Below are positions 1-64,000 of a stretch of DNA of 64,000 bases, in pieces; position 1 is the first letter of the stretch; each line of letters starts with the position of its first letter. Below the pieces are notes generated by a model that had not been told where the DNA came from, ran no database searches, and saw nothing but the letters and a program-made list of their open reading frames with translations. A program made the position numbers and the translations under genes. The stretch comes from Draconibacterium orientale (lineage in GTDB: Bacteria; Bacteroidota; Bacteroidia; Bacteroidales; Prolixibacteraceae): NCBI RefSeq assembly GCF_000626635.1, contig NZ_CP007451.1:620001-684000 (forward strand), in the 5' to 3' direction.

Positions 1-811
1 ACTGGTAGGCCGGACTCACCCAATCTTCTTTGGGCTGGTATTTACTTTCGCTGGCCCATCGTATTCCTCTTTTCATAATCTCCAAAGCTTCAGGAACTTC
101 GAAATCAGCCATTACATGGCCCGAAGAGGAGAAAAAGACCCTTCCTTCGCCATAATATTTTTTGTAAGCTACCGGCATTACACAGCCGTCGGCCCACGGC
201 GCATGACCTGCAATAAATTTTGTTGTTGAAAGTACTTTCACGTTCGGATCAACATGCATGTAATATTGTTCCGAGTGTAAATCGAAATCGTCGAGGCCGG
301 CGGTTATCGGATCATCATGATCGACAATATTAACCCTGAAATCGATAACGTTACCGGGATGTGCTACCCATTGCGAGCCAATCATAAACTGGTATTCGGT
401 ATTGTTCCTGAACGAATCGTTCAGTCCGCCGTGCCACCCGGCAATTCCGGTTCCGTTTTCTTTAACGGCGGCTAAAAGGCCACTCTCCTGTTCCCGGGTA
501 ATCTGAGACATGGTGACGATTTGAATGATAAGATCCCTGGAGTCCATCAGATCTTTATCGAGGTAGGAATCAAGCGAATTAGAAACCTCAACCTCAGCTC
601 CTTCAGATCGCATCCAGGGAACAAATACCTCAACAGACTGCTCAGGCTCATGACCCGGCCAGCCTCCCCATACATAAAGCACTTTTTTGCCTTTTAGCGA
701 ATCTGTAGTTTGTGCCTCAGCTGCTTTTGCCATATTCTTAGGCAGCAGGATCCCTCCGGCTCCTGCTGCTATTGTAGTTTGTACAAATTTTCTTCTGGAT
801 AAAGAATTCAT
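1..811 (-). CDS. ThuA-domain protein, Tat-exported (3' end cut by window edge)
   Basis: Reading the minus strand from the ATG at 811 gives 270 open codons running off the window edge with no stop. The protein starts MNSLSRRKFVQTTIAAGAGG, a twin-arginine (SRRKF) signal followed by a small-residue stretch. The mature part reads KGKKVLYVWGGWPGHEPEQS near residue 40, then GIAGWHGGLNDSF and VFFSSSGH. This pattern is typical of the ThuA (trehalose-utilisation, glutamine-amidotransferase-like) family, whose biochemical role in Bacteroidota is mostly unknown. It lies 17 bp downstream of a Tat-exported Gfo/Idh/MocA oxidoreductase, a common partnership in sugar-catabolic loci, and probably belongs to the susC1 operon. 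The family call is firm; the substrate is unknown. Confidence 0.8.
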   Translation of the reverse strand, partial: MNSLSRRKFVQTTIAAGAGGILLPKNMAKAAEAQTTDSLKGKKVLYVWGGWPGHEPEQSVEVFVPWMRSEGAEVEVSNSLDSYLDKDLMDSRDLIIQIVTMSQITREQESGLLAAVKENGTGIAGWHGGLNDSFRNNTEYQFMIGSQWVAHPGNVIDFRVNIVDHDDPITAGLDDFDLHSEQYYMHVDPNVKVLSTTKFIAGHAPWADGCVMPVAYKKYYGEGRVFFSSSGHVMADFEVPEALEIMKRGIRWASESKYQPKEDWVSPAYQ

Positions 812-828
812 TTCGAATAATTTTATGG

Positions 829-2118
829 TTATAATTTATATCCGTTGTGATATTCTCGGTGATAATGTTTTTCGGCCTCAGGATCGTTGATAAAATACTG
901 AGCCTCGGGCGACCAGAGTACCGGACGGTTTAATTCGTAGGCAATATTTCCTAATATGCAGCAAGCAACAGTTCGTTGACCGACTTCTACCGGTGCAATA
1001 GGATCGCGGCGTGCCCGTACTGAATTGATAAAGTCCTCCACATGTCCGGCGCTTCTTTCATAAAGTCCTGCATCTTTTTCTCCCTGGTCAGGAGGCAGTA
1101 AGGACTTGTCGGAAGCTGCAATCTGCCCTCTTGACACTTCAATCCATCCGTCTTCTCCCCAGAATTTAAGCCCAAGTGTTTTTCGATCGTCGTAAGGCTC
1201 ATTTACCATTTCAAGGCCGTTATCATATACATAGGTCAGGTATTTGGCTCCCTGGTAGCGCGGAGGTATCACTTTAACCGGCCCGCTGTGATCTTTTTTC
1301 AGTGCCCACTGACCGATATCGAAATTGTGTGCACCCCAGTCGCAGGTAAAACCGCCACCTGTTTCTTTGTAATATCTCCAGCGCCCCCAGCCTCTTTCTT
1401 TTACCGGCGGATCGATTGAAATTGGCAATGCAAGTGCCGAATTAAAATGAATACTATGCGGCAGTGGCCCCAACCAACGATTCCAGTCCAGATCTTCCGG
1501 AATTGGTTCTGCGGGTAAATCGTACGGATCGGGGCCCGGACCTACATAAGCTTGTACTTTTGTGAGTTTTCCGAAGGCTTCACGATGCACCATACCAACG
1601 GCATGTTGATAATTGCTGTCGGAACGTTGCTGACTTCCTGTGGCAAAAATTACATTATTACGACGCACAGCCTCGGCAACTTTTATACTTTCTTTAATGG
1701 TAAAAGTTATTGGCTTTTCCTGGTAGATGTCTTTACCGGCATTGCAGGCATCAATAGCAATTATTGCGTGCCAGTGGTCGGGAGTTGCAATTACCACTGC
1801 ATCAATATCGCTACGATCAATAATAGGGCGGTAATCCAAATAGGTGGTCACCTCTCCATCGGGGTAATATTCTTTAACCTGTTTTTCGAACCGTTTTCTT
1901 TTAATACCATACACATCTGCTCCGGCCACTACTTCAACTCCTTTTATGTGACGGAATCCGTTTAATAAGTTCATGGCTTGCTGACCAAGGCCAATAAATC
2001 CAACACGTATTGTATCGTTGGCTCCAGCCTTAAAACTTTGTAATAATGGCAACGCAGTTATACCTGCGGCCCCAATTGAACTGGTTTGAAGAAACCTTCT
2101 TCTTGAAAAATTTGTCAT
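829..2118 (-). CDS. Gfo/Idh/MocA family oxidoreductase, Tat-exported
   Basis: This 429-residue protein starts with a twin-arginine signal (SRRRFLQTSS, then a hydrophobic AAGITALPLL stretch), so it is probably exported folded with its cofactor. A Rossmann nucleotide-binding motif follows (GFIGLGQQAMNLLNG, about residues 40-54). The family motif EKPITF is at about residue 135, and the C-terminal half contains the WGAHNFD segment expected of the Gfo/Idh/MocA C-terminal domain. Members use NAD(P) to oxidise or reduce sugars, inositols or glycosides; some periplasmic members act as glycosidases by an oxidation-elimination route. It sits between susD1 and a ThuA-domain gene, so it probably acts on sugar imported by SusC1/SusD1. 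The exact reaction cannot be told from sequence. Confidence 0.88.
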   Translation of the reverse strand: MTNFSRRRFLQTSSIGAAGITALPLLQSFKAGANDTIRVGFIGLGQQAMNLLNGFRHIKGVEVVAGADVYGIKRKRFEKQVKEYYPDGEVTTYLDYRPIIDRSDIDAVVIATPDHWHAIIAIDACNAGKDIYQEKPITFTIKESIKVAEAVRRNNVIFATGSQQRSDSNYQHAVGMVHREAFGKLTKVQAYVGPGPDPYDLPAEPIPEDLDWNRWLGPLPHSIHFNSALALPISIDPPVKERGWGRWRYYKETGGGFTCDWGAHNFDIGQWALKKDHSGPVKVIPPRYQGAKYLTYVYDNGLEMVNEPYDDRKTLGLKFWGEDGWIEVSRGQIAASDKSLLPPDQGEKDAGLYERSAGHVEDFINSVRARRDPIAPVEVGQRTVACCILGNIAYELNRPVLWSPEAQYFINDPEAEKHYHREYHNGYKL

Positions 2119-2157
2119 AATTCAATTTTTATTGTTTAGTTGTATAGATTAAAATTT

Positions 2158-2182
2158 GCTCCAGCTGTTTTACAGCTGGAGC
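2158..2182 (-). terminator. Strong intergenic hairpin after susD1 (attenuator or terminator)
   Basis: A perfect 11-bp stem (GCTCCAGCTGT / ACAGCTGGAGC) with a 3-nt loop sits 8 bp past the susD1 stop codon. On the minus strand it is followed by a weak AAATTTTAAT stretch, so it may be a partial terminator or an mRNA-stabilising hairpin rather than a full stop. Comparable hairpins follow susD2 and susD3. Confidence 0.6.
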
Positions 2183-2190
2183 AAAAAAGT

Positions 2191-4011
2191 TTAATATCCC
2201 GGATTTTGTACGATTTTAGGATTTTGGTCAATAACATCCTGAGGAATAGGTGTCATATATTGTTTCAGATTAAAAGCAGCAGTCCACTTTACTTCTTCCT
2301 CAACACTATATACCCAAACACCTGAATTATCGCTTGGAACCGTGTTTCTAATCACCATGTTGTGACGCTGGGTACCCATTGTTTGTTCGGCAATTTTCCA
2401 ACGTTTGTTATCATGGTATCTTTTACTCTCGAAACAAAGTTCAACACGACGTTCGCTTCGAATTGCCTCACGCATTTCTTCCTGCGACAGTCCTGGCTCG
2501 AGATCAGGAATACCACCACGCGCTCTTATTTTATTGATAGCACTGTAAACCGACGCATCGGGGCCTACAGCCTCATTTTGTGCTTCAGCATAATTTAACA
2601 GTACTTCGGCATAGCGGTAATAAACAAAGTTTTGTCCGCTGGCATCATCGGCAGGAGGTGCATCAGGATTCAGCTTTTTCTTTTGATAATAGCCCGAGTC
2701 GCCCGCATCAGTTTTACCGGCCAAATCAATCTGGTTGGTTTTATCCGGATTTGGGTAGGTTTCATCAATCCGGGTATAAATAATGTCGGTTTCGGGCATC
2801 CAATCCAGTTTATATGGTGCACCATCGTAAACGATAAAGTCGTAAAACCGTGGTTCTCTGTCAACATAAGGATCTTGTGGATCGTAACCCGAAGTTGGAT
2901 CGTTGATATCTTTTCCATTTGCCATTTTAAACTCATCAACCAATTCCTGTGTTGGATTGTAATTTCCCCAGGTCATATACTGGCCTAACACATAAGTTGG
3001 GCCTCCCCGGCGTTCGTAATTGGCTCCCATACCTGAAACATTGGCAACAATTTGCCTGTCCCAGATTACCTCAGAGTTATATTCGTTAGCAGCCCTCCAA
3101 AAGTTGGCAATATCATCAAACAGTTCGTAATACTGACCGTCGCCATACTGATCGATAAACTTTTTATTTGTAGCAGCAGCCTGGGCATACAATCCCGCTC
3201 TTGGAGATGCAAAATGAACGATGTTTTCCGGATCTGGCAGATAAGGCGTGCCGCTGTTAAAGAGTTCGCCGGCTGCAAATAGTTCCATCCAACCTTTTAA
3301 TGCCAGAGCTGCACCAATTGTAGCATGTCCGGCTTCTCCATCTCCTGCATTGTATTTCACAGGTAAATATCCGTTATTAACGATTGCTTCCAGCTCGTTA
3401 ACAATAAAATCAAATGTAGCACCAAACGATTCTCTCGGATAGAGCAATTCTTCTTCTGTCATCGCATTTCGGTCGAGTGGAACAGTAATAACAGGCAAGC
3501 CACCATAATGCATAAACATTTCACTATAGAAAAATGCTCTTAAGAATTTGGCTTCATCCATACGTTTATTGTACCAATCGGTAGAAAAGTTTTCTTTATT
3601 CTCTTCAATCTTTTGAATGAAAGTATTTGCTTTTCTGATGTAAACAAAGAAATTTTCCCACGAATAGTTTCTTTCAGTTGGTCCCTCAGTTCCGCCCCAG
3701 GGATTAGTCGTACTTGATGATGGCGCTATACATACACCCTGTCTCCAGTTAGATGACGTATAATAGTGACTTATATTATAATCATCGGTATAATAATCTA
3801 AATTCTCTTCAGAGTTCCACTTATTTGGAAGCTGGCTGTACACGTCATTTAAGAAAATATCGGCATTGCCATCTGATGCCCATTGTGTAGCATCGCTAAG
3901 GTTTGCTTTATCAATATTTTCCAGAAAATCCTCCTGATCGCAAGCGGATATACTTAGTATAAACAAGGTTAATATTCCTAAGCGGAGTATATTATTTATA
4001 TTTCTTTTCAT
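2191..4011 (-). CDS. SusD-like outer-membrane glycan-binding lipoprotein (pair 1)
   Basis: This 606-residue protein begins with a lipoprotein signal (ILSISAC, lipid-bearing Cys24). It has the typical SusD organisation: an N-terminal helical part with FLRAFFYSEMFMHYGGLPV (TPR-like SusD_N) and a C-terminal RagB/SusD domain. The C-terminal domain contains YRYAEVLLNYAEAQNEA, INKIRARGG, and ERRVELCFESKRYHDNKRW, and the protein ends PKIVQNPGY, a common SusD end. SusD proteins sit on the cell surface as lids over the SusC transporter and bind glycan. The gene starts 18 bp after susC1 and is surely co-transcribed with it. It is diverged from SusD2 and SusD3, which are close to each other, so its substrate is probably different. 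The ligand is not predictable from sequence. Confidence 0.95.
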   Translation of the reverse strand: MKRNINNILRLGILTLFILSISACDQEDFLENIDKANLSDATQWASDGNADIFLNDVYSQLPNKWNSEENLDYYTDDYNISHYYTSSNWRQGVCIAPSSSTTNPWGGTEGPTERNYSWENFFVYIRKANTFIQKIEENKENFSTDWYNKRMDEAKFLRAFFYSEMFMHYGGLPVITVPLDRNAMTEEELLYPRESFGATFDFIVNELEAIVNNGYLPVKYNAGDGEAGHATIGAALALKGWMELFAAGELFNSGTPYLPDPENIVHFASPRAGLYAQAAATNKKFIDQYGDGQYYELFDDIANFWRAANEYNSEVIWDRQIVANVSGMGANYERRGGPTYVLGQYMTWGNYNPTQELVDEFKMANGKDINDPTSGYDPQDPYVDREPRFYDFIVYDGAPYKLDWMPETDIIYTRIDETYPNPDKTNQIDLAGKTDAGDSGYYQKKKLNPDAPPADDASGQNFVYYRYAEVLLNYAEAQNEAVGPDASVYSAINKIRARGGIPDLEPGLSQEEMREAIRSERRVELCFESKRYHDNKRWKIAEQTMGTQRHNMVIRNTVPSDNSGVWVYSVEEEVKWTAAFNLKQYMTPIPQDVIDQNPKIVQNPGY

Positions 4012-4029
4012 GATGTATCGTATTATAAG

Positions 4030-7000
4030 TTAAAAAGTTATATCAATTCCAAATGTAGTTGACCTCATTACCGGATAGGCGGTTTCTCTTAAATCGTATC
4101 CCATCTCCGGGTCAACATGCTTAAGCTTACTAATTGTAAACACATTTTGGCCTGTTACATAACAACGAACATCTCCAATACCCAATTTATCAGTTATCCT
4201 GTTGGGCAGGGTATAACCAATGGTAGCGGTTTTTAGTCGTAAGTAATTGGTATTTACCATCCAGAAATCGGTTTGCTGGGTATTATTATTGTAAGGAGAT
4301 GGTGTAGCCCTCGGGTATTTTGCATTCTGATTTTCCGGAGTCCAGCGGTTATCAAAATATTCATACGATGTGTTACTTCCGTTGTTCTCAAAAGGCACTG
4401 TCATAAACTGATAGGTTCTGATACTGGCTTTGGCAGCTCCCTGGAAAAATAGGGCAACATCCAGGTTTTTCCATTCCAAAGTTGGGGTAAAACCAAAAGT
4501 CATTAACGGATAAACCGGATAACCAATTTTTGTTTCATCATTCGAATCGATTTTTCCATCAGGTACTCCATCAGGGCCACTTAAGTCGGCATACTTAATA
4601 TCACCGGGATGAAGTTCGCCAAACTGTTCAACATTATATCCGTCAGCCGAATTTATTATTCCATCGCCATTGGTATCTTCAGCGGTGGTAAAAAGGCCTA
4701 ACGCTTTATATCCGTAAGGTGTTCCAAAAGGTTGACCAACCAATGTACGGTTGGGGTTATTTGCCTGCGCATCGCTTTGGAATACTTCTACCATTTGGTT
4801 TTTGGCATAACTAAAGTTGGCTGAAAGTCCAATAACCATATCGTCGTTTACATTGTAAACACTTGATGCATTTATTTCGATACCGTTATTTTTCATTTCT
4901 CCTTTATTCTCCTCCGACAAATCGAGTCCATACTCCACAGGGAGTGTTACCTGCGGAGCCAGAAGCATACCGGTACGTTTTTCGTGGAAATAGTCAAATT
5001 CCAGGTTCAAAAGCCCGTCCCACATATTTAAATCGAAACCAATATCCATTTTGGTTGAAACTTCCCAGGTAATTTCAGGGTTCGGTTCACTTTCGTTGGC
5101 CGATCCCTGAACAAGCGAACCATTTCCAAATGCATACGCATTTCCGCGAAGGCTGTAACCTGCCAGATACTGGAAAGCCTCACCGGCAAGCATACCCGAT
5201 TGCCCCCATGATGCCCTTAGTTTCAGGTTATTGATATTTCCTTTGTCGGCCATAAAACCTTCTTCAGAAACACGCCATGCAGCAGAAAATGCTGGAAAAT
5301 ATCCCCAGCGTTCTCCCGGCGCAAAGTAGTAGTGCCCGTCATATCTGCCCGATGCTTCGAGCAAATACTTATCCATATAGCTATAGCCTACACGATAAAC
5401 GTAACCAATTTCGCTACCGGTTGCCGAAGCTCCACCGTTGTCGTAATCGTTTTTATCGGAACTACCAAAGTCCATTTCATCAATTAATATGGCAAAGTTG
5501 TTTCTGCGTGTCCAGAAATTATCTCTTGTTGACTCTCTCGCTTCGGCCACAAGCAAACCGGTTACACTGTGGTCGCCAAATGTACGGGCATAATTCAGGT
5601 AAGCCTGATAGGTAAAATTAGACCACCTTTCTTCTTCAATCCTAAGGTAGCTATACAGCGGAGACCATCCTTCCTGTGTTGTTTGTGCTTCGGTAAATGA
5701 ATAGGGCGTTGTGGAATAATCAATTACATGATAAATAAATGGAAGGTGCCATTGTTTTGTTCGTTGAATATTAGGGTCGTAGCTAAAAACGCCTTTAAAA
5801 TTCAAACCTTCAATAAAAGGCAATTCCTGCTCTACGGTTATGGAAGTTAAAAGGGTTTTTCGGTTTATCAGCGTATAACCATCTGATTTTAAAGCTGCAA
5901 TTGGAGAGCTTGCCGATGATTCGCCCCAATGTTCGCCATCAGAATAAAGCAATGTTTGTATAGGTACAAATTTGTAAAATGTTCTGAAAAGGTGCCCTCC
6001 ACGAGTACTTTCACCGGGATCCAGTTCATCCGTATCTTCTATCGATCCGTGAATTGACATACTTACTTTGGTAGTATTGGTTGCCTGTAATCCAAGGCTG
6101 ATATTGTAGCTATACCTTTTATAATTGATTTTATCTACAATTCCTGCCTGATCATAATATCCCAAACCTGCGTGGTAATTAAATTTTGATGAACCGCCAC
6201 TAAATTCAAGGTTGTAATTCTGTACCGGTACGTTTGTATTCCAGTGATCAATAAATTTTGAGTCGGGATATAAATCCGGATCCTGTCGGTGTAAATTCGG
6301 ATAATCGGCAATTAAATCCGGATTATTAGGAGGAGTTGTTCCATTTGGTGTTAAGTTGTAATAACCTTCATTTTGTAGCGCCATGTAATCCTGCGCATTC
6401 AGCATTTCCGGCAAATAGGTTGGATTCTGAATTCCATAAGACGAAGTTAAGCGAACCACAGGTTTGCCGGCTGTACCTTTCTTGGTGGTTATAAGAATTA
6501 CGCCGTTGGCACCACCAATACCGTATGGAGCAACTGCGGCCGCATCTTTCAGGATTGTAACCGACTCGATGGTGGCCGGATCAACCTGGCGAATATTATC
6601 TCGCTTTACCCCATCAACCACAACCAACGGATCGCTGTTTCCTGTGGTAACAACACCGCGGATATGTATGTCAGGGTCATCGAAACCCGGTTGCCCTCCG
6701 TTAGGACGCATACTAACACCGGCTAATTTACCGGCCAACGCCTGCGAAATATTTGGAACCGGTACCTTGGCTAATTCTTCCCCTTTAACGGTACTGATTG
6801 CACCGGTTACGGTAGTTTTTTTCTGTACACCGTACCCGATGGTAACTACTTCTTCAATACCAATTACATCAACTTCCATGGTTATATTAATAACCGTTTG
6901 ATTACCAACGGCTACTTCCTGAGACTGCATCCCGATAAAAGAAAATATCAGGGTATTATCAGGCGAAACATCGCTTAATGAGTAACTCCCGTCGGTGTCG

Positions 7001-7275
7001 GTAATTACCCCATTGTTTGTTCCTTTTACCACAACGGTAACACCAGGGAGAGGCGCCCCGCTGTTGTCAGTTACTTTTCCAGAAACTACATTTTGCTGAA
7101 CATCAGACACCTCTGTGTTATCCCGATTTGAATCAGAATCGCTGACATTCGATGAAGTACTGGCTGAAACATGAGTGAAACTTGTTAGCAGAAGAATTAA
7201 TACAAGTTTCATCGCGAGCAATAATTTCTTTTTCCTGTTAAAATACAGAAAAAAACAAGTTGCATTTTTTTTCAT
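4030..7275 (-). CDS. SusC-like TonB-dependent outer-membrane transporter (pair 1)
   Basis: A 1081-residue SusC/RagA-family protein. A long basic leader precedes a hydrophobic signal (MKLVLILLLTSF). From about residue 65 there is a carboxypeptidase-regulatory-like repeat (VSGKVTDNSGAPLPGVTVVV), then the plug domain (PLVVVDGVKRDNI, ATIESVTILKDAAAVAPYG, GANGVILITTKKG). The TonB-dependent beta-barrel runs to the C-terminus (TTFGIDITF). There is no STN signalling domain, so it is not expected to talk to an anti-sigma factor. With SusD1 it should import oligosaccharides across the outer membrane. The 5' leader (7276-7420) contains two hairpins, one of them a terminator pointing antisense to this gene. 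An IS1595-family element lies 146 bp upstream and may have separated the gene from its original regulator. Confidence 0.96.
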   Translation of the reverse strand: MKKNATCFFLYFNRKKKLLLAMKLVLILLLTSFTHVSASTSSNVSDSDSNRDNTEVSDVQQNVVSGKVTDNSGAPLPGVTVVVKGTNNGVITDTDGSYSLSDVSPDNTLIFSFIGMQSQEVAVGNQTVINITMEVDVIGIEEVVTIGYGVQKKTTVTGAISTVKGEELAKVPVPNISQALAGKLAGVSMRPNGGQPGFDDPDIHIRGVVTTGNSDPLVVVDGVKRDNIRQVDPATIESVTILKDAAAVAPYGIGGANGVILITTKKGTAGKPVVRLTSSYGIQNPTYLPEMLNAQDYMALQNEGYYNLTPNGTTPPNNPDLIADYPNLHRQDPDLYPDSKFIDHWNTNVPVQNYNLEFSGGSSKFNYHAGLGYYDQAGIVDKINYKRYSYNISLGLQATNTTKVSMSIHGSIEDTDELDPGESTRGGHLFRTFYKFVPIQTLLYSDGEHWGESSASSPIAALKSDGYTLINRKTLLTSITVEQELPFIEGLNFKGVFSYDPNIQRTKQWHLPFIYHVIDYSTTPYSFTEAQTTQEGWSPLYSYLRIEEERWSNFTYQAYLNYARTFGDHSVTGLLVAEARESTRDNFWTRRNNFAILIDEMDFGSSDKNDYDNGGASATGSEIGYVYRVGYSYMDKYLLEASGRYDGHYYFAPGERWGYFPAFSAAWRVSEEGFMADKGNINNLKLRASWGQSGMLAGEAFQYLAGYSLRGNAYAFGNGSLVQGSANESEPNPEITWEVSTKMDIGFDLNMWDGLLNLEFDYFHEKRTGMLLAPQVTLPVEYGLDLSEENKGEMKNNGIEINASSVYNVNDDMVIGLSANFSYAKNQMVEVFQSDAQANNPNRTLVGQPFGTPYGYKALGLFTTAEDTNGDGIINSADGYNVEQFGELHPGDIKYADLSGPDGVPDGKIDSNDETKIGYPVYPLMTFGFTPTLEWKNLDVALFFQGAAKASIRTYQFMTVPFENNGSNTSYEYFDNRWTPENQNAKYPRATPSPYNNNTQQTDFWMVNTNYLRLKTATIGYTLPNRITDKLGIGDVRCYVTGQNVFTISKLKHVDPEMGYDLRETAYPVMRSTTFGIDITF

Positions 7276-7303
7276 AAATTCAAGTATTAAAGTTATAATT
7301 AAC

Positions 7304-7317
7304 GGTGTTTTTACACC
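7304..7317 (+). promoter_or_regulatory. Small hairpin in the susC1 leader
   Basis: GGTGT / ACACC with a TTTT loop, 5-bp stem. It lies between the susC1 start codon and the plus-strand terminator at 7331-7365. The leader of susC2 has the same order (small hairpin, then terminator), which is why it is recorded. Confidence 0.35.
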
Positions 7318-7330
7318 CGAGATTTAATTT

Positions 7331-7365
7331 GCCCGGTAATTGTTGGCGCAACTGCCGGGTTTTTT
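7331..7365 (+). terminator. Rho-independent terminator antisense to susC1
   Basis: On the plus strand CCCGG pairs with CCGGG, with an inner GTTG/CAAC stem closing a GCG loop, followed directly by TTTTTT. No plus-strand gene lies upstream, because susC1 occupies the minus strand back to 4030. The simplest reading is that it ends an antisense transcript starting near or inside the susC1 start. On the minus strand the hairpin is followed by no T-run. Confidence 0.6.
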
Positions 7366-7420
7366 ATTCTTATTTATTTTCTAAATCATTAAAAGTGCCC
7401 TCCTTTTACTTATTATCTTT

Positions 7421-7446
7421 ATTGAATATCCGTAAATACTCATAAT
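7421..7446. repeat. IS1595-type left inverted repeat
   Basis: The left terminal repeat begins after the target duplication at 7413-7420. Core TTGAATATCCGTA at 7422-7434 is identical to the reverse complement of 8403-8415. A second block (TCATA) also matches further in, with mismatches between the blocks. Confidence 0.85.
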
Positions 7447-7488
7447 TTGATTTATTTCATTATCTTTAAGGTAGTTAAAACGATATAG

Positions 7489-8397
7489 ATGAACCTATTT
7501 ACTTTCACAGCACATTTTGATAGCGAGGAAGCTTGCCGAAACCATTTTAAAGAGGAAAGGGACAAGGTAGGTGTAGTCTGCAAGGAATGTGGACATACAG
7601 AGCATTACTGGATAAAAAGTCGCTGGAGTTACGAGTGCAAAAAGTGTAGACACCGTACTTCATTGCGTAGTGGCACTATAATGCAGGGATCAAACCTATC
7701 GTTCATGATCTGGTACAAAACCATGTTCTTAATGACTGCCACCAAAAAAGGTTTTTCCAGCAAGGAAATCCAAAAGCAACTTGGAATGAAACGCTATGAG
7801 CCTGTTTGGGCAATGGTACACAAACTTCGTAAAGCCATGGGTAACCGCGATGCGCGTTATACCTTGGAGGGGATGATTGAAATGGACGAGGGATATTTTA
7901 CAGTAGAATCTTCTGAAGTGGAAAAGTCGAGAGGGAAAAGAGGACGTGGTGCTGCAGGCAAGTCGCCGGTATCAGTAATGGCAGAGTCGGCTCAGCTTGA
8001 AGATGTAGAGACCGGGGAAAAAACAAGTCAATGCCGTTACTTCAAAGCCAGGGTTCTTGAGAGTCACCATGCAGATGAAATTAATGATACGGTCAGGGAA
8101 TCTTTTGATGAAAAAAGTATTGTATTTACCGACGACAGTACGTCTTATGTTGATATTTCGGATTATGTGGAACTTCATTTTTCTGAAAAGTCAAGCGAAA
8201 AGCTCACCAAAGAAACATTGCGTTGGGTTCATATTACAATAAGCAATGCTAAACGAAACTTCCTTGGTAATTACCACAAGATTAAGGGGAAATACCTTCA
8301 AATGTATTTGAATGAGTTCGTCTACAAGCTAAACCGGAGGTATTTTGGAGAAAAACTCTTTGACAGGCTGGTTATTGCTGGAATTACTGGACTATGA
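7489..8397 (+). CDS. IS1595-family (ISXO2-like) transposase
   Basis: A 302-residue DDE-type transposase. The N-terminus carries a zinc ribbon (CKEC at 31-34 and CKKC at 50-53), followed by a helix-turn-helix-like stretch (SSKEIQKQLGMKRYEPVWAM). The ISXO2-like catalytic domain starts with EMDEGYF (Asp133), continues with FTDDSTSY (Asp215/216), and ends with HITISNAKRNFLGNYHKIKG and YLNEFVYKLNRRYF. This order (zinc ribbon, HTH, DDE/N domain) defines the family, and the length is normal. The reading frame is intact, so the enzyme may be active. The stop codon lies inside the right inverted repeat. Confidence 0.95.
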   Translation: MNLFTFTAHFDSEEACRNHFKEERDKVGVVCKECGHTEHYWIKSRWSYECKKCRHRTSLRSGTIMQGSNLSFMIWYKTMFLMTATKKGFSSKEIQKQLGMKRYEPVWAMVHKLRKAMGNRDARYTLEGMIEMDEGYFTVESSEVEKSRGKRGRGAAGKSPVSVMAESAQLEDVETGEKTSQCRYFKARVLESHHADEINDTVRESFDEKSIVFTDDSTSYVDISDYVELHFSEKSSEKLTKETLRWVHITISNAKRNFLGNYHKIKGKYLQMYLNEFVYKLNRRYFGEKLFDRLVIAGITGL

Positions 8398-8416
8398 CTA
8401 AATACGGATATTCAAC
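8391..8416. repeat. IS1595-type right inverted repeat
   Basis: The right terminal repeat overlaps the last codons of the transposase gene. Its core TACGGATATTCAA (8403-8415) mirrors the left repeat, and the target duplication copy TTATCTTT follows at 8417-8424. Confidence 0.85.
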
Positions 8417-8424
8417 TTATCTTT

Positions 8425-9540
8425 TTACTTCCTTGCTTATATTGCTTTCAACCGGGGTTTGGCTATTAGCGCCATATAATATTTAAAAATTATTTAACAC
8501 ATTGTTTTAAATCGTCTTTACCAACAACTGTTTCAGGTTATGTTTAAAGATCCCCCTATGTAAAAGAGGATCTTTTAATTAATACCATCTAAAAACCTAT
8601 CCTATGGAGAAAAAAAAGATATACTTCCAGTTGACAAAAAATATGCATTTATGCCTTCATATGCGGCCCTCTGCAATTCCTTATCAAATTATTAAGACAA
8701 TCAGATTTATCGATACGATTTACACAAGCTAAGAATGCGAATGGTAATAATTCCCAAAATGTAAAAATCCAGTTTTTCATACGATTAAAATTGTTTTTAT
8801 AAAATCATCGTATTAATTTATTTACAAATTTCTAACGCAAAATATTCATGGCTTTATTTTGAACTATTTGCTGAAATCTGAACAAAATGGGATCAATTCA
8901 ACTTGCTACCTGGAGTTTTCTTTCTGACTTATTTTATACAAGATTTTGTAGTCAGTAATACGATTTGAATACACAGTGTTTTTTCATAAATAGTTTAAGT
9001 TAGATATGTTTTAAAAAATATTTATTACACAACTGGTACTGTTCTGTTCTGTTCGCTTATTAACAAAGATACTACATTCCAAAATAAATAAACAGAACTT
9101 AATTAATGCTTTACAACATGACAATGATATGTTTGTAGCATTGGTGCAGAATTTAAAACACCGTAAACAACCTACCTGACTTGAACTAAAAAGCCACACC
9201 CAAGGGGCAATGAGGCCGTTTGAAAAATTACCCGAAAACAGCATTACTTTTAAGCCAGATAACACATCAAATTGTTCGTACCCGAAGCAACTCCCACTTC
9301 CTACAACAGTTCGGGTTTAAATTTTTCAAGGGCACTTCCGGCATCAACTATTTTCGCGATATCGCCAAAAACCTGCAATTAATCGGCCCCTCATCTCCTC
9401 AAAACGAGTTAAACCTCATCATCAATGGTAGGAATTCCCCTACCTTTTGTTAGACATTATCCTCTCGCGATGTAGGTTTTCGCCTGTTACTATTTTGCTT
9501 TGCCCATGGTAATTTTGTTAAAAACAAAATATGTAAGGAA
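8425..9540. other. Gene-poor region between the IS and the stress-protein genes
   Basis: No convincing gene is present. A terminator-like hairpin lies at 8546-8575 (AAAGATCC / GGATCTTT). An open frame of 42 codons at 8604-8732 (+), starting MEKKKIYFQLTKN, has no recognisable homology. Between about 9180 and 9450 both strands give short coding-like stretches interrupted by stops (plus: QFGFKFFKGTSGINYFRDIA; minus: GDIAKIVDAGSALEKFKP), which could be a decayed gene or chance. TGTTC is repeated three times near 9049. Confidence 0.4.
9512..9530. promoter_or_regulatory. Palindrome just upstream of the first universal stress gene
   Basis: ATTTTGTT-AAA-AACAAAAT is a perfect 8-3-8 inverted repeat ending 10 bp before the ATG at 9541. 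It overlaps TAATTTTG (9510-9517), which fits the Bacteroidota -7 consensus TAnnTTTG. An operator overlapping the promoter is plausible, but no regulator is known. Confidence 0.35.
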
Positions 9541-10290
9541 ATGAGTGTAAGAACCATGAATAGTCAACCTTCAATATTAATACTGGCAGATTTTTCGGAC
9601 GGAAGCTGGCACGCTACTTCGTTTGCCATGCAATTTCTTTATACAGAAAAATCACCGGTTACTATTTTACAAACTTATCAGAATCCGGGCTGGGGACACT
9701 TAATGATGCGCAAACTGAGCCATCACTTGAGAAAAATTACAAAAAACGAACTACGAGCTTTAAAAAACAGATTAACAAAGCATTTTAACATTGAAAAACA
9801 AAAAATTAACACCCTTTCTGTTGAAGGCGAACTGAATTCGGTACTGAATTTTAAACCAATTATTAACGGGCAGCACAACCTTGTTTTATCTACACACAAC
9901 TCTTTCGAGGATTCGTGCAAAAGACAAAACGGATGTTTGGAGAAAATAATTGATACCGCGAAACATCCCCTGTTTATTATACCCGAAAGGTTTGAAGGCG
10001 ACGCTACGAAAAAAATACTGTTTGTTGCAAACCCCGACAAAGAACCATCGGTGCAATTGCGCAACCAGCTTATTGAAATATGTAAAAAAACCCAATCAAA
10101 CCTGGAAATACTGTTTGTACTAAAAACACAAAACCAACATATAAGCGAGAATGTAAAATCAAACTTCAACAACTATTTTGAGGGGATTGATATCACGCTT
10201 AATACAATATCAAATAAAACAAAATGTAAGGGTATTAACAATTACCTGAATCAGACAAACCGCGATTTAATTGTAATTGAAAACGATTGA
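9541..10290 (+). CDS. Universal stress protein (UspA-like)
   Basis: A 249-residue soluble protein starting SILILADFSDGSWHATSFAM at about residue 11, which matches the first strand and helix of the Usp fold (ADFS followed by an alpha/beta pattern). The length fits two Usp-like halves; the second begins near KKILFVANPDKEPS. The ATP-binding glycine motif is not clear, so it may not bind nucleotide. It abuts the second Usp gene and may be co-expressed with it. ATG 9541 was chosen; Met6 (9556) is an alternative. Such proteins usually respond to starvation, redox or envelope stress. The family call is moderately sure because sequence conservation is low. Confidence 0.7.
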   Translation: MSVRTMNSQPSILILADFSDGSWHATSFAMQFLYTEKSPVTILQTYQNPGWGHLMMRKLSHHLRKITKNELRALKNRLTKHFNIEKQKINTLSVEGELNSVLNFKPIINGQHNLVLSTHNSFEDSCKRQNGCLEKIIDTAKHPLFIIPERFEGDATKKILFVANPDKEPSVQLRNQLIEICKKTQSNLEILFVLKTQNQHISENVKSNFNNYFEGIDITLNTISNKTKCKGINNYLNQTNRDLIVIEND

Positions 10291-10325
10291 CACTTTTGGA
10301 AAGCAGACAGAATAAAACAATAGCG

Positions 10326-11195
10326 ATGAAACAGAAAGATTATAGCATTTTGGCGCTTATTTCGCCAAATAAAGAAGGAGAGGCGGTTTTAAAAGAAGCC
10401 CTTTACCTGCAGAATACCCTGGAGGTAAAGCTTGCCATATTAAATGTAATAGAAGAGCGCGGTTTTTTTGAGCGAAATTTTCAGCCCAAAGAAACTGAAT
10501 TAGCCATTAAAAAGGCCAAAGAAGAATTAACAAACTTTGTAAAGAAAGTAATTGGCAAGGAGCTACCAAACAATGTTGTTATTTCGGTACGAGCCGGTAA
10601 TCCGGTTGAAGTTTTACTGGAAAAATCGAAAACCGACAGCCTCGAGTTCCTGCTTATTGATAAAAGCGACAGCGATTATCCGGGAGCTTTAACAAAAGAG
10701 GAAGTCGATAAATTAATTAGCTTATCGAAATGCCCGGTATTAACGGTTAATAAAGATTTTGGAGTACCGGAAATAAAAAATATTGCCATTCCAATCGATA
10801 TCACCCAATCGACAAAAAAGAGGCTTTTGTGGGCCCAATTTTTAGCGAAAAAGCACAACGCAAAAATTACAATCCTTTCGGCGCTAAAAGCCAACATTAA
10901 TGTGGAAAAAAGCCTTGCCCTGAAAAATGCTCAAAAAATACAAAAGTTACTCCACGACCATGACATTGAATCGGATATTAAAATACTAAAAGTATATAAT
11001 CAGGATTCGCATCAGGTTATTCTGGATTACGTTAAAGAAGAAAATCCCGAGCTATTGATCATCCGTACGCATCAGGAATCGATATTTTCCAATACAAACA
11101 TCGGAAAATTTGTTTCAGAGATTGTTCATGGAAGTAAATTGCCTGTTTTTACGGTTAATTATACGCCCAATCCTGTTGACTCGCTGTTTTTGTAA
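10326..11195 (+). CDS. Tandem-domain universal stress protein
   Basis: From the ATG at 10326 the protein is 289 residues with two Usp domains. The first begins DYSILALISPNKEGEAVLKEAL, the second at about residue 145 with IKNIAIPIDITQSTKKRLLW. The end of domain 2 (ELLIIRTHQESIFSNTNIGKFVSEIVHGSKLPVFTV) matches the usual Usp C-terminus, where a Gx9GS-like nucleotide loop would lie. An upstream TTG at 10287 overlaps the previous gene, but the extra 13 residues do not fit a Usp start, so ATG 10326 is preferred. It lies 35 bp after the other Usp gene and 400 bp ahead of the V-ATPase operon, suggesting a stress- or energy-linked cluster. Confidence 0.82.
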   Translation: MKQKDYSILALISPNKEGEAVLKEALYLQNTLEVKLAILNVIEERGFFERNFQPKETELAIKKAKEELTNFVKKVIGKELPNNVVISVRAGNPVEVLLEKSKTDSLEFLLIDKSDSDYPGALTKEEVDKLISLSKCPVLTVNKDFGVPEIKNIAIPIDITQSTKKRLLWAQFLAKKHNAKITILSALKANINVEKSLALKNAQKIQKLLHDHDIESDIKILKVYNQDSHQVILDYVKEENPELLIIRTHQESIFSNTNIGKFVSEIVHGSKLPVFTVNYTPNPVDSLFL

Positions 11196-11595
11196 AAAAA
11201 ATAAAGAAAAATGTCCGTATTCCGCCAACCAATTACCTGTTTGAACGTTAACACTACGGAACTTTTAATTTTGATTAATGATAGAAAAAACAGCCTTCAA
11301 TTACCTACTCAATCAAGTATTTTATTGAGTAAAAACATTGCCGGCAAGCAAAAGTGTCAGTTTGACAATATGCTTTAAAACGTTAAGATATATTAAAATA
11401 TTGCACAAATAAATATTCACAATTGCATCATAATCTGGAAACGAAGTATATTAAGAATTTTTAGACATTCTTTTTTAAACAACAGGAAACGAGCATACTA
11501 AAAAGTCATGATAATACGCAAGAAAATGATTATACGAGTTACCTGCCTACTGCAGGCAGGCATGGGTTACCTAAAATAAAAACAATTATAAACGA
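11196..11595. other. Leader region of the V-type ATPase operon
   Basis: No gene is seen. TAATTTTG at 11266-11273 fits the Bacteroidota -7 consensus, with TTTG at 11240-11243 as a possible -33 element at slightly long spacing. That start would give a leader of about 310 nt. A hairpin CCTGC-CTACTGCAG-GCAGG type repeat lies at 11543-11561, 35 bp before the first ATPase gene; similar short palindromes are often dispersed in these genomes. Confidence 0.4.
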
Positions 11596-13368
11596 ATGAA
11601 TAATAATAACACAAGAACAGGCAAGCTCATAGCCATTCAGGATTCGTTAGTGAAAGCACGATTCTACGGAAATGTGATAATGGGTGAAACTGCCAATGTT
11701 ATAGTAGATGGTAAATCGTTACAAGCCGAAGTATTACAAATAATTCCCGATCCAAAAAATGCGGATGCGGGAATTGTTGAAATGCAGGTTTTTGAAGATT
11801 TAACCGGTGCTCAAATTGGCGATCAGGTGGAATTTACGGGCAAATCCTTATCGGTACTTTTGGGTCCGGGGTTGCTAACCAGTATTTGGGACGGACTGCA
11901 AAATCCCTTATACAAACTCGGCGAACAGAATGCTTACCTGGTTCCCGGAATGAAAGCGCCGGCACTTGATGAAGAAAAATTGTGGGACTTCACGCCATCA
12001 GTAGCTGTTGGCGACAAAGTAAAGGGTGGCGATGCCATCGGTACCGTGCCTGAAGGACGTTTAACCCACAGCATTCTGGTGCCTTTTAATTTTGGCAAAT
12101 GCAAAGTGGAAAGCATTATTGAAAAAAGCGAGGTAAATATTACCGAAACAGTTGCTGTTATTTCCGACAGTCAGAACACAAAACACGAGTTAAAACTGGC
12201 TTTCCGATGGGCGGTAAAATCGCCAATTCCATTTAAGGAACGCGCTATTCCGAGCAAAACCATTTCTACCGGAGTACGTGTTATCGATTTGCTGGCACCG
12301 GTTAGTTATGGCGGAACAGTGGGAAACCCGGGTCCTTTTGGTGCCGGAAAAACCGTATTGCAGCACTCGTTGTGTAAATATGCTCTGGCTGATATTATTA
12401 TTATGGCAGCCTGCGGCGAACGCGCCGGTGAGGCAGTGGAGGTGTTTAAAGATTTTGCCGAGCTGGAAGATCCGTCAACCGGCGACTCGCTGATGAACCG
12501 GATGTGTATTTTCGGAAATACCAGTTCGATGCCTGTTGCGGCGCGTGAGGCCAGTGTATTTATTGCACTAACCGTTGGCGAATATTACCGCTACCAGGGC
12601 TACAACGTGGTCCTTTTAGCCGACTCAACTTCGCGTTGGGCACAGGCACTGCGCGAGCGTAGTGGCCGCCAGGGCGATATTCCCGGGCCGGAGGCTTTCC
12701 CAATGGATATCCCCGATCAGATTAAAGGAATGTACCAGCGTGCCGGAGCCGATCAGGGAACAGGTGGCTCATTAACTTTTATCGGAACAGTGTCGCCGGC
12801 AGGTGGTAACTTCCAGGAGCCGGTAACACAGGCAACAATGGATGCAACCGGAGGTTTCTGGGGCTTGTCGCAAGACCGTGCCGATGCAAAGAAATACCCG
12901 GCAATCGATCCGCTTTCTTATACTTCGTCGGTGTACGACAGTTTTATTTCGTGGGACGACCGCAATAAAATGCTGCAAACGCTTTATGAGGCGAATGGTA
13001 TCGACCAAACCATCAGTACCATTGGTTTGAAAAAGGTTCCGGTTGAAAAATATATACTTTATCAAAAAGGGCTCACCATCGATTTCTGTGTAATGCAGCA
13101 AAATGCTTTCCACAAACTGGATGCGTGTACGCGGCCTGAACGCCTGATCATTATTAACGAAGCGGTTCAGAAACTTATCGATAGTACCATCAATTTTGCC
13201 CGGGAGGACAAGGAAGACGAAGAAGTAAAAGAGCTGGTAAAAGCAAAATTTGATGAACTGCGCCAGTGGTGGAAAGACTGGAACACTTCGGCTCAAAGTA
13301 TCGATGAAATGGCCGTTCTTCCGGAAAAAGTTGAACAATTTATTTTACAAGAAGAGTACACACTATGA
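11596..13368 (+). CDS. ntpA: V-type ATP synthase/ATPase catalytic subunit A
   Basis: A 590-residue catalytic subunit. The P-loop is GPFGAGKT (residues 246-253), followed by ACGERAGEAVEV with the conserved catalytic glutamate and ADSTSRWAQALRE. The long non-homologous insert typical of V/A-type A subunits lies at about residues 115-200 (LGEQNAYLVPGMK onward). A subunits bind and hydrolyse ATP in the cytoplasmic V1 head. It is the first gene of a seven-gene operon and its stop codon overlaps the start of subunit B by 4 bp. The length matches the family. No ion preference can be read from this subunit. Confidence 0.97.
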   Translation: MNNNNTRTGKLIAIQDSLVKARFYGNVIMGETANVIVDGKSLQAEVLQIIPDPKNADAGIVEMQVFEDLTGAQIGDQVEFTGKSLSVLLGPGLLTSIWDGLQNPLYKLGEQNAYLVPGMKAPALDEEKLWDFTPSVAVGDKVKGGDAIGTVPEGRLTHSILVPFNFGKCKVESIIEKSEVNITETVAVISDSQNTKHELKLAFRWAVKSPIPFKERAIPSKTISTGVRVIDLLAPVSYGGTVGNPGPFGAGKTVLQHSLCKYALADIIIMAACGERAGEAVEVFKDFAELEDPSTGDSLMNRMCIFGNTSSMPVAAREASVFIALTVGEYYRYQGYNVVLLADSTSRWAQALRERSGRQGDIPGPEAFPMDIPDQIKGMYQRAGADQGTGGSLTFIGTVSPAGGNFQEPVTQATMDATGGFWGLSQDRADAKKYPAIDPLSYTSSVYDSFISWDDRNKMLQTLYEANGIDQTISTIGLKKVPVEKYILYQKGLTIDFCVMQQNAFHKLDACTRPERLIIINEAVQKLIDSTINFAREDKEDEEVKELVKAKFDELRQWWKDWNTSAQSIDEMAVLPEKVEQFILQEEYTL

Positions 13369-14669
13369 TACGAAAAGAAATAAACAGAATTAGCGAAGTT
13401 GGTAAAGCACTGATTTCGGTTGAAGGAAATCCGGGTGTGGCACTCAACCACGTGGTAGAATTGCTGGAAGCCGGAACCAACCAAAGCCTTTCGTTTGCCA
13501 AAGCCATTAATATTACTGAAGACTCAACGCGTTTCCAGGTATTTAACGGAACGCAGGGCTTGAGCACACAAACAAAAATTCGCATGCACGAGGTTCCGTT
13601 AACTGCAGGTTTCTCGTACAACATGCTGGGCCGTAGCTTCGATGGTATTGGCGATGTGGCCGACGGTGGTCCTGAAATTATTTTTGAGAAACAAATTTCA
13701 ACACGATTGGATACTTTAAATCCAACGGTTCGTTTGGTTCCCAAGCAACCTTTGTGGACAGGTATTCCGATGATTGATGTATTTAATACGCTGGTAAAAT
13801 CGCAAAAGATTCCAATTTTTGCCGGCCCAACCGAGCCTTACAACCGACTGCTTTCGCAGATTGCACAGGGTGCACAGGCCGACGTAATTATTTTTGCCGG
13901 TATTGGTTTGAAATTCGACGAGTACCACTACTTCAAAGAGCAGTTGTCGCAATCGGGTAATATCGATAAAACGATCATGTTTACCCACCTTGCCGGAGAT
14001 TCGCAGATTAAAGGTTTGATGTTACCCGATGTGGCATTAAGTGTGTCGCGCGAATTTGCCGACCAGGGAAAAGACGTGTTGGTGCTGTTAACCGACATGA
14101 CCAACTGGTCGAATATTTTGCGTAACGTAGCCAACTACCAGGATCAGATTCCTTCGTTGCAGGGTTATCCGGGTTCGTTGTATTCGGAACTGGCCAAACG
14201 TTACGAGGTAGCTGCCGACATTGAAGGCGCTGGTTCGATCACTATTATCGGGGCAACAACGCTCGAATCGCTTGAAGATCCGGTTCCTGATAACACTGGT
14301 TATATTACCGAGGGACAGTTTTTCCTTGATAACGGGAAGCTGAAACTGGCACGTTCGCTGTCGCGTTTAAAGCAGCAGGTTAACGACACTACCCGGGATG
14401 ACCACCGCCCTATTATGACAGTGATGGCCTCGTTGCTTGCCGATGCTGAAAAAGCGTACGAAGCAGCCGAAGTTGGTGCTGCAAACGATACATTCTCGCA
14501 AAAACTACTGCGTTACCGCGAAGATTTTATCGCAAATATGGAGGAGCCATTCGGTGAACCTATCGAGCTGGAAGCCGCATTAGACAAATGCTGGGATATT
14601 TTAAAACGACATTTTGAGCCAACCGAAACAGGGTTGAGCAAAAAACTGATCGAGCAATACTGGAACTAA
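13365..14669 (+). CDS. ntpB: V-type ATP synthase/ATPase regulatory subunit B
   Basis: A 434-residue non-catalytic nucleotide-binding subunit. It resembles subunit A but lacks the P-loop; the corresponding place reads IPIFAGPTEPYNRLLSQIA. Conserved segments include FTHLAGDSQIKGLMLPDVAL, VLVLLTDMTNWSNILR and YPGSLYSELAKRYE. B alternates with A in the V1 hexamer. The start overlaps the end of ntpA (ATGA), so translation is probably coupled. The gene is intact and of normal length. Confidence 0.97.
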   Translation: MIRKEINRISEVGKALISVEGNPGVALNHVVELLEAGTNQSLSFAKAINITEDSTRFQVFNGTQGLSTQTKIRMHEVPLTAGFSYNMLGRSFDGIGDVADGGPEIIFEKQISTRLDTLNPTVRLVPKQPLWTGIPMIDVFNTLVKSQKIPIFAGPTEPYNRLLSQIAQGAQADVIIFAGIGLKFDEYHYFKEQLSQSGNIDKTIMFTHLAGDSQIKGLMLPDVALSVSREFADQGKDVLVLLTDMTNWSNILRNVANYQDQIPSLQGYPGSLYSELAKRYEVAADIEGAGSITIIGATTLESLEDPVPDNTGYITEGQFFLDNGKLKLARSLSRLKQQVNDTTRDDHRPIMTVMASLLADAEKAYEAAEVGAANDTFSQKLLRYREDFIANMEEPFGEPIELEAALDKCWDILKRHFEPTETGLSKKLIEQYWN

Positions 14670-14688
14670 CCACTAATCGGAAAAAGAG

Positions 14689-15294
14689 ATGACAAAAAAT
14701 AAAGAAAACCTGGAAGGAATTGTTTCCAAACTAAAAGAGCAGGGTGTTAATGCCGGCGAAGCAGAGAAACAACGTATAATTGAAAATGCAAAGCAGGAAG
14801 CAGAGAAACTGATTGCCGAAGCAAAAGCTACCAGCAAAAAAATTGTTGAAGAGGCCGAAACGAAAGCTTCGCAAGCCGAAAAAAATGCAGAAAAAGCAAT
14901 TGCACAGGCTTCGCGCGATATGGTTGAAGCCACAAAAATCACCATCTTAAACCACCTGAAAAAGGTGTTTGGCAAAGAGTGCAAAACTTTATTCCGCCAG
15001 GAAGAATACCTGCAAGAACTGCTAAAAGTGGTGATCGATTCCATTTCAGGAAAAAAATCGATAAAAGTACCGCCGGAGTTGCATAAAGAAATGGAAGCAT
15101 TTCTACTGAAAGAAGCGCTTCAGGAAGAGGTAACGTTGCAACCACTTTCGGCGAGTAAAGCCAAAATAAAAGTAAAATCGACCGACAAAGACGGAATTAG
15201 TTTCGTGGTCAGCTCAAAAGAAATTGAGAGCGGTTTATTTTCCTTACTCAACAAGGATTTGGTTGACCGAATCATTAAAAGCAAGGAGGATTAA
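14689..15294 (+). CDS. ntpE: V-type ATP synthase subunit E (peripheral stalk)
   Basis: A 201-residue protein with a long N-terminal coiled coil rich in Ala, Glu and Lys (about residues 20-85, for example AKQEAEKLIAEAKATSKKIV) and a small C-terminal alpha/beta domain. This is the architecture of the V-ATPase E stalk subunit, which ties the V1 head to the membrane part. No separate subunit G is seen; the partner could be the DUF2764 protein encoded next, but that is speculation. In several Bacteroidota operons E precedes A, whereas here it follows B. Confidence 0.85.
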   Translation: MTKNKENLEGIVSKLKEQGVNAGEAEKQRIIENAKQEAEKLIAEAKATSKKIVEEAETKASQAEKNAEKAIAQASRDMVEATKITILNHLKKVFGKECKTLFRQEEYLQELLKVVIDSISGKKSIKVPPELHKEMEAFLLKEALQEEVTLQPLSASKAKIKVKSTDKDGISFVVSSKEIESGLFSLLNKDLVDRIIKSKED

Positions 15295-15296
15295 AT

Positions 15297-15794
15297 ATGT
15301 CAAACATGGTTTATCTTATGACCAGTTTGCCATCGTTGTCCCTGGGAGAGGCACCTCCGATTACAATTGATGAATTTAACGATGACGCAAAACGCCAGCT
15401 GTCTGCACGACATTTTAAGGCGCTGCAATCGGTTGATATTCAAAAATTGGATGCTAAAGTTGGAGTAAGAAGCATTTCCTCGCTTTTATACAGTATCAAG
15501 GAAGATCTTTCAGAAGTTAGAGCGGCCAAAGCGCAAAATCGTCAGCCGAAGCCGGAACGGATGCCAAATTCGTTGCTGCGCGGAAACCCCATGGAGCGCG
15601 AGATGAATATTTTGCAGTGGCAGTGGGAAGAACTGCAGGATATTGAAGCCGGAAAAACATTCACGCTAACCGAAGTTCTGGTATATAAACTAAAACTTCA
15701 ACTGGTGGAAAGATTGTATTCCTTCGACGAAAACAAAGGTGCCGAAGTACTGGCATCGGTGGTAAATCCGGGAAAAAACAAGGAGGGCAAATAA
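15297..15794 (+). CDS. DUF2764 family protein of the V-ATPase operon
   Basis: A 165-residue protein beginning NMVYLMTSLPSLSLGEAPPI, the hallmark of DUF2764. That family is found almost only inside V-type ATPase operons of Bacteroidota, Chlamydiae and spirochaetes. Its function is not established. The N-terminus has no signal peptide, so it is probably cytoplasmic. It starts 2 bp after ntpE and its stop overlaps the start of ntpD by one base. Because the operon lacks obvious C, F and G genes, this protein may take over the role of one of them; alternatively it may be an assembly factor. Confidence 0.85.
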   Translation: MSNMVYLMTSLPSLSLGEAPPITIDEFNDDAKRQLSARHFKALQSVDIQKLDAKVGVRSISSLLYSIKEDLSEVRAAKAQNRQPKPERMPNSLLRGNPMEREMNILQWQWEELQDIEAGKTFTLTEVLVYKLKLQLVERLYSFDENKGAEVLASVVNPGKNKEGK

Positions 15795-16402
15795 TGGCAG
15801 GTATAAAAATAAAATATACAAAAACCGAAAGGGCCCGCCAGAAGAAAATTCTGAAGGTTTCGGAAAGGATGCTGCCCTTGTTTGAAGCGATGGAAAAATC
15901 GTTGATGGCAACCATTAATACCATCGCTGAACGGATTGAGCAGATTCGCGAAGAGATTGAAAAGAACCGAAAGGCAGCAGAACCATGGACGGCCGTAATG
16001 AGTGACTCATGGGTGAACATCGATGAATATATTTCGGTGAATAAAATCATCACCAAAACCGTTGATGTGGCCGGTGTTCGTGTGCAACAGTTCGTTAAGG
16101 TTGACTTTAATGTAATGCCGGTTAACGACGAAACGCCTTTATGGGTTGACGATGCCATTGAACTGATGCAGGTACAATTGCAACTATTGGCCGAAATCGA
16201 ATGTTTGAAAGAACAAATCGAGCTTTTGGAAGAGGAGCTATTGGATGTACGGGCACGGGTAAAACTGTTCGAGAATCGCCGTATTCCGAATGCAAAACTG
16301 GCCATTCGTAAAATTGGTCAGAAGCTGCAGGACGACGAACGCCTTACAATTGCAACGGCAAAAGTGGTAAAAACAAGCAAACAAAAGGAGGGCAGCCTAT
16401 GA
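15794..16402 (+). CDS. ntpD: V-type ATP synthase subunit D (central rotor)
   Basis: A 202-residue, mostly helical protein. The N-terminal KIKYTKTERARQKKILKVSERMLPLFE and a C-terminal long helix (ELLDVRARVKLFENRRIPNA) match the antiparallel coiled coil of V-ATPase D. D forms the rotating shaft inside the A3B3 head. The gene overlaps ntpI by 4 bp. The length is normal and the frame intact. Confidence 0.93.
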   Translation: MAGIKIKYTKTERARQKKILKVSERMLPLFEAMEKSLMATINTIAERIEQIREEIEKNRKAAEPWTAVMSDSWVNIDEYISVNKIITKTVDVAGVRVQQFVKVDFNVMPVNDETPLWVDDAIELMQVQLQLLAEIECLKEQIELLEEELLDVRARVKLFENRRIPNAKLAIRKIGQKLQDDERLTIATAKVVKTSKQKEGSL

Positions 16403-18231
16403 TAGCAGAAATGAAAAAACTGATGCTGTTTATGCCCGACTCGGCCGATGATATTGATGCCGAACTTACCGTTCTGGGAGAACTCGGAGTTATACACATC
16501 GCTCCGTTACAACCGGCAAAACACGAATCGATTGAACGGGTTGATGCACGTATAAAACAGTTACAGCAAGCCATTTCGGTTCTCGACCGTTACGATGAAG
16601 AGGAATACACCGGAGTAAAAAACGATGAAATTACCGACTACTCGAAACTGGAAAGAGGTGCGGTTTTCCTCATGGAAACGGTGCTGGATGCTGAACATCA
16701 TCGTCAGGAACTGAAAAATATGAAACGCAACTTAACCAGCGATATCGCCTGGTTTGAGCGTTGGGGAAATATTACGCTAAAAGATATAAAAGACCTTAAC
16801 GAAAAGGGAATTTATATTAAAACATACCTGCTCGACGACAGGGAATTAAAGAAAATTTCCGATCGCGAAGACATACAGGTAGTTGGCAAGCAAAACGAGC
16901 TGAACCAGGTTATTTTACTGACGAAAGATGCCGGTGAGCGACTCTTGGATTTGGAAGCGCTACCTTTTCCACAAAACGAGTTGGAAAACGCAAAAGAATT
17001 ATTAGCAACAACCAACAAGGATCTGGCAAGCAACAAGGAGTTTTTACTTCAATTGCGCGAACAAAAGGCCGTGTTAGAAGACGGGTTAAAAGAACGCCTG
17101 CGCCGTTACGATGTTCGCAATGTGCAATTTGGTGGTTTGGCCGTGGATAAACACGTTCGTTTTTGGAAAGGTTTTATTCCGCTGGAACACGTTGACGAGT
17201 TCATTGAAACGGCGGAAAAGCGCCATTGGGGGTATATTATCGAGGATCCTTTACCGGAAGAAATGGAAGAGGTCCCTACCCTTGTGCGAACGCCAAAATG
17301 GGCGCAGCGAATTCAGCCGGTTATGGATTTTATGGGACTGGTTCCCGGCTACAAGGAAATGGATGTTTCCAGGGTATTTATGGTATTCTTTACCTTTTTT
17401 ACCGGAATTTTGGTGGGAGACGCCGGCTACGGACTGGTTTTCCTGCTGATCACATTTCTGGCGCACCGAAAGAAAAAATTTGCCAAGCAAATTGAGTTTG
17501 GCTTGATCTATACCCTTTCGGTGTCGATTATGTTTTGGGGTGTGTTAACCGGAACCTATTTCGGCTCGGAAGCAATTGCTGAACTACCGGTACTGCGCAG
17601 CTTAAAAATTGACGCACTGGCCAGCTTTGGTGGCGACAACCTGATTATACAGAAAATCATGTTCCTTATCGGAGCTGTTCACCTTACCGTTGGGCACCTG
17701 CAGGTAGCATGGAAATTTAATAACAGCGTAAGAGCGATTGCGCAATTCGGCTGGATAGCCATTATCTGGGGATTGTACCTCATTGTAAACCAAATGGTGC
17801 TGGGCATTGAAGCTCCGGCATTAATGGTCTGGCTGTTTGTTGGTGGCGCAGTGCTTGTGGCTTCATTCTCAAAACCGGGAACAAGCTTCTTTAAAGGCAT
17901 GCTTTCATCCATCGGAAATTTGCCACTGAGTATAATCAACGGTTTTTCCGACATTATTTCGTACATCCGGCTTTATGCAGTTGGTCTGTCAACGGTGTTA
18001 ATGGCGGCAAGTTTTAACCAAATGGCGATTGGCGACGGCATAACAACCGTGGCTTCCGGAATTGGAGCTGTTCTGGTTTTAATCCTCGGACACGGATTAA
18101 ATATGATTCTGGCAGCAATGGCCGTGCTGGTTCATGGCGTGCGTTTAAATATGCTCGAATATGCCGGCCACGCCGAAGTTGAGTTTTCAGGAAGTGAATA
18201 TAAACCCTTCAATTTGAAGGACAACAAATAA
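16399..18231 (+). CDS. ntpI: V-type ATP synthase subunit I (membrane stator)
   Basis: A 610-residue subunit of the V/A-type a/I family. The N-terminal half is cytoplasmic and partly coiled coil (about residues 1-325). The C-terminal half has about seven membrane helices beginning near YKEMDVSRVFMVFFTFFTGI. The helix containing IISYIRLYAVGLSTVLMA carries the conserved stator arginine that releases the ion from the K ring. The protein forms the ion half-channels beside the rotor. It is shorter than yeast Vph1 but normal for bacterial subunit I. Confidence 0.96.
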   Translation: MIAEMKKLMLFMPDSADDIDAELTVLGELGVIHIAPLQPAKHESIERVDARIKQLQQAISVLDRYDEEEYTGVKNDEITDYSKLERGAVFLMETVLDAEHHRQELKNMKRNLTSDIAWFERWGNITLKDIKDLNEKGIYIKTYLLDDRELKKISDREDIQVVGKQNELNQVILLTKDAGERLLDLEALPFPQNELENAKELLATTNKDLASNKEFLLQLREQKAVLEDGLKERLRRYDVRNVQFGGLAVDKHVRFWKGFIPLEHVDEFIETAEKRHWGYIIEDPLPEEMEEVPTLVRTPKWAQRIQPVMDFMGLVPGYKEMDVSRVFMVFFTFFTGILVGDAGYGLVFLLITFLAHRKKKFAKQIEFGLIYTLSVSIMFWGVLTGTYFGSEAIAELPVLRSLKIDALASFGGDNLIIQKIMFLIGAVHLTVGHLQVAWKFNNSVRAIAQFGWIAIIWGLYLIVNQMVLGIEAPALMVWLFVGGAVLVASFSKPGTSFFKGMLSSIGNLPLSIINGFSDIISYIRLYAVGLSTVLMAASFNQMAIGDGITTVASGIGAVLVLILGHGLNMILAAMAVLVHGVRLNMLEYAGHAEVEFSGSEYKPFNLKDNK

Positions 18232-18256
18232 TAGAAATCTTTAAAATAGTATAAAA

Positions 18257-18727
18257 ATGACGTTAACAACAATTTTAGCAACAACAGTTACAGGCTTTGG
18301 CGGGCACGCTATTGCACTGGGTATTGCAGGTGTAGGTTCCGCAATTGGAACCGGTATTGCAGGCATGGGAGCTTTAGGGCTTTGGAAACAATCGATCAGA
18401 GATAAAAAGAAACTTCCGTCGCTGGCTTTGGCGATGGTAGGTATGCCATTAAGCCAGGTAATTTATGGTATGATTTTTATGAATGCGATGATCGGTGCAA
18501 ACCTGAGTCCTGACAGTTACACCAACCAAATGATTTGGGCATTTTTTATAGGTATCGCCATTGCAGCCTCCGCAATTATGCAGGGACGTGTTGGTGCTGC
18601 CGCTTGTGCCAACTTAGCTGTTGATGATAAACAAGGTGCAGGTATGTACATCGGTGCTATGGGTATCATCGAAACGGTTGCACTTCTGTCCATGGTATTT
18701 GGTATGGGAGGCATTCCGGGCGCTTAA
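18257..18727 (+). CDS. ntpK: V-type ATP synthase subunit K (rotor ring proteolipid)
   Basis: A 156-residue proteolipid with four membrane helices in two hairpins. Only the second hairpin carries the ion-binding glutamate (Glu139, in GIIETVALLSM); the first has Gln67 instead. Ser66-Gln67 (PLSQVIYG), Gln109 (IMQGRVGA) and Glu139 fall where the Na+-binding residues Thr64, Gln65, Gln110 and Glu139 of Enterococcus hirae NtpK lie. This suggests a Na+-translocating enzyme, though H+ use cannot be excluded. It is the last gene of the operon. A palindromic repeat 55 bp downstream may help termination. Confidence 0.95.
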   Translation: MTLTTILATTVTGFGGHAIALGIAGVGSAIGTGIAGMGALGLWKQSIRDKKKLPSLALAMVGMPLSQVIYGMIFMNAMIGANLSPDSYTNQMIWAFFIGIAIAASAIMQGRVGAAACANLAVDDKQGAGMYIGAMGIIETVALLSMVFGMGGIPGA

Positions 18728-18782
18728 TACGCGGAGATCGGACTACCAAAAAATATGAGGATGTCTGAAAAGTAAGCTATAA

Positions 18783-18863
18783 CGTCATTCTGAATTTTAT
18801 TTCAGGATCTGGCAAAATTGAATTCAAAAGCCGGAAAGATCCTGAAACAAGTTCAGGATGACG
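18783..18863. repeat. Long imperfect palindrome (dispersed Bacteroidota-type repeat)
   Basis: CGTCATTCTGAATTTTATTT-type sequence at the left pairs with AAACAAGTTCAGGATGACG at the right, giving a stem of about 27 bp with few mismatches and a loop of about 20 nt (GGC/GCC extends it). The GATCCTGAAACAAGTTCAGG core is a sequence often found as a dispersed intergenic palindrome in Bacteroidota. It lies between ntpK and the histidine kinase gene and may act as the operon terminator. Confidence 0.6.
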
Positions 18864-18951
18864 AAGCAGGAACTTTTTAGATAGCCTTTTTTATTCCAGA
18901 ATGTAAATACAATTGAATATCTTTAGCAAAAGAAATCGTTGAATTTACTAA

Positions 18952-20190
18952 ATGAGTTTAAAAATACTATTTCGAGGAAGGGTCTTACTGGCCATTATCA
19001 TCTTTACAACAATAACCTGTACCGGAATTATTTACACCTCCATAAAAAGTTTGCGTCTCGACCGCGAACACCTTTCATTACTTGAACTTTCGAAAAACAT
19101 CGACCTCGAAATATCACACAGCCGGATATTTCTGGATGACTACTTTTTGTTAAACGACTCCCTCAAAAAAACAACGATTTTAAATTGTTTTACAAAAACC
19201 AGCAGGTACACAATTTCACTCGATTCACTAATTTCTGAAAAATATAAAGGTAGCCGCGAGGAATACCTTCGAAATTCACTTGAACAAGTGGATAGTCACG
19301 TTAATAAATTACAAAACAAAGTAGCAGCATCACTTCAAAATAATGCAGAAAATTTTAACGTGGCAATTTTAACTGAATATCGTGATTTTCAACTGGCTTA
19401 CCAGGAACTGGACAGAACCATTCATGAGTACATTTTACACGAAAATAACGAATTCAGACAACGGGTATTTACCCTCGTGCTGTTAACCTTTTTTCTGTTA
19501 TTGGTATGTATATTTTTAATTTACCGAATAATAAATTCGTATAACACGATTGAAAAACAACAGGCACTCCGGGCGCTTGAAGTGGAATATAAAGAACGTA
19601 AACGAATAGCAGCTGATCTGCACGATGGACTGGGTTCCATTCTGTCGAGCATTGCTCTTTTTATAAAATTAATCGAAAAAGATTGTACCCATAACAAGGA
19701 AAACAAAAGCCTTATCCAGGTTAAAGAATTATCGGGAATTGCGCTGGAAAACCTGGAAGCCACAATAAACAACCTTAACCCATCAATATTAAACAAATAT
19801 GGGTTACTGAAATCGCTGGAAATTCTGTGCGACAAAATAAATGACACGGGACAAGTTTACTGTGTTGTTAACTCAACAAATCCGGAGATAACCTTAGATC
19901 CGAACATGGAACTAAACGTTTATCGTATTTGCAACGAATTAATAAATAACACCCTTAAACACGCCAACGCATCGAAATTATTTTTCGACATTCAACAAAT
20001 CAAGAAGACTGTAGTTATATTGTATCGCGACAACGGTATTGGTTTTAGCCCTGAACTTATTCACACATCAGACGAGGAAAAAATGGGTTTGCGAAACATT
20101 ATTAATCGTATTGAATCGTTTGGAGGCAAATACGAGATTAACACAGGCGAAGGAAAGGGAGTTGAAATAAAGCTAAGTTTCACGATATAA
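18952..20190 (+). CDS. Membrane sensor histidine kinase (HisKA_3 / NarX-type)
   Basis: A 412-residue kinase. Membrane helix 1 is at about residues 11-30 and helix 2 at about 171-192. A helical periplasmic sensor of about 140 residues lies between them. The dimerisation box is ERKRIAADLHDGLGSILSS with the phospho-acceptor His224, typical of HisKA_3. The HATPase domain has NELINNTLKHANASK and DNGIGF, and MGLRNIINRIES near the end. The response regulator gene begins 9 bp downstream. The signal is unknown; there is no PAS, GAF or Y_Y_Y domain, so it is not a PUL-type hybrid sensor. Confidence 0.94.
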   Translation: MSLKILFRGRVLLAIIIFTTITCTGIIYTSIKSLRLDREHLSLLELSKNIDLEISHSRIFLDDYFLLNDSLKKTTILNCFTKTSRYTISLDSLISEKYKGSREEYLRNSLEQVDSHVNKLQNKVAASLQNNAENFNVAILTEYRDFQLAYQELDRTIHEYILHENNEFRQRVFTLVLLTFFLLLVCIFLIYRIINSYNTIEKQQALRALEVEYKERKRIAADLHDGLGSILSSIALFIKLIEKDCTHNKENKSLIQVKELSGIALENLEATINNLNPSILNKYGLLKSLEILCDKINDTGQVYCVVNSTNPEITLDPNMELNVYRICNELINNTLKHANASKLFFDIQQIKKTVVILYRDNGIGFSPELIHTSDEEKMGLRNIINRIESFGGKYEINTGEGKGVEIKLSFTI

Positions 20191-20199
20191 TTCACGAAA

Positions 20200-20853
20200 A
20201 TGGAGAACACAAACATTATAATTGTTGACGACCACAAAATTTTTAGAGATGGTTTGATACTATTGTTAAGCAATTTCGATTTTGTATCGGTTGTTGGCGA
20301 AGCAGCAAATGGAGAAGAGTTTCTGGAATTGATTGACAATGTAAAACCCGACATTGTTTTAATGGATATTAACATGCCAAAAATGAATGGCATTGAAGCT
20401 ACAAAATTAGCCCTGCAAAAATATCCTGAGCTAAAAGTTATTGCACTAACATCGTTTGCCGACGATGAATATATTGAGCAGATGATATCGGCCGGCGTTG
20501 AAGGCTACATGCTAAAACGCTCGGATATTGAAGATTTTGAAAAAGCCATAAAAAAAGTTGCCGACGGCGGAAGCTACTTTTCTGCGGAAATTATAAAAGT
20601 AATATCGCGCAATTTGTATAAAGAAAAAGAGCGCAAATCGGGCGAACAATTACTTGATAAATTTACTCCGCGCGAAAAAGAGATCCTGAACCTGATTTGT
20701 AAAGGGCTAAACAATGAGCAAATTGCTGAACTCATTCATTTAAGCCCTAAAACAGTAGAAAAACACAAAAGCAACCTCTTCCAAAAAACCGAAACTTTTA
20801 ACACCGTTAACCTGGTTATTTACGCGTTTAAAAACCAGCTTATTTCGTTGTAA
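20200..20853 (+). CDS. NarL/LuxR-family response regulator
   Basis: A 217-residue regulator. The N-terminal receiver domain has IIIVDDHKIFRDGL, the phospho-acceptor Asp56 in IVLMDINMPKMNG, and the conserved Thr/Lys region (ALTSFADDEY, YMLKRSD). The C-terminal LuxR helix-turn-helix reads FTPREKEILNLICKGLNNEQ then LSPKTVEKHKSNLFQKT. It should be phosphorylated by the upstream kinase and bind DNA as a dimer. The target genes are unknown; no clear repeat resembling its site was found near the neighbouring operons. Confidence 0.95.
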   Translation: MENTNIIIVDDHKIFRDGLILLLSNFDFVSVVGEAANGEEFLELIDNVKPDIVLMDINMPKMNGIEATKLALQKYPELKVIALTSFADDEYIEQMISAGVEGYMLKRSDIEDFEKAIKKVADGGSYFSAEIIKVISRNLYKEKERKSGEQLLDKFTPREKEILNLICKGLNNEQIAELIHLSPKTVEKHKSNLFQKTETFNTVNLVIYAFKNQLISL

Positions 20854-20901
20854 CAGCTCGTTTTTACATTCAACAAAAAACGGATAGTGCAAACTTCTGA
20901 A

Positions 20902-20994
20902 ATCGAGTAGGAGGAAAATAAAATAGTTTTCCTCCTACTTTATTTTCCGACCTCTCACACCACCGTACGTACGGTTCTCGTATACGGCGGTTCC
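20902..20994 (-). ncRNA. Group II intron domains V and VI
   Basis: Minus strand: GCCGTATACGAGAACCGTAC begins domain V, pairing with GTACGGTGG. Then GAGAGG pairs with CCT(A)CTC leaving a bulged A about 7 nt from the end, the branch point of domain VI. An internal hairpin of 12 bp (AAAATAAAGTAG / CTATTTTATTTT) caps domain VI. Confidence 0.8.
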
Positions 20995-20998
20995 TTAA

Positions 20999-22417
20999 TT
21001 AACAACTTCTTACCTTACGATAACAATCCGAAAAGAAAACGTAGCCAGTAATTCGTAACCTTTCATTGGTAATGGAGGTAGAAAGGATCCAGCTATGCGC
21101 TAATCGCCAATAGCCTTTCCTTGTATTCGCCCACTCCCATGCCTTGTACTTATTTACACCCAACTTAATCAGGTTCTTACCCTTGGTCTTTATTCGTTTC
21201 CATTGTTTCCAAATAACCATGCGCAACCTTCGACGATACCATTCATCAACTTTGATTAGAAGCTTCTGCATATCTGCCAGCTTGAAGTATTGCACCCAAC
21301 CAGTGACGTACTGCCGGAGCGCAACCTTTCTTCGGTCGTTTCCCCAACCGTTACTGCGGGATGTAAGTTCTCTGATTCTAGCTCTCATCTTATCCACACT
21401 TCTCGGGTGAATGCGCAGCCTGCCTTTCCCTCTAAATTTCCCTCTAAATTTATAGAAAGAGTAACCAAGAAACCTAATGTTCCTGTTTGATGCAACCTTA
21501 CTCTTGTCCCGATTGACTATTAAAAACAATTTCTTTTCAATAAAAGGAACGATGTTCTTCATTGTCCGTTCGGCACTTCGTTGGCTTCGGCAGAAGATGA
21601 CCAGGTCGTCGGCGTAGCGAACAAACTTATGGCCCCGCTTCTCTAGTTCCCTGTCCAGTTCATTAAGAAAAATATTACTCAATAATGGACTTAACGGTCC
21701 TCCCTGCGCCACCCCTTCATAGCTTTCTTCAAACTTACCGTCCTTCATCACTCCTGCATTAAGGTATTTATGGATAAGCGATATGACCCGCCCATCTTTT
21801 ACCTTTCGGGATAATACCTCAATGTGTTTGCTGTGGCATACTGTGTCAAAGAAACGTTCGAGGTCTAAATCAACTGCATAACCACAACCTTGCGTGATGT
21901 AAGCCTGCCATTTTTGAAGTGCCTGATGGGCACTGTGTTTTGGACGGAAACCGTAACTGTGATCCGAAAACTCGGGGGCAAAGATCAACTGTAGTTGTTG
22001 TGCGATACTTTGTTGGATAACCCTGTCTACGACTGTGGGGATACCCAACTGACGCTTCTTCCCGTTTTCTTTAGGTATATCCACCCGTCTCACAGGATTG
22101 GGGCGGTATTTACCTTTATGAATAGAGGCCAGTAACTTATCCTTGTGACAGACAAGATAATCCTTTAAGGATTCAACTTGCATCTTATCAACACCTCCTG
22201 CTCCTTTATTCCGCTTAACTTGTTTGTAAGCTGTGTTTAGGTTGGAGGATGAAAGGATACGTTCTAACAATCCATTCTCTGACTGATAGTTGGGAGTGAG
22301 GTTGTTTTCTGTTATCTCTATAAAAGTCTGCCCTCCCGCATAGCCTTCGGATGCCGTCCTATTCTTTTGCGGACAGGTCTTCGAATCATCAAAGATTTTC
22401 TGCATTGTTCCTTTCAT
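20999..22417 (-). CDS. ltrA: Group II intron reverse transcriptase/maturase
   Basis: A 472-residue intron-encoded protein. The N-terminal RT motifs include NKGAGGVDKMQ, QLGIPTVVDRVIQQSIAQQL and YGFRPKHSAHQAL. The active site reads KFVRYADDLVIFC, and VAQGGPLSPLLSNIFLN is the RT-4-type motif. The thumb/maturase part contains VIWKQWKRIKTKGKNL and NTRKGYWRLAHS, typical of class C proteins. There is no HNH endonuclease domain, as usual for IIC. The frame is intact. The first 40 or so residues are weakly conserved and the true start might be internal. It should splice and mobilise its own intron RNA. Confidence 0.95.
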   Translation of the reverse strand: MKGTMQKIFDDSKTCPQKNRTASEGYAGGQTFIEITENNLTPNYQSENGLLERILSSSNLNTAYKQVKRNKGAGGVDKMQVESLKDYLVCHKDKLLASIHKGKYRPNPVRRVDIPKENGKKRQLGIPTVVDRVIQQSIAQQLQLIFAPEFSDHSYGFRPKHSAHQALQKWQAYITQGCGYAVDLDLERFFDTVCHSKHIEVLSRKVKDGRVISLIHKYLNAGVMKDGKFEESYEGVAQGGPLSPLLSNIFLNELDRELEKRGHKFVRYADDLVIFCRSQRSAERTMKNIVPFIEKKLFLIVNRDKSKVASNRNIRFLGYSFYKFRGKFRGKGRLRIHPRSVDKMRARIRELTSRSNGWGNDRRKVALRQYVTGWVQYFKLADMQKLLIKVDEWYRRRLRMVIWKQWKRIKTKGKNLIKLGVNKYKAWEWANTRKGYWRLAHSWILSTSITNERLRITGYVFFSDCYRKVRSC

Positions 22418-22828
22418 TGAGTAACATTCATTTACTTCTCACTCATTAAGGTTCGGCCCTTCCCATAAGTTGTCGGTTATGGTACTATGGCCTCGGCTGA
22501 CTTCTCACGATAAATCTTTTCCAACCGTGTTTCATACTCTGTTTCCACACCTCCGTGAGACCTCCCGCGGTAAGATAAATAACTTTCATTCCATCCTCCC
22601 GCACCATCTACACTCCAATGTCCGTGTAGTTTTGGACTTCGTTTTGTTTGGCAAACTTATCCCATTGGAAATGCCTAATGATGTTCGTGTTCCTCGGGTC
22701 AGAAATTTGCTTTCAGCTTCCTTCAGATTCCACCTCACGATGGACACCCTTGCCTTCGGCTAATGGTTGGCACTACAAACCCCCATTCAGGACTTTCACC
22801 CTATAGCTATTTACCATGCACGGCACAC

Positions 22829-22864
22829 CAAAAAGAAAGCTGCTCTTAAAAAAGAACAGCTTTC
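22829..22864 (-). terminator. Intrinsic terminator of the OmpA-family gene
   Basis: On the minus strand GAAAGCTGTTCTT pairs with AAGAGCAGCTTTC (13 bp including one G-T pair, TTTT loop), followed by TTTTTG. It lies 26 bp after the stop of the OmpA gene. The group IIC intron begins at the next base, so the T-run is now its 5' exon. Confidence 0.85.
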
Positions 22865-22890
22865 AGATGATTGGTATCTAATACTAAATA

Positions 22891-24435
22891 CTAATTTCCA
22901 TTCATTTCAAGAATCGTAAATTCTGTTCTACGGTTTTTACGATGATCTTCTTTTGAACATGGAACACCGTCGTCACAATGGTTCACTAACTGCGATTCAC
23001 CATATCCTTTGGCGATGATCCTGTCGGCCTCTATTCCCTTGTTCACAATATAACCAACGGCTGAATCGGAACGTTTCTGACTCAAAATTTGGTTATAAGC
23101 ATCACTACCACGACAGTCGGTGTGCGATCCCAATTCAACTTTCCAGTCAGGATTATCCTGCATAACTTTTACTAACTTATCCAATTCAACTTCCGATTCC
23201 GGCAAAATATTCCATTTGTCAAAGTCGTAATAAATATTTTCCATAACAAACTTCTGCCTTACCTCTACTTTTTCAACCCATAATGTATCGCGAAGAACAC
23301 CAAAAGGTTTTCCAACCGTAGAAATAGTTTTCGAGTCGTTCATATAACCATCAATATTACTCGCCACAGTATAGCTTTCATTTTCTTTCAATACTTTCTT
23401 AAACACCACTCCCGCAATTTTTTCTGCTACCCCAGCAAATGTAATATTAGCATTTTCCATTGGCTCCATTGTCTTCCTATCCATAACAACCAGTTCAAGA
23501 TGATATAAACCTTCAAGAAGCACCTTATAAATATCATCGCTACCCATTCCTCCTTCTTTGTTCGAGCAATAGTAACCAACTTCTCCTTCCGGATGAATTA
23601 CAAAACCAAAATCGTCACCAGCAGAGTTTAATTCGGTTAACTCGGCAACTCCGCTAATGTTATCGCCAAACAACCCAACATTGTACATATTAAGATCATC
23701 CCCGGCACCTCTTCCATTGGATGCAAAAATCAGGAATTTGCCTTTATAAATAAACGGGAACATTTCATTTTTATCGGTATTTACTGCGCTACCCATATTT
23801 TCCATTTCGCCCCATTTACCATTTGTGCGAACCGACCTGTAAATATCAGTTCCTCCAAGCCCTTTTTCAGGAATATCTGAGACAAAATATAAGGTATCGC
23901 CGGTAACCGTAATACTTGGGTGACCTACCGAATAAGCAGGATCATTAAATGGCAACTCACCTGTTTTCTGCCATTCGCCATCTACCATTTTGGCAATAAT
24001 AATTTTCAGTCGGATATCTGCCTTCTGATAAACTTTATTTCGTATCACAGGGTTATCGAAATTACTTAAAGTTACAAAAAGCTCTCCGGTTGCTTCGCAA
24101 TACGACACCGGCCCGGCATGATAACCTTCGCTTGCCTCAGCCAGCATAGCACTTTTACCCGATTTTACGTTTCCTTTTTCGTCGGTTGGAGTAGAATACA
24201 GATTATAATAAATTTTCTTTCCTGAACCACTATTTAACTTTTCAATCTCTTCATCGGTATAGGCCGAATACCAAAGTTCATCGCCCACGAAACCGGGGCC
24301 AAAATCACTCTGTGTTGTATTCAGGTTGGTCTTTTCTGTTTCCAGGTTAACCATTTTTTTAAAATAAACACATTCTTGCTGAGCAAACACCAACATTGGT
24401 ACAAATGCAAAAAGAAAAAGTAGTACTCTTTTCAT
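22891..24435 (-). CDS. OmpA-family protein with PD40/WD40-like repeats
   Basis: A 514-residue envelope protein with a signal peptide (MKRVLLFLFAFVPMLVFAQQ). Residues about 40-330 contain PD40-type beta-propeller repeats (HPSITVTGDTLYFVSDIPEK, KGLGGTDIYRS, KFLIFASNGRGAGDDLNMYN). A linking domain follows, then a C-terminal OmpA domain (IYYDFDKWNILPESEVELDK, GSHTDCRGSDAYNQILSQKR, DHRKNRRTEFTI) that should bind peptidoglycan. Such proteins are common in Bacteroidota and anchor outer-membrane systems, including type IX secretion and gliding components; here there is no partner gene to define the role. The promoter is probably in the 146-bp gap to rlmD. Confidence 0.9.
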   Translation of the reverse strand: MKRVLLFLFAFVPMLVFAQQECVYFKKMVNLETEKTNLNTTQSDFGPGFVGDELWYSAYTDEEIEKLNSGSGKKIYYNLYSTPTDEKGNVKSGKSAMLAEASEGYHAGPVSYCEATGELFVTLSNFDNPVIRNKVYQKADIRLKIIIAKMVDGEWQKTGELPFNDPAYSVGHPSITVTGDTLYFVSDIPEKGLGGTDIYRSVRTNGKWGEMENMGSAVNTDKNEMFPFIYKGKFLIFASNGRGAGDDLNMYNVGLFGDNISGVAELTELNSAGDDFGFVIHPEGEVGYYCSNKEGGMGSDDIYKVLLEGLYHLELVVMDRKTMEPMENANITFAGVAEKIAGVVFKKVLKENESYTVASNIDGYMNDSKTISTVGKPFGVLRDTLWVEKVEVRQKFVMENIYYDFDKWNILPESEVELDKLVKVMQDNPDWKVELGSHTDCRGSDAYNQILSQKRSDSAVGYIVNKGIEADRIIAKGYGESQLVNHCDDGVPCSKEDHRKNRRTEFTILEMNGN

Positions 24436-24581
24436 AATTATTTGAATTTAGGATTTTCAGAAAACTTGTTCAATATTATACATATAAAATATTAAGAGAG
24501 CATCCGGCTTCTTAATACGACCCTTATTTTTTGCAACTTTCAATTGCATTTAGAGACACCAAGTTAGGCTATTTTATGTAA

Positions 24582-25997
24582 TTAATCAAGCCTTTTTCTG
24601 AGCAGAACTACATTTTCAACATGATGTGTATGAGGAAACATATCAACGGGCTGAATTTTCTCAATTTGGTACAACGAATCAAGCATCGCAAGGTCGCGTG
24701 CCTGGGTGGCGGGATTGCAACTGACATAAATAATTTTATGTGGTTGCATCTTTAATATCGTTTCTATAACATCGGCATGCATACCTGCCCTTGGAGGGTC
24801 GGTAATTACCACTTCAGGGGTGCCGTGCTCGCGTATAAAAGTTTCGTTAAGAACATCTTTCATATCGCCGGCAAAAAACCGGGTATTCTCGATATTGTTG
24901 ATTTCTGAATTGATTTTGGCATCTTCAATAGCCTCCGGCACATATTCAATTCCCACTACTTTTTTTGCCTTTTTTGCCACAAAATTAGCAATTGTACCGG
25001 TGCCGGTGTACAGGTCGTAAACGGTTTCATCTCCTGTCAGCTCAGCAAAGTCGCGGGTTACCTTGTATAATTCGTAAGCCTGTTCTGAGTTGGTTTGATA
25101 AAAGCTTTTCGGCCCAATCTTAAATTGTAATCCCTCCATTTGCTCCAGCACATAATCGCGCCCTGCAAACACTTTTATTTCCTGATCGGTAATCGTATCG
25201 TTTCCTTTTGTATTAACAACATACATCAACGAAGTTATCGCCGGAAACTCGTTCTTCACAGCTTCCAGCAACTGTTTGCGCGCCGGTTCATCTTCGTAAA
25301 AGAAACTTACAATAACCATTACCTCTCCTGTAGAGGTGGTTCTGACAATGAGCGTTCTTAGGAATCCATTTTGTTCGCGAATATCAAAGAATGAAAGCTT
25401 TTCTTTTAGGGCATAATTGTAAATAAAGTTTCGAATTTGATTCGAAGGATCATCCTGCAACCAGCATTTATCGATATTCACTACTTTATCAAACAACCCG
25501 GGAACGTGAAAACCAAGAGCATTCGGGTTTTTAATTTCCTCACCGCTTTCCACTTCCTCTATGCTCAACCAGCGTTTGTTCGAAAAAGTGAATTCCATCT
25601 TATTTCGGTAGAAAGTGTTCTTTTCAGAGCCAAGAATTGGCAGCATTTCAGGCAGTTCTACTTTCCCAATTCTGGATAGTTGATCCTGCACCTGTTTTTG
25701 TTTGTAGAACAATTGCTTTTCGTAAGGCAGAATCTGCCACTTGCATCCGCCGCATACACCAAAATGCTCGCAGAAAGCTTCAGTTCTGTCTTCGCTGTAA
25801 GCCTTAAACGTTTTTACAACAGCTTCCTGGTAACGTTTTCTTTTCTTTGTCACCTGCAAATCGACCACATCGCCCGGAATGGCCAACTTGGTAAAAACAA
25901 CCACATCGCCAACACGTGCAACAGCTTTTCCTTCTGCACCAATATCTTCAATTTTTACATCCTCGTAAAACGGCTTTTTTCTTTTTCTTCTTCCCAC
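24582..25997 (-). CDS. rlmD: 23S rRNA (uracil-C5)-methyltransferase RlmD (RumA-type)
   Basis: A 471-residue class I SAM methyltransferase. An N-terminal TRAM domain lies at about residues 10-65 (VKIEDIGAEGKAVARVGDVV). The iron-sulfur cysteines follow (FCEHFGVCGGCKWQ and a later NIDKC). The SAM-binding motif is VYDLYTGTGTIANFVAKKA. The catalytic region has TDPPRAGMH and the nucleophile in YVSCNPATQARDLAML, and HTHHVENVVLL ends the protein. This matches RumA/RlmD, which makes m5U in 23S rRNA; the TrmA/RlmC split cannot be judged fully from sequence. It seems to be a single housekeeping gene unrelated to the PULs. Confidence 0.9.
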   Translation of the reverse strand: MGRRKRKKPFYEDVKIEDIGAEGKAVARVGDVVVFTKLAIPGDVVDLQVTKKRKRYQEAVVKTFKAYSEDRTEAFCEHFGVCGGCKWQILPYEKQLFYKQKQVQDQLSRIGKVELPEMLPILGSEKNTFYRNKMEFTFSNKRWLSIEEVESGEEIKNPNALGFHVPGLFDKVVNIDKCWLQDDPSNQIRNFIYNYALKEKLSFFDIREQNGFLRTLIVRTTSTGEVMVIVSFFYEDEPARKQLLEAVKNEFPAITSLMYVVNTKGNDTITDQEIKVFAGRDYVLEQMEGLQFKIGPKSFYQTNSEQAYELYKVTRDFAELTGDETVYDLYTGTGTIANFVAKKAKKVVGIEYVPEAIEDAKINSEINNIENTRFFAGDMKDVLNETFIREHGTPEVVITDPPRAGMHADVIETILKMQPHKIIYVSCNPATQARDLAMLDSLYQIEKIQPVDMFPHTHHVENVVLLRKRLD

Positions 25998-26169
25998 TGC
26001 TTTGTAATTTTGCGCAAATATAATTCAATATTCATTACTGCATTATTATTGCTTAAAGAGTCATTTCCCAAATAAACATAGTTTTTCCCATTCTGGGAAA
26101 ACCAACCTTTTTTGTGTACACAGAAGTGATTTTATGTTTTACAAAGCTTTTCTGCTTTAATCATTTCCT

Positions 26170-26177
26170 TATATTTG
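26170..26177 (+). promoter_or_regulatory. Putative -7 promoter element for the RNA candidate
   Basis: TATATTTG fits the Bacteroidota -7 consensus TAnnTTTG exactly. No good -33 TTTG is seen at normal spacing. Transcription would begin near 26184, about 40 nt before the closing stem of the RNA candidate. Confidence 0.35.
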
Positions 26178-26183
26178 CTATTG

Positions 26184-26342
26184 ATTTAATGGTTGGTTTT
26201 ATTTTTAATAAGTAAAACTTAAAAGGGGAAAGCGACTTCTGTATTTATGATTGGTTTTGTGTTTAGGGGTTTGTAAATTATCAATCATCTTCAAAAAGCG
26301 TCCATAGAGCTTTCCCCTTCCTTTTTTTTGCCCGGGAGGGCA
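26184..26342 (+). ncRNA. Candidate structured small RNA with tandem terminators
   Basis: An 11-bp perfect closing stem, AAGGGGAAAGC (26223-26233) with GCTTTCCCCTT (26309-26319), encloses 75 nt. Inside, ATGATTG pairs with CAATCAT to make an inner hairpin. The right arm is followed by CC and eight T's. A second hairpin TGCCC-GGGA-GGGCA (26329-26342) with another T-run follows. No open frame of note exists here. The gene upstream (rlmD) points away, so the terminators are not its own. It does not match the tmRNA, RNase P, SRP or 6S signatures I know. The 5' end is estimated from the -7 element. Confidence 0.5.
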
Positions 26343-26455
26343 TTTTTTCTGTCTAATTTTTTGGTGTTACCCAACTCTGGTGACGATCTAATATAATCTC
26401 TGGTTATGCTTTCGCTGAATCATTATTTTATGCAGCATATTGGCAGAATGGAAAT

Positions 26456-26488
26456 AAAAAAAGCTCCGAATTTCTTCGAAGCTTTTTT
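26456..26488. terminator. Bidirectional terminator-like hairpin
   Basis: AAAAAAGCT-CCGAA pairs with TTCG-AAGCTTTTTT around a TTTC loop. There is a T-run on either strand. On the minus strand it directly follows the tRNA-like fragment, as a tRNA terminator would. Confidence 0.6.
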
Positions 26489-26491
26489 GTT

Positions 26492-26519
26492 TGGTGACTC
26501 AGCTGGGGGCAGAACCCCA
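26492..26519 (-). other. tRNA 3'-end-like fragment (possible att-site relic)
   Basis: On the minus strand TGGGG-TTCTGC-CCCCA resembles a T-arm (5-bp stem, loop one base short), followed by GCTGAGTCACCA ending in CCA. No D-arm, anticodon arm or 5' acceptor strand is found upstream, so it is not a working tRNA. Integrating elements often leave such 3' tRNA pieces. Confidence 0.35.
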
Positions 26520-26741
26520 CTTATTTATAGCTGATTGCCAACATATTAAAAACGTCAAAACCGATAGGTCTCTCTAAAGTCTCTCTCTAAAATTCTTTAG
26601 CTCACTATTTATAAATATATGAATTTTCATTGAATTAATTCTAAATTATTCCTTAATCCCAAATCGTAAACACCAATTTTTTGAATTTAGGCATTAGACA
26701 AAAGGAAACTGAATAAAAGGCATGTGAGCAGGAGGCGGATT

Positions 26742-26845
26742 AGTGGTCAAGTGTTTTTACCTCTTTTTTGGAGTAAGTTCGTCTTTCGAAGTATGAGAAA
26801 GGTGTATTCACTCAAAACAATACATAATCAAAACTCTTGACCACT
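26742..26845. repeat. Long-range inverted repeat
   Basis: AGTGGTCAAGTGTTTT (26742-26757) pairs with AAAACTCTTGACCACT (26830-26845) in 14 of 16 positions, with a 72-nt interior. It could be the closing stem of an RNA or the ends of a small degenerate element. Confidence 0.4.
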
Positions 26846-27003
26846 TTCCCCGCAGCTTTTATGCGGTAGTCTTTTGACGTTTGCCTTAATTCTTTTCACT
26901 TTGTTGCAGATTTGGGATACCATATTAACAGGAAAAAAATTCATTCCACTTTCAAATTATTTCATATTCCTTAACCATAAATCTCTCTTGGGAGAGACGC
27001 TTC

Positions 27004-27021
27004 TTTTCCATTAATGGAAAA
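27004..27021. repeat. Perfect 18-bp palindrome
   Basis: TTTTCCATTAATGGAAAA, followed 5 bp later by a small hairpin CCTGC-AGA-GCAGG (27027-27039). It might be a protein-binding site; no neighbouring gene supports a role. Confidence 0.35.
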
Positions 27022-27705
27022 TCAATCCTGCAGAGCAGGCAAGTTTTTGTGAAACAAAATCACATCTTGCCACCCCCTCCCCCACCAGCTAAATCATTGA
27101 CTTGGGGTTAAGAATATGAGAACAGGCTCTATTAAATTTATTTTGTAATAATAAAATAATCTTCAAAAGAGAAGAAAAAAAGAAAAGAAAGCCCTTGAAC
27201 TCCATCTATGGATAAACAGCAAGGTTGTTCCTAACCTACCAAACTTTTATCACAAACTTTAAAACCAATAAATAGGGACATTTATTTAGCCTTGCGGTTT
27301 ATTGAGCGTGGGCTTTGGAAGAGGATGGCGATTTTTGGGCGCCTTTTTTGTTTTCAACCTTTTAAATGTTAATGAGTGTGGGGAACAGGAAAGTGCCGGA
27401 CTTAAGTTAAACGTAAGGATGGCTCTTTCCGAGGGAGGCCCAGAAGGCTTTTTTGCAAATAATGAACAAATATTGTCATTCAAAATACAAACAAAAGTAA
27501 CTGCCAATCCAATGATGAATAGCACATGCCGAGGCACAGAGACAAACTAATATATTCATGTGAACCGTACTAAAGATCACTTCTTTCTACTAACTTATTA
27601 TAATTTAATTTACACGCTGTATCAGTTCTCGTCGCAGTTCGAGTATCACTTCCGGTATTAGATGTGATACGGGAAGAATGCAAACAATTTGAGATTTATT
27701 TCCCC

Positions 27706-28867
27706 TTAATTAAATTTATCATGGAATTCTGTTGTACTGAATCTATAAATACTCGTGATAGAATATGTTTCTCCCGGATTTAAAATAATTGAAGGGAATT
27801 CTGGTTGGTTGGATGAATCAGGGAAATGTTGTGTTTCCAAGGCAAATGCTTCGCGGAAATCAAACGCTTTACCATATTTCCCTGTATCTGCCCCACTCAT
27901 AAAGTTTCCTCCGTAAAACTGAATGCTGGGTTCTTCGGTAAAAATTCCCATTTTCCTTCCGCTCTCCGGTTCAACCACAGTTACAGCCCACGACATTTCT
28001 CCACCCTCGGTTTTATTCAATGCAAAATTATGATCGTAGCCCAATCCATTTTTCAACTGCTCGTTTTCGTCTTGCAACGGTAGGTCGGCTCCTATGGTTT
28101 TTGCTTTTCTGAAATCGAATGGAGTACCTTCAACCGAAACATTTTTGCCCAGCGGAATCAGCGTTGAATCTACTGCTGTAAACTTGTCGGCATTAATGGT
28201 CAACAGATGATCATTGATCGTTCCGTTACCTTCGCCTTTCAAATTAAAAAATGCATGATTGGTAAGATTCACCGGAGTGCTTTCGTCGGTTGTTGCTTTG
28301 TAGTCGATTTGTACCTCGTTGTCAGCTGAAAGTTGATAAGTTACTTCTACACTCAAATTCCCGGGATAGCCCATTTCTCCGTCCTTCGATAAATAAGTCA
28401 GAACAATAGAAGTCTCATCCACCGATTTTACATCCCAAACCTGGTTATGAACCATCCGGTCCTCCGTGCAAATGATTGGGATCGTTGTTTATTGGCAAGG
28501 TATATTCAATATTATTTAGCGTAAACTTGCCTTTTGCAATGCGGTTTCCAACACGACCGATTAAGGCTCCGTGAAAAACTTCCTTTGCATTCAGGTAAGC
28601 ATCTATTGACGGAAATCCAAGAACCACATCAGCCATTTCTCCGTTTTTTCCGGGCACCAGCAAACTTACGATGCGCCCACCATAATTGGTTACGGCCATA
28701 GTAATATCGCCATTTTTCAACTCGTATATAGCGGTTTCTTTACCGTTGATCATCGATTTAAAATCTGCCTCTTTAAGCATTCCGCAGATCAGTTGCTCTT
28801 TAGGGTTTTGATTACATGCAGTAAGTAACAGCACTGTAATACCCAATAGTATAAATACATTTCTCAT
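27706..28867 (-). pseudogene. galM: Aldose 1-epimerase (mutarotase), frameshifted
   Basis: The N-terminal part (28867-28445) has a lipoprotein signal (LLLTACNQ) and the GalM start: VTNYGGRIVSLLVPGKNG, GALIGRVGNRIAKGKF, and NNDPNHLHGGPDG, after which it hits a stop. The second part (28455-27706) continues in another frame at HNQVWDVKS, exactly where GalM goes on, and contains the catalytic His (VNLTNHAFFNL) and Glu (ALETQHF). One base too many, or two missing, near 28447 explains the break. It would interconvert alpha and beta sugars released in the periplasm. It is the last gene of the large PUL. A sequencing error is possible; otherwise it is a young pseudogene. Confidence 0.85.
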
Positions 28868-28876
28868 TTTCCTGTT

Positions 28877-29974
28877 TTATTCAGTGCCGGTTAAACTTTT
28901 AATTACATCAACTTCTTCCTGGCTGTAAGGAGTTCCGTCAGGATGGAAAATCTCGTGAAACCAAAGTGGTGGTTCCGATCCAGCAGGAATTGGTTCATCC
29001 CATGCATATTTTGTATTTGATTTTCCGGCTACCAATCCCCAGTTAATAGCACCAATGCTTTCTTTATGCAGAATGGGCATAATATTTTGGAAGTAGCTAT
29101 TATTTAGTCTCGCCATATATTCGGTACAAACCATTGGCAGACCTCTTGTTTTTAAGGTGTCGATAGCAGCCTGATGTTTTTCCGGTCCTTCGTAGTTGTG
29201 ATACGTAATAATATCGGAATTTTCGAGCTGAAATTTATTCAGATCTGTTAACGAAGCATTCCAAACACCTGCTGAAACCGGTTGTGCCGGACGAATTTCC
29301 CATGCCCAATTGAAAACATTTTTCAACAGAGGCATCGAACGGTTTCCGTAACCCGAGTTACCCGGCTCATTGTATAGATCCCAAATGGCAATGCGGCCGT
29401 CGTTTTTAAATGTGGTCAAAACATCTTTTACATAAGCCTCCAAAGTTGTTACCAACTCAGGATCTTCATAGATTAAATCTCCCGGATCGCGCACCCAACC
29501 TGAATTATGAACACCCGGTTTGGGGTCAGGTTGTTTTCCTGCCTGGTAAGTGGCATTCCAACAATCATCAAAAAATACAAAAATGGTTTTTATGCCATGA
29601 CTATCAGCAATATCAAGATACTGATTCATACGGTTTTTAAATCCTTCCTTATCAACTTCCCAGGCCACATGATGCAGGTAAACACGCATGCAATTCAGAC
29701 CAATATCTTCTGCCCACCCCAGCTCTAGATCAATGGTTTCCGGATCAAAAGTTTCGGCTTGCCACACTTCCAGCTGGTTGATTGAAGTACTCGGATTAAA
29801 ATTACTTCCCCGTAACCATCCGTTTTCTTCTGCCCATGCATCGGCTTGTTCCTGTGTCCACTTTTTCGATGCTACTTCAGTAGACTTTGTTTCTGTTGAT
29901 GTTTGCTTTTTACTATTCGACTGGCAGGCGGCTAAAAACAGCACCATGACCAAAAGATAAATTCCTTGCTTCAT
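28877..29974 (-). CDS. Clan GH-A glycoside hydrolase-like lipoprotein
   Basis: A 365-residue lipoprotein (LFLAAC, Cys17). A TIM-barrel sequence follows: WLRGSNFNPSTSINQLEVW, NCMRVYLHHVAW, GIKTIFVFFDDCWN. The acid/base motif is WDLYNEPGN (Glu203) and the likely nucleophile lies in VCTEYMAR (Glu285), both at the strand ends expected for clan GH-A (GH5-like). Such proteins are often annotated as cellulase-like or xylanase-like without proof. The gene lies between the sulfatase run and galM and is probably in the same transcript. Its substrate is unknown, but an exo-acting or oligosaccharide-cleaving role in the periplasm or at the cell surface is likely. Confidence 0.82.
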   Translation of the reverse strand: MKQGIYLLVMVLFLAACQSNSKKQTSTETKSTEVASKKWTQEQADAWAEENGWLRGSNFNPSTSINQLEVWQAETFDPETIDLELGWAEDIGLNCMRVYLHHVAWEVDKEGFKNRMNQYLDIADSHGIKTIFVFFDDCWNATYQAGKQPDPKPGVHNSGWVRDPGDLIYEDPELVTTLEAYVKDVLTTFKNDGRIAIWDLYNEPGNSGYGNRSMPLLKNVFNWAWEIRPAQPVSAGVWNASLTDLNKFQLENSDIITYHNYEGPEKHQAAIDTLKTRGLPMVCTEYMARLNNSYFQNIMPILHKESIGAINWGLVAGKSNTKYAWDEPIPAGSEPPLWFHEIFHPDGTPYSQEEVDVIKSLTGTE

Positions 29975-30074
29975 TTGATTGGTTTATTGTATTTTGTTCT
30001 ATTACTTTAAAATGATACTCTTTTCATATATAGTCAATAAAAAAGATCCCCACTTCTTACATAATTCAACTCTT

Positions 30075-31637
30075 CTATTTTAGTTCCAACTGGTCAACAT
30101 CAGAGTTCAAAGGCCCTGCCAAAGCTTCATAACTGTTAATCATCTCTTTAAGTTTCTGAGAATTACTCCAGGCTAAATTCTTTTTTTGATTGATGTCGGC
30201 TTTCAAATTATACAATTGAAAGTCACTTGAATTTCCAAGCTCAATATTCACTTGTGAAGCTATTGCAGGACCATTGTATGGTGGAATCATTAACCAATCT
30301 CCCTTGCGCAAAGCTGTACGCGAACTTGCTTCGAGCACCAGTTCTTCTCTCCCTTCTTCTGATTTTCCCATCAGCACATTAAGTAACTCCTTACTATCGG
30401 AACTATTTGCCTTTGCTCCTGTTAATTTGGCCAGCGAAGCAAGAATATCAAGATGACTTATCAGGGCATCTGACTTTTTCGGGTCTATTTGTCCTTTCCA
30501 ATAAGTAATAAACGGTACACGTGTTCCTGCTTCAAACAAACTGTATTTACCACCTCGTAGGCCTCCATTTTGATCATGATTCCCAATTCGCTCAACAGCA
30601 TCATCATAATAGCCGTCGTTAAGTACCGGGCCATTGTCGCTTGATAGAATAATCAGCGTATTTTCAAGAATTCCTTCATCCTCCAGCGTTTTTATAAATT
30701 CTCCAATACACCAGTCGGCTTCCACAATTACATCTCCACGTGGCCCAAGATCGGTTTTTCCAACAAAACGAGGATTTGGTGTACGCGGAACATGAGGCTG
30801 CTGCAAGGTGTAGTACAAAAAGAACGGCTCGTTTTTATGTTTCTTCACGTAGTTCTGTGCTTTTGAAAGAAAATTATCTGCCATATCCACATCACTCCAT
30901 TTCGCTGTTTCACCACCTTTCATAAATCCAATTCGCGGAATACCATTCACTATTGAATTGTTGTGCCCGTGATGCCATTTCATAGTCAACATCTCAGGAT
31001 TGTCTTTTCCCGTGGGTTCACCATCAAAGTTATTTTCGTAATCGATCTCGATCGGATCATTCGGATCAAGCCCTTCCACCAAACCGTTTTTAAGATAAAC
31101 AGTTGGCACACGATCTTGCGTCGCTGCCATAATGTAGGAGTAGTCGAAACCCACTTCGTTTGGTCCCGGCGAAACGTGTTCGTTCCAATTTACAACGCCG
31201 CTACCTAAGCCAAGGTGCCATTTTCCAACCACTCCGGTATAATACCCTTGTTCTTTTAACATTTTCGGGATCGTTACCTGATCTGTATCAATAATTAAAG
31301 GCGCTGTTCCCGGCAAAATTTTAGCGTCTTTGTTTCGCCATGGATAAACTCCGGTTAACAGGGCATAACGACTTGGTGTGCAAGTTGCCGACGAGGCGTG
31401 TCCATCGGTAAACATTACACCTTCGTTGGCCAGGCGATCGATATTTGGAGTACTAATTTCAGTTGCTCCATAGGCACCAACATCTCCATACCCCAAGTCG
31501 TCAAGGTAAATTACTACAATGTTTGGTTTTGTTGCTACAGAAGAATTGGATTCCTTGTCAGTTTTGCACGAAAAACCAAGAACCGTAGGAAACAGTAACA
31601 ATATAGAATAGGCAATATATCTTATCGTTTTATCCAT
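30075..31637 (-). CDS. S1-family sulfatase, lipoprotein
   Basis: A 520-residue sulfatase with a lipoprotein-like signal (LGFSC, Cys24). The formylglycine motif is CTPSRYALLTG with Cys86. Metal and active-site residues show in IYLDDLGYGDVG, GKWHLGLG and SSDNGPV. S1 sulfatases need this Cys turned into formylglycine by a maturase, and none is encoded nearby. It differs from the other six sulfatases of the locus, so it probably removes sulfate from a different position or sugar. It is the last sulfatase of the five-gene run and is followed by the GH-A-like gene. Confidence 0.95.
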   Translation of the reverse strand: MDKTIRYIAYSILLLFPTVLGFSCKTDKESNSSVATKPNIVVIYLDDLGYGDVGAYGATEISTPNIDRLANEGVMFTDGHASSATCTPSRYALLTGVYPWRNKDAKILPGTAPLIIDTDQVTIPKMLKEQGYYTGVVGKWHLGLGSGVVNWNEHVSPGPNEVGFDYSYIMAATQDRVPTVYLKNGLVEGLDPNDPIEIDYENNFDGEPTGKDNPEMLTMKWHHGHNNSIVNGIPRIGFMKGGETAKWSDVDMADNFLSKAQNYVKKHKNEPFFLYYTLQQPHVPRTPNPRFVGKTDLGPRGDVIVEADWCIGEFIKTLEDEGILENTLIILSSDNGPVLNDGYYDDAVERIGNHDQNGGLRGGKYSLFEAGTRVPFITYWKGQIDPKKSDALISHLDILASLAKLTGAKANSSDSKELLNVLMGKSEEGREELVLEASSRTALRKGDWLMIPPYNGPAIASQVNIELGNSSDFQLYNLKADINQKKNLAWSNSQKLKEMINSYEALAGPLNSDVDQLELK

Positions 31638-31652
31638 TACTTATATAATTTA

Positions 31653-33062
31653 TCAGTACGTAAATTTATCCAAATCAATATCTAGCGGATAACTTTTAAA
31701 CCATTCTTCCAGCTCTTTTTTTAACTCGGCGGCCTTGCCGGGTTCTTTATCTTTTAAGTTTTGCGTTTCGCCCATATCCTTTTCAAGGTTATACAACTGA
31801 ACATTCGATCCGTCGAAATCCATCAGCAATTTATAATCTCCTTTCCGCATGGCCAAATCCGGAGCATTTTCCCCATCATATCCCGGACGATCGGGAGGTC
31901 GGATCCAAAAAATCGGTTTTGTTCTTTTTTGTTGTTTTTTCCCTGAAATGGCATCCAGCATCAACTCGCCATCGTATGTTACATTTTCATCCGGCGTAGC
32001 TCCGGCAATTTCCATAAATACCAGAGGTAGATCGATTGCGGCCATTACCGTTTTATTGTTTTTTGTACCCGCTTTCTTTTCTGAAATTTTACCTGGCCAC
32101 CAGCTAATAAACGGCTCGCGGAATCCGCCTTCGTAAATTACTGTTTTGTAGCCACGAAATGGTCCAGCTGTATTTACTGCTTTGTCAGGACCATTGTCGC
32201 TGGTAAAAATTATAAGTGTATTATCGCGGAGTTGCGGATTATTTCTGATGTAATCAAAAAGACGGCCCATGTGTTTATCCATCTCTTGCATCACACCCAA
32301 AAACCGTGCTTTCATCGAAAGATCGCCACGCAATTCTTTTGGTGGTTCCAGTGGAGTATGTATATCATCGGGCCAAAGATTAATGTAAAAAGGTTTGTTC
32401 GCTTTTTGTGCATTTTCTATCGCATTAATGGTTCGGTCTACAAAAATCTGCGTAAAGTTTTCGCGTTTTGCCCAATGTACTTCTCCCCTTCCCAATTGGG
32501 CAGATTGTTTTTCCAATCCCCTCGTGCTATCAGGAAGATTGAGTGTTTCATAAGTAGCGAGAAAACGCTCTCCCAATCCTTCGAACTGAGTTACCGATTC
32601 ATCAAAACCGTATTCCGTAATAAGCGGAGCTTCTCCCACATCGCGACCGCCACCCATGTGCCATTTGCCAATATGTGCGGTGTAATAGCCTGCAGCCTGA
32701 ATATTCCGGGCTACCGATGGAGCCGACAAATCGAGGTAATTTTTCATTCCCCGGTTTTCATTTGCTTTACGGTTGTCGATGTATGACGTTATTCCCCAAC
32801 GCGCCGGATATTGCCCGGTTGTAACCGCTGTGCGCGATGGAGAACAAATTGGCGAGTTCACATAAAACTGGGTAAATAAAATCCCCTCTTTCGCCAAACG
32901 ATCGATATTGGGAGTATGAACATCTTCGCGGCCATAACATCCTAAATCGGCAAAGCCCATATCGTCGATAAAGACAAAAAGTATGTTTGTTTTTTTCTGC
33001 GCCCAAATACTATTAATGCTTAAAACAAGAAGAATGACAAATGTTAATCCTTTAAATCTCAT
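31653..33062 (-). CDS. S1-family sulfatase (paralogue of the 42540 sulfatase)
   Basis: A 469-residue secreted sulfatase with a signal peptide (ILLVLSINSIWAQ). The formylglycine motif is CSPSRTAVTTG with Cys73. FIDDMGFADLGCYG binds metal, GKWHMGGGRDVGEA and FTSDNGPDKA complete the active site. It shares long stretches with the sulfatase at 42540-43928 (for example PICSPSRT, the GKWHMGGGRD block and the LWPDDIHTPL/LWPDDMHTPW block), so the two are probably paralogues by duplication within the PUL. No lipobox is present, so it is probably periplasmic or secreted. The gap to the next gene is 15 bp. Confidence 0.95.
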   Translation of the reverse strand: MRFKGLTFVILLVLSINSIWAQKKTNILFVFIDDMGFADLGCYGREDVHTPNIDRLAKEGILFTQFYVNSPICSPSRTAVTTGQYPARWGITSYIDNRKANENRGMKNYLDLSAPSVARNIQAAGYYTAHIGKWHMGGGRDVGEAPLITEYGFDESVTQFEGLGERFLATYETLNLPDSTRGLEKQSAQLGRGEVHWAKRENFTQIFVDRTINAIENAQKANKPFYINLWPDDIHTPLEPPKELRGDLSMKARFLGVMQEMDKHMGRLFDYIRNNPQLRDNTLIIFTSDNGPDKAVNTAGPFRGYKTVIYEGGFREPFISWWPGKISEKKAGTKNNKTVMAAIDLPLVFMEIAGATPDENVTYDGELMLDAISGKKQQKRTKPIFWIRPPDRPGYDGENAPDLAMRKGDYKLLMDFDGSNVQLYNLEKDMGETQNLKDKEPGKAAELKKELEEWFKSYPLDIDLDKFTY

Positions 33063-33087
33063 ATCAGGTTTAGTTGGTTAGGTAATA

Positions 33088-34719
33088 TTATTTTTTCTGT
33101 TGAGGGAAAATGCGTTGATACTCTTTCGCCCAAATCGCTGTCATTTCCTCAACCTTTTCAGGCATCTCTTCTGCAAGATTATTGGTTTCAGTGCGATCTT
33201 TTGCCATATTGAACAGCTCCCAACCACCTTTGCTTAACGACGATATTTTCCAGTCGCCGATACGTAATGCTTTACCTCCCTCGTGTTCCCAGAAAAGAGT
33301 ATCATGCGTTGTAATAATTTCATTATTTAACATCGGCAAAATTGAATTACCTTCAATTGGAGTGGTTTCCAAACCATTCACTTCGGCAGGATATTTTGCG
33401 TCAGCCAATTCCAAACAAGTTGGTAAAATATCGATAACATGACCAACTCCCTGATTGATGGTGTTTTCTTTTCCTTTTAGTCCGTTAGGCCAGTGCACAA
33501 TAAAAGGCGTGCAATTACCACCTTCGAACGACTCTTTCTTCCAATAACGGAACGGTGCATTAATTGATCCGGCCCAGGCAACTCCCAAATATCCCCAAGT
33601 CAATTCTGCGCCCGGATGTTCAAAATTATCGTAATCTATTTCTACGCCTTCACGGTTGTGTCCCGGACGATCGAAACCGGGTATGTATCCACGCTCGGGT
33701 GATGCACCATTATCTGCCAGAAATAGAATCACAGTATTGTCGTATTCCCCGGTTTCTTTCAGTTTCTGAATCAAACGCCCAACTCCCTGGTCTAAACGGT
33801 CTACCATTGCAGCATGGGTTTCCATATGATTAGCTTCCCACTCTTTACGTTCGCAATCGGCCCACAATTTTCCCGATTCATTTTTAGCCAGTGGAGCAAT
33901 AGCCGGATCTACAATACCTTTTTCAACCAATCCCTGGTAACGTTTTTCGCGCAAAACATCCCAACCTTCATCGTACATACCCTCATATTTTTCAATATCT
34001 TCAGGCAATGCGTGCAATGGCCAGTGCGGTGCAGTGTGCGCCACATATAAAAAGAAAGGTTTATCATCTTTTTTGAATTCATCAATCATTTCAATTGATT
34101 TATCAGTAACAAAATCAGTCATGTAGAAATCATCCGGAACTTCTTTGATGGCTTCTTCGTTGTGCACCAGGCTAAACGGATCGAAATAATCAACCACTCC
34201 CCAAATTACACCCCAGTGTTCTTCAAAACCACGGTTTGCAGGATAAGATTCCAGCGGAGCAAAAATGCTGCTGTCTTTTCGGTGCGAGAGCCATTTCAAC
34301 TGATCTTCTTTATTCGATAAAGCTTTGGTACGTGAAAGGTGCCACTTGCCCGCCATCCCGGTGTGGTAACCATTTTCTTTTAGCACTTCGGCTATTGTTG
34401 CGGCATTTCTTGAAAGTGTTTGTCCGTTTCTGTCGAGGCCAACCTGATGCGGATATTTTCCGGTAAGCAATGAAGCTCTTGTTGGGCAACATCTGGCCGC
34501 ATTGTGAAACTGGTTAAAGCGAACACCATCAGCCGCCAAGCCGTCAAGATTAGGCGTGTGTATTTCTCCTCCGTAACATCCAATATCAGAATAGCCCAGA
34601 TCGTCGGCCATAATGATAACAATATTAGGACGTTCTTCCTGTTTATCTGAATCCTGCTTTGGCGTACTTGTGCAGCTTATAACTACCAAGGCTGCAAAAA
34701 GTAAAACTAAATTTTTCAT
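33088..34719 (-). CDS. S1-family arylsulfatase-type enzyme, lipoprotein (paralogue of the 36193 sulfatase)
   Basis: From the ATG at 34719 the protein starts MKNLVLLFAALVVISCTS, a clean lipoprotein signal; a further 17 codons are open upstream but spoil the signal, so this start is preferred. The formylglycine motif is CCPTRASLLTG, with the first Cys the modified one. IMADDLGYSDIGCYGGEIHT and AGKWHLSRTK match S1 arylsulfatases of about 540 residues. The sulfatase at 36193 shares the CCPTRAS block and overall layout, pointing to duplication. It should act on small sulfated oligosaccharides at the cell surface or in the periplasm. Confidence 0.94.
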   Translation of the reverse strand: MKNLVLLFAALVVISCTSTPKQDSDKQEERPNIVIIMADDLGYSDIGCYGGEIHTPNLDGLAADGVRFNQFHNAARCCPTRASLLTGKYPHQVGLDRNGQTLSRNAATIAEVLKENGYHTGMAGKWHLSRTKALSNKEDQLKWLSHRKDSSIFAPLESYPANRGFEEHWGVIWGVVDYFDPFSLVHNEEAIKEVPDDFYMTDFVTDKSIEMIDEFKKDDKPFFLYVAHTAPHWPLHALPEDIEKYEGMYDEGWDVLREKRYQGLVEKGIVDPAIAPLAKNESGKLWADCERKEWEANHMETHAAMVDRLDQGVGRLIQKLKETGEYDNTVILFLADNGASPERGYIPGFDRPGHNREGVEIDYDNFEHPGAELTWGYLGVAWAGSINAPFRYWKKESFEGGNCTPFIVHWPNGLKGKENTINQGVGHVIDILPTCLELADAKYPAEVNGLETTPIEGNSILPMLNNEIITTHDTLFWEHEGGKALRIGDWKISSLSKGGWELFNMAKDRTETNNLAEEMPEKVEEMTAIWAKEYQRIFPQQKK

Positions 34720-34773
34720 ATATCTAAAATTATTTATTCTCCTATTTTCTTCTCTTTCCTTAGAGATCATTTG

Positions 34774-36177
34774 TTATTTCTCCGGTGTCCAGTTTTTAAT
34801 TACAGACCCTGCTAAGTTTTCTTTATCCGGATAACGAGGATTCTGATGTTCCACTTTATTTCTATAAAAATGCTCTGCTACGGTTTGTAAACTCAAAACA
34901 AGCTCTTTGTTTTGTTCGGCAATATTAACCGATTCAATTTTATCCGTATCAATCCTATAAAGTTCGGTCTTTTCAAAGGGGCTGGTATTATCCCCGGCAT
35001 TTCGCTCCCAAATTAGTTTCCATTCATCTGTACTCAGTGCCAAACGCTCGATCTTTTCTGATCTCTGATCAAAATAGGTGAACCAGTTGCGGTCTTCTAG
35101 ATTCTCTCCCCTCATAGCATCTAATACATTAATTCCATCCAACTCATTTTCAACTTGCCCTTCATAACCGGCAATCTCCATCAATGTAGGAAGCACATCG
35201 ATATATCCCATTCTTTCAGTAATTTTTTCTCCTCCTGAAATATTACCGGCCGGCCAGCGTGCTGCAGCAACAACATTAATTCCTCCCTGGTAAGGAGTAA
35301 GTTTCCATCCTCTTAAATCTCCATTACTTGCAACCCGCTGCACTCCTCCGTTATCACTGAAAAATAAAATAAAGGTATCGTCTACCTGTCCTCTTTTTTC
35401 AATACAGTTCAATATTTTTCCAATATTCTGGTCCATACAATCGATCATTGCTGCATAAATCTTTTTATCACCTGTCCTCTCCGGGTATTTTGCAATATCT
35501 TCAGTTTTTGCTTGAAAAGGCGAGTGAGGTGCGGTAAACGGCACATACAAAAAGAACGGCTCAGTTTCCGGGACTGAATTTATAAAAGTAACTGAAGCAT
35601 CACCAACCAGATCGGTGGTGTAACCACTTTTTTCAGACGGTTTATCAAGTTCATGCCAATCCTGTTCACCTTCTCTTTCCTGGGTAAAATAATCGATTGC
35701 CCCATTGTAGCATCCTTCATAAAATGTGAAGCCCTGATTTTCGGGTAACCATTTTTTTTGCCGGTGGCCAAGATGCCTCTTTCCAACCATTCCGCGGTGT
35801 TTGTACCCGGCCTCTCCCAGCATTTCAGCTATTGTGAATTCCTCCGGAGGCATACCATATTCGCGGTACGGCGGTATTACTGCCCGCATTAATCCAAAAC
35901 GATTTGGATAACGGCCGGTCATTAACCCCGCCCGGGTTGGAGAACACATCGGGCAAGCATAAAACTGGTCAAGCACAACTCCCTCTGCTGCCAAACGATC
36001 AATATTCGGAGTTTTAATATCGCTACCATGAAAACCCACATCTCCGTTTCCCAAATCATCAGCAAGAATGATAATGATATTCGGTTTCTGAATAGATCCG
36101 TTTCCTGCAAATGTTGATAATTCGACAATTGCAAGCAGGGCTAGAAGTATTATTCTGACAGAATACCGATTTTTCAT
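34774..36177 (-). CDS. S1-family sulfatase
   Basis: A 467-residue secreted sulfatase with a signal peptide (ILLALLAIVELSTFAG). The formylglycine motif is CSPTRAGLMTG with Cys78. ILADDLGNGDVGFHGSDIKT and GKRHLGHRQKK align with the metal and sulfate-binding segments; the usual GKWH reads GKRH here, a change of the Trp only. FFSDNGGVQRVASNGDLRG follows. It has no close paralogue in the window. It is in the middle of the run of five sulfatases and starts 15 bp after the preceding sulfatase gene. Confidence 0.94.
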   Translation of the reverse strand: MKNRYSVRIILLALLAIVELSTFAGNGSIQKPNIIIILADDLGNGDVGFHGSDIKTPNIDRLAAEGVVLDQFYACPMCSPTRAGLMTGRYPNRFGLMRAVIPPYREYGMPPEEFTIAEMLGEAGYKHRGMVGKRHLGHRQKKWLPENQGFTFYEGCYNGAIDYFTQEREGEQDWHELDKPSEKSGYTTDLVGDASVTFINSVPETEPFFLYVPFTAPHSPFQAKTEDIAKYPERTGDKKIYAAMIDCMDQNIGKILNCIEKRGQVDDTFILFFSDNGGVQRVASNGDLRGWKLTPYQGGINVVAAARWPAGNISGGEKITERMGYIDVLPTLMEIAGYEGQVENELDGINVLDAMRGENLEDRNWFTYFDQRSEKIERLALSTDEWKLIWERNAGDNTSPFEKTELYRIDTDKIESVNIAEQNKELVLSLQTVAEHFYRNKVEHQNPRYPDKENLAGSVIKNWTPEK

Positions 36178-36192
36178 CTTTTGATTACATGT

Positions 36193-37842
36193 TTACTTTT
36201 CCGCGTTCTTCTTACGGTATAACTCTTGAACCTGGTTCCAGGGAAGCACGTGGTTAGTCTTCGCCCAATTGTCATACATAGCAGCCATCTCCTCTACCTT
36301 TTCGGTTTCAGAAGAAGCCAGATCATGCATCTCTGAGCGATCGGTTTCCATATTGTATAATTCCCAGGTTGTTTCCTGCGCTGAATTCCATTTCGAAACC
36401 AGCTTATATTTGCCTAGTCGTACTGCTTTATTGCCTTCGTGCTCCCAAAAAATAGGTTCGGTATGAATGCGTTTATTTTCGCCTTTGAAAAGCGGAACCA
36501 AACTTTTACCGGGAGTAGAAACAATAGTATTTCCATCGTATTCTTTCGGATACGCTGTTTGAGCAACATCAACAAAAGTCGCCATTAAATCGGGCAGAAA
36601 ACCATACTCCGAAATCATCTGACCTTCTTTTTCTTTTGGGATAACACCCGGCCAATGAACAATAAACGGCGTTCCAATCCCTCCTTCGTGCACCCAGTGT
36701 TTGTATTCGCGATACGGCGTATTTGAAGCATTCGCCCATGCTCCGCCATAAGTTAGGAAATAGCCTTCTTTTGTTACTAATTGGCGAGCCGGCCCGCCGC
36801 CTAATTCTCCTCCTTCGGCGCAGGCACCATTATCATTTAAAAATATGATCAATGTATTATCAAATATATTCTGCTCTTTTAAATGGTCAACCAGCTTCCC
36901 TATATTTTGGTCCATCCGGTCAACCTGTGCTGAGTAAGTGGCACGACGCAGGTCCATTTCTGCTTTCTTCTCCTCAGATAGAGAATCCCATTCTCTCCAA
37001 TTCTGCGGAGAAAGGTCCCACCCCTGATCCACGATACCAATTTCTTTCATTCTTGCATAGCGGGTTTCCCTAAGTTTTGTCCAGCCATCCATGTAAGTTC
37101 CTTTGTACTTTTCAACATCCTCTTGCGGAGCATTTAAAGGCCAATGCGGCGCAGTGTAGGCCAGATATAAAAAGAATGGTTTCTCGCTATTCTCTGATTT
37201 GGCTTCGTCGATAAACTGAATAGCATAATCGGTAAATGCATCGGTTGTATAATAGTCTTCATCGGTAACCGAAATGGTGTCGTTCATATAAGTGATTCCA
37301 CGCGGATAAACTGGTTTGAAAAAGTTACTTGCCCCTGGTATGAGCCCGTAAAATTTGTCGAAACCACGTTGCAAAGGCCATTTTGATTTATCGGAAATTC
37401 CCAGATGCCACTTGCCTGTCATCAGTGTTGTATAACCTGCATCTTTTAAAACTTCGGCAATGGTGACACAGTTTTTATTCAGGAATCCACGGTACTCCGG
37501 AATTCCAAGATCGTGCTGCGAAAAATCAGCAGGCGTATTCGTCATGTGGCCAATCCCGGTTTGGTGTGGGTAACAACCCGTCATTAAACTTGCTCGGGTT
37601 GGGCAGCAACGAGCTCCGTTATAAAACTGGGTAAACCTTAATCCATTTGCCGCCAGCGCATCAAGGTTGGGAGTTTCTACTTCGCCTCCATAACATCCCA
37701 AATCGGAGTACCCCATGTCGTCGGAAAGAATAAGAATGATATTTGGAGATGCTGATGATTGTGCACCAGCGTTATTATCTTTTCCGGCAGTACAACCGCT
37801 TAAAAGAAGTATTGCAAATGCAAATAGGCTTATTATTTTCAT
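36193..37842 (-). CDS. S1-family arylsulfatase-type enzyme, lipoprotein
   Basis: A 549-residue lipoprotein (LLLSGC, Cys17). The formylglycine motif CCPTRASLMTG starts at Cys79. LSDDMGYSDLGCYGGEVETP, TGKWHLGISDK and FLNDNGACAEGGEL are the metal and active-site segments. It is the closest relative in the window of the 33088 sulfatase. This is the first of the run of five sulfatases; it begins 96 bp after the GH2 gene, and a hairpin lies in that gap, which may adjust the expression of the sulfatase run relative to the hydrolases upstream. Confidence 0.95.
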   Translation of the reverse strand: MKIISLFAFAILLLSGCTAGKDNNAGAQSSASPNIILILSDDMGYSDLGCYGGEVETPNLDALAANGLRFTQFYNGARCCPTRASLMTGCYPHQTGIGHMTNTPADFSQHDLGIPEYRGFLNKNCVTIAEVLKDAGYTTLMTGKWHLGISDKSKWPLQRGFDKFYGLIPGASNFFKPVYPRGITYMNDTISVTDEDYYTTDAFTDYAIQFIDEAKSENSEKPFFLYLAYTAPHWPLNAPQEDVEKYKGTYMDGWTKLRETRYARMKEIGIVDQGWDLSPQNWREWDSLSEEKKAEMDLRRATYSAQVDRMDQNIGKLVDHLKEQNIFDNTLIIFLNDNGACAEGGELGGGPARQLVTKEGYFLTYGGAWANASNTPYREYKHWVHEGGIGTPFIVHWPGVIPKEKEGQMISEYGFLPDLMATFVDVAQTAYPKEYDGNTIVSTPGKSLVPLFKGENKRIHTEPIFWEHEGNKAVRLGKYKLVSKWNSAQETTWELYNMETDRSEMHDLASSETEKVEEMAAMYDNWAKTNHVLPWNQVQELYRKKNAEK

Positions 37843-37858
37843 TGTTCTTTATAATAGG

Positions 37859-37894
37859 TGAATTCTGCCTCCCGATTTTGAGAAGCAGAATTCA
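37859..37894 (-). terminator. Intergenic hairpin between GH2 and the sulfatase run
   Basis: TGAATTCTGC pairs perfectly with GCAGAATTCA over a 16-nt loop. No T-run follows on the minus strand, so a processing or stabilising role is as likely as termination. Confidence 0.4.
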
Positions 37895-37937
37895 TTAATA
37901 ATTAAAACACTAAATCACAAGTATTCATAACTAAACA

Positions 37938-39812
37938 CTAATCTAGCAGTCCGGCTTTTTTATGAATTTCATAAAGTTTTTCCGGATCAATCTTCATTAC
38001 TTTCCTATCATATGTAATCAGTCCATTTAATTCGCCCTCAACATCGGTAGTCTGAGTATATACACCGGCACTAATTCCTTTCTTTCTCAGTTCACCCAGT
38101 ATTTCACAACTTTTGACGTAACGATCAACATACTCTTCGTGTGTTTTGGGTAATCCTCCATAACCCCAGTTATCTTTATTGGTATCCCAAATGTGATCTT
38201 CAACTGCCCAACCGTGGCCGCCAAATTCACCAACCACTTTTACGTAATCATCGTAAAGCTTCACATCCAAAGGAAAATCAGGGTGTGGATATTGATGCTG
38301 ATCGGCAATATCCCCCACTTCAAAGAAATTACCTCCGCTGGCAATATTTAAAAGTCGCGACGGATCATAAGCTTTCACCCAGTTTCCAACTTCCATACTG
38401 CGATGTTGTCCCCAACGTTCGTTAAATGTCGTCCAGATTACGATTGACGGGTGATTGTATAGTACGTCAATCATTGTTTTCAACTCGTTTTTGTATAAGT
38501 CGTGCGCCCAATCTGGCCAGTCGGCATCAAGTGCATCTCCCTTTTTCCATTGTTGTGGCCTTTCTGCAACGTAATCCTCACGCTCCATATGCAATCGCTT
38601 CCATTTTGGCCATTCGCTGCCTCCACTTCCTCCCGAGGTCTGGTCTTGCCAAATAACAAATCCCATACGGTCGGCATGGTAATAATACCTGCGAATTTCA
38701 GCTTTTTTATGCTTACGAATCATGTTGAATCCTGCCTTTTTCAGAAAATCCATTTCCCAGACAATGGCTTCATCAGAAGGAGGTAACAGAAAACTTTCGG
38801 GCCACCAGCCCTGATCGAGCGGACCTAAATGAAATATTTTTTCACCATTCAAAGTAAATTGCCAGTTTCCATTTGCTTCACATTCCTTTCCCACGGTTCT
38901 AAAACCTGTGTATGAGGAAACTTCGTCCAGAACATCGCCGTATTCTCCAAGCAGCTCAATCTTTACATCATATAAGAAAGGTGATTTTGGTGACCAGAGT
39001 TTTGCATTTTTAACGCTTAGCAATACATTATCGGCTGTTCCTGTTTTTTCGGCAACAACTTTCCCTTCGTCGAGTAAAGTCACCTTAAGTTGCGTGTTCT
39101 GTTTTAGCCCGCCGGTGCATGCTTCAGCTTTTAATTCACCATACATATCGGCAAGTAACTTTATCGATTTAATGTAGGTTTGAGGTACAGATTCTATCCA
39201 AACCGGGGCCCAAATTCCTGATGACGGAGTGTACCAAATTCCTCCGTTATCGCGTTTCTGTTTACCTCGTAGTTGGTATAAATCAGGATCATCGGTTCCG
39301 TCAATTACCCTGAGTTTTACTTCATTTTCACCAGATGTTACCAAATCAGTTACATCAAATGAAAAAGGAAGATTGCCGCCAATATGCGATCCGGCTAATT
39401 TACCGTTTACCCATACCATACATTTATAGTCAACGCCTTCGAAATTCAATAATTGACGCTCATTCTCTTTTGCAGTTAACTCAAAAGATCTTTTATACCA
39501 GATCACCTCATTCGATTCAATTCTTCTTGCAACACCTGAGAGTGGTGTTTCCAGTGCAAAGGGAACCAGTATATCTTGTTCCCAATTTTCGGGTTTAACC
39601 GCGCGGTTAGATGTTACTGCATATTCCCAAAGCCCGTTTAGGCTTTGCCATTCCGATCGAACCATTTGCGGACGCGGATATTCTTTCCATACGTTCTCGG
39701 GAGTTACTTTTTCCGCCCAACGGGTTTTTATTTTATCACCGGCAGGTTGCCAGTTTTGTGCAAAAGTTGATGCGCTGATCAGCAACGCAAATAAAGTAAG
39801 TTTAAGTTTCAT
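37938..39812 (-). CDS. Glycoside hydrolase family 2 protein
   Basis: A 624-residue GH2 enzyme with a signal peptide (LTLFALLISASTFAQ). Domain order: sugar-binding jelly roll (about 40-205, RPQMVRSEWQSLNGLWEYAV and WYKRSF), immunoglobulin-like domain (about 210-310), then TIM barrel. The acid/base is Glu465 (TTFNERWGQ) and the nucleophile Glu529 (VKVVGEFGGHGW). The family includes beta-galactosidases, beta-glucuronidases, beta-mannosidases and others; the short length, without the C-terminal domains of LacZ, fits a minimal periplasmic enzyme. With the arabinose-directed enzymes nearby a beta-galactosidase or alpha-L-arabinopyranosidase is possible, but this is an inference. Confidence 0.92.
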   Translation of the reverse strand: MKLKLTLFALLISASTFAQNWQPAGDKIKTRWAEKVTPENVWKEYPRPQMVRSEWQSLNGLWEYAVTSNRAVKPENWEQDILVPFALETPLSGVARRIESNEVIWYKRSFELTAKENERQLLNFEGVDYKCMVWVNGKLAGSHIGGNLPFSFDVTDLVTSGENEVKLRVIDGTDDPDLYQLRGKQKRDNGGIWYTPSSGIWAPVWIESVPQTYIKSIKLLADMYGELKAEACTGGLKQNTQLKVTLLDEGKVVAEKTGTADNVLLSVKNAKLWSPKSPFLYDVKIELLGEYGDVLDEVSSYTGFRTVGKECEANGNWQFTLNGEKIFHLGPLDQGWWPESFLLPPSDEAIVWEMDFLKKAGFNMIRKHKKAEIRRYYYHADRMGFVIWQDQTSGGSGGSEWPKWKRLHMEREDYVAERPQQWKKGDALDADWPDWAHDLYKNELKTMIDVLYNHPSIVIWTTFNERWGQHRSMEVGNWVKAYDPSRLLNIASGGNFFEVGDIADQHQYPHPDFPLDVKLYDDYVKVVGEFGGHGWAVEDHIWDTNKDNWGYGGLPKTHEEYVDRYVKSCEILGELRKKGISAGVYTQTTDVEGELNGLITYDRKVMKIDPEKLYEIHKKAGLLD

Positions 39813-39905
39813 TCTGTTTTTCTTCTTTAAAAATATGGAATTACAATGTTATTATATTGAATGATTTTGGAACTGGAAATCCTATTAGAAAAAGGGTAAA
39901 ATGAT

Positions 39906-39932
39906 TCAGTTTTGTAGTATTAGCGGTCAAAA
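39906..39932 (-). pseudogene. Remnant of a sulfatase 3' end (similar to the 51079 sulfatase tail)
   Basis: Just after the stop of the DUF4965 gene the minus strand reads TTTTGA.CCGCTAATACTACAA, differing from the last codons of the 51079-52506 sulfatase by one deleted base and a few changes. Decoded with that base restored it gives FDPLILQN and a stop, the same last eight residues. It suggests that a related gene once ended here and was deleted. Confidence 0.45.
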
Positions 39933-39953
39933 GGAGTTTCCAGCGTTGAATAC

Positions 39954-42464
39954 TTATTTATTCTCTAACATTTTTATATAATATCCTCCAACGACTGAGC
40001 GAGCCTGAAAACCTACCTGCTTTGCATCGGGCGTTTCATACCAATCTGACATTGGAACACGATCAGGAGTTTCCGTCACAAAACCATACAAAGGATCAAT
40101 AAACTTTTGGAAAGTATCTTTATCATCCGCTAAAGTAGCCGTCCAGATAATCCAGTCTGATTTTGTATATGTTCTGCGGTTATCAAGCGGCAAACCATAT
40201 TTGTTTTGTGTAGTCAGATAATAGGCAATTTCCTTTCGAGTCACTTCTTTCGGAAATATACCAAGGTCAAGCAGCTTATCCCAAACAATATTGTATTTCT
40301 GGCTCCATGTTCCAGGCTTGTCAAAAGTCAAACGATAGTGGTCTCCATCGTCCGCCATTTTCATCCACTCCTTCGCCATACTTTTCGCTGCTGAAGTATA
40401 TTTTTCTGCTACATCAGTTTTTCCGAGCATTTCGGCAAGTTTTCCGTAACCTGCAATTCCCATAATAGCTTTTGCAGAAAGGTTCACATTGTGTGCAAAG
40501 TGTCCGGCAAAATCGTCGGTACATAATTGATTTTCCGGATCAAGTCCATTCTCCAACAGGTAATTTGCCCAGATTGTTAGCACATCCCAGTGTTCAGCAG
40601 CGTAATCAGCATTTCCTTCAACAGTAGCAATGGCAGTAGTCAGAATCACCATGTTACCACATTCCTCAACCGGCATATCTCCGCCGTAGGTTTGGCCATT
40701 GGCTTTCGGATAAGTACCTACATCATGTGCTGCAAAAGGTTTCGTCCATTTTCCGCTTTCCGAATAATAGAAGATTGGATTCAACATTCCTTTTAAAAGT
40801 TCTGGATTGTATTTAAGGAATAAAGGAGCAGAAGGGTAAGTAACATCAACCGTTCCGATTGAACCGTTACTAAAGTTTTCTTTTGAAAGAAAAAGCGTGT
40901 TGCCTTTGGTGTCTTTTACTAATTTGTGTGCAGCAATCGACTGACGATAAGCAAGTATACACAAACGTGCATAATTTTCGCCTCCTGCAGCCAGTGCTTC
41001 TTCATATATTTTTGCATCGGTATCATCGCAACGTTCCATTACATCCTGGTAATTTTGAGTAGCAGAAGTTAATGCCTCATCAAAACTTACATGACCATCT
41101 TTTGTCCACCATGCTTTTAAGTTGTCTCCAAAATATTGGATGGATTCAATATCGTTGTATGCCAACATTATATATCCATTTGCTGGTTTTGCAGAAACTT
41201 TACCAATGACATCGGAGAAAACCAGCACCGGCATTGATTTCGATAAAACAGCTGTGGTTCTTTCTTGTCCACCTCCAACTTTTCCGCTCTCAACAAAAGC
41301 TTTTTTCATGCCTGTAAAATCACCGATTGCCATTATCTGATTTTCTTTTTCAGGCGATGCCAGGTAAAAATATCCCCAGTCTATGCGTACATTGTCACCT
41401 TTCTTTTCCAGAACGGCTTGTTCGGTTGTTCCTGTTTTTATGAAATTGATGTTGCCTGTTTTTCCACTTGTGACTTCCACTTCCTGATTTAATTCGTTAA
41501 CAGCCCATTCAGGTGTCGCTTCGAAATAAACCTCCACATCGTGGGCTTTGCCATCGGTTGATAAAACTTCATAGTTAATGTAATTTACCGGACGTGAAAG
41601 TAAATCCAGATCATCCATTAACAACGGTGAAACAAATTCAACGTACAAATCTACAGGTCCACAGCTAAAATTATACTTGGTTTGGGTTGCAGTAATTTTC
41701 ACACTGTTCTGGACGGCTGTCTGATCAAAAACAGATTGAATCTCTCCTTCTTTAAAAATACCAAAATCAACATAAGCTAAACCTCCGCGATCCCAACAAT
41801 GCGCTGCAATAGTGTTTTTTCCATCACTATTCAATAAAGCTTTATCAAGTTTTAATATTGCCTCGCTTCGGGCACTGTTACCCGTGTTTATAATTTCTAT
41901 TCCATTCAGATATAACTCAAAATCATCGTCGTGTGAATAAACCAGATACAAATCACTTTCGCTACTTACCTCAGGCATTGTAAACTCGCGACGTACCCAT
42001 ATATGCTCTGTTTCCCAGGAAGTAGTTGCCTGAAAAGTATTGGGTGTACCAAAAGCTGCTTTTCCGCTCTTCCAGGATGAATCGTTAAAATCTGATTTTT
42101 CCCAACCCGAAGCAGGTTTTTGGGTAAGGTATTTTCCTTCCCAGGTTTCGTATTTGGCATTTGGGACAACCGGTTCGAAGGGTATTTCTTCTTTACCCAT
42201 AAAACGATAGGTCTTACCATCAACGCGAAGGGCACCAACCAGCGAGTGATTTTTTCCGGTCCAGTGTTTTACAGGTGTATCGAATAAGTGATCGGACATT
42301 GACCATGCACTGGTATAAGGATCAATGGTAACTAATGGATAGGCTGGTGCACGAAATTCCTGCCCCGCTTCTTCTTTTTGAATTTCAGACTGTGCACCGC
42401 AGGAAAAAAACACTAAGCCTAGCATTATAAATCCCCAAAAATTAGATATAAAATACTTATTCAT
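39954..42464 (-). CDS. DUF4965/DUF1793 (glutaminase A-like) lipoprotein
   Basis: From the ATG at 42464 the protein is 836 residues and starts MNKYFISNFWGFIMLGLVFF followed by SCGAQ, a lipoprotein signal; an upstream ATG at 42539 would bury the signal. The order is a short DUF4964-type start (APAYPLVTIDPYTSAWSM), an inserted jelly-roll like that of GH2 proteins (about residues 60-210, VRREFTMPEVS, LYLNGIEI), a DUF5127-like beta domain, and a C-terminal helical barrel (DUF4965/DUF1793). That barrel resembles GH-type alpha/alpha toroids. Fungal relatives are called glutaminase A, but in Bacteroidota PULs the role is probably glycan processing. The family call is strong; the activity is unknown. 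Confidence 0.88.
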   Translation of the reverse strand: MNKYFISNFWGFIMLGLVFFSCGAQSEIQKEEAGQEFRAPAYPLVTIDPYTSAWSMSDHLFDTPVKHWTGKNHSLVGALRVDGKTYRFMGKEEIPFEPVVPNAKYETWEGKYLTQKPASGWEKSDFNDSSWKSGKAAFGTPNTFQATTSWETEHIWVRREFTMPEVSSESDLYLVYSHDDDFELYLNGIEIINTGNSARSEAILKLDKALLNSDGKNTIAAHCWDRGGLAYVDFGIFKEGEIQSVFDQTAVQNSVKITATQTKYNFSCGPVDLYVEFVSPLLMDDLDLLSRPVNYINYEVLSTDGKAHDVEVYFEATPEWAVNELNQEVEVTSGKTGNINFIKTGTTEQAVLEKKGDNVRIDWGYFYLASPEKENQIMAIGDFTGMKKAFVESGKVGGGQERTTAVLSKSMPVLVFSDVIGKVSAKPANGYIMLAYNDIESIQYFGDNLKAWWTKDGHVSFDEALTSATQNYQDVMERCDDTDAKIYEEALAAGGENYARLCILAYRQSIAAHKLVKDTKGNTLFLSKENFSNGSIGTVDVTYPSAPLFLKYNPELLKGMLNPIFYYSESGKWTKPFAAHDVGTYPKANGQTYGGDMPVEECGNMVILTTAIATVEGNADYAAEHWDVLTIWANYLLENGLDPENQLCTDDFAGHFAHNVNLSAKAIMGIAGYGKLAEMLGKTDVAEKYTSAAKSMAKEWMKMADDGDHYRLTFDKPGTWSQKYNIVWDKLLDLGIFPKEVTRKEIAYYLTTQNKYGLPLDNRRTYTKSDWIIWTATLADDKDTFQKFIDPLYGFVTETPDRVPMSDWYETPDAKQVGFQARSVVGGYYIKMLENK

Positions 42465-42539
42465 AAAAGGTATATTATTATTATTGAATCGATTATTTAT
42501 ATCGAAGGGCAACATGATTCCACAATTATCTGTTAGCAT

Positions 42540-43928
42540 TTACTCTCGTGCAGGATTGGCACGATCAGGAGTAAGAACAGGTAAATACATCCTCCAGGTA
42601 ATCAATTTTTGTTTTAGGTCATTAACTAAATCCGGATGTTCTTCCGCAACATTTGATGTTTCATAAACATCGTTTTTCATGTCATATAACTCAACGTTGT
42701 TACTCTGATAATTCATTAATAATTTCCAGTCTCCTGAACGTATGGCCAAATTAGGGCTATGGTCTCGACCTTTTGGGTAGTTAAATGCATAACTATTCCG
42801 CCCATACTCCCAATACATATCCTTTTCTCGAGGAGAGTATTTTCCCAACAAAACAGATTCCCTATTTTCACCGTCGCCTTTATAATCTGCAGGTAAACTA
42901 GCAGAAGCAATTGACGCAAGAGTTGGTAAGAGGTCGGTACCATTTAACACTGAGGTACTATCCGTAACACCTTCGGGTACATGTCCTGGCCATTTTACAA
43001 TAAAAGGCATGCGGATTCCACCTTCGTAAAGTGAAAGTTTAGTACCTCGGAGGCCTCCTGCACGGCTACCCTTAAAACTGGGTAATGGACCATTATCACT
43101 CGTAAAAATTATTATCGTATTGTTCTCTATACCTAACTTTTTAATTCCGTCAAGCAAACGTCCCATCTGGTTATCATACTCCTGAAGAACCATTTTAAAT
43201 GATTTCTCCTCTTCGGGATTCATAGGATACTGACCAGTATAACGAAAGTCTACCTCAGGCACCCAGGGTGTGTGCATATCATCAGGCCAGAGGTTGACAA
43301 AACAAGGTTCTCCCTGATGCCGTTTCAGAAAATCCAATGTTTTATTGACGAAATACTTTGTTCTGTCCCATCTTTTTATACTATCTTCATTCGACCATAT
43401 CCAATCTGTAGATGTTATTATAGAATCAGGATCGGGGCTTTCATAAGTACTGATATGCTCGTCAAAGCCATATTTATCAAAATTGGGAGCATTTTTAATA
43501 TCTCTTCCTCCTCCCATATGCCATTTACCAAAATGGCCGGTAGCATATCCTGCAGACTTCATCACCTTGGCCATCGATGGTGCATTAACATTTAGATAAT
43601 TAGCTTGTTCTGCACGAGCGTTACTTCGACGATCATTTAAAAAAGTAGTAAAATTCCATTCGGCAGGATACATACCGGTTAAAATACCAGTGCGTGATGG
43701 GCTGCAAATTGGTGCAGCGCTATAATACTGGGTAAACTTAACGCCTCTTTCAGCAATTCTGTCAATATTAGGTGTTGGTACAAAGTTTCCTCCAAAGCAA
43801 CCAATATCACTATAACCCATATCATCTGTCAAAATCAATATAATATTAGGCTTCTCCTGGGCATGTACTCTTGTTAATGCAACTATGCTCAAAACCATCA
43901 TTATCACTATTGTATTTCTCATCATCAT
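42540..43928 (-). CDS. S1-family sulfatase (paralogue of the 31653 sulfatase)
   Basis: Starting at ATG 43928 (the first of three adjacent Met codons), the protein is 462 residues with a signal peptide (VIMMVLSIVALTRVHAQ). An upstream ATG at 43985 adds a non-signal leader and is less likely. The formylglycine motif is CSPSRTGILTG (Cys75). ILTDDMGYSDIGCFGG, GKWHMGGGRDI and FTSDNGPLPSF form the active site. It is the first enzyme gene after susD2, behind a terminator-like hairpin, and probably the first sulfatase to be transcribed. Its paralogue lies at 31653-33062. Confidence 0.95.
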   Translation of the reverse strand: MMMRNTIVIMMVLSIVALTRVHAQEKPNIILILTDDMGYSDIGCFGGNFVPTPNIDRIAERGVKFTQYYSAAPICSPSRTGILTGMYPAEWNFTTFLNDRRSNARAEQANYLNVNAPSMAKVMKSAGYATGHFGKWHMGGGRDIKNAPNFDKYGFDEHISTYESPDPDSIITSTDWIWSNEDSIKRWDRTKYFVNKTLDFLKRHQGEPCFVNLWPDDMHTPWVPEVDFRYTGQYPMNPEEEKSFKMVLQEYDNQMGRLLDGIKKLGIENNTIIIFTSDNGPLPSFKGSRAGGLRGTKLSLYEGGIRMPFIVKWPGHVPEGVTDSTSVLNGTDLLPTLASIASASLPADYKGDGENRESVLLGKYSPREKDMYWEYGRNSYAFNYPKGRDHSPNLAIRSGDWKLLMNYQSNNVELYDMKNDVYETSNVAEEHPDLVNDLKQKLITWRMYLPVLTPDRANPARE

Positions 43929-44115
43929 TTTAGTTTTGTTTTTAAAATTTAGTGTCTGAGTGTATGAAGTTTGTCTCGACATCACCTCTTAACTGGCATT
44001 GCCATATCGGACTTGGAAGAATTTTACCCGAACCGTTAAAACGTAAAAATAGCAAGCTCAAGCATTCTTAAACTCTCATTTTTCATTCCCAACAGACTGA
44101 AATTAAATTTTTCTA

Positions 44116-44146
44116 ATAAAAGGTGACTGGTTTTATGCCAGTCACC
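44116..44146 (-). terminator. Terminator-like hairpin after susD2
   Basis: GGTGACTGG pairs perfectly with CCAGTCACC (9 bp, 7-nt loop) and is followed on the minus strand by TTTTATT. It lies 16 bp past the susD2 stop, before the sulfatase gene. It probably makes susC2D2 transcripts more abundant than downstream enzyme transcripts. Confidence 0.7.
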
Positions 44147-44161
44147 TCACTTTATTATTGT

Positions 44162-45649
44162 TTAATAACCAGGATTTTGTTCCAATAATGGATTTGCATC
44201 AATTGCTGATTGCGGAATTGGGAACCACACATGATTAGCTGTAGCATTTGTGATACCTCTGCTTTGAGCATTTTCAATGTACTGTCCCGTACGGATTAAA
44301 TCTCTTCGTCTCTTCCCTTCGTACCAGAATTCCCAAAGACGTTCATTTAGGATTTGTTCTCTTAAGAGATCTTTCGATCCTAAATCTGTTAACGATTTAT
44401 TTTCCAGTCCAGCTCTGGTACGAATTTGGTTTACAAGATCTACGGATTCCTGGGTAGGACCATTCAGCTCATTCAAAGCTTCAGCCCTACTCAACAGTAT
44501 CTCTGCATAACGGATCATAGGCACGTCATTCCCATGTGAACTTCCCGATGCGTCAGGATCAGGAGGATATTTCATTGCCCGGGTACAATCAGTATAATCC
44601 AACAAATTAACTGTATTTCCCTGGGTATCAATATAACGTGTAAGAATTCTGCCTTTTCGCTGATCATTCGCTTCAAAACTGTTATAAAATGAATCGTATA
44701 AACGATAGTTGGATGCAAAATTTGACCATTTTTCATTTACTACTCCTTCTAATCCACCATCTAGTCCTTCCTTATAAACAGCAGGGAAAGATGGAGCTGC
44801 TGTTGCCCAGAGTGTATTGTTGTTGCCAGCATTCGCCAATTTGGTTTTTACAAGAATAAATTCTTCATTCTGCTCATTTTCCAGTGCAAACATGTCATTA
44901 TAATCAGGATATAAACTGAAATATCCATCGGAAATAATATCCTGAGCAATATCGGCACAATTTTGCCATTGATGGGAATTTAAATACCAAATGCAAAGCA
45001 GTGCCTGAGCTCCCCCTTTATGGTGACGACCATAGGCCGGCTCATCTCCAGGTTCGGGCAGAATGGGAATGATTTCCTTTAGCTCAGCTTCAACAAAACT
45101 CGCGAATTCTTCATTTGTAGCACGAGGAAGCTCTAATTCATCAGCCTGACTTTTCCTTAACGGCATAGGACCATATTGATTCCATAGCTGATAATAAGAC
45201 CAAACTCTTAAAAACCGGGCTTCTGCAACTATCTGGTTTTTATCCTGTTCATTATTAAAATCGGATACGTTATCTACACTCTCAAGAATAATATTGGCAT
45301 CTCTAATCACCTGCCAATAATTCATCCAGTCAAAAGCCTCTAACGTACTGGAAGGATCCCATCTAAATCCAATTAAAGGTGCTGCAGTTCCATTCTCTCC
45401 ACCTCCTGATTGCCATAAAATATCAGCGGTCATTTCTTCCCGTTTGACAACATCTCGGGTCATAATTACATTATTATTCCTTGCATAGGCATCAGCCATA
45501 AGTGATTCAATACCTTTTTTAGTACTTAAGAGGTTTTCCGAGGCAAATTGCGATTGAACAGGTTCTTCAAGAATCGACTCGCAACCATGCAACAACAAGA
45601 TTGCAATGAAGGCGATTAATATATTTTTTAATTTATATAATGTTTTCAT
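44162..45649 (-). CDS. SusD-like outer-membrane glycan-binding lipoprotein (pair 2)
   Basis: A 495-residue lipoprotein (ILLLHGCES, Cys23) of the SusD/RagB family. Typical segments: NQIVAEARFLRVWSYYQLWN, YAEILLSRAEALNELNGPTQ, LVNQIRTRAGLENKS, EFWYEGKRRRDLIRTGQY, and the end NPLLEQNPGY. SusD3 shares RAEALNELNGPTQESVDL and the EGKRR-DLIR block, so pairs 2 and 3 are duplicates. It is encoded 24 bp after susC2. It should bind the target glycan at the cell surface and pass it to SusC2. Confidence 0.96.
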   Translation of the reverse strand: MKTLYKLKNILIAFIAILLLHGCESILEEPVQSQFASENLLSTKKGIESLMADAYARNNNVIMTRDVVKREEMTADILWQSGGGENGTAAPLIGFRWDPSSTLEAFDWMNYWQVIRDANIILESVDNVSDFNNEQDKNQIVAEARFLRVWSYYQLWNQYGPMPLRKSQADELELPRATNEEFASFVEAELKEIIPILPEPGDEPAYGRHHKGGAQALLCIWYLNSHQWQNCADIAQDIISDGYFSLYPDYNDMFALENEQNEEFILVKTKLANAGNNNTLWATAAPSFPAVYKEGLDGGLEGVVNEKWSNFASNYRLYDSFYNSFEANDQRKGRILTRYIDTQGNTVNLLDYTDCTRAMKYPPDPDASGSSHGNDVPMIRYAEILLSRAEALNELNGPTQESVDLVNQIRTRAGLENKSLTDLGSKDLLREQILNERLWEFWYEGKRRRDLIRTGQYIENAQSRGITNATANHVWFPIPQSAIDANPLLEQNPGY

Positions 45650-45673
45650 TTTTAATTACTTTTTAGTTTAAGA

Positions 45674-48600
45674 TTAAAAATCAAGTTTTACTCCAAATAT
45701 TAAAGTCCTTGCGGTTGGATAGGCATTAAAGTCGATCCTAAAATTGGCATTATTATTTGGGTTTACAGCCGGATCTAGTCCTATATAATCCGTTATGGTG
45801 TATAGGTTCTCGCCCGTAACATATACCTGTCCAGACTTAATAAATTTATTTATACGAGGTAAATTATAGCTCAATCTTACGGTTTTGAGTCTTACATAAG
45901 ATGCGTCAAGCAGCGTATTCGAATTCGCTACTTTTCTACCAAATTTTAAAGGATCAACAAAAGAAGGATATTCATTAGTTGGATTATCAGGAGTCCAACG
46001 ATTCAGGTATATCTCGGCAATTTTGTTCCTTCTGAAATTGATAGGGAAATAATTATCAATTACGTTTCCGTTCAACATGTCTACACCTTGTACTCCTTCA
46101 ATAAATACGAATAAGCTAAAATCTTTATAATTAAAGGTATTACCCATTGACCATTGGAAATCGGGAAATGAATTCCCTAAAACAACTCTATCCTTATCAG
46201 TAATTACACCATCTCCATCCTGATCAACATATTTTAAGTCTCCGGGCTGATAATCCTCGGTAAACTGACTATAATCGTCTCCTACCTGCCAAACACCATC
46301 AACTTCATAGCCGTAATAAGAGTTAAGAGGTAAACCCGGTTTAATAATAGCAACCTGCTCTACGTGTGTATATCCTGCACCAACAATAATTTCAGAAATT
46401 CCTCCCAATTCCTTAACCTCATTTTGCATTGTAGTAAACGTAAAATCTGTTCTCCAACTAAAATCCTGAGATGTTACATTAACTGTGTTTAGCGACAATT
46501 CCCATCCTCTATTATCAATTCGACCTACATTTGATAAAATGCTGCTAAATCCTGTAGATTGTGGAATTGGTAAATAAAGGAGCATATCTGTTGTCTTTTT
46601 CCTGAAATAATCAACACTTCCATTTACTCTGCCTTCAAAAAGGCCAAAGTCTACTCCAAAATCTATTTGCTCTGTAGTTTCCCATTTTAGATCAGGGTTT
46701 GGGATTCGAAGAGGTGCTGTTCCGGTTACCTGACTGCCATTCCAAATTGCGGTTCCACCTTCACCAAAGGTACTCAATGAAGGGAAATTACCAATTTCCT
46801 GGTTACCTGTTTGTCCCCAGCTAGCTCTTACTTTCAGATTACTTATATAATCAACACTCTTAATAAAATCTTCATTAGAAGCCTTCCATGCAAATGCAGT
46901 TGATGGGAAATATCCAAATTTATTATTTGTTCCGAAGCGCGATGATCCGTCAGCACGAATGGTTGCTGTAAGAAGGTATTTATCATTCAATGAATAATTT
47001 ACCCTTCCAATATAAGATGCTAGCCTATTACCAGTCAAGAAGTTACTAATTTCAAAGGTTGATTGGTCTCCAATTCCAAGGTTATTAGCTCCCAATGATT
47101 CATTTGGAAATCCTTTAGCCACATTACTCAGACCATTCGTAACGAAGCGTTGATAGGTTGTTCCTGCCATTGCACTGATAGAGTGAATATCAAACGTTTT
47201 CGAATAATGAATCGTTCCTTCAACCAAGTAATTGCTTTTCTCAACATTTTGATTTGAGGCTACTCCTCCATTATTGCGGCCTTCTTTAGTAAGACCGTTA
47301 ATAAAGCTTTTACGACTTTCATTTACAAAATCACCTCCAATATTCAGTTTTGCATATAAATCAGAAGTAAAATGATATTCTCCATACATAGAAGCCATCA
47401 TACGGTTCGTATTTGACTCTGAACTCATACCTTCAGAAACGGCAACGGGATTATCTACCGTTAAGAAAGGAGATAGTGCATAGTCTCCATTATCATCGAA
47501 TACCGGTAAAGTTGGGTCGAAATTATAGGCAGAGTATAAAGGTCCGGCATGCTCATTTATTCCAAAACCATTTGCAATAAAGTGATCCTGTGTGTATGTC
47601 CCAGTTGCATTAAAGCCAATATTGAATTTGTCTGTAAGATCCGATTTCAAATTAATTCTTGCACCGTATCGGCTAAAATCGGTATTCTTCATAATCCCTT
47701 CCTGATCCATATAGTTTAAGGATATATAGTATGAAGTCTTTGGGGTACCCCCAGAAAATGAAAGTTGATGATCGTGTACCAAAGCATTTGCGTTATTGAT
47801 CTCATCCTGCCAGTCCGTGCCTAAACCGCCATTGGCAATATCTCCTACTATCGATTCCTCATTTCCTCCTCCGGCTGCAATAATTTCATTCATTACTGTT
47901 TTATATTCTTCAGCGTTCAATAAGTCAAGTTTCCGTGAACGATTTTGAATTCCCAGGTAGCCCTGATAACTAACTTTCATATTTTCATTCTTCCCTGATT
48001 TAGTTGTTATCATTATAACTCCATTAGCTCCTCTTGATCCATAAATAGCAGTAGCAGATGCATCTTTTAATACCTCAATAGATTCAATATCTGAAGGGTT
48101 AATTGAAGCTAAAGGATTTCGAGGACTTCTATTTCCTCCAAAAGCATCAATTGAACCAGAACTTACTGGTCTTGAATTATCAATTGGTAATCCATCAATA
48201 ACATAAAGCGGACTATTTCCTGCATTAACGGAACTTGCCCCCCTGATATTAATAGAAATACCTCCGCCAGGTTCTCCACTACTTTGAACAACATTTACAC
48301 CGGCACTTTTCCCAAACAGCATCTGATCAACCGAGGTGGTCACACCTTCCTGTAATTCATCGACCTTAACCGACGAAACTGATCCGGTAATATCACTCTT
48401 TTTTATTGTACCATAACCAATGGCCACAACTTCTTCAAGTCCGATAGCATCTGCTTTCAATGTAATATTGATTTCGCTTTGGGCACCTACCTCCACTTCC
48501 TGTGAAAGCATCCCCACAAAAGAAAATTGTATTACATCAGTAGGTGAGATACTGGTCAGACTATAATTTCCATCAAAATCAGAAACTGTTCCACGTGTTG

Positions 48601-49060
48601 TTCCTTTCACAACAATTGTTACTCCCGGAAGAGGCTCTCCGCTTTCGTCGGTTACAGTTCCTTTAATTGATGATTGATCTTCCACAACCATTTCGTTTTC
48701 AGCAATAGGTGTTACGGCGATGTACCGATCGATTATCTCGTATTTGTATTTGTCTGCATCAAAAAGTTGTGAAAGCACATCATTGATATCTGCATCATTA
48801 AAAGTAACATTTACATGTTTGTTCATCAGATGCTCATCATACTTCAGCATGAAATAGAATTCAGTTTCATTTTCAATTTGCTCAATCACTTCTTTTACAG
48901 TAGCCTGTTCCATTGCCATGGTAATCTTTGTGGTTTGGGCATAGGAATCAGCAAATACGTTTAAGGTCAATAATAGGATTAGAAATGTAGTTAGTTTCAT
49001 AATCATTAAAACTTTTTTTAGTGGCCCACATAAATAAGGGCACTTGTCTGTTTTTTTCAT
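45674..49060 (-). CDS. SusC-like TonB-dependent transducer with STN domain (pair 2)
   Basis: A 1128-residue transporter. After the signal (MKLTTFLILLLTLNVFADSY) comes an STN (secretin/TonB N-terminal) domain at about residues 45-105 (TVKEVIEQIENETEFYFML, DINDVLSQLF). A carboxypeptidase-like repeat (IKGTVTDESGEPLPGVTIVV) follows, then the plug (GNSPLYVIDGLPIDN, SDIESIEVLKDASATAIYGS) and the barrel. The STN domain senses a loaded transporter and signals to a FecR anti-sigma factor, which is encoded directly upstream with its ECF sigma. This makes susC2 the regulatory centre of the PUL. A candidate antisense RNA lies across its leader. Confidence 0.97.
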   Translation of the reverse strand: MKKTDKCPYLCGPLKKVLMIMKLTTFLILLLTLNVFADSYAQTTKITMAMEQATVKEVIEQIENETEFYFMLKYDEHLMNKHVNVTFNDADINDVLSQLFDADKYKYEIIDRYIAVTPIAENEMVVEDQSSIKGTVTDESGEPLPGVTIVVKGTTRGTVSDFDGNYSLTSISPTDVIQFSFVGMLSQEVEVGAQSEINITLKADAIGLEEVVAIGYGTIKKSDITGSVSSVKVDELQEGVTTSVDQMLFGKSAGVNVVQSSGEPGGGISINIRGASSVNAGNSPLYVIDGLPIDNSRPVSSGSIDAFGGNRSPRNPLASINPSDIESIEVLKDASATAIYGSRGANGVIMITTKSGKNENMKVSYQGYLGIQNRSRKLDLLNAEEYKTVMNEIIAAGGGNEESIVGDIANGGLGTDWQDEINNANALVHDHQLSFSGGTPKTSYYISLNYMDQEGIMKNTDFSRYGARINLKSDLTDKFNIGFNATGTYTQDHFIANGFGINEHAGPLYSAYNFDPTLPVFDDNGDYALSPFLTVDNPVAVSEGMSSESNTNRMMASMYGEYHFTSDLYAKLNIGGDFVNESRKSFINGLTKEGRNNGGVASNQNVEKSNYLVEGTIHYSKTFDIHSISAMAGTTYQRFVTNGLSNVAKGFPNESLGANNLGIGDQSTFEISNFLTGNRLASYIGRVNYSLNDKYLLTATIRADGSSRFGTNNKFGYFPSTAFAWKASNEDFIKSVDYISNLKVRASWGQTGNQEIGNFPSLSTFGEGGTAIWNGSQVTGTAPLRIPNPDLKWETTEQIDFGVDFGLFEGRVNGSVDYFRKKTTDMLLYLPIPQSTGFSSILSNVGRIDNRGWELSLNTVNVTSQDFSWRTDFTFTTMQNEVKELGGISEIIVGAGYTHVEQVAIIKPGLPLNSYYGYEVDGVWQVGDDYSQFTEDYQPGDLKYVDQDGDGVITDKDRVVLGNSFPDFQWSMGNTFNYKDFSLFVFIEGVQGVDMLNGNVIDNYFPINFRRNKIAEIYLNRWTPDNPTNEYPSFVDPLKFGRKVANSNTLLDASYVRLKTVRLSYNLPRINKFIKSGQVYVTGENLYTITDYIGLDPAVNPNNNANFRIDFNAYPTARTLIFGVKLDF

Positions 49061-49067
49061 AAATTTG
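49060..49067 (+). promoter_or_regulatory. Antisense -7 promoter element at the susC2 start codon
   Basis: TAAATTTG fits TAnnTTTG exactly on the plus strand and overlaps the susC2 start codon. The nearest TTG (49044-49046) is closer than ideal for a -33 element, so the promoter call is tentative. Confidence 0.4.
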
Positions 49068-49073
49068 ACATGT

Positions 49074-49181
49074 TATTGGTAAATACTAAGTTTTATTTAT
49101 CAATGCTTTGCAGGTATTGGCTTACCTGTTAAGCTGAGCAGGCTAAAAATATTTCCAGTATTTTTGGCCTGTCGTTTTTTA
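49074..49181 (+). ncRNA. Candidate cis-antisense sRNA over the susC2 leader
   Basis: On the plus strand, opposite to susC2, a small hairpin CAGGTA-TTGGCT-TACCTG (49112-49129) is followed by a strong terminator. The terminator pairs CAGGC-T-AAAAATA (49140-49152) with TATTTTT-G-GCCTG (49160-49172) over 13 positions, and TCG and TTTTTT follow. With the -7 element at 49060 the RNA would be about 108 nt. No plus-strand gene lies upstream to need the terminator. Bacteroides PULs run by ECF/anti-sigma pairs are known to have such antisense RNAs, for example DonS in Bacteroides fragilis. It could repress susC2 by pairing with its leader. Confidence 0.6.
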
Positions 49182-49242
49182 GGAAGTATCTTTTTGTTTC
49201 ATAAGTCAGTGATAAGTTTGATTCGTTTTATAATTTCATTTC

Positions 49243-50220
49243 TTATTTCCAGTAAATTAAAGTCGGCTTGTTCGCCCTGGGGACAATCTCGTATTCCAGC
49301 GAAGTCGTTAATTTAAGCACATCGAGAATCTGATCTATTGGCTTGTTCTTCAAAATAGTACCGAAATACCGCTCATCACACAAACCTTCTTTTTGAATTA
49401 TTATCTCTACGTTATACCAACGTTCGATTTGTTTGGCGATGTAATCCATTTTTTCATTTCTGAAGGTCACCAGACCATCTTTCCATGATGTATACATTTC
49501 AGTATCTACTTTTCGAATTTCTATACTTGCTGTACTATCATTAAAGAATGCTTTCTCTCCAGGTTCCAGTTTCGATAGTTCATAGCCATTTTTATCAAGA
49601 AGGCCGATACTACCTTCAATTAACGTAGCTGTAAATTCCCTATCCTCGGGATAAGCCTGAATGTTAAACGAAGTTCCATATACACGTACGCCTAAGTAGT
49701 CAGATTTCACAGTAAACGGATGCTCAACATCCTTTTGAACATCGAAAAATGCTTCTCCTTCGAGATAGACTTCACGTTTCCCTGAACTAAATTCTGAATT
49801 GTATTGTAGACTAGTTCCTGAATTCAGCATTACTAGTGTGCCGTCGGGAAGTTCAATATTCGTCATTTGTCCGGCCGGGGCTGTAACAGCGAAAGACCTA
49901 GCATAAACATGCTCGTCTTTCTCGCCAAAGAAAAAATACTGTGCAATGGCACCAATACCAATTAACAAGATAAATACAGCGGCATTTTTTATGAATGAAT
50001 AAAGGAATCGTTTTTTAACTGGTTTAGAGAATTCCGGTTGTATATCGCTCCAGCTTACTCCTTCTTTATTTTCAAATTTCGACGTTAACGCCCAGATCTT
50101 TTTTAATTCAATAAACTCATTGCGGTGTTTTTCACTCTCATCGAGCCATTGAAAAAAGGTTTCTATTTCAGCCTCACTAGCTGTTCCCTGTAGGTATTTT
50201 ATGATGATATTATTATCCAT
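49243..50220 (-). CDS. FecR-family anti-sigma factor
   Basis: From the ATG at 50220 (MDNNIIIKYLQGTASEAEIE) the protein is 325 residues; the 23 upstream codons do not belong to the family. The N-terminal cytoplasmic part (about 1-70) should hold the sigma factor. One membrane helix follows (AAVFILLIGIGAIAQYFFFG, about 72-91), then the periplasmic FecR domain (SFAVTAPAGQMTNIELPDGT, LNSGTSLQYNS, EGEAFFDVQKDVEHPFTV) and a C-terminal DUF4974/STN-like part. The ECF sigma gene is 136 bp upstream and susC2 182 bp downstream, a classic trans-envelope signalling trio. Confidence 0.95.
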   Translation of the reverse strand: MDNNIIIKYLQGTASEAEIETFFQWLDESEKHRNEFIELKKIWALTSKFENKEGVSWSDIQPEFSKPVKKRFLYSFIKNAAVFILLIGIGAIAQYFFFGEKDEHVYARSFAVTAPAGQMTNIELPDGTLVMLNSGTSLQYNSEFSSGKREVYLEGEAFFDVQKDVEHPFTVKSDYLGVRVYGTSFNIQAYPEDREFTATLIEGSIGLLDKNGYELSKLEPGEKAFFNDSTASIEIRKVDTEMYTSWKDGLVTFRNEKMDYIAKQIERWYNVEIIIQKEGLCDERYFGTILKNKPIDQILDVLKLTTSLEYEIVPRANKPTLIYWK

Positions 50221-50356
50221 TTTTGTCTTTCTTGCTATATGTACACATAAATAAGATGATACCCTGTATATTAATTTGAAATTTTTCAATTTCGATTGAG
50301 AAACTGTGAAGAAGAGCCAGAATTTAAGAAGAAATATGATCGATCAGGACAACTTG

Positions 50357-50950
50357 TTAAAGCATCCATAAAACGAAAGGAAGTATATCTCTGAGTTCTT
50401 TTCTTAGGATCTTTATGGCGCGAGTAATGTTTGACTCAACTGATTTTATCGCGATACCAAGTTCATCAGCGATCTCTCTGTTTTTTTTGCCTTCAAATCG
50501 ACTTTTTTCAAATACGATCCTACATCTTTCGGGGAGTTTTTCAAGAGCCAACTGAATCATTCCTTCTAATTCCTGATATTCTAGTTTATTGAAATGAAAA
50601 GATTCAAGGATTTGACGATTTAAAAGATTCTCCTTTATTTTAAGTGTATTTTTCTGATACTCTGACTTATACTTTTCATGCCTTAAAAAATTAAGACATT
50701 CTGTTTTTGCCGCGGTGTATAAGAATGCACAAATTCCATTAATGGTATTAACTTCCTCTCGGTTTAACCACAACTTCACAAAAGATTGTTGAGCTATATT
50801 TTTGGCCTCTTCCCGATCAGGAATAAATTGTAGACAAAAACCAACGATCCGGTCATAATTGTCTTCGAAGATGATTTTAAAAGCATGCTCATCGCCCTTT
50901 TTAAACGAAGTTAAGTCGGGCAAAACCATATTTGAGTCAGCTAAACTCAT
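50357..50950 (-). CDS. ECF-family RNA polymerase sigma factor
   Basis: A 197-residue ECF sigma factor. Region 2 spans about residues 15-85 (FKIIFEDNYDRIVGFCLQFI, NIAQQSFVKLWLNRE, FLYTAAKTECLNFLRHEKYK). Region 4 spans about 125-190 (LEKLPERCRIVFEKSRFEGK, REIADELGIAIKSVESNITR). It should be held inactive by the FecR protein encoded next and released when SusC2 is loaded. It probably drives susC2D2 and the genes beyond. Its own promoter lies in the 128-bp gap after the sulfatase gene. The gene is intact. Confidence 0.96.
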   Translation of the reverse strand: MSLADSNMVLPDLTSFKKGDEHAFKIIFEDNYDRIVGFCLQFIPDREEAKNIAQQSFVKLWLNREEVNTINGICAFLYTAAKTECLNFLRHEKYKSEYQKNTLKIKENLLNRQILESFHFNKLEYQELEGMIQLALEKLPERCRIVFEKSRFEGKKNREIADELGIAIKSVESNITRAIKILRKELRDILPFVLWML

Positions 50951-51078
50951 TATTCATTTTATGAAAGTTCAGTTAGTAGCCGTGAAAATAGAAAATTAAT
51001 TAGACTTGATTACATCTTACGCTATTAAGTCAATTAAATGGAAAGATTAAAGTATGGTGCTTCATACTTTCCTGGTAT

Positions 51079-52506
51079 TTAATTTTGTAGTATCAGCGGA
51101 TCAAAATGCTTGCCTTGCCGGGCATTCTTCAATTCTTCCCTCGAATCAATTTCTGCTCCGGGATCGCCTTGTGCTTTCATCCATTCATCCAGTTTTTGTG
51201 AAAGATTTTGTTTTATTTCTCCCAAATCATCACGCCCGATCAGATTTTGCATTTCATTCGGATCGGCAGTCAAATTGTATAATTCTTCTGCTGGACGATT
51301 CTGGTAACGGGTTACCAAATCCAGTATCTCAGGATCGTCAGAAGCATCAAAAACCCATGAAGGCCAATACTGATTGAGAGGCATTCGTGCCATCAGGTGA
51401 CGTTCTATGTATAAGCTTTTCGGGCTTAGATTCCGGATGTAATGATAATTACCATCTGTAACCGAACGTATTGGATATGCCGGTCCTTCGGGTACATTAT
51501 TATGCATGAAATACGCATATTCGCGATGCGTTTCTTTTTCGCCTAATAACACGGGCAGAAAACTTGAACCGTCGAAGTCTGTATCCGATGTGTTTCCTAG
51601 GGCATCAAGTAATGTTGGTAATACATCGTTGTATTGGACAAGCGCATCCGTGCGACTGCCACTATTTACTTTACCGGGCCAGCGTACAATAAATCCGGTA
51701 TGCACACCATTGTTCCAGTTGGTCCATTTACAAAAAGGTAATTGCGCACCTTGTTCAGATGTAAAAATAACGATGGTATTATCCGAAATTTTCAGCTCAT
51801 CAAGCAATGCTATAGTTTCTCCAACTTGTTGATCCAGCACCTCAATTTCAGCCAGGTATTTAGCGAATTCGCGCCGAGTTTCTTTGTTGTCGGCAAGATA
51901 AGATGGAAGTTTCAATTCTTCGGGATTGAAATGTGACGGGTCGCCAACTGTCCATGGAATATGAGGCACCACCAATGCAGTTATCAAACAGAACGGTTGT
52001 TCCTTATCTCTTGCCATAAATTCTTTTAGTCCGGCAGGATCATAATTCGCTGTTTCCGAAACGCAGTTGCGCTCCACTCCTTCAACCATTTCAAAAGGAT
52101 AAACTTCGCGAGGATCGGCATGAACTTTACCTGCAATACCTACCCGATAGTTTAATTCTCCCAAATATTGAACAATACTTTGAGTTCCCGTGCGTGCAAT
52201 GGCATGGTTCCAGCAAACACCACTGTTAACCGGTTGCAAGCCCGTGTACAATTCGGCACGACAAGGCACGCACATCGACATGGTAACAAAGGCATTATTA
52301 AAAGTCATCCCCTGCGAGGCCAGTTGATCAATATGTGGTGTTTTTACATTTTGTCCACCGTAAAGTGACAGATCACTATGGGTGCAATCGTCTGCAATAA
52401 CAATTAATATATTAGGCTGCCCCTTTCTATTAACATCACTGGCATACAAATGAAATCCAAGCAGAATTAGAAGGAGGATAAAACAATATCTTGAAGTTTT
52501 TGTCAT
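51079..52506 (-). CDS. S1-family sulfatase with CVPCR active-site motif
   Basis: A 475-residue secreted sulfatase with a signal peptide (FILLLILLGFHLYASD). The active-site motif is CVPCRAELYTG: Cys79 is the residue to be converted to formylglycine, and position 4 is Cys82 in place of the usual Ser or Thr. IVIADDCTHSDLSLYGGQ has DDCTHSD where others have DDMGYSD. FTSEQGAQLPFCKW replaces the common FTSDNG. It resembles heparan-N-sulfatase-like members of S1 in layout. It is the last gene of the upstream block, 128 bp before the ECF sigma gene. No close paralogue is in the window apart from the short tail remnant at 39906-39932. Confidence 0.93.
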   Translation of the reverse strand: MTKTSRYCFILLLILLGFHLYASDVNRKGQPNILIVIADDCTHSDLSLYGGQNVKTPHIDQLASQGMTFNNAFVTMSMCVPCRAELYTGLQPVNSGVCWNHAIARTGTQSIVQYLGELNYRVGIAGKVHADPREVYPFEMVEGVERNCVSETANYDPAGLKEFMARDKEQPFCLITALVVPHIPWTVGDPSHFNPEELKLPSYLADNKETRREFAKYLAEIEVLDQQVGETIALLDELKISDNTIVIFTSEQGAQLPFCKWTNWNNGVHTGFIVRWPGKVNSGSRTDALVQYNDVLPTLLDALGNTSDTDFDGSSFLPVLLGEKETHREYAYFMHNNVPEGPAYPIRSVTDGNYHYIRNLSPKSLYIERHLMARMPLNQYWPSWVFDASDDPEILDLVTRYQNRPAEELYNLTADPNEMQNLIGRDDLGEIKQNLSQKLDEWMKAQGDPGAEIDSREELKNARQGKHFDPLILQN

Positions 52507-52562
52507 AAAATAATTTCGTTTAGTTCAATTAATATACTCAAAAAAAAATGATCTTACCTTCG

Positions 52563-53546
52563 TCATTTTTGCTCCATTATCGGCACTATTACTTTATCTT
52601 CTTTTACCTTGAATTTGTAAACATTATTGGCAGCATCCCATTCTTTTGCCACCGGCACTATTCGTGTCCTCCTTGGACTCACCTGATCCTGACCAAAATG
52701 AACATGGTATACATAATAGAGCTGGCCATTTAAACCTTCAAAAAAATCGCCATGCCCTGAACCATTTTCACCAACAATGGATCGATGAATAATCGGACTG
52801 TTTTCCTGCTTTATCCATGGGCCATAAGGCGAATCGGCAATTGCATACCCCACAGCATAGTCGATATTTTTAAAGTGATTTGCCGAATAAAACAGGTAAT
52901 ACTTATTCTTTAGTTTGATAACGGTCGGGCCTTCCATAATTGGTGCCGACTCAAAATTGGGTGTGGCTTCCCATTCTTCGGTCTGGTTGAAACATTTTGT
53001 AAGTGTTTCAGGCTTAATCTTTCCTTTTTTCAGATCAAACTCTGCTACCCAAAGAAAGTTACCATTATTAAAGCGGACATGATAGAGGTAAAACTTACCG
53101 TTATCATCTTTGAATATGAATGAATCGATATTCTTCTCGGAACCATCAATTGGTGCAACTTTTTTTTGACGATACGGCCCTAACAGCGAGTTTGACTTAG
53201 CTAGTACCGTTTGTTCATTTGCAGTATAAGTGAAAAAATACGTATCGTTGTTTCGAAATAGTTGTGGCGCCCAAAATCCCCGTTCGCCGTATACATGATC
53301 TCCCTTAGTTAGCAGCATGTGAACAGAACCGCTTGTACTTGCAGGTTGCGACCAGGTTTTTAGGTCTTTCGATTCCAGAATAGAAAATCCTAAAGGCTGG
53401 TCTTTTTGTCCGCCTGTACCGGTAAGATAGTAGGTATCGCCATCAACATAAATCGTTGGATCGGCAAAAAACAATTCTTTCTTTTCTTGTGCTGAAATCC
53501 TTACAACAACCAGTATAATAAGCGCCCAACTAAGAATAAATTTCAT
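52563..53546 (-). CDS. Glycoside hydrolase family 43 protein
   Basis: A 327-residue single-domain GH43 five-bladed propeller with a signal peptide (ALIILVVVRISAQ). The catalytic residues are the general base Asp29 (FFADPTIYVDGDTYYLTGT), the pKa modulator Asp141 (NIDSFIFKDDNGKFYLYHV) and the general acid Glu205 (APIMEGPTVIKLKNKYYLFY). Other propeller marks are GPYGPW and GSGHGDFFEGLNGQLYYVYH. GH43 enzymes are mostly alpha-L-arabinofuranosidases, beta-xylosidases or arabinanases. Here, next to a GH51 arabinofuranosidase, an arabinose-directed role is likely. The enzyme has no binding module. It should act in the periplasm. Confidence 0.93.
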   Translation of the reverse strand: MKFILSWALIILVVVRISAQEKKELFFADPTIYVDGDTYYLTGTGGQKDQPLGFSILESKDLKTWSQPASTSGSVHMLLTKGDHVYGERGFWAPQLFRNNDTYFFTYTANEQTVLAKSNSLLGPYRQKKVAPIDGSEKNIDSFIFKDDNGKFYLYHVRFNNGNFLWVAEFDLKKGKIKPETLTKCFNQTEEWEATPNFESAPIMEGPTVIKLKNKYYLFYSANHFKNIDYAVGYAIADSPYGPWIKQENSPIIHRSIVGENGSGHGDFFEGLNGQLYYVYHVHFGQDQVSPRRTRIVPVAKEWDAANNVYKFKVKEDKVIVPIMEQK

Positions 53547-53622
53547 TTCGCTTTTCGTTTAATATTATTTGTTTAAATCTACTACCATACATTAAATGCA
53601 TGTGTTTTTACATCATCAGTAT

Positions 53623-55686
53623 TTATTCCGAGTCCAAAATAATCCGTACCAATGCTAATGGAGGGATCGTATATTTTACAGTGTTTCCTTTCACCGTAAT
53701 TTTGTCGAATACTGGAGCTATCGTTTCCGGATTCTCCCAACTATTTCGTAATGCAAGATCATTACTTTCTATCATCATGAGTGCGGCTTCTTTTTTGGGA
53801 TTGAATCCTTCAATGGTCAGCTCCACTTTTTGTGCTGTTTCTGCATCGCGGTTACAGATAAAAATTGAGGCAGAATTCCCTGTTTCATCCAATAAAGCAG
53901 ATGCATCTACTGTGGAAATATTCTCCTTATTGATCACATATTTTCCGGTGCTGGCAAATACTGGTGAATCAGTTTTAACATCTAACGGAATGGTTCCGTT
54001 TTGACTTGAATACATAAAATGACTCCAGTATACCGGCTGTGAATAGATAATTCCACGGTCTTTTCTTAAACCGCCGCCGTGGTTCATTAATGCCGATCGG
54101 GTCACCAATTCAACCAAGCCATTGCTTCTGATACAGGTATTTATTATTCCCGAATACCACAGGGCACCACTAATACTGGTTACATTGCCAACGGAACGAG
54201 GTTGTGGCCAATCCATAAGTTCTGTTATTGCAACCTTTGGTTTAACATTTGCCTGCTCCATCGGTTCAACAACCAGATTGTGTAAGAAATCAGGGTAATT
54301 TTCAATAAAAGCAACCAGGTCTTTCCAGGCTTCAACGGGATCGGCATTCTCATCGACTGCCCTACCAACTAAAGAATGAACTGAAACAGAACGCACCAAA
54401 TTACCGTTGTGTTCCATTAGTTTGTAATTCCATTCCGGATCAACTCCCCGGCTTATTAACTCGGATTTTTCCAGCACCTGAATCAAACCATTTGCAACTA
54501 AAGAGATGCTCGAATCAGCTTTCAACAATTGCGGAGCAAACATGGCATAACGTCTGGCGTAATCATCGCCATCAGTAAATCCAATCTGCCATTCGCCGCA
54601 AAGTTCGTTACCAACTTCCCAAATTTTCACATTAAATGGTTCTTTGTGCCCGTTTTCGGCTCTTAATTTCCCCATCGAAGTGTTGGCCGGATCATTACAA
54701 TACCTCACCCAATTTGCCGCTTCCTCGGCCGTTCCGTTTCCTGCATTCACACAAATCATTGGCGTTGCCCCAACCAACCTGCATAAGTTTATCCATTCAT
54801 CGGTTCCCACATGGTTCCATTCCATTCCGTGCCAGGCCGGATTTGGAAGCACCGGCCGCTCATCAATCGGCCCCACACCGTCCATCCAGTGATAACCACT
54901 CACAAAATTTCCACCAGGAAAACGCAGTAAAGGAAGTTTCATATTTTTTAGTAATGCCACCAATTCCGGTTCCCAACCATCGATATGGTCATCCGGGAAA
55001 CAAAGAATCCTTGCAAACTCGGTTACAGTGCCCGGCTCAACCAGCAAACGCAGTAAATACGCGTCACCTTTCTGATGTTCAGATGTCCTAACTTTTATTG
55101 TCTTTTTATTGGTTTCCCAGGCTGAATTCAGTTCAAAATTTGTTTCACCTAAAACGTTTTCATCAAGATCCAAAATCTGCAAAGTCACTTTTGTTTGATT
55201 GTTGGAACGGGCTCTTAAAGTCAGCTCGTAACCTTCGGTTCGGTGTAGGGGTAAAAATACCCCACTTTGAATATAACCAACTTCATCTCCAGTTTCGATC
55301 TGCTGAAAATCATGAATTCCTTCTTTTAGCAACCGGCCATGCAAGTTGTCCGAGGAAGCCCAGTAAGCTGCAAAACCATTTCTTGAATCATTTACCAGAT
55401 TAGTCAGCTTAAAAGTCTCTTGAGATTGCTGAAGTTTCTGTTCCATCATGTTTCCGTAATCACGAACCGGCCAATAGCTTGCCGGCACAAATTCGGGATT
55501 CTCAACAACCTGCGCCCACGCTCCACCATAAACGTTTCGCCCCAGATGCTCGGTAAACAAGCCAAATAAATTTCTGGAAATGGGCTTGTCTTTTTTGTTG
55601 ACACCAACAGTTATTTGTACCTGCGCAACAACGTCTTGCATAAGTGCAAAACAAAACATCAGCGTTAATAATTTTACCATTTTCAT
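53623..55686 (-). CDS. Alpha-L-arabinofuranosidase, family GH51
   Basis: A 687-residue enzyme with a signal peptide (LTLMFCFALMQDVVAQ). It begins with a CBM4-like/jelly-roll part (about residues 75-220), followed by a GH51 TIM barrel and a C-terminal beta domain. The acid/base is Glu361 (WEVGNELCGEWQ) and the nucleophile Glu489 (VAITELMDWPQ). LLRFPGGNFVSGYHW is a strong GH51 signature. It releases terminal alpha-L-arabinofuranose. It sits between the GH43 and the GH-A/LamG gene and supports an arabinose-containing substrate. Length and domain order are normal for exported bacterial GH51 proteins. Confidence 0.95.
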   Translation of the reverse strand: MKMVKLLTLMFCFALMQDVVAQVQITVGVNKKDKPISRNLFGLFTEHLGRNVYGGAWAQVVENPEFVPASYWPVRDYGNMMEQKLQQSQETFKLTNLVNDSRNGFAAYWASSDNLHGRLLKEGIHDFQQIETGDEVGYIQSGVFLPLHRTEGYELTLRARSNNQTKVTLQILDLDENVLGETNFELNSAWETNKKTIKVRTSEHQKGDAYLLRLLVEPGTVTEFARILCFPDDHIDGWEPELVALLKNMKLPLLRFPGGNFVSGYHWMDGVGPIDERPVLPNPAWHGMEWNHVGTDEWINLCRLVGATPMICVNAGNGTAEEAANWVRYCNDPANTSMGKLRAENGHKEPFNVKIWEVGNELCGEWQIGFTDGDDYARRYAMFAPQLLKADSSISLVANGLIQVLEKSELISRGVDPEWNYKLMEHNGNLVRSVSVHSLVGRAVDENADPVEAWKDLVAFIENYPDFLHNLVVEPMEQANVKPKVAITELMDWPQPRSVGNVTSISGALWYSGIINTCIRSNGLVELVTRSALMNHGGGLRKDRGIIYSQPVYWSHFMYSSQNGTIPLDVKTDSPVFASTGKYVINKENISTVDASALLDETGNSASIFICNRDAETAQKVELTIEGFNPKKEAALMMIESNDLALRNSWENPETIAPVFDKITVKGNTVKYTIPPLALVRIILDSE

Positions 55687-55697
55687 TTTGTAAGCTG

Positions 55698-57773
55698 CTA
55701 ATTTTGTAAAATTAAACGATCGGAATAAGTTCTGTTATCCGCAATAACTTTTACAAGATACATCCCATTTGTGAGATGGTGTAATTTGACTGTTCCCGAC
55801 TGAACAGCTTGCAGTGCTGTTACAGCACTGCCATTAATATCAAACAACTGAAATTGTCCTTCTTCTTCCAGTACTTTTGCAGTGAATTGAATACTTCCGG
55901 CAGCTGGATTAGGATAGAAAAGTTTAAGATCCGATGGATCTGAGATCGTGTTTACAGCCGTTTCCTGATCTTTAAAACTGGCTGCAATCCCTTCGCTCAT
56001 TATCGATTTAATTTGCTTCGGGCTAAGTACTTCACGGGTCCAGAATAGCTCGTCCAGGCTTCCGTACAGGAAAGCCCTTTCTTCATTTTTAAAAGCACCT
56101 AATACAAAAGCCCCAACCGATTGCTCGGTTCCAAAATCAGCAATCCCTTTTAATTCTCCGTCCACATAAAGGCTTTTCAGTCCTTTCTCGGCATCGTGAA
56201 CAACTGTAAGATGATACCAGATTCCCGGTTTAATAACATCTGAACTTTGCGCCCTTAAACCACTTTCGAAAGTGCCGGGATAATCGCCATTTAATATTTC
56301 CATCATAATCCTTCCGGGAGGCGTTCCACCGGCCGGATCTTTTTGATGCAGAATTGTCATACCGGCGTTGGCCACACTGGTCGATTGATCCATTTTCACC
56401 CACACTCCAAGTGTACTGCTTTCTGATCCTACATTTATCAATGCATCCTGCGTTGTTACGTATGCCGAATTATTAAAACTTAATGCTTTGCCGAACTTTC
56501 CTTCGGTATACGTTTCACTTCCCTTTGTTAAGTTGAATTCAACATTTTCGGGCGAAGCATCTGCCAGGTTTTCATCAAATTCGAACTGCATAAATATTTT
56601 TGATGGATCCGCTGGCGGGACTTCATTATTTTCACCAGTTTCAACTTCCTGAATTTTAAAAAAATCGTCGATAAAGCCATAATTAAACTGATTAGCACCT
56701 GTCTCAGGGTCATCCTCTACAGTCGTTCCATTAATAATATTATTCAGCAGCCAGGGCACTGTGTTTCCATCGAAATTTGTTCCCCAACTAATCTGGTAGG
56801 AATAAGTAGCCACATTAAACGATTCATATTGGCTAAGCAGCTCGTATACTTCCCATAAATAATGTTTTCGCTCTTCGAACCACGAACAACTACTCAAAAA
56901 ATCATCCCATTCTGCTTTCGGACGACGGTTGTTCAATGCTTCGTAAATGTATTGATGCACTAACATGTCGGATGAATAGCCATACTTTGTAGCGAATTCA
57001 GCAGGAATAAGGTCGCGGGTATGATCTTGCCAATAGAAAACCAGCGAAAATTCGGTCATCAGAATTTTCTGATCGTCACGGATTCTGGCATCAGCATAGC
57101 TGTACATCGAAACAATATCGTTATTCTCTTTATGGTGAATGTGCAGATCAATACCCTCTATCCACGGCGTTTCTTTTACAAAGTCGAGCATAGTAAGCAC
57201 TCCCTCAGTATCGCGGTAGAAATCGTATAAACGGTTAAATGCCCCAAAATAAATCGGTATATTCTCTTTCTCTTCCCGGTATTCATTTACCCGGTTACAC
57301 ATGTACTGATAAAAAGGAGCCAAACGCGTGTTTCGTTCATCATTATTCATCGATTCGATAAAGGGTTCGTTTCCCACAACGATAATATCGATCTTGCCCC
57401 AAACACGATCCAGAAAGTTTTGGAGAAATTCATTGTATTCTTCAATTTCAGTGCTCGTAGTATCGGGGTACGATTTGTTATGAAAATTCCATTTAATATT
57501 CAAAATGGTTTTGTACCCTTCACTTTTCAGGTTCAAAAAATCTTCGAGCTGATCATCTACATCAGTCAAACGGTCCTGATCTTCGAAATAGGGAAAGAAA
57601 TCAAAAAAGCCTCTTACCCAGGTAGTCTTTGTCCGGGCCAGTTTTGTAACATCCTCTGCTTGAAAAAGCGATTCGTTAAAATTTACGCCCATTTCTTGGG
57701 CGTCAATCTTCAACGTTATTATTATCAGGCAAATGGCAAGAAAACCTTTTAATGCATTTAATTTCAAATTCAT
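55698..57773 (-). CDS. Putative clan GH-A glycosidase with LamG domain and type IX secretion tail
   Basis: A 691-residue secreted protein with a signal peptide (LAICLIIITLKIDAQ). Residues 30-345 look like a TIM barrel with the pair Glu136 (IIVVGNEPFIES) and Glu241 (ILMTEFSLVFYW), the spacing and motifs of clan GH-A, but I cannot place it in a known GH family. Residues about 405-605 form a LamG/concanavalin-like domain (GKFGKALSFNNSAYVTT, LYVDGELKGIADFG). The last 70 residues are a type IX secretion sorting domain (LKLFYPNPAAGSIQF, HHLTNGMYLVKVIADN). It should be exported to the cell surface and might make the first cut in the intact glycan. It starts just after a strong terminator following susD3. 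Confidence 0.8.
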   Translation of the reverse strand: MNLKLNALKGFLAICLIIITLKIDAQEMGVNFNESLFQAEDVTKLARTKTTWVRGFFDFFPYFEDQDRLTDVDDQLEDFLNLKSEGYKTILNIKWNFHNKSYPDTTSTEIEEYNEFLQNFLDRVWGKIDIIVVGNEPFIESMNNDERNTRLAPFYQYMCNRVNEYREEKENIPIYFGAFNRLYDFYRDTEGVLTMLDFVKETPWIEGIDLHIHHKENNDIVSMYSYADARIRDDQKILMTEFSLVFYWQDHTRDLIPAEFATKYGYSSDMLVHQYIYEALNNRRPKAEWDDFLSSCSWFEERKHYLWEVYELLSQYESFNVATYSYQISWGTNFDGNTVPWLLNNIINGTTVEDDPETGANQFNYGFIDDFFKIQEVETGENNEVPPADPSKIFMQFEFDENLADASPENVEFNLTKGSETYTEGKFGKALSFNNSAYVTTQDALINVGSESSTLGVWVKMDQSTSVANAGMTILHQKDPAGGTPPGRIMMEILNGDYPGTFESGLRAQSSDVIKPGIWYHLTVVHDAEKGLKSLYVDGELKGIADFGTEQSVGAFVLGAFKNEERAFLYGSLDELFWTREVLSPKQIKSIMSEGIAASFKDQETAVNTISDPSDLKLFYPNPAAGSIQFTAKVLEEEGQFQLFDINGSAVTALQAVQSGTVKLHHLTNGMYLVKVIADNRTYSDRLILQN

Positions 57774-57795
57774 AATATTTCAGTTTTATGATGTG

Positions 57796-57832
57796 AAAAA
57801 AAGGGCTGCATACGATGAATCCCATGCAGCCC
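57796..57832 (-). terminator. Strong Rho-independent terminator after susD3
   Basis: On the minus strand GGGCTGCAT pairs with ATGCAGCCC (9 bp) and is followed at once by TTTTTTT. It lies 28 bp after the susD3 stop and before the GH-A/LamG gene. Some readthrough must occur if the enzymes downstream share the susC3D3 promoter; otherwise they have a promoter of their own. Confidence 0.85.
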
Positions 57833-57859
57833 CGATAACTAACCAAACTAAACTATCTA

Positions 57860-59362
57860 TTAATAACCTTCCCGTTGGTCTAATGCTGTATTGGCATCAA
57901 CCTCTGCCAACGGATAAGGGAAATATACCTGTTCAGGAGATGTGGTTAAACCACGATCTTCTGCGTATTCCAAAAATTTACCATGACGGATCAGATCCTC
58001 CCTGCGTTTTCCTTCTGAGAAGAATTCCCAGCCACGTTCATCCAAAATCAAATCCCTGAAACTAGCTTTGTCGCCAACATCTGCTAAAGTGTATGGCGTA
58101 ACTTTTGCTCTGTTTCTAATTTGATTGATCAGATCAACTGATTCCTGTGTCGGTCCGTTTAACTCATTCAATGCCTCGGCTCTACATAGTAAAATATCGG
58201 CATAACGGATATAAGGTACATCGCATCCACTGAAGTTACCTGTCTGCTCGTTATCAAAATATTTAAGACTTCTGCAGTTATCGGTGTTTGCAGTTCTTAA
58301 ATTAACAAGATTTCCTCCTGCGTTGTAATAATCCTCAATAATAGTTTGTTTTCTGGCATCATTAGGATCAAAAGAATCAACAAAACCATCGCGCATACTA
58401 AACTGAGTTGGCCAATTTGCCATTCCTACAATCCATTCAAATTCGGGAATATTATCCGAGGTTCTAAATCCCGGAGGGAATGCACCGTTCTGATAATCGT
58501 TATTGTAACCACCACTTTCGTTTTTCAACGACCAGGTTACAATCATTTCTTTATTCGCAGCATTGGTCTGTGGTTCATTTACAACAAAGAAGGCCGCCCT
58601 GTACTCAGGAAACAATTCGTAATAGTTCAAATTCATTACATCCTGCGTAGCATCAACAACCTTGCTCCATTGTTTCGTATTCATCAAAAATTTTGTAAGT
58701 GCAGCGTAGGCATGGCCTTTTGTAGCTCTTCCTACCTGAGTTTGTGCCGCAGGATCCAATAAATCCTGAGCAGCTGCATTTAATTCTGTTTCTATAAAAC
58801 TGCGGAATTCTTCCTCTGTTGGCAATCCCAGTTCTTTTGGCTGGACCGTGAGATCTGCAGTGGTACGAAGCGGAACCGGTCCAAAATATTTATACATATC
58901 TGTATAGCAGTATGCACGAATGTACCTGGCTTCAGCCACAACCATTTTTTTGAAATCCTCATCAACATCAGAATTGTCGATATTATCAAGCAAAGTATTT
59001 GCATTTCGAATTGCAGTATACGGACGAGTCCAGAATAAACCTCCAAGATGGTTGGTAGATGCATCCCAGTTGAAATCCATAAAAGGCTTCATTTCTCTTT
59101 CTACTGCCCCGATTCTTACCCGCCCAACATCGGTAGTAACTTCATTAATAAGAATATCAGTTCGAACAGAAGAGCCCGGTGTATAATTATTGTAAGCAGA
59201 AAAAAGTAATGCTTCAATTCCGTCTTCATTCTGCAGAGCATTTCCAGGAGCAAACTCAGCTACCGGATACATTTCCAGTTGGTCTTCACATGAAACAAGT
59301 GCACCGATTATGAGCAATGTTCCAAATATCTTTTTGAATATATTTTTCTTCATTTTAGCCAT
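57860..59362 (-). CDS. SusD-like outer-membrane glycan-binding lipoprotein (pair 3)
   Basis: A 500-residue lipoprotein (IIGALVSCEDQ). Typical SusD segments: VVAEARYIRAYCYTDMYKYF, YADILLCRAEALNELNGPTQ, LINQIRNRAKVTPYT, EFFSEGKRREDLIRHGKFLE, end ANTALDQREGY. It is the close paralogue of SusD2 and is encoded just 2 bp after the susC3 stop. It should bind the same or a related glycan. The start could also be the Met at residue 4, which leaves the signal peptide cleaner. Surface glycan binding is the family role; the ligand is unproven. Confidence 0.95.
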   Translation of the reverse strand: MAKMKKNIFKKIFGTLLIIGALVSCEDQLEMYPVAEFAPGNALQNEDGIEALLFSAYNNYTPGSSVRTDILINEVTTDVGRVRIGAVEREMKPFMDFNWDASTNHLGGLFWTRPYTAIRNANTLLDNIDNSDVDEDFKKMVVAEARYIRAYCYTDMYKYFGPVPLRTTADLTVQPKELGLPTEEEFRSFIETELNAAAQDLLDPAAQTQVGRATKGHAYAALTKFLMNTKQWSKVVDATQDVMNLNYYELFPEYRAAFFVVNEPQTNAANKEMIVTWSLKNESGGYNNDYQNGAFPPGFRTSDNIPEFEWIVGMANWPTQFSMRDGFVDSFDPNDARKQTIIEDYYNAGGNLVNLRTANTDNCRSLKYFDNEQTGNFSGCDVPYIRYADILLCRAEALNELNGPTQESVDLINQIRNRAKVTPYTLADVGDKASFRDLILDERGWEFFSEGKRREDLIRHGKFLEYAEDRGLTTSPEQVYFPYPLAEVDANTALDQREGY

Positions 59363-59364
59363 TT

Positions 59365-62300
59365 TTAAAATTCAACATTTACACCTAATAAATAGGTACG
59401 TGGGATAGGATAAGCATTAAAGTCGACTGCAAGCGTATTACTTCCGCTGGCATTAGATGCCGGATCAGTTCCCAGGTAATCTGTGATAGTAAATAGATTT
59501 TGGGCCGTTACATAAAAGGAAAGTTTATTTAAGAAGTTGATATTTTCAACAGCAACATCATACCCCAATCTTACCGACTGTAAGCGTATGTACGAAGCAT
59601 CTTCAACAGTAATTGAATTGATAAGTGCAGAAGTACCTCCCGAAGCAAGCGGATTTACGTACGACGGATATTTATTTGATGGATTTTCAGGAGTCCAACG
59701 CTCGAGCAATGGTGTTGCTATCCGGTTTTGTCTGAAGTTATTTGGGAACATTGAATTGGCTAAGTTTCCATTCAACTTATCCATTCCCTGCACACCCTGC
59801 ATAACAACATCGAGTGAGAAATTTTTGTACTGCAAATTACTGGTAAGTCCCCAAGTAAAATCCGGAATTGGATCGCCAATAATAGTACGGTCCTCTGAGT
59901 TTATAGTCCCATCAGGAGTAATATCCCTAAACTTAATATCGCCAGGACTTACGTTATCATTTGTTACGCTAAAATCATCGTCTGTCTGCCAAATTCCGTC
60001 AACAATATATCCGTAGTATGAATTCAAAGCTTCACCGGGTGTAATAATAGCAAAATCGGGAAGTTGAGAAAGACCTCCGTGAATTATATCTCCGCGGTCG
60101 CCGATGTTCAACACTTCGTTTTTCAAGGTTGAGAAGTTACCTGAAAGGTTCCAGTATAAATCTGTTGTTCGAATAACGTCGTAACTTAAAGTCAATTCAA
60201 ATCCCTGGTTACGAACACCCCCCATATTCTGTATCTGGCCAGTAAAACCGGTGTTCATTGGTTGTGGAATACTTACCAAAAGGTCAGTAGTTTCTTTATT
60301 AAAGTAATCAAACGAACCGGTTAATCTGTTCTCCCACAACCCAAAATCGAAACCAACGTCAATTTGAACTGCTTTCTCCCAGGTCAAATCAGGATTGGAA
60401 ATTCGCGAAGGCACAATTGTGCTGTAAAAACTGTCGCCAAAAAGCACCTGGTTACCGGCAGAAAATGTTTGATAAGTCAGCTCATTTCCAATTGATGCAT
60501 TACCGGTACTACCAATACTAAATCGTGGTTTAAGTTCTGAAACCCACTCAGCATCACCCATAAAACCTTCTTTATGCATTTTCCATGCAATAGCTGCCGA
60601 TGGGAAATAACCGAATTTATTGTTTTCACCAAAACGTGAAGAACCATCTGCCCTGAATGATGCAGTTAAAAGGTATTTGTCTTTTAACGAATAATTTACC
60701 CTGGCCAAATACGAAATGAATTTAGCCTGTGTGCGGCCACTGCCAAGATTATTGAGCAAAGGATCGCCGGATCCAATCGCATTGGTTCCCAGATCTGGTA
60801 GTGCAAATCCACGTGCATCACCGGCAAAAGTTTTCGTTTGAAAATACTCGTAGGTTGTACCAACTACACCACTCAAACTGTTCTCGCCAAATTGTTTGTT
60901 ATAATTTAACGTTCCTTCAACAGAAACATAGTCTTTTCTACCGGTTTGAATAGAAGCGATACCACCTGTTCCGGCTCCCGACACTGTATAAGGTTGAATA
61001 AAAATATCTCTTCTTACATTCTGGACATCGCCTCCAAGTTTTGCCTGTGCTGATAATTCAGGCAAAATAAAATACTCAAGAAAGGTGTTTCCAAAGAAGC
61101 GGAATGTTTCGGCAACAGCATCTTCTCCATTAAGAATAGCAAGAGGATTATCACCTACAAAAAAATCAGACTTTCGATAACTGCCGTCTTCTGTATAGGG
61201 AGCAATTACCGGATCGTAATTTATTGCCGTGTAAATGGCTCCGCCATTTTCGTTAATACCCAGACCTGTTGATGCAAAATCATCGAAAATATAAGAGCCA
61301 TTCAGATTCACTCCTGCTCTCATTTTTTCTTTATCATCATAGTTCAGGTTAATGCGAGTATTGAATCGTTCCATACTGGAACCTTCTACTAAGCCTTCCT
61401 GCTCGAAATAATTAATCGATGAAAAATAAGTTAGATTTGCAGCACCACCTGACATAGTAATGTTATGATTTTGAGTTTTTGCTGTCCTGTAGATCAGGTC
61501 CTGCCAATCTGTTCCGCCGCCTTCAATTTCATCAATACGTTGCAGTTCATCTCCACCACCTAAATCAATAATTGAGTTCAGAACATCTTTGTATTCGGTA
61601 GCTGTTAAAACATCCAGAGGTTTATATACCTGCTGAATACCGTAATAACCATCGTATCCAACCCGTAGTTTTCCTTTGCTACCTTTTTTAGTTGTAATTA
61701 TTACTACACCATTCGATCCTCTTGAACCATAAATTGCAGTTGCAGAGGCATCTTTTAAAACTTCGAGCGATGCAATGTCAGAAGGATTCAATGAGTTTAA
61801 TGGGTTTCTTGGATTTTGATTACCGGTAAAGCCAACCCCACCGGTACCGGCAACACTACCATTATTAACGATAACCCCGTCAACAACATACAGTGGTTCA
61901 TTACCAGCCTGGATCGAACCTGATCCCCTGATACTGATACTTAAACCACCACCAGGCTCGTTACTTTTTTGCGAAATCTGTACACCTGCAACCCGACCTT
62001 GCAAAGCCTGTTCTACTGATGCATTGGCACCAGGATTCAGATCTTCAGCTTTTACAGATGTTACGGAACCGGTAAGATCACTTTTTTTAACCGTTCCATA
62101 TCCGATTACCACTACCTGTTCCAACTCTTCAATATCCTGCTTCAATACAACATTGATTTTCGACTGTCCGTTAACCGGAACAGTTTGAGATAAGTAACCG
62201 ATAAAACTGAATACCAGGTTACCATCGGCAGGTGCGCTAATTGAATACTCTCCATTAAAATTTGAGGTGGTTCCCTGAGTTGTCCCCTCTACAATAATTG

Positions 62301-62418
62301 TTACACCGGGAAGTTCTTCTCCGTCGTCGCTTTTAACCACACCAGTAATATTATTCTGCGCAAATAACGTTACTGGGAGGATAAACAAGACCAGAGATAA
62401 TAGTTTTAGCTTGTTCAT
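59365..62418 (-). CDS. SusC-like TonB-dependent transporter without STN domain (pair 3)
   Basis: A 1017-residue SusC protein. After the signal (LLSLVLFILPVTLFAQ) it begins directly with the carboxypeptidase-like repeat (ITGVVKSDDGEELPGVTIIV), then the plug (GNEPLYVVDGVIVNN, SDIASLEVLKDASATAIYGS, SNGVVIITTKKGSKGK) and the barrel. It lacks the STN domain that its paralogue SusC2 has, so it is a plain importer that cannot signal to FecR. It lies 97 bp after the GH43-like/beta-helix gene, with no hairpin between, so it may belong to that gene's transcript. Confidence 0.96.
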   Translation of the reverse strand: MNKLKLLSLVLFILPVTLFAQNNITGVVKSDDGEELPGVTIIVEGTTQGTTSNFNGEYSISAPADGNLVFSFIGYLSQTVPVNGQSKINVVLKQDIEELEQVVVIGYGTVKKSDLTGSVTSVKAEDLNPGANASVEQALQGRVAGVQISQKSNEPGGGLSISIRGSGSIQAGNEPLYVVDGVIVNNGSVAGTGGVGFTGNQNPRNPLNSLNPSDIASLEVLKDASATAIYGSRGSNGVVIITTKKGSKGKLRVGYDGYYGIQQVYKPLDVLTATEYKDVLNSIIDLGGGDELQRIDEIEGGGTDWQDLIYRTAKTQNHNITMSGGAANLTYFSSINYFEQEGLVEGSSMERFNTRINLNYDDKEKMRAGVNLNGSYIFDDFASTGLGINENGGAIYTAINYDPVIAPYTEDGSYRKSDFFVGDNPLAILNGEDAVAETFRFFGNTFLEYFILPELSAQAKLGGDVQNVRRDIFIQPYTVSGAGTGGIASIQTGRKDYVSVEGTLNYNKQFGENSLSGVVGTTYEYFQTKTFAGDARGFALPDLGTNAIGSGDPLLNNLGSGRTQAKFISYLARVNYSLKDKYLLTASFRADGSSRFGENNKFGYFPSAAIAWKMHKEGFMGDAEWVSELKPRFSIGSTGNASIGNELTYQTFSAGNQVLFGDSFYSTIVPSRISNPDLTWEKAVQIDVGFDFGLWENRLTGSFDYFNKETTDLLVSIPQPMNTGFTGQIQNMGGVRNQGFELTLSYDVIRTTDLYWNLSGNFSTLKNEVLNIGDRGDIIHGGLSQLPDFAIITPGEALNSYYGYIVDGIWQTDDDFSVTNDNVSPGDIKFRDITPDGTINSEDRTIIGDPIPDFTWGLTSNLQYKNFSLDVVMQGVQGMDKLNGNLANSMFPNNFRQNRIATPLLERWTPENPSNKYPSYVNPLASGGTSALINSITVEDASYIRLQSVRLGYDVAVENINFLNKLSFYVTAQNLFTITDYLGTDPASNASGSNTLAVDFNAYPIPRTYLLGVNVEF

Positions 62419-62515
62419 AAATTGATTAATTTAGTTTATACAATATTAAAATCTGTTTGTTTTTATCTTCTTGATAATGCTTCATAAATACTGGAATCTG
62501 AGTTAATCAGGATTT

Positions 62516-64000
62516 TCACTCATCCTTGAACTTCAGAAAACCAGCATCTATACTATTCTTTGTTGTATCAAAGTTTTCAAATCTTTTTTCGCCGTTAAAA
62601 TCTATCGGGAAAGCATTCTTTAAGGTTCCTGCACCAATGGCAGCAGAACCTTGTTCCAGGCGGAAATCATTCTTGTCGGGGTTTACAAAAAGAGGTTTGC
62701 CTTCCCGGTTTTCTGAAGCCCAGCTCTCTGCATTCATTTCAGTCACTGTTTTATAGTCGTCTGCTTTATATGAATACCTGCAAAGACTAAGGATCTGATT
62801 ATCGCAAAAAAGGTTGTTTTGAATTTCGGTCCATTGTTGTTTACGTGCCGAAGTAGGATCGGCCCCCTCGTATGCGTCAGCTACAAAAAGTGCTGCGCCG
62901 TAATTATTTGCAAAAATGGAATTGATTATACGGTTTTGTGCAGGCACACGACCTAACTGAGCGATGGCTGCACCTTTAGACATACCTCTATTATTTACTA
63001 CTGTGCAATGACTCATCAGAAGAGTTGCACCACCATTCATTACAATATTTCCTCCTTCAAGCAGGGTAAAATTGTTATTCAGTAAACAGTTGATAAAACG
63101 CAGTGTGCCGGTCTGCTTTTGATCGGTAACAAACCACGCAATACCTCCATTCTCTTGTGCTTTATTATTGCTGATGTTGCAATTATAAAAACGAGTGTGG
63201 TAGCTATTATCGGCATTACAATTCACGTACACCGCACCTCCGTTATTGTGCGCTTCGTTGTTAATAATGTCACAACCAACAAACAACGGACTGGCGCCAT
63301 TTGTAACATAAATCCCTCCACCGTTTTTTGCTGCGTAATTATCGAAGATGGTACAGTTAACAAACCGAACTGATTCGCCGCCATTCTCCAGCCAAATTCC
63401 GGCACCGTTTCCTTTTGCCGTTTCGCCGGTATTTTTACCACCTGTTATGGTTAACCCATCAATTCTGATGTATTCTGAATTTGTTATTGTGAGTACATGT
63501 GAAGTCTTTCTTTCTCCATCAAGTTTTGTAGTTGTCAATTCTGTTCTTTCTGACAGCGCTTTTTCATTTCCATTGAAACCACCATAGATATAAATCGCTG
63601 TTTTTCTTTCGATAGTTAAGGTGGTTCCATAACTGCCTTCCGCTACCCATATTTGTGTTCCGGGTTCAGCCGCATCAACAGCCTCTTGCAATGATGTAAA
63701 ACCTGACTGCCATGATTTTCCATCCGCGTTATTTCCGTTCTCAGATACAAATATTACAGGCATATTTTCGGTGGCTGCAGAAGGGTAAGGAATAACCGGC
63801 ATAAGGTGGCTTTGCTTATCCATTTTCATCTGAACCAGGGCAGCATTTTCGCGCCACTGGGCAGCAGCTTCATCATTGCCGAACATGGTTGCCCAGGTGT
63901 TTCCGTCAAAATCATCGAAGATCATATTATGTCCGCCATGTGAAATGGCAATGTACGCTTCAGAATATGGCCCGGTAATATTTTCAGACATCGCGATCAT
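62516..64000 (-). CDS. GH43-like propeller end fused to a right-handed beta-helix (5' end outside the window)
   Basis: The frame is open to the window edge, so the real start lies beyond 64000 and the first Met seen (64000) is probably internal. The first 65 residues seen (MSENITGPYSEAYIAISHGG, FDDFDGNTWATMFGND) match the last blade of a GH43 propeller. A right-handed parallel beta-helix follows (about residues 80-420), with repeated turns such as NGGGIYVTNGASPLFVGCDI, NNGGAVYVNC and KGAAIAQLG. Such repeats are typical of pectate-lyase-like folds and DUF1565-type proteins. The protein may bind or cleave an arabinose-rich glycan. It precedes susC3 and is the upstream-most gene seen of the PUL. 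Confidence 0.8.
   Translation of the reverse strand: MIAMSENITGPYSEAYIAISHGGHNMIFDDFDGNTWATMFGNDEAAAQWRENAALVQMKMDKQSHLMPVIPYPSAATENMPVIFVSENGNNADGKSWQSGFTSLQEAVDAAEPGTQIWVAEGSYGTTLTIERKTAIYIYGGFNGNEKALSERTELTTTKLDGERKTSHVLTITNSEYIRIDGLTITGGKNTGETAKGNGAGIWLENGGESVRFVNCTIFDNYAAKNGGGIYVTNGASPLFVGCDIINNEAHNNGGAVYVNCNADNSYHTRFYNCNISNNKAQENGGIAWFVTDQKQTGTLRFINCLLNNNFTLLEGGNIVMNGGATLLMSHCTVVNNRGMSKGAAIAQLGRVPAQNRIINSIFANNYGAALFVADAYEGADPTSARKQQWTEIQNNLFCDNQILSLCRYSYKADDYKTVTEMNAESWASENREGKPLFVNPDKNDFRLEQGSAAIGAGTLKNAFPIDFNGEKRFENFDTTKNSIDAGFLKFKDE

Follow-up and report, generated by a model that had tools for sequence, protein, structure and literature searches.

A predicted cis-antisense RNA in the leader of a FecR-linked susC gene of Draconibacterium orientale, with similar sequence signs at related loci across Bacteroidota

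The window, by which we mean the whole 64,000-nucleotide stretch of D. orientale DNA that was analysed, carries on its minus strand an ECF sigma factor gene, an anti-sigma gene and the transporter gene susC2 with its susD partner, and by their Pfam matches two sulfatases and one GH43 surround these genes. The susC2 product matched the Plug, barrel and CarbopepD_reg_2 families of Pfam and TIGR04056 (937.8 bits), and its STN domain scored 19.4 bits, under the Pfam cut-off of 28.4. FecI, FecR and a TonB-dependent transporter form a cell-surface signalling system, and the gene order found here, ECF sigma factor, FecR and transporter with a weak STN match, is like that of this system; the FecR/ECF sigma pair presumably governs susC2. 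An earlier note, made from the letters of the DNA alone, had placed a candidate antisense RNA over the susC2 leader and stated that no plus-strand gene lies upstream of it; indeed, the plus strand contained no ORF of at least 90 aa between 43595 and 51054. The locus has the following features.

44162-45649, minus strand: susD partner, downstream of susC2 (Pfam SusD_RagB)
45674-49060, minus strand: susC2, TonB-dependent SusC-like transporter with a weak STN match, predicted target of the RNA (Pfam, TIGR04056)
49060-49067, plus strand: antisense -7 box TAAATTTG of the type TAnnTTTG (sequence, conservation, controls)
49072-49182, plus strand: predicted antisense RNA of 111 nt (model R1, fold z of -7.06, covariation)
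49075-49104, plus strand: stem-loop 1 of the antisense RNA (fold, 9 pairs)
49105-49134, plus strand: stem-loop 2 of the antisense RNA, apex TATTGGCTTA (fold, covariation)
49138-49172, plus strand: stem-loop 3, the terminator stem (terminator scan, fold, covariation)
49175-49180, plus strand: T6 tract of the intrinsic terminator (sequence)
49179-49202, minus strand: 7-codon mini-ORF (ATGAAACAAAAAGATACTTCCTAA, MKQKDTS; conserved length, substitution pattern)
49243-50220, minus strand: anti-sigma gene fecR, upstream of susC2 (Pfam FecR and FecR_C)
50357-50950, minus strand: ECF sigma factor gene, fecI type (Pfam Sigma70_r2, Sigma70_r4_2 and Sigma70_ECF)

The -7 box overlaps the susC2 ATG (minus strand, 49060 to 49058), just where the earlier note had seen it. 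As the sigma-A -7 box of F. psychrophilum is given at -12 to -5 (PMC9723704, in the part available), we infer that the RNA starts at G49072, which is susC2 position -12, and the predicted 111-nt transcript is then complementary to the leader from -12 to about -122. Its intrinsic terminator ends just short of fecR: the 13-nt arms (49139-49151 and 49159-49171) are 92% complementary, forming 16 pairs if closed on a 3-nt loop, and are followed by the T6 tract, so that the plus-strand terminator with TTTTTT described from the letters was recovered. The "small hairpin" said to precede it is real in kind and wrong in number, there being two, stem-loops 1 and 2. The apex of stem-loop 2 reads TATTGGCTTA in the window and TATTGGCGTA or TGTTAGCGCA in relatives, and that of stem-loop 3 (49150-49160) reads TATTTCCAGTA. 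On the minus strand, no terminator-like site was found in the fecR-susC2 gap of the window, in agreement with the remark that the hairpin has no T-run when read on that strand.

The plus strand of 49074-49182 folded at -41.3 kcal/mol (z of -7.06), and 0 of 200 shuffled sequences were as stable. Generic searches were less informative. A terminator scan of 45000-53000 showed no overall enrichment (4 found, 5.3 expected), and the case therefore rests on conservation and controls rather than on this one site. The region gave nothing informative in a sigma-70 style promoter scan, and the -33 TTTG box gave no signal in 99 pooled promoters. Rfam at the gathering score gave no match at 49060-49182 in a search of the whole window; a permissive search of 48950-49300 gave rli56 as its best match, with 21.3 bits (E of 0.32) and below the gathering score of 47.

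Using the FecR protein as query, we obtained 11 same-genus loci, the closest FecR homologues, with 54-70% identity. Their genus is Draconibacterium/Maribellus of the family Prolixibacteraceae, which NCBI taxonomy places in the order Marinilabiliales, and the earlier note was thus right in that taxonomy to speak of a different order from that of Bacteroides. The antisense terminator, whose lack of conservation in related strains would by the note's own account have refuted its reading, is kept in 11 of 11 of these loci, or 12 of 12 counting the window, and all 12 have TAnnTTTG in the corresponding position. We counted base pairs in an alignment of 13 sequences (A5), made of the 12 orthologous loci and one relative, L056; a 23-sequence MAFFT alignment (A4) was left out of the counts as stem-loop 2 was misaligned. 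Across 36 pairs, 95.7% of the cells were paired, and 11 pairs showed changes on both sides, in 47 cells. These 47 cells compare with 18.5 in shuffles (0 of 500 as high) and with at most 13 in slid versions of the structure, the latter comparison being favoured by the derivation of the consensus structure from the same alignment. The number of pairs changed on both sides was less striking, being reached by 31 of 500 shuffles, and the count of further pair types was not raised in the 13 sequences (463 of 500 shuffles). The changes were unevenly spread: stem-loop 1 (9 pairs) had 100% of cells paired and none changed on both sides, stem-loop 2 had 9 of 12 pairs changed on both sides with 87.8% of cells paired, and stem-loop 3 (15 pairs) had 2 such pairs and 99.5% of cells paired.

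A covariance model (R1) was built from the 13 sequences and searched against 61 whole genomes with stricter filters, scoring 59 candidates per genome. The model scores 120.6 bits over exactly 49072-49182, a locus that is one of its training sequences. At E up to 0.01 it gave 17 matches, comprising the 12 training loci, four fecR-susC junctions outside the training set and one training locus matched on its opposite strand. In these genomes and at this threshold there was no match away from fecR-susC junctions. The only other R1 match in the window lies at 20827-20948 on the plus strand (20.7 bits, E of 0.041). It is partly opposite the end of a group II intron, pieces of which occupy 20902-22744 on the minus strand (Rfam RF02001, RF01998 and RF00029), and is probably due to chance.

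To compare the locus with others in the phylum, we gathered 141 FecR loci, namely 42 (with one repeat dropped), 79 from a set of 194 relatives that two peptide patterns had found and of which the best 80 were kept, and 20 taken from many listed. Removal of 2 without a junction, 3 with a gene that was not SusC-like and 12 repeats left 124 junctions, all picked by similarity to the FecR of the window; the susC starts of L011, L063 and L065 were probably miscalled and were kept as called. The strict box CAAAnnTATG, which is the antisense -7 box laid over the start codon, was present at 87 of the 124 FecR-linked susC starts and absent from all 253 control ORF starts taken from 400 kb of the home genome, the control start being the first ATG and in some cases wrong. 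Allowing any antisense TAnnTTTG from -40 to +20, the numbers were 88 of 124 and 17 of 253. Terminators were counted in 120 gaps, 4 junctions with gaps under 60 being left out. Antisense terminators were found in 109 of them (18% in shuffled sequences) and sense terminators in 29 (2% in shuffled sequences); 27 gaps had terminators on both strands, 82 on the antisense strand alone and 2 on the sense strand alone. In control co-directional gaps, the count of terminators was 19 of 108 for each strand. Fisher values for these counts are only indicative, as related sequences are not independent.

Within the home genome, the 28 susC genes without FecR had no start-codon box, 2 cases of any nearby TAnnTTTG and 7 antisense terminator-like sites, whereas the 11 FecR-linked ones had the strict box in 5 cases, a relaxed box (T for C) in 8 and an antisense terminator in 10. 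As GCCTATGNNNTAA is not enriched genome-wide there (13 occurrences against 17 for the reversed control), the motif is meaningful only at fecR-susC junctions. Another susC gene of the window, susC1, has a leader hairpin at 7275-7400 (minus strand) whose antisense form, with the tip TGTTGGCGCA and then a T-run, fits the family; no FecR_C match lies nearby, only a degenerate -7 box is present (TAAATTCA), and the gene directly upstream encodes an IS1595-type transposase (7489-8397, plus strand).

The signs were weaker in a less biased sample of 69 loci from 61 genomes of the phylum, of which 29 were each the top match in their genome and 40 were picked, mostly from four picked genomes. After removal of 1 locus without a junction and 13 that were not SusC-like, the relaxed box was found at 16 of 55 starts and the strict box at 9 of 55 (L231 and L256 being one place), and antisense and sense terminators in 25 and 9 of 43 gaps, respectively. 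Thirty further junctions, chosen by score and without a SusC filter (one of them, L325, is the same place as L126), gave the relaxed box in 4 and the antisense terminator in 7 of 10 for Bacteroides sp. GM023, 5 and 7 of 10 for Parabacteroides goldsteinii, and the box in 1 and the terminator in 2 of 10 for Alistipes. Among 35 listed relatives, 26 had both signs, 5 the terminator alone (Echinicola and two Pedobacter loci included), 2 the box alone and 2, L079 of Parabacteroides and L128 of Larkinella, neither. Among the named loci with both signs are ones from Aquimarina, Flagellimonas, Flavobacterium, Chitinophaga, Sphingobacterium, Fulvivirga, Mariniphaga and Bacteroides.

The bases around the 124 susC starts look as if promoter and start codon shared them. 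T occupies -1 in 91%, C -7 in 81%, T -3 in 55% and A -6 in 83% of the loci, and A is also favoured at -13/-14. Of these, A at -6 and at -13/-14 fit the translation signal of Bacteroidota as far as it is set out in the available part of PMC6847099, whereas T at -3, T at -1 and C at -7 do not. Judged from base frequencies, the context is only partly a translation signal, and the antisense promoter would explain T at -1 and C at -7.

Three signs, the sigma-A box, the direction of the terminator and the folding, indicate that the plus strand is the one that is read. The better fold was that of the antisense strand in each of 104 junctions, which had been selected beforehand for having an antisense terminator; its median z was -5.3, against -3.6 for the sense strand. 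The pair closing the tip is U-G in 11 of the 13 aligned sequences for stem-loop 2 and in 12 of 13 for stem-loop 3, and its sense-strand counterpart would be C-A. The tip form URU-N4/5-GYA was found in 58 of 120 fecR-susC gaps on the antisense strand and in 11 on the sense strand; for the two strands of the control gaps the counts were 1 and 3 of 108 (co-directional) and 3 and 3 of 60 (divergent), and none of 22 convergent gaps had one. Stem-loop 3 of the window has a tip of this form; stem-loop 2 departs from it at the closing pair, which is not U-G.

Between fecR and the RNA lies the 7-codon mini-ORF, whose stop codon overlaps the T tract of the terminator. It is present in all 12 orthologous loci and in 11 further relatives, the latter chosen for having a 7-codon ORF; L065, a 48% FecR homologue, showed none. 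In the 23 listed relatives, its end conforms to [ND]-[TS]-[STG]-stop in 20, and its stop lies 5-8 nt from the hairpin in 22 and 12 nt in L070. Single-base codon differences were synonymous in 249 of 616 cases in the mini-ORF frame, compared with 91 of 612 and 111 of 566 in the other frames, and substitution in this frame appears to be of the coding type. Other junctions have GCCTATG followed by a stop at once or after one codon, in frame in 31 of 38 and in the other frames in 4 and 0. Taken together, such mini-ORFs occurred in 93 of 109 junctions, against 26 after shuffling of the bases. GCCTATG was also considered as an ECF -10 element, and in 39 sequences no second element at promoter-like spacing was found upstream of it, only an enrichment of A at -14 to -12, the place at which the translation starts of F. 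johnsoniae have an A-rich stretch (PMC6847099, available part). Because of this A-rich stretch, the in-frame stops and the lack of a second promoter element, we read GCCTATG as the start of the mini-ORF; its -3 base is C, and it may have a double role with the ECF -10. With composition considered, k-mer searches upstream of susC gave no shared ECF promoter candidate beyond GCCTATG and the start-codon box.

DonS and PUL-associated cis-antisense RNAs of Bacteroides were reportedly described by Cao et al. in 2016. PULs of the DonS type are, as the earlier note has it, governed by an ECF sigma/anti-sigma pair, and the RNA of the window likewise lies beside ECF sigma and FecR genes. In the accessible parts of the papers, the PUL-associated antisense RNAs of Bacteroides are cis-antisense, divergent to susC homologues and 78-128 nt long (PMC7366714), they are of the DonS type at 15 PULs of B. 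fragilis (PMC9723704) and number 32 annotated ones in B. thetaiotaomicron (PMC10994844), and DonS-type RNAs repress PULs (PMC11697453, PMC7366714, PMC10994844), the mechanism of the prototype DonS being described as unknown (PMC11697453). The predicted RNA resembles them in being cis-antisense and divergent to a PUL susC homologue, in its predicted length of 111 nt and in having a promoter and a terminator of its own, which are predicted from the sequence with no -33 box seen. The earlier note's idea of an RNA equivalent to DonS is thereby supported, the likeness being one of description and not of compared sequence or structure. Unlike in the Bacteroides DonS type, the layout is found in Marinilabiliales and the sequence signs in genera such as Aquimarina, Flavobacterium, Chitinophaga, Sphingobacterium and Fulvivirga. 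The FopS and GibS sRNAs, which act with RbpB, are likewise small RNAs of Bacteroidota aimed at susC translation starts; the FopS family numbers 14 paralogues, each about 65-70 nt long and mostly intergenic, which bind to susC mRNAs from several PULs (PMC11697453, available part), whereas R1 matched the RNA of the window once in the home genome.

We consider it very probable that 49072-49182 encodes a functional antisense RNA, and probable that this RNA, cis-antisense and about 111 nt long, holds susC2 expression down; that it acts mainly as a cis repressor of susC2 also appears likely, if a little less so. The housekeeping sigma factor would transcribe the RNA by default, and the RNA would pair with the leader of susC2, beginning at -12 and running upstream, and would mask part of the A-rich stretch at which ribosomes dock. 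Translation would be blocked, or the duplex would be open to attack by RNases. Sensing of the glycan would lead FecR to free the ECF sigma factor, and sense transcription would rise. As the antisense promoter lies on the start codon, sense and antisense transcription would compete where the gene is most sensitive, and a sense RNA polymerase crossing the start codon would also silence the antisense promoter, giving a sharp switch. Repression by such an RNA is not guaranteed, as the PUL antisense RNAs of B. thetaiotaomicron include both negative and positive correlations to their PUL (PMC10994844, available part).

It is unlikely that the promoter matters and the RNA does not, antisense transcription repressing susC2 by collision or blocking only. 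Such transcriptional interference would fit a start-codon box that faces the incoming sense polymerase and a terminator that stops the antisense transcript before fecR, but a by-product would need neither three conserved stem-loops, of which two show compensatory changes, nor a common apex. Still less probable is that the structures are an element of the sense mRNA leader, or a sense terminator behind fecR, of which the antisense reading is a mirror image. The sense leader does fold (minus strand of 49061-49242, z of -3.61, close to the median of -3.6 for the sense strand of the 104 junctions), and sense terminator-like sites occur in 29 of 120 gaps against 2% in shuffles; yet terminators stand on the antisense strand alone in 82 gaps and on the sense strand alone in 2, the U-G pairs of the tips turn into C-A mismatches on the sense strand, and the TAnnTTTG box on the start codon stays unexplained.

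We also think it quite unlikely that action in trans is the main role of the RNA, whether its targets are other susC mRNAs or it works through an RNA-binding protein recognising the shared hairpin tip. The tips themselves speak for such a role, with 58 of 120 on the antisense strand of fecR-susC gaps against 11 of 120 on the sense strand, 1 in 108 co-directional control gaps and 3 in 60 divergent ones, as does the repression of susC genes of B. thetaiotaomicron by FopS RNAs from other loci (PMC11697453, available part). On the other side, R1 found no copy outside fecR-susC junctions at E up to 0.01 in the 61 genomes (with stricter filters and 59 candidates per genome), and, given full complementarity, the RNA's own leader would be the simplest target. 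Repression of susC2 in cis remains our preferred reading. As a tentative extension of it, the FecR-linked susC genes across Bacteroidota may have inherited a two-part leader switch, in which the start-codon antisense promoter with its tip-bearing RNA is combined with a translated mini-ORF of 0-7 codons at the distal end of the RNA. Ribosomes ending the mini-ORF would sit against the complement of the terminator hairpin and thereby control whether antisense RNA and leader can pair, which would couple translation to regulation by the antisense RNA.

We know of no antisense RNA in the classical FecI/FecR system, unlike which the locus of the window has a predicted one inside the transporter leader. 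As we read it, the RNA belongs to a kind that is known already, the PUL antisense RNAs of Bacteroides; apparently new are the spread through the phylum, the promoter on the start codon, the shared URU-N4/5-GYA tip and the conserved mini-ORF. The literature covered, to which subscription journals mostly, Cao et al. 2016, the F. psychrophilum antisense supplement and a Segatella copri RNA study did not belong, gave no PUL-linked antisense RNA outside Bacteroides, no such start-codon signature and no such mini-ORF; for F. psychrophilum, 287 antisense regions are listed (PMC9723704, available part).

A clean test is possible because mutations in the leader can remove the start-codon promoter and leave the protein untouched. 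An unexpected element of the fecR-susC gaps is the mini-ORF, which also comes in start-stop forms. If the layout holds, CAAAnnTATG at a susC gene behind fecR would be a short signature predicting such RNAs, and the PUL antisense RNAs would be an old and widespread layer of control on one class of glycan importers.
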